Source of the DNA: Brevundimonas diminuta ATCC 11568
Lineage (GTDB): Bacteria > Pseudomonadota > Alphaproteobacteria > Caulobacterales > Caulobacteraceae
Direction of reading: 5' to 3'
Assembly: GCF_000204035.1 (NCBI RefSeq)
Contig: NZ_GL883084.1
Span: 156,229-190,070, forward strand
Length of the DNA: 33,842 nucleotides
In this document: one piece after another, positions 1 to 33,842 of the stretch
Layout of the letters: every line of letters begins with the position of its first letter
Position numbering within the stretch: the stretch's first letter is position 1
Translations under genes and position numbers: made by a program
The notes under the pieces: generated by a model
What the model was told of the DNA's origin: nothing
The model's input: the letters and a program-made list of their open reading frames with translations, nothing else
Databases searched by the model: none

Positions 1-378
1 CAGCCCGAGGACGTGGTCTGGGCCTCGGTCCAGTCGCACCTAGCCCCCGCAGGCGGCCCCCAGGACGCCGAGGCGGTGATCGGTCTCCAAGCCAAGCGCG
101 CTCTGCGCGCCGGATCGCCCGTCGGTCCGCGCGACCTGGCCTCGCCTCAGGTCATCGCCCGCAACGACATGGTCGAGGTCGCCTATATCAACGACGGCGT
201 CGAACTGACCGTCACCGGCAAGGCGACCCGCAACGCCTCGGCGGGCGAGGCCGTGCCGATCCTGAACGTCCAGTCCAACCGCACCATCGACGCCGTCGCC
301 GTGGCGCCCGGCCGGGCCGTCGCCGGTCCCGCCGCCCAGATCGCCCGCCGCAACCCGCAACAGTTCGCCGCCCGTTGA
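1..378 (+). CDS. flgA: FlgA, flagellar P-ring assembly chaperone (C-terminal part)
   Basis: The reading frame is open from the first base, so the start lies upstream of the window and only the last 125 residues are present. FlgA is a periplasmic chaperone needed to assemble the FlgI P-ring around the flagellar rod. The visible part fits the C-terminal beta-rich half of FlgA: a segment ending in AKRALRAGSPV, then PVGPRDLASPQVIARND (a SAF-like hairpin), then VELTVTGKATRNASAGEAV and a final strand with VLNVQSNR-like sequence (ILNVQSNRTIDAVAV). The stop overlaps the start region of flgH, which matches the flgF-flgG-flgA-flgH order known in Caulobacter relatives. The assignment is supported both by these motifs and by the neighbour. 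Confidence 0.88.
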   Translation, partial: QPEDVVWASVQSHLAPAGGPQDAEAVIGLQAKRALRAGSPVGPRDLASPQVIARNDMVEVAYINDGVELTVTGKATRNASAGEAVPILNVQSNRTIDAVAVAPGRAVAGPAAQIARRNPQQFAAR

Positions 379-392
379 GCGAGAGTTCCATC

Positions 393-1115
393 ATGCGCCC
401 CATCACCGTCGCCGCCCTGTCCTTGTCCGCCCTCAGCCTGGCCGCCTGCTCCACCGCCATCGAAGCGGTGAAGGGGCCGGAGCTGGCGCCCATCGGCTAT
501 CCGGCCGCCCTGGTCCCGGTCGAGCAGGCCTATCTGCCCGAGCCGACCTCGGCCAGCGCCAACAGCCTGTGGCGCACCGGGGCGCGCAGCTTCTTCGGCG
601 ACCAGCGGGCGCGCCGCGTCGGCGACATCCTGACCGTCGCCATCGACATCAACGATCGCGCCCAAACCCAGAACACGACCCAGCGCAACCGCACCAACAG
701 CGCCTCGGGCGGCGTCACCAACTTCTTCGGCCTGGAGAACAGCCTGGGCCGCGCCTTCCCCGGCGGCTTCGATCCGGCGAACATGATCGGCACGGAAGGG
801 GCGGTGAACGCCAACGGCTCGGGCAGCGTCAACCGCTCGGAACGGGTGAACCTGACGGTCGCCGCCGTCGTCACCGCCGTCATGCCCAACGGCAACCTGG
901 TCATCCAAGGTCGGCAAGAAGTGCGCACCAACCGCGAGGTGCGCGAGCTGACCGTGGCGGGCATCGTCCGGCCCGAGGACATCGACAGCGCCAACACGAT
1001 CCGCCACAGCCAGATCGCCGAGGCGCGCATCAGCTACGGCGGGCGCGGCGACATCAGCCGGATGCAGGCGACGCCCGCCGCCCAGTCCCTGGTCGAACGC
1101 TTCAGCCCCTTCTGA
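393..1115 (+). CDS. flgH: FlgH, flagellar L-ring lipoprotein
   Basis: FlgH forms the outer-membrane L-ring of the flagellar basal body. I place the start at ATG 393, behind a GAGCGAGAG purine stretch; a TTG at 375 in the same frame is possible but less likely. The first 19 residues are a lipoprotein signal with lipobox LAAC (Cys19). Family features follow: SLWRTGARSFFGDQRARRVGD, then ILTVAIDINDRAQTQN, and in the second half VVTAVMPNGNLVIQGRQEV and VAGIVRPEDIDSANTI, both typical of FlgH. The 240-residue length is normal for the family. It follows flgA with a few bases between, so the two are cotranscribed. Confidence 0.96.
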   Translation: MRPITVAALSLSALSLAACSTAIEAVKGPELAPIGYPAALVPVEQAYLPEPTSASANSLWRTGARSFFGDQRARRVGDILTVAIDINDRAQTQNTTQRNRTNSASGGVTNFFGLENSLGRAFPGGFDPANMIGTEGAVNANGSGSVNRSERVNLTVAAVVTAVMPNGNLVIQGRQEVRTNREVRELTVAGIVRPEDIDSANTIRHSQIAEARISYGGRGDISRMQATPAAQSLVERFSPF

Positions 1116-1239
1116 CCCGCGTTCACCGAAACGTGTGATCCCGGCCGCACCGCATCACTGAATCGCGCGCGATCCAGCGGAGCCGTGAACCGTTAACAAG
1201 CGACCCGCGTTTGATCTGTCGAACGCGAGTGGATTTGTC

Positions 1240-1716
1240 ATGCGTAAAACCGTCTTTCCCATCCTGGCCGCCGTGGGCCTGGCCGCCGTCGCGGCCCATG
1301 CGGCGACCTATTCTCCGTCCTCGTCCCGCAGCGGCGGCGAGGCCGTTCCCGGCTGGCATATGCTGCACGAGGGGACGATGGCCAAACTGGCCTATGGCCT
1401 GCCGGATTCGGACCAACTGGCTCTGATGCTGACCTGCGCGCCCGGCGACGGCCTCGCCGTGGTCTACGGCGACGTCCAGCCGCGCAGCGCGGGCCTGATC
1501 CTGGCCTCGCACGAGCCGCAGCCCATCGACCCGCTGTCGAACGGCGAGGCCTTCGAGACGCGTCTGCCGCTCGGCGACGCGGCCCTGACCGGCCTGGCGC
1601 GCGGCGGCCGCATGACAGTCCAGACCGAGGCCGGGGACCGCCAGCTGACCGCCACCCGCGCTGAGCGGCGAATGGTCCAAGGCTTTCTTAGCTATTGCGC
1701 TTCGGGACATGCCTGA
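1240..1716 (+). CDS. Exported protein, first of three tandem paralogues
   Basis: I do not recognise a named family. The 158-residue product starts with a Sec-type signal peptide (hydrophobic residues about 5-20, cleavage near AHA-AT). The mature part has a central LMLTCAPGDG motif and ends in GFLSYCASGHA. The following two genes share the same layout: an N-terminal export signal, a tryptophan-containing segment, a CAPG motif with a conserved cysteine near the middle, and a second cysteine close to the C-terminus preceded by F-L. The two cysteines could form a disulphide in the periplasm; that is inference. All three genes run in the same direction downstream of flgH with small gaps. Confidence 0.75.
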   Translation: MRKTVFPILAAVGLAAVAAHAATYSPSSSRSGGEAVPGWHMLHEGTMAKLAYGLPDSDQLALMLTCAPGDGLAVVYGDVQPRSAGLILASHEPQPIDPLSNGEAFETRLPLGDAALTGLARGGRMTVQTEAGDRQLTATRAERRMVQGFLSYCASGHA

Positions 1717-1752
1717 TCACAGTCCCCCGTCTTCCTCAGCGGGGGCTGAAAC

Positions 1753-2256
1753 ATGACCTCAATGCTCGGCCTGGTTCAGGCCACGTTGCTCTCCTTGGCC
1801 GTGCAGACGGCCCCTCAGACCGGGGCGCATCCGCCCGCAGAGCGGCCCCAGGCCGCATCGCCCGCCCGCTCCGCCCGCCCGTCCGAGGGCTGGACCTGGA
1901 CCCTCTACAGCGGCGACGGACCGTTGGTTCTGGCCAATGAGATTCCCGACACGCCGCGCCTGCGCACCACGCTGGAATGCGCGCCCGGCTCCAGCGTCGT
2001 TCGCCTGGCCCTCCATGACGCGCCCGGCGCCGACGGCTTCGCCGTCATCCGCTCCGGCGGCGCCACGGCCGAGGTCGAGGCCCGCGCGCGACGCGGACGG
2101 CTGGAGGCGACGCTGCGCGCCGACCATCCCGTCTTCGCCGCCTTCCTGGCCTCGGGCCGCCTGACCCTCGCCCTCGGCGATCAGGCGACCGCCATCGAGA
2201 TCGATCGAGCGAATCTGTCCAAGCTGCGCCGCTTCGCCGAACTGTGCACCGGATAA
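1753..2256 (+). CDS. Exported protein, second of three tandem paralogues
   Basis: A 167-residue product of unknown function with a hydrophobic N-terminus (residues about 5-18) that probably serves as a signal peptide, followed by a proline/alanine-rich linker. The mature part begins at GWTWTLYSGDG, carries TTLECAPGSS in the middle, HPVFAAFLASG about two thirds along, and ends RRFAELCTG. The CAPG motif, the HPVF motif and the terminal cysteine match the next gene, and the first and last also match the previous gene. It starts 36 bases after the upstream stop, and its end nearly touches the next gene, so the three are probably one transcript. Confidence 0.75.
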   Translation: MTSMLGLVQATLLSLAVQTAPQTGAHPPAERPQAASPARSARPSEGWTWTLYSGDGPLVLANEIPDTPRLRTTLECAPGSSVVRLALHDAPGADGFAVIRSGGATAEVEARARRGRLEATLRADHPVFAAFLASGRLTLALGDQATAIEIDRANLSKLRRFAELCTG

Positions 2257-2264
2257 GGACGAGG

Positions 2265-2777
2265 ATGCGCCCTAACCGCTGGCTGACCGCCGCCGCCTTC
2301 ATCACCCCCCTCGCCCTGACCGCCGCCCTGGGCGCCTGCGCCCCCAGCGTCGCCCCTCTGAACACGACCGGCGCGCCCTTGCCCGTCGCCGGCTACGACT
2401 GGTTCCTGAACGAAGACCCGGACGAGCCGCGCCTGTCCTATGGCCTGGCCCAGTCCGACGACGTGCCGCTCAGCCTCATGTGCGCGCCCGGCTCGGGCAA
2501 GATCGGTCTGTCCCTGGCCGCCGATCAGACGCCGAACCGTCGCGCCATCACCCTGGAATCAGGCGGCGACACCGAAACCTTTCCCGCACGCGTCGAGGCG
2601 GCCGACATGCACGACGGCGTCCACCTGGTCGCCACGGCGCCCGCCTCCCACCCCGTCTTCCTGCGTTTTCGCCGCGTCGGCTGGCTGGCGGTGTGGAACG
2701 GGGACCAGCGCGCGATGATGGCCGCCCAGCCGGGTTCGGAAGGCCGCGCGGCGCGTTTCCTGGAGTTGTGCCGCTGA
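2265..2777 (+). CDS. Lipoprotein, third of three tandem paralogues
   Basis: I place the start at ATG 2265, eight bases after the previous stop and behind AAGGACGAGG; an in-frame GTG at 2244 would overlap the upstream gene and is less likely. The first 25 residues form a lipoprotein signal with lipobox ALGAC (Cys25), so this paralogue should be membrane-anchored while its two neighbours should be soluble in the periplasm. The domain holds GYDWFLN, SLMCAPGSGK, SHPVFLRF and the terminal RFLELCR, aligning with the two upstream proteins. Function is unknown. Possible roles as envelope or flagellum-associated proteins are only suggested by position. Confidence 0.78.
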   Translation: MRPNRWLTAAAFITPLALTAALGACAPSVAPLNTTGAPLPVAGYDWFLNEDPDEPRLSYGLAQSDDVPLSLMCAPGSGKIGLSLAADQTPNRRAITLESGGDTETFPARVEAADMHDGVHLVATAPASHPVFLRFRRVGWLAVWNGDQRAMMAAQPGSEGRAARFLELCR

Positions 2778-2840
2778 AGGCTTGACCGCAGCGGCGCGGT
2801 CCGCTCCCCTCCCCGCCAGTTCTTGGGAGGGCTTGAGTTC

Positions 2841-4634
2841 ATGCGTCATCTTCTTCTCGCCGCCGGTATCGGCCTGTCGGGCCTTGCGGGCGCGGGCGCC
2901 CTGCCGGCCCAGGCCGCCGTCGTTCAAGGCCAGTCGTCGGCCGCCGCCGCGCTGGACGCCCTGCTGGTCGATTACGAAGCCTATCTGCGCCAGGCCGACC
3001 CCATCGGTTCGGGCATGGACGGCGACCGCGCCGCCCTGTCGCGCCTGCCCGACGCCAGCCGTGCGGGCGAACTGGCCCGCCGCGCTCCGCTGAACGCCCT
3101 GAAGGCGCGGCTGGACGCCATCGACCCGGCCGCGCTGGACGAAGCCCAGCGCCTGAACCACGCCTTCGTCGGCTATCTGATCGGCCGCGAGCTGGAGCGG
3201 ATCGAACTGGACCCGTCGCGTCTGGCCTTTGATTCCGAAGGCGGTCCCGGCCAGCTTCTGGCCTATCTGGCGCCCGCCACACGCATTGCCACGGCCGCCG
3301 ACGCCGAGGCCTGGCTGACCCGCCTGGAGGCGGCGCCCGCCTATTACGACGCCGGGATCGCCAACACCCGGCGCGGGCTGGAGACCGGCCTGATCCAGGC
3401 CCGGTCAGTGGTCGACAGCGCCCTGGCCCAGGCCGAGCGCGACCTGACGCCAGGCCTGGCGGGCGACGTCCTGCTGCGTCCGTTCAACGCCCTGCCCGCC
3501 ACCATCCCCGCCGCCCAGCAGGAGCAGTTCCGAGCCCGCGCCCGCGCCATTGTCGAGGGACCGATCACCGCTCGCCGCACCGCTTGGCGCGACCTGCTGC
3601 GCGACGAATATGCGCCCAAGGCCCCGCAGGAGCCGGGCCTGGTCTACCGCCCCGGCGGCCGCGACCTCTACGCCTTCCTGGTCCGCAGCCACACCACCAC
3701 CGACCTGACGCCCGATCAGGTGCATGAGATCGGCCAGCAGGAAGTCGCCCGCATCCGCGCCCGCATGGAGACGGAGATGCGCGCCGCAGGCTGGACCGGC
3801 GACTTCGCCGGCTTCCTGACCTTCCTGCGCACCGACCCGCAATTCTACGCCAAGACCCGCGAGGAACTGCTGGAGAAGGCGTCGGAGATCGCCAAGCGCG
3901 CCGACGACCGCCTGCCGTCGCTGTTCGCCACCCTGCCGCGCCTGCCCTACGGCGTGCGTCCGGTGCCGGTCGAGATGGAAGAGACCTACACCACCGGCCG
4001 TTACAACTCAGGCTCGATGGCGACGGGCGTGGCCGGGGGCTACATCGTCAACACCGGCAAGCTGGACCAACGGCCGCTGTATGAACTGCCCGCCCTGACG
4101 GTGCACGAGGCCGTGCCGGGCCACCATCTGCAGGTCGCCCTGCAACAGGAAGCCGCCGACCAGCCCTATTACCGCCGCGACGCCTCGGTCACGGCCTTCA
4201 GCGAAGGCTGGGGCCTCTACTCCGAGTTCCTGGGCGAGGAGATGGGCATCTATCGCACGCCCTATGAGCGGTTCGGCCGCCTCAGCTATGAGATGTGGCG
4301 CGCCTGCCGTCTGGTGGCCGACACCGGCCTGCACTGGCTGGGCTGGAGCGAGGAACAGGCCCGCGCCTGCTTCCGCGACAACTCGGCCCTGTCGCCGCAC
4401 AACATCGAGACCGAACTGCAGCGCTACATCGGCGATCCCGGCCAGGCCACCGCCTATAAGATCGGCGAGATCCGCCTGCGCGAAATCCGCCAGAAGGCCG
4501 AGCGCGAGCTGGGCGACCGCTTCGACGTGCGGACCTTCCACGACGCCCTGCTGGTCGACGGCGCCCTGCCGCTGGCCCTGCTGGACGCGCGCATGGACCG
4601 CTGGATCGCCGAACAGAAAACCAAGACCCGGTAA
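2841..4634 (+). CDS. DUF885 family exported metallopeptidase-like protein
   Basis: A 597-residue protein of the DUF885 family, which is distantly related to zinc metallopeptidases. The start is ATG 2841, preceded by TTGGGAGGG; an in-frame TTG at 2823 overlaps that ribosome-binding site and is rejected. Residues 1 to about 28 are a signal peptide (LLLAAGIGLSGLAGAGALPAQA), so the enzyme should be periplasmic or secreted. The family hallmark HEAVPGHH lies at residues 422-429, followed by TAFSEGWGLYSE about 35 residues later; the histidines and glutamates of these two motifs are the presumed metal ligands. The C-terminal part contains AYKIGEIRLREIR, also typical. Substrate unknown. It follows the triplicated small-protein genes by 63 bases and may have its own promoter. 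Confidence 0.9.
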   Translation: MRHLLLAAGIGLSGLAGAGALPAQAAVVQGQSSAAAALDALLVDYEAYLRQADPIGSGMDGDRAALSRLPDASRAGELARRAPLNALKARLDAIDPAALDEAQRLNHAFVGYLIGRELERIELDPSRLAFDSEGGPGQLLAYLAPATRIATAADAEAWLTRLEAAPAYYDAGIANTRRGLETGLIQARSVVDSALAQAERDLTPGLAGDVLLRPFNALPATIPAAQQEQFRARARAIVEGPITARRTAWRDLLRDEYAPKAPQEPGLVYRPGGRDLYAFLVRSHTTTDLTPDQVHEIGQQEVARIRARMETEMRAAGWTGDFAGFLTFLRTDPQFYAKTREELLEKASEIAKRADDRLPSLFATLPRLPYGVRPVPVEMEETYTTGRYNSGSMATGVAGGYIVNTGKLDQRPLYELPALTVHEAVPGHHLQVALQQEAADQPYYRRDASVTAFSEGWGLYSEFLGEEMGIYRTPYERFGRLSYEMWRACRLVADTGLHWLGWSEEQARACFRDNSALSPHNIETELQRYIGDPGQATAYKIGEIRLREIRQKAERELGDRFDVRTFHDALLVDGALPLALLDARMDRWIAEQKTKTR

Positions 4635-4651
4635 GAAAGCCTCCCTCCGAC

Positions 4652-5020
4652 ATGAATTTCGTCAAGCGCATCTTCGGCTCGGTGCAGCCGCGCTATCTGA
4701 TCCGCGCCTATGTGCTCAGCGCCGCCTTCATGGCCTTCATGACCTGGATGATGCTGTCGCTGGACGGCGCCAAGCCCATGCATTATCGCGCCGCCACCCT
4801 GGCCGTGTTCGGCGTCGGCGCCCTGCTGTTTCCCTTCTCGAAACTGGTCTGGGACGAGATCAAGCGGGTGATGATGGGCGAAACCGTCTTCTTCATGAAC
4901 GCCATCCTCCTGATGGTCCTGAAGGTGCTGGTGAACTTCTTCCTGTGGGGCTTCTCGATCTTCATCGCGCCCGTGGGGATTCTCTACCTGTGGTTCCGAT
5001 CGCGGAACGCCGCCGCCTAA
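4652..5020 (+). CDS. Small integral membrane protein
   Basis: A 122-residue hydrophobic protein without a recognised family. There are about four likely membrane spans: residues about 19-38 (AYVLSAAFMAFMTWMML), 48-62, 80-98 and 100-115 (FFLWGFSIFIAPVGILYLWF). The ends are charged (MNFVKRIFG at the start, RSRNAAA at the end). It begins 17 bases after the DUF885 gene and probably shares its transcript. Its stop codon overlaps the convergent yjbR-like gene by four bases. Function cannot be inferred from sequence beyond membrane location. Confidence 0.8.
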   Translation: MNFVKRIFGSVQPRYLIRAYVLSAAFMAFMTWMMLSLDGAKPMHYRAATLAVFGVGALLFPFSKLVWDEIKRVMMGETVFFMNAILLMVLKVLVNFFLWGFSIFIAPVGILYLWFRSRNAAA

Positions 5021-5358
5021 AGCCCCAGCTCGGCCCGCGCCTTCTTCGTCAGCTTGGCGGCGATCAGGGCGTGGGCCGACTTGAGGTGATCGGCCAGTTC
5101 AGCATCCGGCCAATCGCCCGGATCGGCCAGATGCACCCACTTCGCCCGCGCCAGATAGGGGGCCGGCGCCGCCCGCCCCTCCTCGGTCAGCACCTCATAG
5201 GCGATGTCCGAAACCTTGAACGACAGCCCGCCCTCGGCCCCGATGATGGCGAACATCTTGCCCCCGACCTTATAGGCGTCATGGCCCGGCCCGAACGGGT
5301 GATCCATCGTCGCCCCCGGCAAGGCCAGGCAGGCCTCGCCCACGCCAGCGCGGTCCAT
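5017..5358 (-). CDS. MmcQ/YjbR family protein
   Basis: A 113-residue protein of the YjbR/MmcQ family, small proteins with a double-wing (CyaY-like) fold and poorly defined, possibly DNA-binding, function. Typical features are CLALPGATMDHPFGPGHDAYKVGGKMFA near the N-terminus (the LPGxxxxxPFG..xxxKVxGKMFA pattern), LSFKVSD, YLARAKWVHL in the middle (the family AKWV motif), and a C-terminal helix DHLKSAHALIAAKLTKKAR. The ATG at 5358 sits one base beyond the msrA stop, so it is the second gene of a two-gene operon with msrA. Confidence 0.9.
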   Translation of the reverse strand: MDRAGVGEACLALPGATMDHPFGPGHDAYKVGGKMFAIIGAEGGLSFKVSDIAYEVLTEEGRAAPAPYLARAKWVHLADPGDWPDAELADHLKSAHALIAAKLTKKARAELGL

Positions 5359-5359
5359 C

Positions 5360-6010
5360 CTAAGCCCCGACGCCCAAGCCGATCGGGCAGACCACGCCCG
5401 TCCCGCCGATGCCGCAATAGCCCGCCGGATTCTTGGCCAGATAGCCTTGGTGATAGCCCTCGGCGAAGTAGTAAGGCCCGGCCGGTTGGATCTCGGTCGT
5501 GATCGCCCCGCGCCCCGCCGCGCTCAGCGCCGCCTGATAGGCCTCGCGCGAGGCCAGCGCCTCCGCCTGTTGCGCCTCGTTCAAGGTATAGATCGCCGAA
5601 CGATACTGCGTGCCCTGGTCGTTGCCCTGACGCATGCCCTGCGTGGGGTCATGGTTCTCCCAGAAGGCCTTCAGCAGATCGTCGTATGAAATCTGGGCCG
5701 GATCAAACACCACCTGCACCACCTCCGTATGGCCGGTACGGCCCGAACAGACTTCTTCATAGGTCGGATTGGGCGTGATCCCGCCCGCATAGCCCGCCGA
5801 CGTGACCCACACGCCCGGCAGCTGCCAGAACACCCGCTCCACGCCCCAGAAACAGCCCATGCCGAACACGGCCGTCTGCATCCCCTCGGGGTGCGGTCCC
5901 TTCAGCGCATGGCCCAGCACGAAGTGGGTCTCATCGGTCGGCAACGCCTCGGCCCGACCGGGCAGAGCCGTCTCAGGCGTGGGCAGTTCAGCATTCTTCT
6001 TCAACAACAT
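5360..6010 (-). CDS. msrA: Peptide-methionine (S)-S-oxide reductase MsrA
   Basis: MsrA reduces the S-epimer of methionine sulfoxide in proteins and repairs oxidative damage. I choose ATG 6010 ([10 protein letters not shown]), giving 216 residues; longer versions reach into the upstream intergenic region. The catalytic motif GCFWG is at residues 52-56 with Cys53 as the nucleophile, preceded by AVFGM. Further family motifs are [34 protein letters not shown] and [15 protein letters not shown]. Two cysteines near the C-terminus (Cys199 and Cys208 in [13 protein letters not shown]) are placed for disulphide resolution. It is followed directly by the yjbR-like gene. Confidence 0.97.
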
Positions 6011-6156
6011 GGCGCGAACTCCGCGAAAACAGCGTCTTCGCCTATATGGAGGCTTCAAGGGCGCTTGCCCATGGGGTCGTCATGCTCTAATCAGCCCCTC
6101 CCGTCGGTCCGCTCCCGACGACTCCGCCCCGGACGCATCCGGGCTTCAGGTGGAAT

Positions 6157-6246
6157 GGACAGGTGGCCGAGTGGTTGAAGGCGCACGCCTGGAACGCGTG
6201 TATAGGGGCAACTCTATCGAGGGTTCGAATCCCTCTCTGTCCGCCA
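6157..6246 (+). tRNA. tRNA-Ser(GGA)
   Basis: A 90-base serine tRNA with an encoded CCA end. The acceptor stem pairs GGACAGG (6157-6163) with TCTGTCC before the discriminator G. The anticodon stem-loop is CACGC-CTGGAAC-GCGTG with anticodon GGA at 6191-6193. A long variable arm (about 6201-6219), as expected for a class II tRNA, is followed by the T arm GAGGGTTCGAATCCCTC and the terminal GCCA. The last 15 bases of the gene and the next two form the left attachment site of the island that follows. Confidence 0.97.
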
Positions 6247-6248
6247 CC
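6232..6248. repeat. Left attachment repeat (attL core) in tRNA-Ser
   Basis: CCTCTCTGTCCGCCACC, covering the 3' end of the tRNA-Ser gene through CCA and two further bases. The identical 17-mer is at 25808-25824. Insertion here leaves the tRNA intact, the usual pattern for tyrosine integrases that use tRNA 3' ends. Confidence 0.9.
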
Positions 6249-6291
6249 CCGCGCAAATAATCGATCATTTTCAGTCCTGTAGATGCTGGAA

Positions 6292-6319
6292 TGTCTAACC
6301 CCTTCGGTCTGGTTAGACA
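6292..6319. repeat. Perfect inverted repeat, possible integrase arm site or terminator
   Basis: TGTCTAACC (6292-6300) and GGTTAGACA (6311-6319) are perfect inverted copies with a 10-base loop. The element lies between attL and the end of the integrase gene. It could form a hairpin ending the integrase transcript on the minus strand, although no T-run follows. The core GTTAGACA recurs at 25765-25772, 36 bases inside the other att site, which favours a binding site for integrase or Xis. Confidence 0.6.
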
Positions 6320-6340
6320 GATTTGTTCTGCCTTCGTGCC

Positions 6341-7372
6341 TCACCCCACCCGCTTCATGGCGCCGTCGGCGAGACCGCGGCGGTTGGCTTCTCGCGTGTA
6401 ACGCTCGATCTCTTTGAGGCTTTGATGGCCGGTGATGGCCGCGATTTCATGAGTCGAACAGCCAGCTTCCGCCAAGCGTCGAGACTGTGCTTTCCGCAAC
6501 CCATGCGCCGAGCAGTGCGGCAGGCCCGCCTTCACTGCGGCATCCTTGATCCAGTTTCCGAAGCCATTCGGCGTGTACATCTTCCCGTGCTGCGTGGTCA
6601 GGACAACCAAGTGACCAATGGCGCTCGCGGCAAGCGACGCCTGAAGGCGAGGGTGTTGAGGAATATCGATCAACTGACCCGTCTTACCCTGGCGGACCGT
6701 CACCCGATCGCGGGCGATCTGATGGACCGTCATCTGTCGCACGTCGTCGGATCGTTGCGCAGTGTAGAGCAATAGATCGAAGCCAAGACGCTGCTTCGAA
6801 CCGAGGGGCCAATGGGCCTCGAACATTGCGATCTCGTCTTCGGTCCAAGTGTGAAAACCGCTCGTCTGATGCTTGAGCATTCGCACACCCATAGTCGGGT
6901 CTACTGAGATAAGGCCCCGTTCCATCGCGAACCGCATGACAGACCGGAGGACTTTCAGCATGGTGTTTGCCGGAGTTACGGTGTTTCCCTGCTCAATCAT
7001 CTCACGCGCCATGTCATCCATTTGCTGGCGGATGTGACGGGGTTCGAGGCGGCTGAATGGCTTTGCGCCATGCACATCTCGATAGCGGTCCAAGACCCCT
7101 TTGTAGGTGTGCTTCGTGTTCGGCTTGAGCTGAAGAAATCTTGCGGAGCTGTAGTAGGCGACAGCGAGCGCGTGGATCGATCCGGGCTTCGTACGATCTT
7201 GTCCAATGGCCTTAGGACGCGCTTCGGATGATTCAGCATACCAAGCCCACCAGTCTTCCGTGCCGAAGATGGCGCGCGTCTGGCTTTGTGGCGAGCCGGT
7301 GCGTCTAAACCGCCAACGCAGCACGCCATGACGGTCACGATAGGCAGAAACAAACTTCGGCTTCGCCTTCAC
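6341..7372 (-). CDS. Tyrosine-type site-specific integrase
   Basis: A 343-residue tyrosine recombinase that should catalyse integration and excision of the island at the tRNA-Ser. The start is taken as GTG 7372, whose GTGA overlaps the upstream stop; an in-frame TTG at 7387 would add five residues. The N-terminal region (residues about 60-160) is an SAM-like core-binding domain. The catalytic set is visible: Arg207 in TAQRSDD, Lys230 in RQGKTGQ, His290 and Arg293 in SAHGLRK, His316 in GHQS, and the nucleophile Tyr325 in ERYTR. The gene points toward the tRNA and ends 92 bases from attL. It is translationally coupled to the AlpA-like gene upstream. Confidence 0.95.
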
Positions 7373-7617
7373 GCCACAGCATCCCAAGGATTGTCGAGCG
7401 GGTCCGGCCCATCATCGGGCAGCGCCGAAAACGCGCGATCAATCGCGTTTCGATCCCAGAGCTTTCGGCCGTCGATCCGCTTTGCGGACGGCATCCGACC
7501 ATCATCAACCAGCTGGTCGAATTTGGAGACGCTGACCCCGATGTATTGGCTGGCCAGCACCCGGCAGAGTCCGCGCGGGGCGAGGCTCATCGGCAGCTCT
7601 GATCGATTACGAGCCAT
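7369..7617 (-). CDS. AlpA/excisionase-like helix-turn-helix protein
   Basis: An 82-residue protein with one predicted winged helix-turn-helix: GLCRVLASQYIGVSVSKFDQ followed by LVDDGRMPSAKRIDGRKLW and DRNAIDRAFSAL. This pattern (recognition helix, then PxxxRxxGRxxWxRxxID) is common to AlpA/MerR-like excisionases encoded next to integrases. The start is ATG 7617 behind AAGAGG; a TTG at 7623 is the alternative. It overlaps the stop of the upstream gene region and the start of the integrase by four bases, so all three are one operon. Its role is probably directionality factor or regulator of integrase. Confidence 0.82.
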   Translation of the reverse strand: MARNRSELPMSLAPRGLCRVLASQYIGVSVSKFDQLVDDGRMPSAKRIDGRKLWDRNAIDRAFSALPDDGPDPLDNPWDAVA

Positions 7618-7619
7618 CG

Positions 7620-8390
7620 TCAACCTCTTTGGCCAAGCGTCGCCGCCGATGCGGGGACTCCGAAGCGGCTCGCCTCGGCGACCCTTTCCAAGGCGTCATG
7701 TCTGCGGACAAATGGGGCATCGACGCCGCGCACGCAGTTCATGGCGACATGAGCGGCGATTGCGCTCAATCGTATCGACGTGATCTTAGCTCTCGTGGCG
7801 TTGTCGATCGGACCCGCCAAGTTCAGGCTTGCCGAGAGAGGTGCGGGGTGCGGCAGTCCGTCTTGCGTAAAGCGCAGATACACGTCCTCGCCGCTCCTGA
7901 CGTAGACGTTGATGTCGCCCGACCAACCGAAACGGTCGTGGCGAACAATGAATGAGATTTCAGACGGCCGGCGATCCCCGCCCCCTGCACGGTCCGAAGG
8001 CGAACATTCGCCATTGGCGTACTGCTCCAAGAGGAGCGCCAGACCATCCAGCATCGTGACGCCCGGTTCGAGGCCGGTTCCGACCGGTCGTTGACTGAGT
8101 GGGAACGTCCCATGATCGCCACTGAACGTGCGCCCCGCCGAGCCTTCGAGAAGACGTAAATTTCCGACCTGACGCAGAGTATCTGCGGCGCGCGTGTTGT
8201 CGCCGCCAGCTGCTACTGCGAGCAGCATAGCCGCAGCATCGCGCTCGGTCATATGAGCGGCACTACGCCCGCGCCCCCCAGTGGTGATGTAACCCGCCTC
8301 TCTGAGCGAACGAGCCAGCACGACCATGCCCGGTTCCGGGTCACCGGTGACCTGCGCCAAGACGCCGACGAGTTGGGAAAGCAATGCCAT
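7620..8390 (-). CDS. Island protein of unknown function
   Basis: A 256-residue protein not assigned to a family. The N-terminus, roughly residues 1-70, is helical and contains SLREAGYITTGGRGRSAAHM and ERDAAAMLLAVAAGG, which resembles a small DNA-binding domain seen in island regulators; the rest has a beta-rich stretch (ISFIVRHDRFGWSGDINVYV) without a known motif. It is the first gene of the operon that continues into the AlpA-like protein and integrase: its stop at 7620 is next to the following start. There is no clear ribosome-binding site before ATG 8390, and a promoter-like sequence sits so close that the transcript may be leaderless. A role in controlling integrase expression is inferred from position only. 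Confidence 0.65.
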   Translation of the reverse strand: MALLSQLVGVLAQVTGDPEPGMVVLARSLREAGYITTGGRGRSAAHMTERDAAAMLLAVAAGGDNTRAADTLRQVGNLRLLEGSAGRTFSGDHGTFPLSQRPVGTGLEPGVTMLDGLALLLEQYANGECSPSDRAGGGDRRPSEISFIVRHDRFGWSGDINVYVRSGEDVYLRFTQDGLPHPAPLSASLNLAGPIDNATRAKITSIRLSAIAAHVAMNCVRGVDAPFVRRHDALERVAEASRFGVPASAATLGQRG

Positions 8391-8396
8391 AAGCCA

Positions 8397-8424
8397 TTTG
8401 TAGCTTGCGCAGATCGGAAGTCAA
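8397..8424 (-). promoter_or_regulatory. Putative sigma-70-type promoter of the integrase operon
   Basis: On the minus strand TTGACT (8424-8419) and TACAAA (8402-8397) are separated by 16 bases. The ATG of the downstream gene is at 8390, only six bases after the -10 box, which predicts a leaderless or nearly leaderless transcript. This fits the missing ribosome-binding site there. Confidence 0.45.
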
Positions 8425-8502
8425 CGATCATATGCGGGTCTCGCAAATGGAACTTTAGGATCCCATTTCGGACCGTCAGACCGGCGCGCTGAAATGGAAA
8501 AA

Positions 8503-8592
8503 TATGGAAACGTATGGAAAACCCTGGCTCAGCTTCACCGGCCTCACGCCCCGTCCGTCATCAACTCACGCCGGTTTCCATAGCTTTCCATA
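8503..8592. repeat. Nested inverted repeat of TATGGAAA units
   Basis: The left arm (8503-8523) has two TATGGAAA units followed by ACC; the right arm (8573-8592) is its near-exact inverse with two TTTCCATA units preceded by GG. The arms differ by the two bases between units and one extra A. About 49 bases separate them. A further TGGAAA copy precedes the left arm. Likely a protein-binding array for the mobilization accessory protein or for autoregulation. Confidence 0.7.
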
Positions 8593-8609
8593 CTTCGCCT
8601 GGCGTTAGA

Positions 8610-8619
8610 GGGCAGGATA
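8610..8619 (-). other. Putative oriT nic site, IncP type
   Basis: Read on the minus strand, 8619-8610 is TATCCTGCCC. The nic region of IncP plasmids has TATCCTG|C, cut after the G. By analogy the nick would fall between 8613 and 8612 of the minus strand. It lies 86-95 bases upstream of the TraJ/MobC-like gene whose neighbour is an IncP TraI-like relaxase, which makes a chance match unlikely. Confidence 0.7.
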
Positions 8620-8704
8620 CGCAATCCGATATCACTTCGCGCAGCTTCGTTCTTCGGCTTGCGGCTTACTCTCCTACGGATCGACGCCCAGTAAGCGATG
8701 AGAA

Positions 8705-9046
8705 GTGGGCTTGTCGGTGAGCCGGGCGAGAACCCGTCGGCTGTTGGTTACGCTGAGCGAAGCCGAACACGCTGGCATCAAAGCCAATGCGACGCGGTTC
8801 GGCATGTCGATGTCGATGTACCTGCGCAAGATCGGCTTGGGCTTTGAACCCAAATCAAAGTGGGATGCCGAAATCGCCCGCGACCTCATCCGGGTCAGAG
8901 GCGATCTCGGAAAGGTCGGCGGCCTGCTCAAGCTCTGGGTGATGGAGCGCCACGACGAGGGTCTGTCAGCCGATGACGTCACAACCCTCGCCGACCAGTT
9001 GGGCACCGTAGCGGAGGAGATCCGTCAGAAGGTCCGCGCCCTGTGA
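8705..9046 (+). CDS. TraJ/MobC-like relaxosome accessory protein
   Basis: A 113-residue protein that should bind oriT and help the relaxase load. The N-terminal part has a ribbon-helix-helix look (RARTRRLLVTLSEAEHAGIK, then ANATRFGMSMSMYLRK), and the second half carries RVRGDLGKVGGLLKLWV, a signature of TraJ/MobC-type proteins of the IncP group. The start is uncertain: GTG 8705, TTG 8711 and GTG 8717 are all in frame and none has a convincing ribosome-binding site. Its stop overlaps the GTG start of the relaxase (GTGA), so the two are translationally coupled. Confidence 0.85.
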   Translation: MGLSVSRARTRRLLVTLSEAEHAGIKANATRFGMSMSMYLRKIGLGFEPKSKWDAEIARDLIRVRGDLGKVGGLLKLWVMERHDEGLSADDVTTLADQLGTVAEEIRQKVRAL

Positions 9047-10830
9047 TCGCGCACCACATCAAACGAGCAGGCGGTTCGTTTGAGCGCCTGGGTTGCTACA
9101 TCCTGGACATCGCTCATCGCGCCGATCAGCGCGCTTTCGACCGGTTGGCTGGCTATGTCGTCGACCGGATCGGAGAAGGTGAACGCGTCGTTGCCGCTCG
9201 CGTCAGCAACTGTGCCGATGACGACATCGAAATGGCCATCACCGAGATAGAGTTGGTGCAGGCGCAAAACACCCGCTCCCAATCGGGAAAGAGCTATCAT
9301 CTGGTCGTGAGCTTCCGCGAGGGCGAACGACCGACCGCTGAACAACTCCGCGATATCGAGGACAACCTCGTCGCTTCGATCGGGTTTTCAGAGCACCAGC
9401 GCATTTCTGCGGTTCACGACGACACCGATAACCTTCACATGCACATCGCGATCAACAAGGTTCACCCGACGACCTTTCGCAACGTGGACCCGCATTACGA
9501 CTATCCGAAACTCATGGCCGCGTGCCGCGAGCTGGAACTCAAGCACGATCTCCAGCTCGACAATCACGGCCTCGCCAGCGATCAAGCCCGCAACCTAGGA
9601 CAGGACATGGCCTCGGCGCGCAGGTCCGATCGGGCGATCAAGATGGAGGCTCACTCCGATCGCCAGTCACTTGCGAGCTGGATCGAGGCGAACGCCAAGG
9701 CCGACATTCTGTCGATCGTCGCCCATGCACGCTCATGGGAGGCGCTTCACGAGGCGCTCGGCCAGCATGGCCTGACGATCCGCCCGAGAGGCGCCGGCCT
9801 TTCCATCGGCGTCACAGGAACCAAAGCATGGGTGAGGGCCAGCAGCGTTGATCGCTCTATGTCAGCAACGAGACTGACTGATAGACTTGGCCTCTACGCT
9901 GGACCGGTACACAGCCATGCTCCTTCCCGCCAACGGTACGGCGAAGCACAAGGGCGTGACCCCCAGAAGCGCCGACTTCACACAGCCTACACAACGGAGC
10001 GCGCGGTGAGGATGTCGGTACGATCGGCGGCACTGGCGAAGGTGAACCAAGCCTATCGTGACTATGCCGTTCAGCTGCGCGACCACTATCGACGAGAGAA
10101 GGACCGAGTCCGCACCCAGCCCGGCCTTTCCGGACGGTTGCGTCGGGGAGCCGTGGAACAGATCGAACACCTGCGGAAGAAGGCCTGCCTTGAGCGCAAC
10201 CGTCTACGGGATCAGGCCATGGCGGATGCGAAGGCCGCCCATCCCCTGCCGACATGGAAGGGCTTTCTGGAGCATCGCGCGGCCGCTGGCGACGAAGCTG
10301 CTCTGTCCTCGCTTCGATCACGCAAGGCGCGCAACGGCGGATCGCGCGGCGACCTTATCACGGCGCAGGATCGCGCCGGAGCCCGGGACATCATCTATCA
10401 GCAACGCATGCCGACCGTGATGCGGAACGGACAGGTCGCCTATCAAACACCGGACGGCGGCCGGGTCAGCGATCGCGCAGGCGAGGTGCGGGTCGAGACC
10501 GTCTCTGACGGCGCGGCCTTCCTCGCCTTGGCTCTGGCTTCAGATCGCTTTCCAGACCGACCATTGGTGATCGCAGGAAGCGACAGGTTCCTGGCTACGG
10601 TTCTGGCGGCGGCGAGCAGCCCTTGGCTTAAGGTGACCTTCGCGGATCAGACTTTGGAGCAAGCACGAAAGAGCCTTGAGCTTGAGAACAACGGTCACGA
10701 GCAGGGCCTGATGACGAGTCGGGAAGCCCCACAGCCCGTCGCTTCCACAGATCGACAGAGCCCGCGCATCGCAAACCCTGTGCAGTCCAATCTGCAACGC
10801 GACCGCCGCGGCCCTGAGCTCGGTCGATAG
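9043..10830 (+). CDS. TraI-like relaxase (MOBP family)
   Basis: A 595-residue relaxase that should nick oriT, stay covalently attached to the DNA and guide it into the recipient. The start is GTG 9043, overlapping the upstream stop. The N-terminal 200 residues follow IncP TraI closely: a candidate catalytic tyrosine Tyr39 in LAGYVVDRI, then AQNTRSQSGKSYHLVVSFREGE, EHQRISAVHDDTDN, and the metal-binding histidine motif HMHIAINK (His132, His134, with His125 before it). After a helical, basic middle region comes QVAYQTPDGGRVSDRAGEV with SDGAAFLALALASDRF, matching the LPD7-type domain that often follows relaxase domains. No helicase or primase domain is present. Confidence 0.93.
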   Translation: MIAHHIKRAGGSFERLGCYILDIAHRADQRAFDRLAGYVVDRIGEGERVVAARVSNCADDDIEMAITEIELVQAQNTRSQSGKSYHLVVSFREGERPTAEQLRDIEDNLVASIGFSEHQRISAVHDDTDNLHMHIAINKVHPTTFRNVDPHYDYPKLMAACRELELKHDLQLDNHGLASDQARNLGQDMASARRSDRAIKMEAHSDRQSLASWIEANAKADILSIVAHARSWEALHEALGQHGLTIRPRGAGLSIGVTGTKAWVRASSVDRSMSATRLTDRLGLYAGPVHSHAPSRQRYGEAQGRDPQKRRLHTAYTTERAVRMSVRSAALAKVNQAYRDYAVQLRDHYRREKDRVRTQPGLSGRLRRGAVEQIEHLRKKACLERNRLRDQAMADAKAAHPLPTWKGFLEHRAAAGDEAALSSLRSRKARNGGSRGDLITAQDRAGARDIIYQQRMPTVMRNGQVAYQTPDGGRVSDRAGEVRVETVSDGAAFLALALASDRFPDRPLVIAGSDRFLATVLAAASSPWLKVTFADQTLEQARKSLELENNGHEQGLMTSREAPQPVASTDRQSPRIANPVQSNLQRDRRGPELGR

Positions 10831-10841
10831 GGATAAAATCC

Positions 10842-11210
10842 ATGGGACGTTCTCAGCGCGGCCAAAAGGCCGCACAGTTTTCCATCGAGCGGGTTCTGGC
10901 GCATCTGGATCAGCGCCATCCGGGGCTGCCGCCAGAACTCAGAGAGCGGCTAGGGGCAGCGATCGCGGAGCGGGTTTGGGAACCGCCCGTCTCGCTAGGC
11001 AAGGCCGTGGGAATTGTGCTGTCCACCTATGCCCGACACGAACGGACCGACTACGACCAACTGCTTCGCAAACACCAGCTCACGCGGGACGAGGCTCGCC
11101 TGGTTGTTCAGGCCGAGCACGATGAAATGCTCCGGTCATGGTCGATCGGTATCGAGGACGACATACAGGCTGGCGGGACGGCGCCTCCTTCACCATCAGG
11201 AGTATCGTGA
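10842..11210 (+). CDS. DUF2293-like protein
   Basis: A 122-residue protein starting at ATG 10842, eleven bases after the relaxase stop. The C-terminal half matches the DUF2293 pattern: a helix with AVGIVLSTYARHERTDYDQLL, then LTRDEARLVVQAEHDEMLRSW (the RHxxTDYDxLL and RxxAR signature). The N-terminal segment FSIERVLAHLDQRHPGLPPE is helical. The family's biochemical role is not known to me. Its close coupling to the relaxase suggests a mobilization or island-maintenance role. Its stop overlaps the next start by one base (TGATG). Confidence 0.72.
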   Translation: MGRSQRGQKAAQFSIERVLAHLDQRHPGLPPELRERLGAAIAERVWEPPVSLGKAVGIVLSTYARHERTDYDQLLRKHQLTRDEARLVVQAEHDEMLRSWSIGIEDDIQAGGTAPPSPSGVS

Positions 11211-11737
11211 TGCGAGAAACCCAACAGCTTTTCCCTGTCGAGAAGGGCTTCGCGAAGGTGACTGCACCATCGGCTGAACTGCCGCTCCAAGCGGTTATGG
11301 CTTACAAGGCGCTGCTCATCGAGCTCGCAAAGCGGGGCCTTCTAAGCAAGGCCCAAGATGCTTACGTCCTTCTCAAACCGCGAGATGGGATCGAAGCAGA
11401 GCCCGCTTTCTCCGGCACTAGGTTCTTGGATGTCTTGCGCCAGATTTCCTCGGTGAGCTTGGAGTACAGTCTCGATGTCGAACCATCAGGGATAACCTAC
11501 ACCAGCCTCGTCGCAAGCTACGAACTTACGCGTCTCGAAGACAGCGCCGCCGGAGCATGGGAAGCCGAGCTCACACTGCCATCGGGGCTTTTGGCGCACC
11601 TCGCTGTCGAGGTGTCGAAACAGAGGGACTGGATCGAAAAGAATGTGTTCCCAACAGCGGCGAGTTGGGACACGGCCGACGCGGAATGGGCTCAGAACCT
11701 AACTATCCTATGCGTGCCCGGAGATACTTGGGCCTAA
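11210..11737 (+). CDS. Island protein of unknown function
   Basis: A 175-residue soluble protein that I cannot assign to a family. ATG 11210 is behind CAGGAG and overlaps the preceding stop by one base, so it is the last gene of the mobilization operon. The N-terminal half is helical (QAVMAYKALLIELAKRGLLSK, just over one long helix), then a mixed region with FLDVLRQISSVSLEYSLDVE, and an alanine- and tryptophan-containing tail ending in CVPGDTWA. No catalytic motif or membrane segment is evident. It ends 32 bases from the end of the convergent GIY-YIG gene. Confidence 0.68.
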   Translation: MRETQQLFPVEKGFAKVTAPSAELPLQAVMAYKALLIELAKRGLLSKAQDAYVLLKPRDGIEAEPAFSGTRFLDVLRQISSVSLEYSLDVEPSGITYTSLVASYELTRLEDSAAGAWEAELTLPSGLLAHLAVEVSKQRDWIEKNVFPTAASWDTADAEWAQNLTILCVPGDTWA

Positions 11738-11769
11738 CCTGCTAGCGCGGTCCACCGAACTCGGCGACC

Positions 11770-12975
11770 TTACTGCTTCGCCACGATCTTCTGCTGGCCA
11801 CGGTCGTACCGGAACTGATGCAACCGTCCCTCCTTCAGGAGATTGGCCGCTTGGCTGACGTGTTCAGGCAGTACGTAGAACCATTCCCGTGGGTTCACCC
11901 GCTTTCCGAAGCGGTCTGTGATGAAAAGCTCGGCGGGTCTGGCGGCTTCGAAGAACCGGTGCAGTAGCTCCTCGACTCGCGCGCGCGGGAGGTTCTGCAA
12001 GGCAAACGTCGCAACCACTTCGACCGGAGCCAGCAGGAAGGTTGGGTCGTTGCGAGCGTCAGCAATCCGCCGACGCACATCCTGCGAGGTCACCCCGATC
12101 TTGTGCAGGATGTTTCGCTCTGCGGCGATGGCGGGGTCGGTGGACAGGCTGCGGGCTACATAGATCGATCCTGACAGGGCCAGTTTGTCGCTTTCCCAAT
12201 CCGGGTCCAGAGCGCCCAGGCCACGGCGCTGCACGACGCGGGCCGTCTGATCGTCGTTGAGCGACTTCCTGAAGGATGACGCGAGGGGGTCGCTCTCTGT
12301 GCCGTTGGAGAAGATGACGCGAAGCCGATAGTCTCTGGATCCTCCGCGAGCGGTCATCTCCGATTTTTCAGCGATGAACGCCAACAGGCCGTTCCGAATG
12401 AAGAAATCCCCCTCGTAGGGATCGATCACCATGCGTTTCTCGATCGCCGTCGCGATCCGGTCTCCGGCTTCCAGCTCCTGCTGCATCTCCAGGAATTTCG
12501 GCTCAAAGACCTCGAAATCGACGCAGGGCACGAAGTCGGCGCGGTGATCCGGCAGATGCCGTTCGGCTGCCGGCGTGACGTTTTTAAGCTCGAACAGTTC
12601 CGCCGAAACATCCAGGTCGTCGTCAGCGAAAATATCGTCGAGACTGTCTGGCACCTCTCCTTCGGCGGGATCGTCGCGCCAAGAGGGCTCGCGAACGGCA
12701 ACACCCGTCTGATCCAGAAGTCCCAAGCGATCTAGAGCACGGAGATTCTGCGAAGGCGACTTCGCCAGCTTCCGAAAGATCACGCCCAGACGCATTTCGT
12801 CATGACTATCGGCATCTGGATCGGGGATCCGACCATGCTTGGCGTGAAAGGCCTCGACGTCTTTCAGCACGGCCTCATCGGCATGGTCCGCCAACCGCGC
12901 GACCGCCGCGGGCTTCACGTCCAGCAAGCCGAACTCGTCGGTCTCGGCGAATATCTCATCAAGCGTGGGGCGCAT
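11770..12975 (-). CDS. GIY-YIG nuclease-domain protein of the restriction operon
   Basis: A 401-residue protein with a probable GIY-YIG nuclease domain at its C-terminus. The two signature strands are IYV at residues 271-273 (SGSIYVARSLS) and HKIG at 291-294 (ILHKIGVT), followed by a helix with SQDVRRRI, the candidate catalytic glutamate in VEELLHRFF (335-336) and NPREWFYV (361-368). This arrangement resembles the T5orf172/MUG113 branch. The first 260 residues are acidic and unassigned, with two copies of a short DEIF/DDIF motif (residues 6-9 and 113-116). The ATG at 12975 overlaps the helicase stop (TGATG), so it is the last gene of the operon. Confidence 0.8.
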   Translation of the reverse strand: MRPTLDEIFAETDEFGLLDVKPAAVARLADHADEAVLKDVEAFHAKHGRIPDPDADSHDEMRLGVIFRKLAKSPSQNLRALDRLGLLDQTGVAVREPSWRDDPAEGEVPDSLDDIFADDDLDVSAELFELKNVTPAAERHLPDHRADFVPCVDFEVFEPKFLEMQQELEAGDRIATAIEKRMVIDPYEGDFFIRNGLLAFIAEKSEMTARGGSRDYRLRVIFSNGTESDPLASSFRKSLNDDQTARVVQRRGLGALDPDWESDKLALSGSIYVARSLSTDPAIAAERNILHKIGVTSQDVRRRIADARNDPTFLLAPVEVVATFALQNLPRARVEELLHRFFEAARPAELFITDRFGKRVNPREWFYVLPEHVSQAANLLKEGRLHQFRYDRGQQKIVAKQ

Positions 12976-15056
12976 CAGATCGCCTCAGCCCGCAGCTTCT
13001 GCGCCTTCCGGTTCCGCATCCAGGCCAATGCTTCGGCCATTCGCTTTTCCAGGTCGTCCGAGGAATGGACGTTCGGCTCTCGTCCCTCTTGGGCGCGGAA
13101 GCGCTTGATGCGCGGCCACAGGGTGCGCGCCTCGTCCTCTGTCATGTTGGTGCGCATGGCGACCATCGCCGACTGCATGTTCGCCAACAGGGCTGAGTCG
13201 AGCGATTTGGAGGTGATCTCGAACTGCTCGCGGAAGGTGTTGACGCTATCGATGAGGTCGATGTCGAGCTCGCGCACATTGATGAAGCGGCGCACCAGCG
13301 CCAGCAAAGTGTTCGGGGCGCTCGGAAGGTCATCCTCAGCCGCCCCGTCGAGAAGGGGCGCTCCCTCCCATTCAGCGCCCGTCTCCGACATACCCTCCTG
13401 CGCCTCACGCTTCGCCAGCGTCAGAATATTCATGCGAGCAGCGAGATCCTGACGAACAGACTCCGTCTCCTCTGGCGTCAGGTTTTCGTAGCGCTTCTCG
13501 ATGATGTCGGTGAGCACCATCTGGGTCACCACCTCGGGCGCGGTTTCCGGCGACAGGGCGCGCTTGTCCATGGCCTGACAGGCGGCGGCCATCAGGTCGT
13601 GCATGTCGCGCTCGCAGATGTCGCGGGCTCGATCGGTCGGCGGCTCCATCAGGCCTTTGATGCCGATGGTCACTGTGCCGTTGTCATCGATGCTGATCGG
13701 CTCACGGACATCGCCATCCTCGCGACGGTAGAATTTGAAGTTGGGCGCCAGCACCTGCTCCATCAGGAGCGAACCGGAGATAGCCTTCAGCATGTCGTTG
13801 ACGGCATCGGCGACCACGCCCGTCTCGACCCCCGGTTCAGCCACCAGATTGGTGAACCGAGCACGCGTCTTGCCGGGCGCGTCGCGCGTCGCGCGGCCGA
13901 TGATCTGGACGATCTCAACCAGAGAAGCCCGATAGCCGATGGTCAGGGCGTGTTCGCACCAGACCCAGTCAAAGCCTTCCTTGGCCATACCCAAGGCGAT
14001 GATGATGTCCACCTTGGCGCGGTCGGCGACGTCGTCGCGCTTGCCATCCGCCCCCTTGATCTCTCGAGAGAGTGCAGCCTTGACGCGGTCCCGGTCGGCG
14101 CCGTCGTCAACCAGATCGGCGACCTTCACCAGGCGTCCGTCCGGCGTCCGCAGCAGGTCGAAGCCGGTCTCGGGATCTGCCCCCTCCACCGTGCCGATAA
14201 CGTCGTAGATGCGATGCACCTCGGTTGTCTTGGCCTCATAGGCTTCAGACGATCCGCGGTGCGGAATATGGATGATGGTCTTCAGCCGGGTGTCCAGCAC
14301 CTCCGGCAGGCCGTTGGGGTAACGGCCCTTGTAGAAGTTGTAGTTCACCCCGAGCGACTTCAGATGCTCATAGCCATCTAGTTGCTCGTAGTAGGAATAG
14401 GTGACGGTGACGAACCGATCCTCGTCCTCGGCCCGCAGAACCGGCACGGCGTCCCCCCGGAAATAGGATCCGGTCATAGCCATGACGTGCGCGCGGTCGC
14501 GCGTCAGAATGCGCCGCAGGATCTCGCCCAGACGATTGTTGTCGGCGGCCGAGACGTGGTGGAATTCGTCGATGGCCAGGAACAGGTTGTCGAAGGCTTC
14601 GATGCCGTCCTCTGCCTCGACGGCGTCAAAACCGAAGCGGAAGGTGGCGTGGGTGCAAACCAGCACGCGCGCATCCGATTTCATGAAATCCTTGAAGGCT
14701 TTCACCTTCTGCGACTGCGGCGCCTCCTCGACACCGCTGAGGCAGAGGTTCCACCGATCCTCGACCACCCAATCGGCTTCGAAGCCATAGGACGACAAGT
14801 CGGTCGAGCGGAACGACCCGCCAATCGAGGTTTCAGGCACACAGACAATGGTCTTGCCCAACCCCTGATGCCGCATCTTGTCCAGGGCGATGAACATCAG
14901 CGCGCGGCTCTTTCCCGCTGCGGGCGGTGCCTTCAGCAACAGATGCTGGGCCGGGCGCGCGGCGTAGGCGCGGGCCTGCATTGGGCGCTGGCCCAAAGCA
15001 TTGATGGCCTTGGACGCCCCTGTCTGCGCATAGGCGACGTTGACTGTCTGAACCAT
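12975..15056 (-). CDS. SF2 DEAD/DEAH-type helicase of the restriction operon
   Basis: A 693-residue superfamily 2 helicase, ATP-dependent and probably DNA-translocating. Motifs in order: Walker A APPAAGKS at residues 43-50, motif Ia ETSIGGSF, Walker B-like AIDEFHH at 161-167 (DEFH instead of DEAD/DEAH), motif III MTGSYF at 194-199, motif V-like IIALGMAKEGFDW around 352-364 and motif VI QIIGRATRD at 384-392. This set resembles the helicase subunits of type I and type III restriction enzymes. The C-terminal 290 residues are mainly helical and unassigned. The gene lies 21 bases downstream of the methyltransferase and overlaps the GIY-YIG gene. Confidence 0.9.
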   Translation of the reverse strand: MVQTVNVAYAQTGASKAINALGQRPMQARAYAARPAQHLLLKAPPAAGKSRALMFIALDKMRHQGLGKTIVCVPETSIGGSFRSTDLSSYGFEADWVVEDRWNLCLSGVEEAPQSQKVKAFKDFMKSDARVLVCTHATFRFGFDAVEAEDGIEAFDNLFLAIDEFHHVSAADNNRLGEILRRILTRDRAHVMAMTGSYFRGDAVPVLRAEDEDRFVTVTYSYYEQLDGYEHLKSLGVNYNFYKGRYPNGLPEVLDTRLKTIIHIPHRGSSEAYEAKTTEVHRIYDVIGTVEGADPETGFDLLRTPDGRLVKVADLVDDGADRDRVKAALSREIKGADGKRDDVADRAKVDIIIALGMAKEGFDWVWCEHALTIGYRASLVEIVQIIGRATRDAPGKTRARFTNLVAEPGVETGVVADAVNDMLKAISGSLLMEQVLAPNFKFYRREDGDVREPISIDDNGTVTIGIKGLMEPPTDRARDICERDMHDLMAAACQAMDKRALSPETAPEVVTQMVLTDIIEKRYENLTPEETESVRQDLAARMNILTLAKREAQEGMSETGAEWEGAPLLDGAAEDDLPSAPNTLLALVRRFINVRELDIDLIDSVNTFREQFEITSKSLDSALLANMQSAMVAMRTNMTEDEARTLWPRIKRFRAQEGREPNVHSSDDLEKRMAEALAWMRNRKAQKLRAEAI

Positions 15057-15077
15057 GACTTCCCCCTGATGCGACTG

Positions 15078-17753
15078 CTACTGCGCCGTCTTGGCGGCGT
15101 AGAGTTTGAACAGTGTCTCCAGCCGCTCCGTGTCGTTTCGGAAGGGACGGCCTATGTACATCGCCTCCAGCTGATCGTCGTTGTCCTTGTGTGCCTGCCG
15201 CAGATCGTCAGGCATCTTCGCGGGATCATAGAGCTGGGCGATGGTCGCCGGATGGTGCTCGTAGCGCGTCTTCAGAATGCGACGCGCTGAGGCGGACAGC
15301 GCATCTAGCTGTTCGTCAGAAAAACGGGGCACCGGAAATGTATTCCACCCGTTTGTGCTCGAGTATCTGAAATCATTTTTCATTTTACCACAAACGGTAG
15401 CGATCCAAATTAGGTGTAAACGAGATGCGATCAAGGAAATGCACCAGTCAGGTGCATCGTATATAACTTGATTCAGATCAGAGGATATTACGTCCTTACC
15501 GACGCGATCTACCGCCAGATACGGTCGCTTTTCCGAAGTAACTCGAGGCACCAATATCGAGTGCGAAGCGGCCTCTCCTCGGCCCGTCATCTGTCCAAAT
15601 CGGTGCGGAGTTGATGCCGCGTCGCGAGTGACCTGGGCATCACTTTTGCTTCTCACCGCTGCTACCGCCCTTAATCGTTCAGCAATGGGAGGTATATTCT
15701 CCGCCAACGGCAAATCTTCATCCCGGATCCAAAGGCAATATCGATCAATTCCCCGGACGACCTCCTTTGATCCCAAGAAACGTCTGATAATCTGACGAGA
15801 TTCCGGGTAATCTTTCTGCAGTAAATCTCGCTGCTCAGAAGAAAGTATCAAATATCCTTCATCACGAGGAATATTTCCAATGTCCATTTTTGGCAGTCCG
15901 AACAACGACTTTGAGGCAGGGCGCACTGTAAGGTTGGGGCCGTCCAGCAAGTAGGCATTAATGTTTGAGGCGGTCGCCTCGAGGTCTACACTAAACAACC
16001 GCCTGTTTCCGGCAACGCGGTCTGAAATTCCAACGATAACGCAAGACACGGCCGCATTGTGCATCGCATTGTTGGACCAATAAAACTGCTGGTGCGCGAA
16101 CTTAATAACAATGCCGTTTCTCAGTACCTCCGGCCAAAGAAGATCAACCGTAACACCTTGACATATTGAGTTTGTAGAAACGAACGCGGCATCAGAAGCT
16201 CGGCCACAAACGTAATCAGATGCCTTCACAAACCAGCAAATAACGTAGTCAAGGCGGTGATAGGTTTTTAGGCGCCCCTTCAGCACGAAGTCCATGTCCG
16301 AGGCTTGCTCGTCTGAACGACTATTGAACCCAACGAAAGGCGGGTTGCCAGCTAAATACACCTCTTCCCCGTTCTCAGGCGGAGGGCAAACGCTTTCCCA
16401 GTCCGTCCTGAGCGAGTTGTCGCAAACGATGTTTCCGCCGTCCCGCAGGGGGAGCAAGGCCGGCATCCGCCCGAAGACATCAGCGAAGCGCGCGTTCGCC
16501 TGATACTCAGCGATGAACAGAGCCAGCTTGGCCGTCTCAGCCGCGAAATCGTTGATCTCGATGCCGTAGAACTGTCCGAGGCTGACGGACGAGAACATCT
16601 GCATCGTCGCCTTCTTCGGGTCAGGCTCACCCAGCCGCTTCAGTATGCGCAACTCGCGCTCGCGCATCTGGCGATAGGCGACGACCAGGAAGTTGCCCGA
16701 ACCGCAGGCGGGATCAAAGACGCGAATCTTCGACAGGCGGGCCAGTTGGGCTCGCAGAGCGGCGGGCTTGTCCCATGCCTTGTCGATCTCGGCGTCCAGG
16801 TCATCCAGGAACAGCGGACCCAGCACCTTCATGATGTTGGGGACCGAGGTGTAGTGCATCCCCAGTTCCGACCGCGCCTTTTCATCCGCGATCGACTGGA
16901 TCATCGAGCCGAAGATGTCGGGATTGATGAGCTTCCAATCCATCTTCGCGGCGTCGCGCAGATAGCGGAAACTGATGACATCGAAGACTGGCGCATCGAT
17001 GTCGCCCGCGAACAGACCGCCGTTCACATACTTCAACACCCGCGCCCAAACCGGCAGGCCGGGCCGCTCGCCTTCCGGCATGTTCATGGCCGTGAAGGCC
17101 TGGATCAGCGTGTCGCGCGCATGTTCACCCCGATCGCCGCTGTACTCGAACAGCACCGAGGAGAATTGGCTTTCCGGGAAGACCCCGACGTCTTCGGCGA
17201 ACAGGCAGAAGATGAGCCGCGTCATGAACAGGTTCATGTCGTGGCGGCGATCGTCAGCGCGCCAGTCTGGATTAGCCTTCAGCAGAGCATCGTAGAGCCG
17301 CGCCAGCTTGCCGGTTGCCCGAACATCGACGGGGTTTTCCTCGGCCGCCTGATACCGCTCCTTTCCCGCCGCCGGCAGGAAGAAGGAGAATTTCGCGCCC
17401 AGTTCACCGAATGCGCAGTGCAGGGTCGCGCCGGACTTGGGGTGCTCCGCCGCGATGGTTTGACCGTCGGTCGCCAGAAGGATGGCGGGCTTTCCGGTCT
17501 TGTTCTTTTTGCTGTCACCGAGCTGCGCCAGCACGGCTTCGACCTGCCCGGCTTCAGCTGGCGCATAGTGGAACTTGCGGCTCAGCAACATGCCGCCAGG
17601 AACATCGGACTTGCCAGTCGAACCATTACGCAGTTTGGCCAGCGTCGCCTGCGGGTTATCGGTCGCTTCCGCGAAAGACAGGCCAAAGGTGTCGGGCTCG
17701 AAAGGCTGCTGGGCCAGTGCGTCCAGCGCGTTGGCGATCTCGGTAGGGTTCAT
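15078..17753 (-). CDS. MmeI-like N6-adenine DNA methyltransferase with specificity domain
   Basis: An 891-residue methyltransferase that should modify adenine at a specific site and provide recognition for the system. Before the catalytic core is a helical region with GMHYTSVPNIMKVLGPLF (298-315), typical of MmeI-type enzymes. The S-adenosylmethionine motif FDPACGSGN is at 346-354 and the catalytic NPPF at 470-473. The region after NPPF should hold the target-recognition domain; its DNA is much lower in GC than the rest. The C-terminus (about 805-891) returns to normal composition. Unlike full MmeI enzymes, I see no PD-ExK nuclease motif at the N-terminus. The start is ATG 17753; a TTG at 17759 is possible. 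It follows the Mrr gene by 51 bases. Confidence 0.9.
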   Translation of the reverse strand: MNPTEIANALDALAQQPFEPDTFGLSFAEATDNPQATLAKLRNGSTGKSDVPGGMLLSRKFHYAPAEAGQVEAVLAQLGDSKKNKTGKPAILLATDGQTIAAEHPKSGATLHCAFGELGAKFSFFLPAAGKERYQAAEENPVDVRATGKLARLYDALLKANPDWRADDRRHDMNLFMTRLIFCLFAEDVGVFPESQFSSVLFEYSGDRGEHARDTLIQAFTAMNMPEGERPGLPVWARVLKYVNGGLFAGDIDAPVFDVISFRYLRDAAKMDWKLINPDIFGSMIQSIADEKARSELGMHYTSVPNIMKVLGPLFLDDLDAEIDKAWDKPAALRAQLARLSKIRVFDPACGSGNFLVVAYRQMRERELRILKRLGEPDPKKATMQMFSSVSLGQFYGIEINDFAAETAKLALFIAEYQANARFADVFGRMPALLPLRDGGNIVCDNSLRTDWESVCPPPENGEEVYLAGNPPFVGFNSRSDEQASDMDFVLKGRLKTYHRLDYVICWFVKASDYVCGRASDAAFVSTNSICQGVTVDLLWPEVLRNGIVIKFAHQQFYWSNNAMHNAAVSCVIVGISDRVAGNRRLFSVDLEATASNINAYLLDGPNLTVRPASKSLFGLPKMDIGNIPRDEGYLILSSEQRDLLQKDYPESRQIIRRFLGSKEVVRGIDRYCLWIRDEDLPLAENIPPIAERLRAVAAVRSKSDAQVTRDAASTPHRFGQMTGRGEAASHSILVPRVTSEKRPYLAVDRVGKDVISSDLNQVIYDAPDWCISLIASRLHLIWIATVCGKMKNDFRYSSTNGWNTFPVPRFSDEQLDALSASARRILKTRYEHHPATIAQLYDPAKMPDDLRQAHKDNDDQLEAMYIGRPFRNDTERLETLFKLYAAKTAQ

Positions 17754-17804
17754 CAGCAATCCAGAGACGGAACTCGGTTGGGGCAGGACGGCGCGGAAGC
17801 GCAG

Positions 17805-18710
17805 TCAGTCCTGCGGCGCGAGGAAGTAGACGGGCACTAAAGGCAGGCGACGGCGCGCCTCATCGGCCAGCTTGTCATAACTCTCGACCCACAAGGTGAC
17901 GAAGCGCCGGGCGTCGATCAGGGTGACCCGACGGTTCTCCTGATTGCGGGCATAGTCCTGCGCGTCCTTTGTGAAGCCCGCGAGGCAGACGTACAGACCT
18001 ACATCGCCATTCGAGAGTGAAGCGAGGAACGACTTGAGGCCGTCGCTATCGACTTTGGACTGCCAGCGCTTGACCTGGACCTTGATGCGCGGCCCGGTGG
18101 CACCGAGCGGATCGGTGAAAGCTATAACATCCACCCCGCCGTCTTTGCCCGGTGGCGAGACCCAGGGGACATGATAGCCCATGCCGCGCAGGAGATCGGC
18201 AACCATCTCCTGGAACTCGAACGGGTCGCTCGCGTGCAGGAAAGCCGAAATCTCGGCCCAAGCATGATCCTCCGCGGCCTCAACGGTCACGCTGAGTTTC
18301 TCAGCGGCTTCCTCGATCGCTTCTGGCTCAATCGTCTGACTGACCGGGACAGATGAGGTCGCATCCCTCTCAGCCTTCCAGATCGCGTAGAGGCGGCAGG
18401 CCTCTTTGTAGAAGGCCTCCGGATTTGCGAAATCCTTGTATGCCTTTGCGCCCGCCTCGGTGACGGTCCAGATACCATCATCCTTGCGCAGCCAGCCGGC
18501 CTTTACGCAGTCCACGGTCGCGAACCGCAAGATCTTCTCGAACCGCTGACCGCCGGACGGATATGAGCCTGCTTCGTAGTCGCTTAGCTTGGTCGCGACT
18601 CGAACCTGATCGATAGCCGCCGAGGCGTGCACGCCCTCAGGCTCAGCCATCAGCACTTCAAACAGCTTGCGCAGAAACTCGCCCGTTCGGGCTCTTGTGA
18701 TGTTCGCCAT
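17805..18710 (-). CDS. Mrr-type restriction endonuclease
   Basis: A 301-residue protein with a Mrr-like layout. Residues 1-115 look like the Mrr N-terminal winged-helix domain, ending in a segment WTVTEAGAKAYKDF. The C-terminal domain (about 160-280) has the PD-(D/E)xK-type active site in its Mrr form: FEFQEMVADLLRGMGYHV with Glu166, GGVDVIAF with Asp194, and VQVKRW with Gln212 and Lys214. Mrr-type nucleases often cut modified DNA or act as cleavage modules of larger restriction enzymes. ATG 18710 follows GGGAGGC, a strong ribosome-binding site. It is the first gene of a four-gene minus-strand operon with methyltransferase, helicase and GIY-YIG protein. Confidence 0.92.
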   Translation of the reverse strand: MANITRARTGEFLRKLFEVLMAEPEGVHASAAIDQVRVATKLSDYEAGSYPSGGQRFEKILRFATVDCVKAGWLRKDDGIWTVTEAGAKAYKDFANPEAFYKEACRLYAIWKAERDATSSVPVSQTIEPEAIEEAAEKLSVTVEAAEDHAWAEISAFLHASDPFEFQEMVADLLRGMGYHVPWVSPPGKDGGVDVIAFTDPLGATGPRIKVQVKRWQSKVDSDGLKSFLASLSNGDVGLYVCLAGFTKDAQDYARNQENRRVTLIDARRFVTLWVESYDKLADEARRRLPLVPVYFLAPQD

Positions 18711-18880
18711 AACGCCTCCCGCGATGGGCTTAGCCTATCGGCGAAGTGGCGACCAGAAGTTGAGGACCGACGGCGGGGCTTGAAGGAGCAACAACCTATG
18801 CCTTAATGCCCGTAAAACGACCATTCGCCCGCCCAGTGCAGACGAGCATAAGTGGCCGCCTTGCCGGGGTGATGCAAAAA

Positions 18881-21800
18881 TCACCGGCGCCGCGAGCGTG
18901 CGAACACGCGGCGGACGGTGGCTTTTCCGTCAGCTTCGAGCACGTAGTCATTCACAAGGTCGGACTTGCCATACAGTCCCAACTCATCCGGCGATCGAGC
19001 AAGTTCGTAGCCAGATGCGTCGAGCCAGATCACTTCGTCTTCACCAGACATGGGCAGGACATTGTAGCGCTTCATGGCTCCAGTCGTGCCGGTCAACTCC
19101 GCTTCCTCCGGTATAGCTTCGGCGCGCTCCCGTTCTCTGACGGGCAGGCTCCGTTCCCACGACAGAAACTGCTGCGGATCGATCAGATCTTCGGAGGTTG
19201 GCGCGTCGATCTCATCTGCGAGCCATTGTTCGAATGTGAGTCTCAGCGCTTCCGCATCCTCGCGCGTTTTTGCGCGTCCTTGAGCCAATGCAAAGGCAAC
19301 GAAGGGATCGAGAGTTCCCCAGCGCAGCAGCTCACGCGCCCAGAAGCCGAACCAAGGAAGCCCCGTTGTGGCCTTCCACTCTGCAAGTGACGGAACGGCG
19401 AGCGGATCACCGGCACCCACGGTCCACTTCTGCGCGACGACCGCGCCGATCGCGACTCCCAGTCGAAACTCGAGATTGTCGGCGACGAACCGCTGATGGG
19501 CGCGAAGACTGCCAGCTTCGGGGACTTTGCCGCCCGGCGCGCGCATCCACCAGCTCAGGACGCTGGTCCAAGCCTCAAGGATCTCCTGATCTCCGACCGT
19601 ATCACGCACTCGGAAACCGAAGCCGCGATCCTTCGTCAAAAGCTCGCCGAGGACCTCAAACCGCGTCAGACGCTCGGTTGGGGTCTCGGTTCCATAGTCA
19701 GTTGCTGCCGCCAGTAGGTCGGCAATTGCTGGTGCAATCGCCTCGAACCGCCTACCGACATAAGGAGAGAAGCCGTATTGGTAGAGCCGCCTCCGTTCAC
19801 CGGCGTCAGGGTAGATCTCCTCGACGATTGCCCGCCCGCGCCGCACGATCGCTTGTTCGAGCCATGCCTCCTGCGCTGCTGCGGCAACGGTGAAGGTCCT
19901 TTGCCAGAGAGCAGTGAGCTTGACCTCGGCCTGCGCCCCGTCGAGCTCCGCGTCGAGAAGGCTGAGTTCCTCCAATGCCGTCATCACAAATGCATCGAGC
20001 TCGTCGACTGTATCGGCTAGCCGGGAAAGCTCGTCGCTCGCGCCGGTCCCGGCATCATCGCTCAACTCGCTGGGTGCGATCTGCTCGAGCCATTCCAGAA
20101 AGGCCTCGTCGGTCAGATGCCCGAAGTAGATCCGCGCCTTCTGACGCAGCTCGCTGAGTAGCATTGCGAGCGGACTGAGCGTCGCATCGCCCGCAAGTTC
20201 GTCAAGCCGGAGGCTCTCGCGCAATGCCTCATAGTCTTCGCGCAGTGCACCCACCTGATTGCGCTGAGTCTGTTTCTGCCCGTTGGCGGTAGTGGCTATC
20301 GTGGTGGGCAAAGCGATTAGTGTCAGCCCTTCCATACCACGCGTCGCACCCGGCCTGCCGGCACGTCCGGCGAGGTTGCGGAATTCGGCCGGAGTGTAGG
20401 GAGTGATGACCGGCTGCTGCTTGACGTTGTCATATGCGCTGCGCTTGAGCGAGGTGACAAAGATGATGTCAAACGGGAGATTGACGCCCTCAGTAAGCGT
20501 TGCGGTAGCCACCGTGATTGGACATATCTTCTCGTCGATCAGCGCCACCATCAGCCGCCGTAGACGTTGCGGCATCTGGCCATGGCTGGTCGCTATCCCA
20601 CGATCAAGCAGCCGCACCTCATAGGAATCAGGCCCGCAATAATCGACGCAGGCTGCCCGGGCTTCAGCGAACAAATCACCGCGCCTTCCCTCGGGGGGCG
20701 CAAAAGCCGGTAGTCCCTGCCACGCCGGAAGGTCAAAGGATTCTGCGTACCACCCCATCGTCTGTTCGGGTTGCTGTGCCAGCGATATGAGGATCCGGCG
20801 ATCGGTCGAGGCGAGGTGCAGGGCCGTCCAAAGAACGGTCACCTGGTTGAAGCGGTAGAGGCTGGACCGCATCTGCGGGGGCAATTGCGCCATCGGTGGG
20901 ATCGTAAGGTTTAGATAAACCGGGGCATCACCACGGCCTTGAACGTAGAGAGGCCGGCCGTTCATAAGTTCCAGCAACATCGTGCTGCGCCGCTCCGATG
21001 CCGTCTCCAATACCCCGATGACTTGGCGAGTGCTGCGATACCGCGTGCCGATCGCTGCTGCGTCCGCGGCACCCTCCATCCAACGTGCTACGGGTCCGGC
21101 AGCCCCGCCGGCGACTGCGGTCAACGCAATACGGACAATGTCGGGAGCCTGAGTAAGCAAGCGCGCGACGAAGCTCTCTAGTTTGAGCGAACGGCTGCTA
21201 TGATCGGCAAAGGCGCTACGACCGCTTTCCGTGTCATCGGGTAGAACCTGATGCGCCTCGTCGACGATCAGGAGCTTGAGGCGACTGAGCAACAGCGGCG
21301 CTAGATAGCGCATGAGCGCATCGGCCTTTTCAACCGTGGCGATGAGCACAGTTGGGCGGTCGGCGTTCAGCCAATAATCGGTGATGCCCCAGTCTGCACC
21401 GCCATAAAGGCCGGTAATGATGAGATCACGACCGAGCTCAGAGGCTAGTTTTGCCTCGACTTCACCGGCGAGCGCGCGGGACGGAACCAGATAAAGGGCC
21501 AACGGCACAACCTCGCCATGATCGCGCAGCAATAGTTCCTTCACGAGGCCGAGATTGGCGACCAGCGTTTTGCCCGATCCGGTCGGCGTGCAGAGCGCGA
21601 ATGACGAGTTTTCCAGCAGGCGGGCGAGACCGGCACGCTGGGACGACCACAGTATTCCGCGCCCGCGCGAGAACTGGTCGCGCGCAAAGGCTAGCATGCG
21701 CGGCATTCGCTCAGGGTTAAGTTCGCCGAGCGCGCGGACCGAACGATAGATGCTGGCGTCGGCAAACCGTTCGCCGACTTGCCGCAACAAGGTGATGAGC

Positions 21801-22507
21801 AGCGAGACGTCGTCGCTGAACGTGCGCACGGCCATTGCATCGAGCGCCTTAAGCTTCGCAGCGGCCTTCGCGAGGCGGCGATCATCCCCACGCCGGATCG
21901 AATCCGCAAACAGGCCAAGCGCGCGAATGAGTTCGACCGTGAAGTACCAACTGAGCCTGTCATCCTTGTTTTCTTCAAGGATCCGGAGGGAAGAACCGGC
22001 GTAGGTCAGGTCCTCGTTCTGATGCCAGAAGGCCATCGCATGGACGAGCACTGCGTTGAAATCGGCTTGAAGGAACGCGGCGAAAAGCTTTGGGCCGTCC
22101 TCCTCGAGATTGAGCTGCTGGAGAAGGCCTGACGCCATCGCTGGGAGACCGCCCAGCTGGAAGGCAGCACCGGCGAGCAACTCGATGGGCGCGATCGTCC
22201 GGATGTCGTCTGCAGAGCGCGCCAGCCATTCGAGAAGCTCGCCGGCACGCCGGTAGCAGTCGATCGCGCGTGGCGCTTCATGGCCTTCGATCTCTGCAAA
22301 GATCTCGGCTGCCTGCAACAGGCTTCGCGCATCCGCCAGTTGGCCTTCAGAATCGCTGCGGTTCCAACTGATCGTGTCGACCTGCCATCCAATCTGGAGG
22401 CAGCGGACATAGGAGCGCGCCTGGTTGGCAGATATCTCGTTTTCCAGCGCCAGTCCGATACGGGCGCCGTTCGCAATCTCGAGCCGCTGCGGATCATTCG
22501 CGGGCAT
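18881..22507 (-). CDS. hamB: HamB-like large SF2 helicase (Hachiman-like)
   Basis: A 1208-residue Ski2-like superfamily 2 helicase. The start is ATG 22507, overlapping the hamA stop by one base; an ATG at 22519 is the alternative. Residues 1-300 are helical and repeat-like (QAAEIFAEIEGHEAPRAIDC, then further paired helices) and unassigned. Helicase motifs: Walker A CTPTGSGKT at 306-314, VPSRALAGEVE, Walker B VDEAH at 415-419, a second RecA domain with TATLTEGVNLPFD and the motif VI stretch NLAGRAGRPG. The C-terminal third is helical. In Hachiman the helicase HamB works with the nuclease HamA; HamB proteins known to me are usually shorter. The partner gene and overlap support the call more than sequence alone. 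Confidence 0.78.
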   Translation of the reverse strand: MPANDPQRLEIANGARIGLALENEISANQARSYVRCLQIGWQVDTISWNRSDSEGQLADARSLLQAAEIFAEIEGHEAPRAIDCYRRAGELLEWLARSADDIRTIAPIELLAGAAFQLGGLPAMASGLLQQLNLEEDGPKLFAAFLQADFNAVLVHAMAFWHQNEDLTYAGSSLRILEENKDDRLSWYFTVELIRALGLFADSIRRGDDRRLAKAAAKLKALDAMAVRTFSDDVSLLITLLRQVGERFADASIYRSVRALGELNPERMPRMLAFARDQFSRGRGILWSSQRAGLARLLENSSFALCTPTGSGKTLVANLGLVKELLLRDHGEVVPLALYLVPSRALAGEVEAKLASELGRDLIITGLYGGADWGITDYWLNADRPTVLIATVEKADALMRYLAPLLLSRLKLLIVDEAHQVLPDDTESGRSAFADHSSRSLKLESFVARLLTQAPDIVRIALTAVAGGAAGPVARWMEGAADAAAIGTRYRSTRQVIGVLETASERRSTMLLELMNGRPLYVQGRGDAPVYLNLTIPPMAQLPPQMRSSLYRFNQVTVLWTALHLASTDRRILISLAQQPEQTMGWYAESFDLPAWQGLPAFAPPEGRRGDLFAEARAACVDYCGPDSYEVRLLDRGIATSHGQMPQRLRRLMVALIDEKICPITVATATLTEGVNLPFDIIFVTSLKRSAYDNVKQQPVITPYTPAEFRNLAGRAGRPGATRGMEGLTLIALPTTIATTANGQKQTQRNQVGALREDYEALRESLRLDELAGDATLSPLAMLLSELRQKARIYFGHLTDEAFLEWLEQIAPSELSDDAGTGASDELSRLADTVDELDAFVMTALEELSLLDAELDGAQAEVKLTALWQRTFTVAAAAQEAWLEQAIVRRGRAIVEEIYPDAGERRRLYQYGFSPYVGRRFEAIAPAIADLLAAATDYGTETPTERLTRFEVLGELLTKDRGFGFRVRDTVGDQEILEAWTSVLSWWMRAPGGKVPEAGSLRAHQRFVADNLEFRLGVAIGAVVAQKWTVGAGDPLAVPSLAEWKATTGLPWFGFWARELLRWGTLDPFVAFALAQGRAKTREDAEALRLTFEQWLADEIDAPTSEDLIDPQQFLSWERSLPVRERERAEAIPEEAELTGTTGAMKRYNVLPMSGEDEVIWLDASGYELARSPDELGLYGKSDLVNDYVLEADGKATVRRVFARSRRR

Positions 22508-23460
22508 CAGATCGCCCACAAGGCTTCATAGACGCCATCGATCAGCTCATCGCCATCGTTCAGAATGAGCTCGACTACCTGCAGGTCATGCGGTGCCGAG
22601 TATTCTTGGGGCACCGCCTCCCAAGGGATCAGTGATGTTTTGGAAGCGCGGCTAGGCACGTCGCCACCCGAGATCAGGATCAGGTTCGTTCGTGGCAGCG
22701 GTTCGGCATTCCTCGCCATCAGCACACGGTCGAGCCTAGCGATCGCGGCGGAGTATCCGTCAGGGTCAATCTCGCGAAGCAGGCGCTGCAGTTGTCGTAG
22801 GCCGTGTGGCGCTGGGATGTCCCGATTGATCTGGAACCAGATACCCTTACCGTCGTGCTCAAGCTGCTCGGTGTTCGGGTTTTTCTTCTTCTTACCGTAC
22901 ATCAACTCAGCGACAACGGAGGGCTGAAGCTTCTTCCGCCACTTGGCTTCACCCGCGATGAAGCGCTCGATGTCCCCCTCATCGTTGAGCGCCAGTGCGA
23001 GGAAATCGGAGCCACGCCTGCCATAGACCTCGCGTTTGCGTTCTTCATCCCGGACGAGAGCGAAGAGGTAGGCCTCCGCATCCTCGTGGTAACGGAAGAG
23101 GAATACGGGAATCGTCCAAGTATGGCTGCCGATATAATCGTAATGCTCGGTGAGCATGCCTGCCATGACCTCACCAAACAGGCCACGACGCGTGATCGAC
23201 GGCAGACAGGTTGGATAAGTAATATGCGCTTCGGGCGCATCCGCATCAGGATGAAGCTCGATGCCCATCTGTTCATGGAAGAACACGCGAGCGTCTGTAT
23301 GCGCGGATTCGAAATAGCCCACCAAATCGGCGATTAGATCGTCGTCGCAGTCGCAATCTTGCTCGAGCAGAAGGTGACCATAATTATCGACGTCGCTCGG
23401 ATAGTCCCTAAGCCATCTTGCCAGAGCAGCCTTTGGCGGTGGGCAATTGTGTAAGGTCAA
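22507..23460 (-). CDS. hamA: HamA-like DUF1837 nuclease (Hachiman-like)
   Basis: A 317-residue protein that I read as a divergent HamA/DUF1837 effector nuclease. The start is taken as TTG 23460, seven bases after GGGGGAG; an in-frame ATG at 23601 lacks such a site and would add 47 residues of unlikely sequence. The family pattern is visible: RRGLFGEVMAGMLTEH (Glu97), a strand with TWTIPVFLFRYHEDAE, then GRRGSDFLALALND (Asp152) and IAGEAKWR (Glu171, Lys173), which together fit a PD-(D/E)xK active site. The next gene, a large helicase, overlaps its stop codon (TGATG). HamA is held inactive by HamB and degrades DNA upon activation, according to published work on Hachiman. The alternative is another PD-(D/E)xK protein paired with a helicase. 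Confidence 0.72.
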   Translation of the reverse strand: MTLHNCPPPKAALARWLRDYPSDVDNYGHLLLEQDCDCDDDLIADLVGYFESAHTDARVFFHEQMGIELHPDADAPEAHITYPTCLPSITRRGLFGEVMAGMLTEHYDYIGSHTWTIPVFLFRYHEDAEAYLFALVRDEERKREVYGRRGSDFLALALNDEGDIERFIAGEAKWRKKLQPSVVAELMYGKKKKNPNTEQLEHDGKGIWFQINRDIPAPHGLRQLQRLLREIDPDGYSAAIARLDRVLMARNAEPLPRTNLILISGGDVPSRASKTSLIPWEAVPQEYSAPHDLQVVELILNDGDELIDGVYEALWAI

Positions 23461-23615
23461 TGTTGAACTCCCCCGCACTGAATGTATGAAAATCAGGCGA
23501 CGGCATGAAGCGATAAAAATACCCAGTTGCGATATTTGCGTTGACGCTGCGCTTGGCGCTTCGATCGGGCACTCCGAACCGCCCCAACGAGTCTCGGCCA
23601 ATTATGCTTCGCCAG

Positions 23616-24728
23616 TTAGAGGCGCGTGCTTTCTTCGACGAGCAAATAGTTCGTACTGCGCCCACCTCCGGCATCTCGCTCCAGTATTCCCCGCTGCACC
23701 AGATCGCTGATATCTCGCAGCGCCGTGTCCGACGACGTCTTCGCCAGCGCCGCCCATTTGGCGTTGGTGAGTTTGCCTTCAAAGCCGTCAAGGAGGCGGT
23801 TGAGCACCTTCCTCTGCCGTTCATTCAGCGACTGATCGGCCAAGGCTTCCCAGAAGCGGGCCTTGCGCATGACACCTGCCAGGATCGTCTCGGCGCCGTC
23901 GAAGGCGCGGTCGAGGCAGGCGATGAACCAGAGCAGCCAGGCGGTGATGTCCAGATCGCCTTTCTGGGTCGCTTCCAGCATTTCGTAGTAGGTCTTCCGC
24001 TCCGTGCGGATCTGGGCGGACATGCTGTAGAACCGCTGAGAGGTGCCTTCAGCGCGAGCTAGAGCGAGGTCCGCGATGGCACGGGCGATACGGCCGTTGC
24101 CGTCGTCGAAGGGGTGGTTGGTGACGAACCACAGGTGGCCGACACCGGCCTTAAGCACCGGGTCAGGCGTGACGGTCTCGAACCAATGCAGGAAGGCCGT
24201 CATTTCGGTGTCGAGGCGATCAGCGGTCGGGGCCTCATAATGGACGCGCTCGCGCCCAATCGGACCGGACACCACCTGCATCGGGTCCCCTTCTGGTGTC
24301 CGCCAAGCCCCGACGGTGATCCGGCTCATACCGCTGCGCCCCGTCGGGAACAGGGCGGCGTGCCAACCGAACAGGCGGTCGGCCGTGAGTGGCTGGGCGT
24401 AGTTCTGGGTGGCGTCGAGCATCATCTCGACGACGCCCTCGACATCCCGATCCGCAGGAACCAGACCAACAACGTCCATACCCAGGCGGCGGGCGATCGA
24501 GGAGCGGACCTGTTCGCGGTCGAGGACTTCGCCCTCGATCTCGCTGGATTTCAACACGTCCTCGGTCAGGGTGCGGAGGACGGCCTCCTCGCGAAGCGCA
24601 AAGCCCAAGGCCTCCATCCGCCCGATCAGCCGGCCTTGGCGATGGCGCACAGCGGCAAGCGGCTGGGCAAGGGCGCTGTCGTCCCAAGTCAGGTTTGGCC
24701 AACCGGCCCGCTCATGGATGTAGGTCAT
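23616..24728 (-). CDS. Fic family protein, class II AMP-transferase type
   Basis: A 370-residue Fic protein. Fic enzymes transfer AMP (or related groups) from nucleotide to a target protein hydroxyl. The core motif HPFDDGNGRIAR starts at residue 205 with catalytic His205. An N-terminal inhibitory helix with SSEIEG (61-66) fits the (S/T)xxxE(G/N) consensus, placing it in class II, where Glu65 blocks the active site. The C-terminal 100 residues, with LNERQRKVLNRLLDG, LTNAKWAALAKTSSDTALRD and LVQRGILERDAGGGRSTNYLL, form a winged helix, suggesting that the protein also binds DNA. Two inverted repeats lie immediately upstream. It starts at ATG 24728 behind AAGGTG; the gap to hamA is 155 bases. Confidence 0.93.
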   Translation of the reverse strand: MTYIHERAGWPNLTWDDSALAQPLAAVRHRQGRLIGRMEALGFALREEAVLRTLTEDVLKSSEIEGEVLDREQVRSSIARRLGMDVVGLVPADRDVEGVVEMMLDATQNYAQPLTADRLFGWHAALFPTGRSGMSRITVGAWRTPEGDPMQVVSGPIGRERVHYEAPTADRLDTEMTAFLHWFETVTPDPVLKAGVGHLWFVTNHPFDDGNGRIARAIADLALARAEGTSQRFYSMSAQIRTERKTYYEMLEATQKGDLDITAWLLWFIACLDRAFDGAETILAGVMRKARFWEALADQSLNERQRKVLNRLLDGFEGKLTNAKWAALAKTSSDTALRDISDLVQRGILERDAGGGRSTNYLLVEESTRL

Positions 24729-24730
24729 AT

Positions 24731-24829
24731 TTGCCGCACCTTATGCGGTGAATGTGGGCGCTATTCGCCGCAAGAGCAAGACTCAATCAGCGCGAAATTT
24801 GCGGTGAATATCGCAGACTTTCGCCGCAA
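24731..24829. promoter_or_regulatory. Repeated operator upstream of the Fic gene
   Basis: Two inverted repeats with one mismatch each: GCGGTGAAT (24745-24753) with ATTCGCCGC (24763-24771), and TTGCGGTGAA (24799-24808) with TTCGCCGCAA (24820-24829). A further half-site TTGCCGCA is at 24731-24738, next to the Fic start. The half-site consensus is TTGCGGTGAA or TTGCGGCGAA. They cover the expected promoter, so binding should repress fic, possibly through the winged helix of Fic itself. Confidence 0.65.
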
Positions 24830-24837
24830 GGCTCCGA

Positions 24838-25572
24838 TCAGGCCGCAAGGCGTGTGGCTTCGCAGCGCAGAACGATGGACACGCCTCTCTCAGCAAGCGG
24901 ACGACCGACAAGGTCTTTCAGCCGACCGAATGCGGTAGGACTGGAGCAGACGATGCGTTGGCCATCGGGCTCCCATCTGGCGCAATCCAAATAGCTCACC
25001 GTCGCAGCTTCCCCGATGACCTGAACGACCGCCTGCCGGATGTCGGCCTGCGCAAACGGGACAACCTGCGCCGGCGTACCGACCACGTCCCGCTGCTGGC
25101 TTTCGGCGGCGCGAAATCTTCTAATGGAGTCATAAGGGAATTGTCGGACGTCCATGTCCGGTTTTCGTGACTTGGGTGTCCGGTTTTTTGCCGGTTGAGT
25201 GGACGCGGGTGTCCGCTTTTCTCCCATTTGATCGGTCATGGATGTCCGCTTTTCAGATGCCTCTGCGGCATCGTCGGGTAGTGTGGCGCGGTAGATATTG
25301 GTTCGGCTACGGCCCTTGCGAACTTCGATTTGAAGATAAGCAGCGGTTTCGAGTTGTTTGAGCAGACGCCTCAGTTGCCTGTCGCTCAAGCCAAGGCTGG
25401 CGGCCATGCTGTCCTGGCCCCTCCAGGCACCCCCTACGCAGGGGTTCAGGTCGTGCACGAGTAGGCTGACGACAGATTTGGCGGACCGTGAGACGGCGGG
25501 GTCTCGCATGATCCGTTTATGCCAAGCGAGTTTTTCTGCGCAGAAGTTTTCAGGATCGAGACGGCGGCTCAT
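24838..25572 (-). CDS. Replication-initiator-like winged-helix protein
   Basis: A 244-residue protein starting at ATG 25572 behind GGAGG. Residues about 30-95 form a helix-turn-helix or winged helix: SVVSLLVHDL, then GQDSMAASLGLSDRQLRRLL and LETAAYLQIEVRKGRSRTN. The middle (about 105-135) is low in complexity, with KRTSMTDQMGEKRTPAS and KNRTP, and is explained by DNA repeats in the gene. The C-terminal domain (about 160-244) has IRQAVVQVIGEAATVSYLDC and ERGVSIVLRCEA. The layout matches helix-turn-helix proteins of alphaproteobacterial plasmids and islands thought to act in replication. Function is inferred; it could also be a transcription regulator. Confidence 0.7.
   Translation of the reverse strand: MSRRLDPENFCAEKLAWHKRIMRDPAVSRSAKSVVSLLVHDLNPCVGGAWRGQDSMAASLGLSDRQLRRLLKQLETAAYLQIEVRKGRSRTNIYRATLPDDAAEASEKRTSMTDQMGEKRTPASTQPAKNRTPKSRKPDMDVRQFPYDSIRRFRAAESQQRDVVGTPAQVVPFAQADIRQAVVQVIGEAATVSYLDCARWEPDGQRIVCSSPTAFGRLKDLVGRPLAERGVSIVLRCEATRLAA
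25154..25254 (-). repeat. Four iteron-like direct repeats inside the rep-like gene
   Basis: Thirteen-base copies at 25242-25254, 25209-25221, 25176-25188 and 25154-25166 read on the minus strand as GAAAAGCGGACAT, GAAAAGCGGACAC, AAAAACCGGACAC and GAAAACCGGACAT. Starts are 33, 33 and 22 bases apart, all multiples of 11. The first three lie in the same codon phase (EKRTS, EKRTP, KNRTP), the fourth is shifted by one base, so the conservation is at DNA level. Confidence 0.75.
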
Positions 25573-25807
25573 GGTCGAGCCTCCGGCGTTGCAGCCGAGT
25601 CTGGCAGTGGGTAGGATGCCTGCGGCCTTGAGTGTTGTGCCCAGCCTATTCGAACCCCGCCGAGCGCTGCAACGCTGGCGGGGTTTTTCGTGGCCAAAAC
25701 GTCTCCCGCCAGGTTAGCCAAACGGGGAAAATCCCAAAGAATTTCAATATGGGGGCTACACCCCGTTAGACACATCAAGGTTTTGGATTTACGAGGAAAG
25801 CGGATTT
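25573..25807. other. Leader region of the rep-like gene, no protein-coding gene
   Basis: No convincing gene is seen; an open frame that crosses the attachment site is not supported. The region contains a hairpin with a T-run on the plus strand (25654-25688), a short stem GGGG-CTACA-CCCC near 25751-25764, the GTTAGACA sequence at 25765-25772 shared with the left end, and then the right attachment site. The promoter of the rep-like gene should be here, but I cannot point to a clear one. Confidence 0.6.
25654..25688 (+). terminator. Rho-independent terminator facing plus strand
   Basis: ACCCCGCC (25654-25661) pairs with GGCGGGGT (25677-25684), extended inside by AGCG with CGCT, and is followed by TTTTT. 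No plus-strand protein gene ends here, so it may terminate a short antisense RNA or insulate the rep-like gene from readthrough. Confidence 0.6.
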
Positions 25808-25824
25808 CCTCTCTGTCCGCCACC
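25808..25824. repeat. Right attachment repeat (attR core)
   Basis: Same CCTCTCTGTCCGCCACC as the tRNA end at 6232-6248. It is followed by ACGGCTTTTTCTGC, whose T-run looks like the original terminator region of the tRNA gene displaced by the insertion. Confidence 0.9.
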
Positions 25825-26248
25825 ACGGCTTTTTCTGCTATACTTTAATCTTGTGTTACTGGATTTTGCTCAACGCCCTGCGCGCGGGGATAGAAACAAG
25901 TCTCTATTTCGTGCTCGAGGATAGCAGGGTCGGCCAGAGCCCGACGCTCTTCAGCTCGCGATGGCGTTCGGCGCCTTTTACCTTCTAGCGCCCGGGATAG
26001 ACATGATCGCGCGGACTGGGCATTCAGCTTCCGCTAAACGTCTCGTCATGGCTTTTCACCGCCGCGTCGCGCGAGCTGACAGTTCTGATCGCCCGGTGAG
26101 GAGCTCCCGCCGTGAGCCCCCACCAAGCAGAGACAAAGTAAACAATGGTTCATTATAGTAATTAAGCGCGCACTAAGCCTGTCTGATCGGCAGGCGTTAA
26201 GGGCGCCCCCTTTATGGTCTCGTGGCAATCAGGAGCCATGAGGACGCC
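25825..26248. other. Chromosomal intergenic region beyond the island
   Basis: About 424 bases without a supported gene. The first part is AT-rich and carries the T-run that probably ended the tRNA-Ser transcript before insertion. A TATAGT box at about 26154-26159 may belong to the promoter of the next gene, but I cannot find a good -35. A small inverted repeat GCCTG/CAGGC lies near 26176-26194. An open frame at 25961-26158 has no ribosome-binding site and no family resemblance. Confidence 0.5.
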
Positions 26249-26683
26249 ATGACCAAGTTGATGCGGCTGCGCCGCTGTGCGCTTCTTGTCGCCGTCGCCG
26301 CCGGCGTGACGGCCTTCGCTTCGCCGCAGATCGCTGCGGCGGGCCCCAGGGCGGGCGGTTCCTACCAACTGCGCGCGGTCGTACCCGTCGCCTGCTGGGT
26401 GCGGCCCGACACGACCGTCGTTGCGGAGACCGGCCGGACAGGGTCCGTTATCGAGGCCTGCAACAGCCCTGGAGGCTTCACCGTCTCCGCCGCCTATCGT
26501 CCGCTCAAGGCCACAGAGACCGCCCGCATGACCTATGGCGAGCGATCGCTGAACCTGACGAAGACCGGCAATTTGGAACTGCGTCGCTCCAATATGGCGG
26601 CCATCCGCACCATCGCCTACCGCTTCGACGAGGTGCAGCTGGACGAACCTCTGGTCCTGGCCCTGACGATTCAGCCGATATAG
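26249..26683 (+). CDS. Exported pilin-like small protein
   Basis: A 144-residue protein with a signal peptide (basic TKLMRLRRC, hydrophobic LLVAVAAGVTAFA, cleavage near IAAA-GP). The start is ATG 26249 behind AGGACGCC. The mature part contains VVPVACWVRPDTTV, IEACNSPGGFTVSAAYRPL and a strand-rich tail ending LVLALTIQPI. Two cysteines (in ACW and EACN) and the NSPGGFTV segment resemble small accessory subunits encoded with chaperone-usher pili. It is separated from the pilus operon by a regulator and a divergent gene, and a strong terminator follows at once, so it is monocistronic. The pilin link is inference. Confidence 0.7.
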   Translation: MTKLMRLRRCALLVAVAAGVTAFASPQIAAAGPRAGGSYQLRAVVPVACWVRPDTTVVAETGRTGSVIEACNSPGGFTVSAAYRPLKATETARMTYGERSLNLTKTGNLELRRSNMAAIRTIAYRFDEVQLDEPLVLALTIQPI

Positions 26684-26706
26684 GCGAAGTTTTTCGGTTC
26701 AGACGC

Positions 26707-26746
26707 GACAAAGCCCCCCGCCGAAGCCTCGGCGGGGGGCTTTGTC
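26707..26746 (+). terminator. Strong intrinsic terminator after the pilin-like gene
   Basis: An 18-base perfect stem, GACAAAGCCCCCCGCCGA (26707-26724) with its complement at 26729-26746, and a loop of AGCC. The T content after the GC core is TTTGTC, modest but adequate. Confidence 0.85.
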
Positions 26747-26913
26747 ATTCTGCGCGCCGCGCCTCATCGACGCGCATCACAGGCCGCCGATCAAGTTTCA
26801 AACTTTACAGTTAACGCCCTCGATTTTACATAATGGCGCTGTTCGTTGATCGCGATAATATCAACGAGCGAGACGGGGCTACGGCCCTGGATTGTCGACG
26901 GGGAGGGAACGGG

Positions 26914-27522
26914 GTGGGCCTGCAGGGACCGGCGGAGGCGTGTCGATTCGACATTGAAGCGATCAATGAGGCCGCCTGCTCAGAAGCCTGGAGCAAGAGC
27001 TGCAGCCGTGCGGCCATGATCATCACGCCCAGCCTGCACCTTCTGTGGAGCAATGAAGAAGGGCGCCGGCTTCTCACCATCGACCGCGATCTTGGTGAAG
27101 TCGGGGGCCGACTGAGCTTCGCCCAGCGCACAGGCGTGTTCGCCTTCGCCGCCTTTCTTGAGAACCTGGGCGACGAGCCTCGAGCCTGGGTTCTGGCTCG
27201 ACGCGACGGCGGTGGAGACTGCCTGATCATCCGGGCGGTGCGGATCGCGCTGGGCGAAGCCCAAGCCGTCATCCTGGCCTTCAGCGACACCGCGGGATCG
27301 CGCCGCCTGTGGGCCGACTTCGGTCCCGCGCTCGACCTCACCTCGGCGGAAACCACTCTGCTGAAGCGGCTGGTCGACGGCGCTACGGTCACAGAAGCCG
27401 CGCAAGACCTCGGCGTGAGCCTGGAAACCGCCCGCACGCACGTCAAACGCGCCTACGCCAAGCTGGGCGTCAGCAGCCGCGAAGAGATGTTCGCCAAGAT
27501 ATCGCCCTTCCGGCTGTCCTGA
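26914..27522 (+). CDS. LuxR-family transcriptional regulator
   Basis: A 202-residue regulator with a C-terminal LuxR-type helix-turn-helix at residues about 141-198: LTSAETTLLKRLVDGATVTEAA, QDLGVSLETARTHVKRAYAKLGV and SSREEMFAKI. These match the standard GerE pattern (E..vl..la.G.t..eIA..L..s..TV..H...i..Klgv..R). The N-terminal domain, about 120 residues, has no recognised sensor motif. GTG 26914 is seven bases after GGGAGGG and is preferred; an ATG at 26833 in frame has no ribosome-binding site. It lies between a pilin-like gene and the pilus operon and may control them. Confidence 0.85.
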   Translation: MGLQGPAEACRFDIEAINEAACSEAWSKSCSRAAMIITPSLHLLWSNEEGRRLLTIDRDLGEVGGRLSFAQRTGVFAFAAFLENLGDEPRAWVLARRDGGGDCLIIRAVRIALGEAQAVILAFSDTAGSRRLWADFGPALDLTSAETTLLKRLVDGATVTEAAQDLGVSLETARTHVKRAYAKLGVSSREEMFAKISPFRLS

Positions 27523-27540
27523 CCCGCCTGCGGCTGACGA

Positions 27541-28401
27541 TCAGGCGGCGGGACACTGCGGCGCCGGATCACGCCGGATGCGCACCACCTCATCCGACCG
27601 CTGCTCGCCCGCACGCATCGCGGTCGTGCGGCTGACCTCGGACACCCAGCCGTCCGCTATATGGAGGGTGGCGCGGGTATCGCGCTTCATGCTGTTCGCG
27701 GTCCCGGTCGAGCCAGGCGTTTCGGCGCTGAACGAGCGCGTGAGCAGAAGGCCGCATCCGTCGGCGGTGCGCGAAGCCGATTGCACGCCGGATCGCGCCA
27801 CCTGGTCCGTATTCTGAAGCGGCTGCTCGACACGGCCTTCCGGCAGAGGCTGTCGGGGCTGCATTTCCGCCAGCAAGGCGACATCGCTCAGCAGCAGGGA
27901 CAGCAGATCCTCCGGCGGCAAGCGGTCCAGCCCCGCCGCCAGGACATCCCCCTGCTCCTGTTGCAGGCCCAGTTCGCTCAGACGCGTGCGGTACGCCTCC
28001 CGCACGGCGGGCCAGTCCGCAAAAGCCACGGGGCGTCCAGAGGCGTCAGCGACGACGACCACATCCACGCCGACCCAGGCCTGAAGAAGCCGCTCCAGAC
28101 CGGGATCGCGGCTGTCCGTCAAGGAGGCTTCCAGCAACCGAAACCGGAGGGTCATCCGTTCCGTCGAGGCCGCCAGGGTCTCCAGCTCGAACTTCTGGCG
28201 GTTGACCTGACGCGCCTCGCCGCCTTCGGCGTAGGACATCAGCTCGGTCTCGCTGACGAACACGCGCAGATCGCCGACGGCGTCGGGCCGACGCTGAACC
28301 TCAAGGGCCGAGATCGGGGCGTCGGCAGGCCCGGCGGCGGCCGGCGGATCCTGAGGGACGGCCAGCGCCAGGACGTAAACGGCCGCGAAAAGCATCTTCA
28401 T
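27541..28401 (-). CDS. Exported protein of unknown function
   Basis: A 286-residue protein with a signal peptide (MKMLFAAVYVLALAVP). The start ATG 28401 is behind GGGGGAG, favouring it over an upstream in-frame ATG at 28455. The mature domain starts with QRRPDAVGDLRVFVSETELMSY and contains FELETLAASTERMTLRFRLLEA, VDVVVVADASGRPVAFADW and a C-terminal region with LHIADGWVSEVSRTT and paired cysteines (GCGLLL and QCPAA). I do not recognise the family. It is transcribed away from the pilus operon, with a shared upstream region containing two palindromes. It ends 18 bases from the regulator gene. Confidence 0.7.
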   Translation of the reverse strand: MKMLFAAVYVLALAVPQDPPAAAGPADAPISALEVQRRPDAVGDLRVFVSETELMSYAEGGEARQVNRQKFELETLAASTERMTLRFRLLEASLTDSRDPGLERLLQAWVGVDVVVVADASGRPVAFADWPAVREAYRTRLSELGLQQEQGDVLAAGLDRLPPEDLLSLLLSDVALLAEMQPRQPLPEGRVEQPLQNTDQVARSGVQSASRTADGCGLLLTRSFSAETPGSTGTANSMKRDTRATLHIADGWVSEVSRTTAMRAGEQRSDEVVRIRRDPAPQCPAA

Positions 28402-28461
28402 ATCAGGCTCCCCCAACGACCTCGACACGAGGCGGGGTCGCTCCAATTCGCTCACGCGGCG

Positions 28462-28486
28462 AATTTCATCGAATAATCATGAAATT
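28462..28486. promoter_or_regulatory. Perfect inverted repeat in divergent promoter region
   Basis: AATTTCAT (28462-28469) and ATGAAATT (28479-28486) are exact inverse copies, with a nine-base spacer. It lies upstream of the divergent exported-protein gene and pilus operon; a dimeric regulator could bind here. Confidence 0.5.
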
Positions 28487-28510
28487 AACCATTCTTTCTT
28501 TTGGCGCGTA

Positions 28511-28522
28511 CCCCAAATGGGG
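28511..28522. promoter_or_regulatory. Palindrome CCCCAAATGGGG
   Basis: A 12-base inverted repeat, CCCCA-AA-TGGGG, 72 bases before the minor pilus subunit start. It sits where an activator or repressor site for the operon could be. Confidence 0.4.
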
Positions 28523-28593
28523 GACGATTAACAAAAGCCTAACGTGCTCCTTAGCCCTCGAACGAGGGGGCGGCGACATACGCCGGGGAGCAG

Positions 28594-29139
28594 ATGCGAA
28601 CAGCCTGTTTGCTTGCAGCCGCAATGCTGGTCGCAGCGGGAACGGCGGCCGAGGCCGCCGACGCCGGGCGCAAGTCCCTGGTGCTGGAAGCCGTGGGCCG
28701 GATCTCGCCGCGGTGCGACATCGGGGCCTTGGGCGGCGTCGACTTCGGCGACCTGCGGCGCAGCGGACTAGCCGTCGAGACGCGCTTCGGCCTGAGCTGC
28801 AACGTCCCCTTCGACATCAATCTGCGCTCCGCCAACGGCGGATTGGCGCATGAAACCCTGCCGCGCGGGCAAGGCCCGTACAGCGGCCTGGCGGCCTATC
28901 GCCTGGCCATCAACGTGCCGCTGGAAAGCGGAAACCCGGGCCGCGGCGGACGCGGCGGCGCGGCGACCGGCGACTTCACCAGCCGGCAGCTGCAGGCGGG
29001 ACAGGTGATCTCGAGCCGAGGCGGCGTCGCCTTCGACGGCGGCCGCCTGAACATCGAGATGATGGAGCCCGAAGGCGCCGGCCTGCTGGCCGGACGCTAC
29101 TGGGAAACCGTGGAGATCAGCCTCGTGCCGAGGCTGTAG
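28594..29139 (+). CDS. Chaperone-usher pilus subunit (minor pilin-like)
   Basis: A 181-residue exported protein starting at ATG 28594. The signal peptide is residues 1-21 (LLAAAMLVAAGTAAEA). The mature domain has paired cysteines in SPRCDIG and FGLSCNV spaced as in pilins of the spore-coat-U/chaperone-usher type, plus NLRSANGGLAHETLP and YRLAINVPLE typical of Ig-like subunits, and ends with a C-terminal strand VEISLVPRL that should bind the chaperone. A glycine-rich loop (GRGGRGGAATG) is unusual. It opens the pilus operon; the major subunit follows 156 bases later. Confidence 0.82.
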   Translation: MRTACLLAAAMLVAAGTAAEAADAGRKSLVLEAVGRISPRCDIGALGGVDFGDLRRSGLAVETRFGLSCNVPFDINLRSANGGLAHETLPRGQGPYSGLAAYRLAINVPLESGNPGRGGRGGAATGDFTSRQLQAGQVISSRGGVAFDGGRLNIEMMEPEGAGLLAGRYWETVEISLVPRL

Positions 29140-29295
29140 AGACCGGCGATGAACGCGAAGCACATCGAGCGTCGAGTGGATGCCTGGCGCCCCCGTGGGG
29201 CAGCTGAGCGGACTGTGCGGAAGCTCGGCGTGTGCGGCGCGGCCAAAGCGGGTGTGACTGGCGCAATCCTGCGCACTTCTTGGAGGAAGACTGAA

Positions 29296-30057
29296 ATGAA
29301 AGCCTATCAACTGATCGCCGGCGTCGCTGCGCTGGCCCTCTCCGCGACCGCCGCTTCGGCCGGCAGCTTCAGCCAGAGCGCGGCTCACCTGCCGATCATC
29401 GGCAGCATCAGCGGCTCGGGCCAGGGCTCGGCCCTCGTCGGCCAAGGCGCCAACGCCGTGTCGACCTTCTTCGGCGGCGAGGAAGTCGCGTCGTGGATCT
29501 CGGCCTCGGGCAGCGTCGCCAACAACATCGGCACCGCCGGCAACGCCCAAGCCAGCTTCACCCTGCGCGGCGAAGTCTCGCAGGACTGCTCCTTCTACTC
29601 GGGCAACATCAACACCGTTCTGAACTTCGGCCAGATCGGCATCAACACCCTGGACAACGGCGGCGTTGACGACGCCTTCGACATGGTCAGCGCGGCCAAC
29701 GCCTCGATCGAGACCAACACCGCGGGCTGCAACACCCGCAACGAAGTGCGCATCACCAAGACCAACGGCGTCGCCGGCATGAAGTCGAACTACGCCGGCG
29801 CCTTCGACGGCGCCCAGTTCCAGGCCAACCTGCCGTACAAGGTGGATGCGACCTGGACCGGCGTTCCCGCCGGCGCCGGTTCGGCGACCGCCTCGACGCA
29901 AACGCTGACGGTCGACACCACCGAAGCCGGCGACCTGAAGGTCCAAGGCGCCTGGAAGTCGCACTTCAACGTCAACATCAACGTGCCGGTCCCGAGCAAG
30001 TCGCTGGTCTCGGGCACCTATCAGGACACCCTGACGATCGAACTGGCCGCCATCTAA
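29296..30057 (+). CDS. Chaperone-usher major pilus subunit
   Basis: A 253-residue exported protein, ATG 29296, behind GGAGGA. The signal peptide is MKAYQLIAGVAALALSATA with cleavage after SASA-like ASA. The mature protein is rich in Ser, Thr, Asn and Gly, as for a fibrous major subunit, with a pilin-like core: ASFTLRGEVSQDCSFY, LNFGQIGINT, a second cysteine in NTAGCNTRN, then VRITKTNGVAG and an end strand YQDTLTIELAAI. Larger than the neighbouring minor subunit. A very strong hairpin sits after the stop, before the chaperone gene, consistent with high expression of this gene. Confidence 0.85.
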   Translation: MKAYQLIAGVAALALSATAASAGSFSQSAAHLPIIGSISGSGQGSALVGQGANAVSTFFGGEEVASWISASGSVANNIGTAGNAQASFTLRGEVSQDCSFYSGNINTVLNFGQIGINTLDNGGVDDAFDMVSAANASIETNTAGCNTRNEVRITKTNGVAGMKSNYAGAFDGAQFQANLPYKVDATWTGVPAGAGSATASTQTLTVDTTEAGDLKVQGAWKSHFNVNINVPVPSKSLVSGTYQDTLTIELAAI

Positions 30058-30078
30058 AACGGCCCGGCAAGATGCGAA

Positions 30079-30109
30079 GAAGCCCGCCCGGCCCTGTCGG
30101 GCGGGCTTC
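30079..30109 (+). terminator. Strong hairpin after the major pilus subunit
   Basis: GAAGCCCGCCCG (30079-30090) and CGGGCGGGCTTC (30098-30109) form a perfect 12-base stem with a seven-base loop, without a T-run after it. It may act as a partial terminator or a 3' stabiliser so that the major subunit mRNA exceeds that of chaperone and usher. Confidence 0.65.
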
Positions 30110-30199
30110 AAGCATCAGCAGGGCGTCATTTGCGTATCAGCGGCACGAATCCTGCATGACGTCGGTACACGAGTCTGCAGACCGAGGGGGAAGGTGAAT

Positions 30200-31084
30200 A
30201 TGGGACTAGGGCTGAAACAGCGGGCCGCGCCTCGCGTCGAACGACAGAAAAAGAAGTCCCGCATCGGACTGGTCCTGGCCGCCACCCTGTTCCTGGGGAT
30301 CACCGCCACCGCCGTCGAGGCGATGCGCGTCTCGCCCATGGTCGCGGAAATCTCGTCGCGCGGCGCCGGATCTTCCGCCCGGATCGAGGTGCAGAACCTG
30401 GCCGCCAAGGCTCTGCCCTATGAAACGCGCATCACGCGCATCTCCTTCGACGAGAACGGCAAGCTTGTGGAAACCCCGGCCGATGAGGACTTCCTGGTCT
30501 TCCCGCCGCAGGGCGTCGTGCCCGTGCGCGGACGCCAGGTGATCCGGGTCCAGTGGGTCGGCGACCCCGACATCGACGTGTCGCGCGCCTATTACGTCGG
30601 CATCCGCCAGCTTCCCGTCGAACTGGAGGAAGGCGCCAGCGGCGACCTCGCCGCCCAGGTGCAGGTCGTCTACCATATGAAGTCGCTGGTCACCGTCGCC
30701 CCTCCGGGCGCAACGGCCGACGTCTCGGTCGTCAGCGCCCGCGCGATTGAAATCGACGCCGCCCCGGCCGCCCCCGTCATCGACGAAAGCGTCGGCGGCA
30801 CGGGCGAGGCCGCCCCGACGCCGAACGCCGCCAAGGTTCCCGGCGTCGAGGTCCGCGTGCGCAACGCCGGCCGCCGCTACGCCCTGATGAGCGGCGCAAC
30901 CTGGTGGGTCGAAGGGCGTGGTCCCGACGGCGCGCGCACCGAAATCCGCCTGGACGCCTCGACCGTCAACGAGGCCGTCGGCGCCGGCTATCTCGAGCCC
31001 CTGAAGGGCGATCGGACCTTCTACCTGCCCACCAGCGTCGCCTTCTCGCCGGATGCGCCGATCAAGGTGCGCTTCAGCCAATGA
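30200..31084 (+). CDS. PapD-like periplasmic pilus chaperone
   Basis: A 294-residue chaperone that should bind subunits in the periplasm and hand them to the usher by donating a strand. ATG 30200 is used; GTG 30194 is in frame and overlaps the ribosome-binding site. The N-terminus is basic (RQKKKSRIG) before an uncleaved or cleaved hydrophobic segment LVLAATLFLGITATAVEA. The Ig-like domain shows MRVSPMVAEISSRG, SSARIEVQNLAAKALPYE, and the G1 strand with VFPPQGVVPVRGRQVIRVQW, then SRAYYVGIRQLPVE, all PapD-family features. The second domain includes VEVRVRNAGRRYAL. Its stop overlaps the usher start (ATGA). Confidence 0.9.
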   Translation: MGLGLKQRAAPRVERQKKKSRIGLVLAATLFLGITATAVEAMRVSPMVAEISSRGAGSSARIEVQNLAAKALPYETRITRISFDENGKLVETPADEDFLVFPPQGVVPVRGRQVIRVQWVGDPDIDVSRAYYVGIRQLPVELEEGASGDLAAQVQVVYHMKSLVTVAPPGATADVSVVSARAIEIDAAPAAPVIDESVGGTGEAAPTPNAAKVPGVEVRVRNAGRRYALMSGATWWVEGRGPDGARTEIRLDASTVNEAVGAGYLEPLKGDRTFYLPTSVAFSPDAPIKVRFSQ

Positions 31085-33738
31085 AGCCTCGGCTAGTCCC
31101 TACGGCGATCCTGGCCTCGGTTCTGGTCTCGAACGGCGCAGCGCCCGCCAGCGGGGCGTCGCTGAGCGAAGACGCGCCCATCATCACGGCGCCGCCTCGG
31201 TTCGAAGAGCCGCCGCAGGCGCAGACCCCGGCGCAGGTTCAGGCCCAACCTCTGCAGAACCCGCCGCCGGGCGCGGCCCAGAGCGCCGCCCAGACCGCCG
31301 CCTCGCCGGCAGCGGTCGTGCGTCCTGACATCAATCCCTACAACCGCGACATCACCCTGACCGCGCCGCTGACGTTCAACCGGCGGCCTCTGGGCGAAGT
31401 TCCTGTGACGCTGACGCGCGATGATCGCTTCATCGTCGATTCAGCAGGTTTCCTCGAACTGATCACGCCCCTGCTCACCGACGAGGCCGCTGCGGCGCTC
31501 ACGGCGCGACTGGCCGGCCAACAGGGTTTCGAAGGCGAGGAATTGGCCGCTCAAGGAGTGTCGCTCGAATACGACCCCACAGCCCTGTCGCTGCTGGTAG
31601 TGCGCATCGCCCCTAATCTTCGACGCCTGGAAGTCCTGTTCGAGCGCGGCGGCCCCGAGGCGGAAGGCCTGGCGCCCCTGCCCTTCTCCGCCTTCCTGAA
31701 CGCGGCGACATCGTGGAGCTATCGCCACGCGACCGGCGACGCCCCTGCGCCGAACGTCTATCTGAACGGCGCCGGCCGCTGGCGCGGCCTGGTTCTGGAG
31801 GCCGAGGTTCAGGGCCGCGAGACCCTGGGGTCCGGCGACTATGAATGGCTGCGGCGCTATGCCCGTTTCGTCTACGACCAGCCCCAGGAATACCGCCGCT
31901 GGACCGTCGGCGATCTCAACCCCGAGTTCCGCGGTCTGCAGGGCTACGCCGACGTGGGCGGCGTCGGCGTGACGCGCCAGCGGCGCCGCTTCGACCCCTA
32001 TCGTCCGAACGTGTTCCGCCAGGACCGGCAGTTGCTGCTGCAGAGCGAGTCCACGGTGCGTATCCTACGCAACGGCGCCCTGGTGCGCGAACTGCGCCTG
32101 GACCCCGGCCAGTACGACCTGTCCAACCTGCCGGTGCAGACCGGGAGCAATGACCTGGAGGTCGTCGTGGTCGACGGATCGGGCGCTTCCCAATCCTATC
32201 GCTACAGCGCCTATATCGACTCGATCGACCTCGATCCCGGCGAGTACGAATACGGCGGATATCTCGGGGTGGCCGGACGTCCCAGCTTCGGCCAGCCGGA
32301 CTATTCGGACGGCGACCTCGCCTTCACGGGCTACTGGCGCAAGGCCTTCATCGACAAACCCGCCCTGGGCGTCGGCCTGCAGGCCAGCGAACGGGTCCAG
32401 ATGGCCAACGCCCAGACCCAGTTCATCCTGCGCAACGGGTCTCGCCTGAACTTCCAGGTCGGCGCCAGCAACAGCGACACGGCCGGCGGCGGCTACGCCC
32501 TTGTCGCAGCCTATGATTTCTATATCGACCGCCCCACGACGTCGGACTTCTTCACGGTTCAGTTCGAACATGTGTCGGAAGGCTTTGCGACGCTTTCGGA
32601 CCCAGACGCCTCCAACCCCATCGCCTGGCAGGCCTACGGCCAGTACTCGCGCGTCTTCTCCGACCGCCTCTACGGCAGCGTGGGCCTGGCCTACAACAAG
32701 TCGCGGGATAGCGCGGGCCTGGGCGATTCCTTCCGCTCGGACCTGACGGCCAACTACGCCATCAACCGTCAGTGGAGCGCTCAGGCGGGAGTGAACTACC
32801 TCAAGTACGAAGACACGCCCGGCGGCCGCCGCGACCGCGACGGCTGGGGCTTCACCTTCGCCCTGACCTGGCGGCCGTCCAGCGACGTACGCGCCGACGC
32901 ACGCTACGATTCCAACCTGAACAGCGCCTCCGCCTCCTTCTACAAGATCCCGGAGAACCTGGCCGGTTCGATCGGCTATTCCGCCATCGCCACCTATGAC
33001 GACGGTCCCGCCAGCCTTCTGGGCGGCGTCGACTATGTCGGCAACCGCTTCAACGCCTCGATCTCGCACGCCGGATACGGTCAGGACTTCGGCTCGATCA
33101 GCGACCAGCAGGTCACGACCGCCAGCGTCTCTACCGCCATCGCCTTCGCGGGCGGCAAGGCCGCCATCGGCCGGCGCGTCGCCGACAGCTTCGCCATCCT
33201 GTACAGCCACCCGAGCCTGGAAGATCGTCCGGTCATCGCCGGCGAAGTCCTGCGCGACGGCCGCTACTCGGCCGCCAGCGGCCCCCTGGGTCCGGTGCTC
33301 TATCCCTACCTGGGGTCGTATGTGAACGATTCCGTTTACTACGACGTCATCGACGTGCCCGCCGGCTATGACATCGGCGAGGGCGTACGGCGGGTGCGGC
33401 CGGCCTATCGCAGCGGCTACGCCTTCGAGATCGGTTCGGACGCCTTCGTCAGCGCCGTGGGCTCCGTCACCGGGCGCGGAGCCGCGGGCCCGGCGCCGTT
33501 GTCGCTGATCGGCGGACGCGTGATCGCCCTGGACGAACCCGACGCCGCTTCCCAGCCCTTCTTCACCAACAGCGTCGGCCGCTTCGCCGTCCAGGGGCTG
33601 AAGCCGGGCGGGCGCTATCGCGTCGAACTCTTCACTGACCCCAGGGGCGGCTTCGACTTCACCGTCCCGGCCGACAACGACGGCCTCTACAATCTGCGCG
33701 TCGTCCACGTCGACATCGCTGCGCCTGAAGGAGATTGA
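31081..33738 (+). CDS. Outer-membrane usher of the chaperone-usher pilus
   Basis: An 885-residue usher, the outer-membrane pore that assembles and secretes the pilus. ATG 31081 overlaps the chaperone stop by four bases. A signal peptide and a proline/glutamine/alanine-rich linker (about 35-80) are followed by an N-terminal domain with PLTFNRRPLGEVPVTLTRDD. The middle matches FimD/PapC: STVRILRNGALVRELRLDPG, YDLSNLPVQTGSNDLEVVVVD and SYRYSAYIDSIDLDPGEYEY, then a beta-barrel with many aromatic/glycine strands (VGLAYNKSRDS, WSAQAGVNYLKYED). The C-terminal domain ends with GRFAVQGLKPGGRYRVELF. Only four to six bases separate its end from the next start. Confidence 0.93.
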   Translation: MKPRLVPTAILASVLVSNGAAPASGASLSEDAPIITAPPRFEEPPQAQTPAQVQAQPLQNPPPGAAQSAAQTAASPAAVVRPDINPYNRDITLTAPLTFNRRPLGEVPVTLTRDDRFIVDSAGFLELITPLLTDEAAAALTARLAGQQGFEGEELAAQGVSLEYDPTALSLLVVRIAPNLRRLEVLFERGGPEAEGLAPLPFSAFLNAATSWSYRHATGDAPAPNVYLNGAGRWRGLVLEAEVQGRETLGSGDYEWLRRYARFVYDQPQEYRRWTVGDLNPEFRGLQGYADVGGVGVTRQRRRFDPYRPNVFRQDRQLLLQSESTVRILRNGALVRELRLDPGQYDLSNLPVQTGSNDLEVVVVDGSGASQSYRYSAYIDSIDLDPGEYEYGGYLGVAGRPSFGQPDYSDGDLAFTGYWRKAFIDKPALGVGLQASERVQMANAQTQFILRNGSRLNFQVGASNSDTAGGGYALVAAYDFYIDRPTTSDFFTVQFEHVSEGFATLSDPDASNPIAWQAYGQYSRVFSDRLYGSVGLAYNKSRDSAGLGDSFRSDLTANYAINRQWSAQAGVNYLKYEDTPGGRRDRDGWGFTFALTWRPSSDVRADARYDSNLNSASASFYKIPENLAGSIGYSAIATYDDGPASLLGGVDYVGNRFNASISHAGYGQDFGSISDQQVTTASVSTAIAFAGGKAAIGRRVADSFAILYSHPSLEDRPVIAGEVLRDGRYSAASGPLGPVLYPYLGSYVNDSVYYDVIDVPAGYDIGEGVRRVRPAYRSGYAFEIGSDAFVSAVGSVTGRGAAGPAPLSLIGGRVIALDEPDAASQPFFTNSVGRFAVQGLKPGGRYRVELFTDPRGGFDFTVPADNDGLYNLRVVHVDIAAPEGD

Positions 33739-33740
33739 GC

Positions 33741-33842
33741 ATGAGCGTTCTTCAAAAACGTGCGTCGTCCGCCTTCGCCGGCATGGCGCTGATCGCGTCG
33801 CTCGCGGCGGCCGGAGCCGCCACGGCGCAGGCGTCGCGGCCC
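33741..33842 (+). CDS. Further exported pilus-operon protein (start only)
   Basis: ATG 33741 is two bases after the usher stop and behind AAGGAGA, so it belongs to the operon. The first 34 residues are a clear signal peptide, MSVLQKRASSAFAG with hydrophobic MALIASLAAAGAATAQA; the window ends before the mature domain. A tip adhesin or another subunit is the usual content in this position, but this cannot be seen here. Confidence 0.75.
   Translation, partial: MSVLQKRASSAFAGMALIASLAAAGAATAQASRP

Follow-up and report, generated by a model that had tools for sequence, protein, structure and literature searches.

Within a single gene of Brevundimonas diminuta ATCC 11568 lie four short repeats, three in one codon phase and the last displaced by one base, and the question is whether they are kept as protein or as DNA and, if as DNA, what they are for. 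The window referred to throughout is the whole stretch of 33,842 nucleotides that was analysed (contig NZ_GL883084.1, positions 156,229–190,070). The repeats are very likely initiator-binding iterons of a lambda-type origin situated inside its own initiator gene (rep), on an integrative and probably mobilizable island. The gene and the features within and beside it are:

24838–25572, minus strand: rep, gene of a 244-residue O-like initiator (PHROG match and AlphaFold2 model)
Rep residues 12–97, winged-helix domain; residues 100–169, disordered linker; residues 176–235, C-terminal domain (AlphaFold2)
25233–25252, minus strand: iteron 1, AAAGCGGACATCCATGACCG, frame of KRTSMT
25200–25219, minus strand: iteron 2, AAAGCGGACACCCGCGTCCA, frame of KRTPAS
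25167–25186, minus strand: iteron 3, AAACCGGACACCCAAGTCAC, frame of NRTPKS
25145–25164, minus strand: iteron 4, AAACCGGACATGGACGTCCG, shifted by one base, frame of KPDMDVR, 22 bp from iteron 3
25100–25144, minus strand: A+T-richer stretch directly after iteron 4, candidate unwinding element (GC 0.47 against 0.60 for the gene)
25117–25260, no strand assigned: footprint of silent-site constraint (codons 105–152), the proposed origin
25573–25807, minus strand: rep leader, separating the rep start from attR and conserved among close members

The sequence TGTCCGSTTTT (AAAASCGGACA on the coding, minus strand) starts at 25155, 25177, 25210 and 25243. A pattern search of the window allowing up to one mismatch gave four matches, all exact (0.61 expected; four or more in 0 of 100 shuffles), and found the iterons where the list from a repeat search at default settings lacks the family. 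Measured from start to start along the coding strand of the minus-strand ORF, the spacings are 33, 33 and 22 bp, as the initial annotation had it, and translation agrees with its further statement that three copies share a codon phase and a fourth, shifted by one base, encodes KPDMD; the upstream copies, iterons 1–3, encode EKRTS, EKRTP and KNRTP. The repeats are thus real, but the 13 bases originally assigned to each are too few, each being an imperfect dyad of about 20 bp (AAA-S-CGGACA-nnnn-YGTCCG). These four sites fit AAASCGGACAnnnnnGWC and are the only such four in the 3.37-Mb genome; an extended 18-base pattern (AAASCGGACANNNNNGWC) likewise has four matches genome-wide, all in rep (reversed control, 0), with no extra copy in the rep leader or elsewhere. 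They occupy codons 107–143, within the low-confidence, disordered linker between the two domains of the initiator, and are spaced at about whole helical turns.

The symmetry was examined in an aligned set of 15 distinct family members, the window included and mutually repeating loci counted once (for example L011/L002, L016/L012, L017/L010; related loci carry L numbers). Mean arm complementarity is 4.4 of 6 over 50 sites in 14 members, against 1.3–2.2 with the centre slid by 1–3 bases and 1.8 in shuffled sequence; L004 was omitted here and from the synonymous null below because its sites differ. The four window iterons score 5, 4, 3 and 5 of 6. On average the dyad is more complete at the out-of-phase last site (5.4 over 14 sites) than at the in-frame ones (4.0 over 36).

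Every one of the 15 aligned members, even L004 with its different site sequence, ends on a step of 22 bp, and the other steps are 33 bp except in L024 and L025, where they are 45 bp (counted from positions). A step of 33 bp, the least common multiple of 11 and 3, is the shortest at which sites stay in register with both an 11-bp helical turn and the codons; at 22 bp the helical register is preserved and the last site falls into a different codon phase. An out-of-frame copy is less rare than was first supposed: the four iterons of lambda, taken as a control and annotated at 18 bp, fall in three codon phases (spacings 20, 24 and 23), and most of the other O-like genes whose repeats are significant have them in more than one frame. 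A 12-mer test, requiring at least three copies in excess of every one of 20 synonymous shuffles, was passed by 16 of 56 distinct O-like ORFs from loci L001–L076. Of the 16, 15 have their copies in more than one frame, and half of their steps, 19 of 38, measure 22 or 23 bp. The 16 comprise five close members (window included) and 11 distant ones, 10 of the latter with more than one frame. The 40 that failed include L010 and L024, whose iterons are plain by alignment, as well as many partial or weak-match ORFs. An out-of-frame iteron looks normal for a lambda-type origin.

Lambda O resembles rep in having iterons inside the initiator gene and in more than one frame, and its iterons lie at codons 117–145, compared with 107–143 in rep; in lambda they are followed by an A+T-rich run, in rep by a modestly A+T-richer stretch. 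PMC5043065 describes oriLambda as lying within O, with near-perfect inverted repeats that bind O dimers and an adjoining 40-bp A+T-rich region that opens. The 45 bases after the lambda iterons have 24% GC. The corresponding 45 bases have a GC content of 0.38–0.53 in 11 of the 15 members (window 0.47), against 0.59–0.67 for the genes, and 0.56–0.60 in the four most distant (L003, L004, L024 and L025), where the A+T-rich stretch is absent; that of the window is modest, with three 36-base windows of rep lower in GC and the lowest elsewhere in the gene. The O genes of Stx phages are reported to have six iterons and, the sites being coding, 13 extra residues (PMC7466680). Iteron number likewise varies here, from two sites in L031 to six in L004; the Stx O protein differs in being closely lambda-like, and its sites are unrelated. 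By close analogy with lambda O, the best explanation would be that rep contains its own origin, as the initial annotation had proposed.

A hairpin in the rep leader (AACCCCGCC..GGCGGGGTT, 25653–25689) is nearly invariant in 11 aligned members and terminator-like on the plus strand; followed by TTTTT on the antisense strand, it could terminate an antisense RNA controlling rep. A terminator scan gave 2 sites against 1.4 in shuffles, which is not above chance and by itself proves nothing, and a promoter scan gave none in 25000–26000 or 6200–7700. The gene next to rep encodes a Fic protein, and between the two are direct repeats of 31 bases at 24744–24774 and 24800–24830 (TGCGGTGAA..TTCGCCGCAAG, 77% identical), a possible operator of the Fic gene.

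The rep gene is the last one of an island of 19.6 kb that lies between repeats of a tRNA gene end. The features that define the island are:

6157–6246, plus strand: tRNA-Ser(gga), the integration target
6232–6248, no strand assigned: attL core, at the 3′ end of tRNA-Ser(gga)
25808–25824, no strand assigned: attR core, a 17-bp copy of the tRNA-Ser 3′ end
6341–7387, minus strand: tyrosine integrase (int; PF00589, E 2.5e-15)
9043–10830, plus strand: TraI/MobA(P)-family relaxase (NF041893, E 9.2e-136, 453.7 bits, cut-off 250)

The island thus has a site-specific integrase, direct att repeats and its own relaxase (this last in the window only), as integrative and mobilizable elements (IMEs) do. A VirB4-family protein is matched three times in the genome, always on contig C5 and never in the island (contig C3), and by this one family tested the island lacks a complete conjugation apparatus of its own. 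Its cargo is of defence type: a T5orf172/MUG113 protein, helicases, a type IIG MmeI-like enzyme, Mrr, a Hachiman-like helicase and Fic. The Hachiman-like pair (18881–23601) pairs a helicase that matches HamB (E 2.3e-44) with a neighbouring protein whose match to HamA is weak (E 3.4e-4). Beside the integrase, an ORF of 256 residues (7620–8390) without a Pfam family has relatives in L079 and L088. Read by eye, an inverted pair TGTCTAACC/GGTTAGACA lies beside attL (6292–6319) and the similar words GTTAGACA and GGTTAGCC lie inside attR (25765–25772 and 25712–25719); these word pairs could be integrase arm sites or an excisionase region. None of 15 relative loci contains tRNA-Ser(gga), leaving no empty site for comparison, so that the right boundary rests on the 17-bp repeat and the sister islands; att words aside, the relatives match the right flank only from ~26150 rightwards.

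Copies of att were sought in 13 stretches, the window and 12 of 18 relative stretches, and two copies were found in six. Five of the six have the int–att–rep arrangement (the window, L079, L080, L085 and L090), the four sister islands measuring 10.5–17.5 kb between att copies; the sixth, L083, gave no integrase match. In L077 (the rep of L014) the only att copy lies apart from rep. In the five islands int adjoins the tRNA end and points at att, and rep adjoins the other att copy, 122–236 bp inside it, and points away from att, so that circularization would bring int, attP and rep together in a row on one strand. The region 6200–7700 gave no terminator-like site, and those in 25000–26000 sit on the other strand. 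This order suggests that circularization could couple rep transcription to int. Replication of the island after excision, which the initial annotation had allowed for, would fit the att repeats, the integrase, the relaxase and the four sister islands. On the sister island of B. terrae (L085, 7299–14708) an ORF of 2469 residues combines DnaG-type primase and reverse-transcriptase domains.

No complete relaxase was found in L079, L080 and L085 (tblastn with the window relaxase; 7, 6 and 3 ORFs given to Pfam), so that mobilizability is shown by gene content for the window element only. This counts towards a satellite life style, in which the origin would be used only under a helper phage and not in a conjugation-mobilized or self-maintained circle, as does the combination of an integrase with an O-like initiator, which resembles phage satellites. 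A satellite life style is nevertheless unlikely, given that the TraI/MobA(P) relaxase of the window island scores above the curated cut-off and that the 11 island ORFs given to Pfam, a scan with small ORFs outside it, include no capsid-, terminase- or packaging-like gene. The same 11 ORFs (small ORFs again outside the scan) include no lambda-P or DnaC-like loader; since none is adjacent, the module is described as working like that of lambda and is not filed as an O-P module.

The protein itself matches phrog_391 ('replication initiation O-like', E 9.2e-8) over residues 46–140, that is the N domain and part of the linker, and also phrog_270, 345, 428 and 8102. An AlphaFold2 model built on the alignment of 15 members has a mean pLDDT of 67 and a pTM of 0.38, with residues 100–169 at low confidence. 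The sole Pfam match is a weak one to HTH_36, a generic helix-turn-helix, below the cut-off, and the best Foldseek matches are MarR- and ArsR-type regulators, all of which would suit sites that are operators only, bound by Rep or another island regulator to control transcription, with the protein a regulator and not an initiator. That reading is quite unlikely: the sites are mid-gene rather than at a promoter and have no copy in the leader or the rest of the genome, the PHROG matches are to O-like initiators, and phased multi-copy dyads with a conserved stretch after them are like the origin of lambda. Among the many winged helices matched by the N domain, 5kbj ('Structure of Rep-DNA complex') ranks fifth (5kbj_H, E 5.8e-3); it is taken here to be the RepA_N plasmid initiator of pSK41 type, with iterons presumably inside that rep gene too. 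A winged-helix N domain is a possible common feature of RepA_N and Rep, with no sequence match between them and no C-terminal kinship shown.

The C-terminal domain folded alone has a mean pLDDT of 88. In a second-look structural alignment three DnaA domain I structures come out on top, namely 2wp0_D (Z 6.5, rmsd 2.6, 64 residues aligned), 4tps_B (Z 6.1, rmsd 2.7, 63 aligned) and 2e0g (Z 5.6, rmsd 3.5, 71 aligned), with the next structure at Z 4.6; all top Z values, 5.6–6.5, are below 8. Foldseek places LarE first (E 0.57) and 4tps_D 14th (E 1.2). When the domain from 14 members was compared with PHROGs, six families each drew a match from a single member (best E 0.036), giving nothing usable, and its sequence likewise gave nothing usable among NCBIfam and PDB sequences, including no DnaA domain I sequence. 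DnaA domain I binds DnaB, and on the structural model a direct recruitment of the helicase by the C-terminal domain of Rep is plausible.

Relatives of Rep were matched in 21 of 131 genomes of the genus (E ≤0.001, the window's own genome included), and the Rep profile in 56 of 299 genomes of the family and 19 of 385 of the class, many of these matches being to one domain only. Named sources are Brevundimonas guildfordensis, B. bullata, B. diminuta and B. terrae, and eight other close members are 58–71% identical to the window Rep. L086 has two rep genes on the same strand ~12 kb apart with two iterons left in each, as would follow from in-frame recombination between iterons 1 and 3, and one copy is also broken downstream. 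Some members are broken or short (L022 is frame-broken and L023 truncated), and tblastn of Rep found no match in plasmid records (E limit 1e-5) or phage records (E limit 1e-3), nor were any of 23 stretches of viral contigs that fit a pattern in a profile scan confirmed as Rep relatives. Broken members and the lack of a free plasmid or phage relative in the records scanned are what favours a decayed or purely inherited origin, a prophage-derived module on an integrated island that no longer replicates. The window gene is intact, however, and the silent sites of the family bear on the same point.

Silent-site divergence, compared among the nine closest of the 15 members (window included; 36 non-independent pairs), is 0.106 (108/1016) over codons 105–152, against 0.403 (1057/2623) in the N domain and 0.427 (701/1641) in the C domain. 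Amino-acid identity in the same nine is lowest there, at 0.59 compared with 0.78 and 0.66 respectively. The 48-codon window with the lowest silent divergence starts at codon 107, a value reached in 0 of 10,000 column permutations, and low divergence runs past iteron 4, with a silent-site ratio of 0.22 over codons 144–152. Low silent together with high replacement divergence points to selection on DNA. Recent gene conversion was considered and is hard to square with that combination. The constraint on silent sites among nine members also suggests selection lasting through their divergence, which leaves a decayed origin very unlikely.

A second line of evidence is the out-of-phase site itself. 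Synonymous codons were resampled 5000 times per member in 14 members including the window, with site positions picked on the observed sequences, and the last site exceeds this null in 14 of 14 (best-match P ≤0.0038), mean identity being reached in 0 of 5000 resamplings in 13 members and at P 0.0026 in L031. The in-frame copies alone are weak against the null in some members (P 0.13 in L024, 0.036 in L025 and 0.012 in L013). L024 has an identical run of 19 bases in two frames, read as KRTLAS and KADTGVP, and L004 has six copies of a GGTGTCACC-like site, four steps of 33 bp being followed by one of 22 that puts the last copy in another frame. The alternative that the repeats exist for the sake of the protein, as KRTP-type motifs in a low-complexity linker, accords with three copies sharing a codon phase and similar peptides. 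It is already contradicted by a fourth copy encoding different residues, by peptides that diverge where silent sites do not and by synonymous nulls that are exceeded, and is scarcely credible.

The third line is a change of half-site. In six members (L010, L012, L015, L018, L019 and L031) the last site is GGTCA..TGACC and not GGACA..YGTCC, a difference in both arms that preserves the dyad. Iteron 1, in the other codon phase, is also GGTCA in all five of these members that have it, as is iteron 2 in three of the five that have it, while all six have GGACA at iteron 3; among the four close members of GGACA type, three already have GACC as the right arm of iteron 1. On a tree built without the linker the GGTCA type needs two changes, with one change in 40% of bootstrap trees, and a single origin is neither proved nor excluded. 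The deduction in the initial annotation that the repeats are kept as DNA is upheld on each count: by two-frame identity beyond the synonymous null, by silent-site conservation confined to the repeat block, and by the GGTCA-for-GGACA variant in two codon phases of the same genes. It had named free variation of the repeats at DNA level in homologues as the observation that would tell against it, and the sites are not freely variable, with silent differences of 11% against 40–43%. Maintenance of the iterons as DNA sites is strongly supported.

With the repeats read as iterons of an origin within rep, a course of excision, Rep binding, origin opening, helicase recruitment and replication can be proposed. 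The integrase would excise the 19.6-kb element at the 17-bp tRNA-Ser repeats, and Rep would bind the four phased dyads mid-gene through its winged-helix domain, probably as a dimer. Wrapping by Rep would strain and open the A+T-richer stretch after iteron 4, the C-terminal domain, with its predicted fold like DnaA domain I, would recruit the host DnaB helicase, and theta replication of the excised circle would follow. A more detailed proposal, offered tentatively and doubtful as a whole, is that of a P-independent lambda-type replicon on tRNA-Ser islands, in which the DnaA-domain-I-like tail would recruit DnaB, rep with its internal origin would come under int transcription after circularization, and the iteron recognition sequence would have switched within the family in both codon phases and in both arms of the last site.

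Compared with lambda, the module differs in lying on an integrative island, in its site sequence, in its 33/33/22 spacing, in having no P-like loader seen adjacent and in a C-terminal domain that may resemble DnaA domain I. A 2017 review, which heads the subject of IMEs 'An Unexplored World', lists IMEs with Rep_3 initiators or phage-type replisome organizers (PMC5704250), and later papers report that SGI1 replicates (PMC7433901, PMC7826253). IMEs with theta initiators (SGI1, BcenGI2 and others) share with the window element an integrase, a relaxase and an initiator of their own; the SGI1 initiator is of Rep_3 type, whereas the O-like gene of the window carries the proposed origin within its coding sequence. 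None of the matches listed in a search of open-licence papers, by title and the start of the abstract, concerned these tRNA-Ser islands or the rep family. It is well supported that this is a known kind in a new form, a lambda-like origin-in-initiator on a tRNA-Ser island family, differing in its C-terminal domain and in having no loader seen beside it.

The locus is a clean natural case of one DNA stretch that encodes protein and most likely also serves as a replication origin, in which the conflict between helix and codon is visibly resolved, 33 bp serving both phases and 22 bp sacrificing the codon phase. The rep family also provides ready pairs of initiator and site variants for testing the co-evolution of recognition, and the element suggests how small chromosomal islands with anti-phage genes may persist as circles during transfer.
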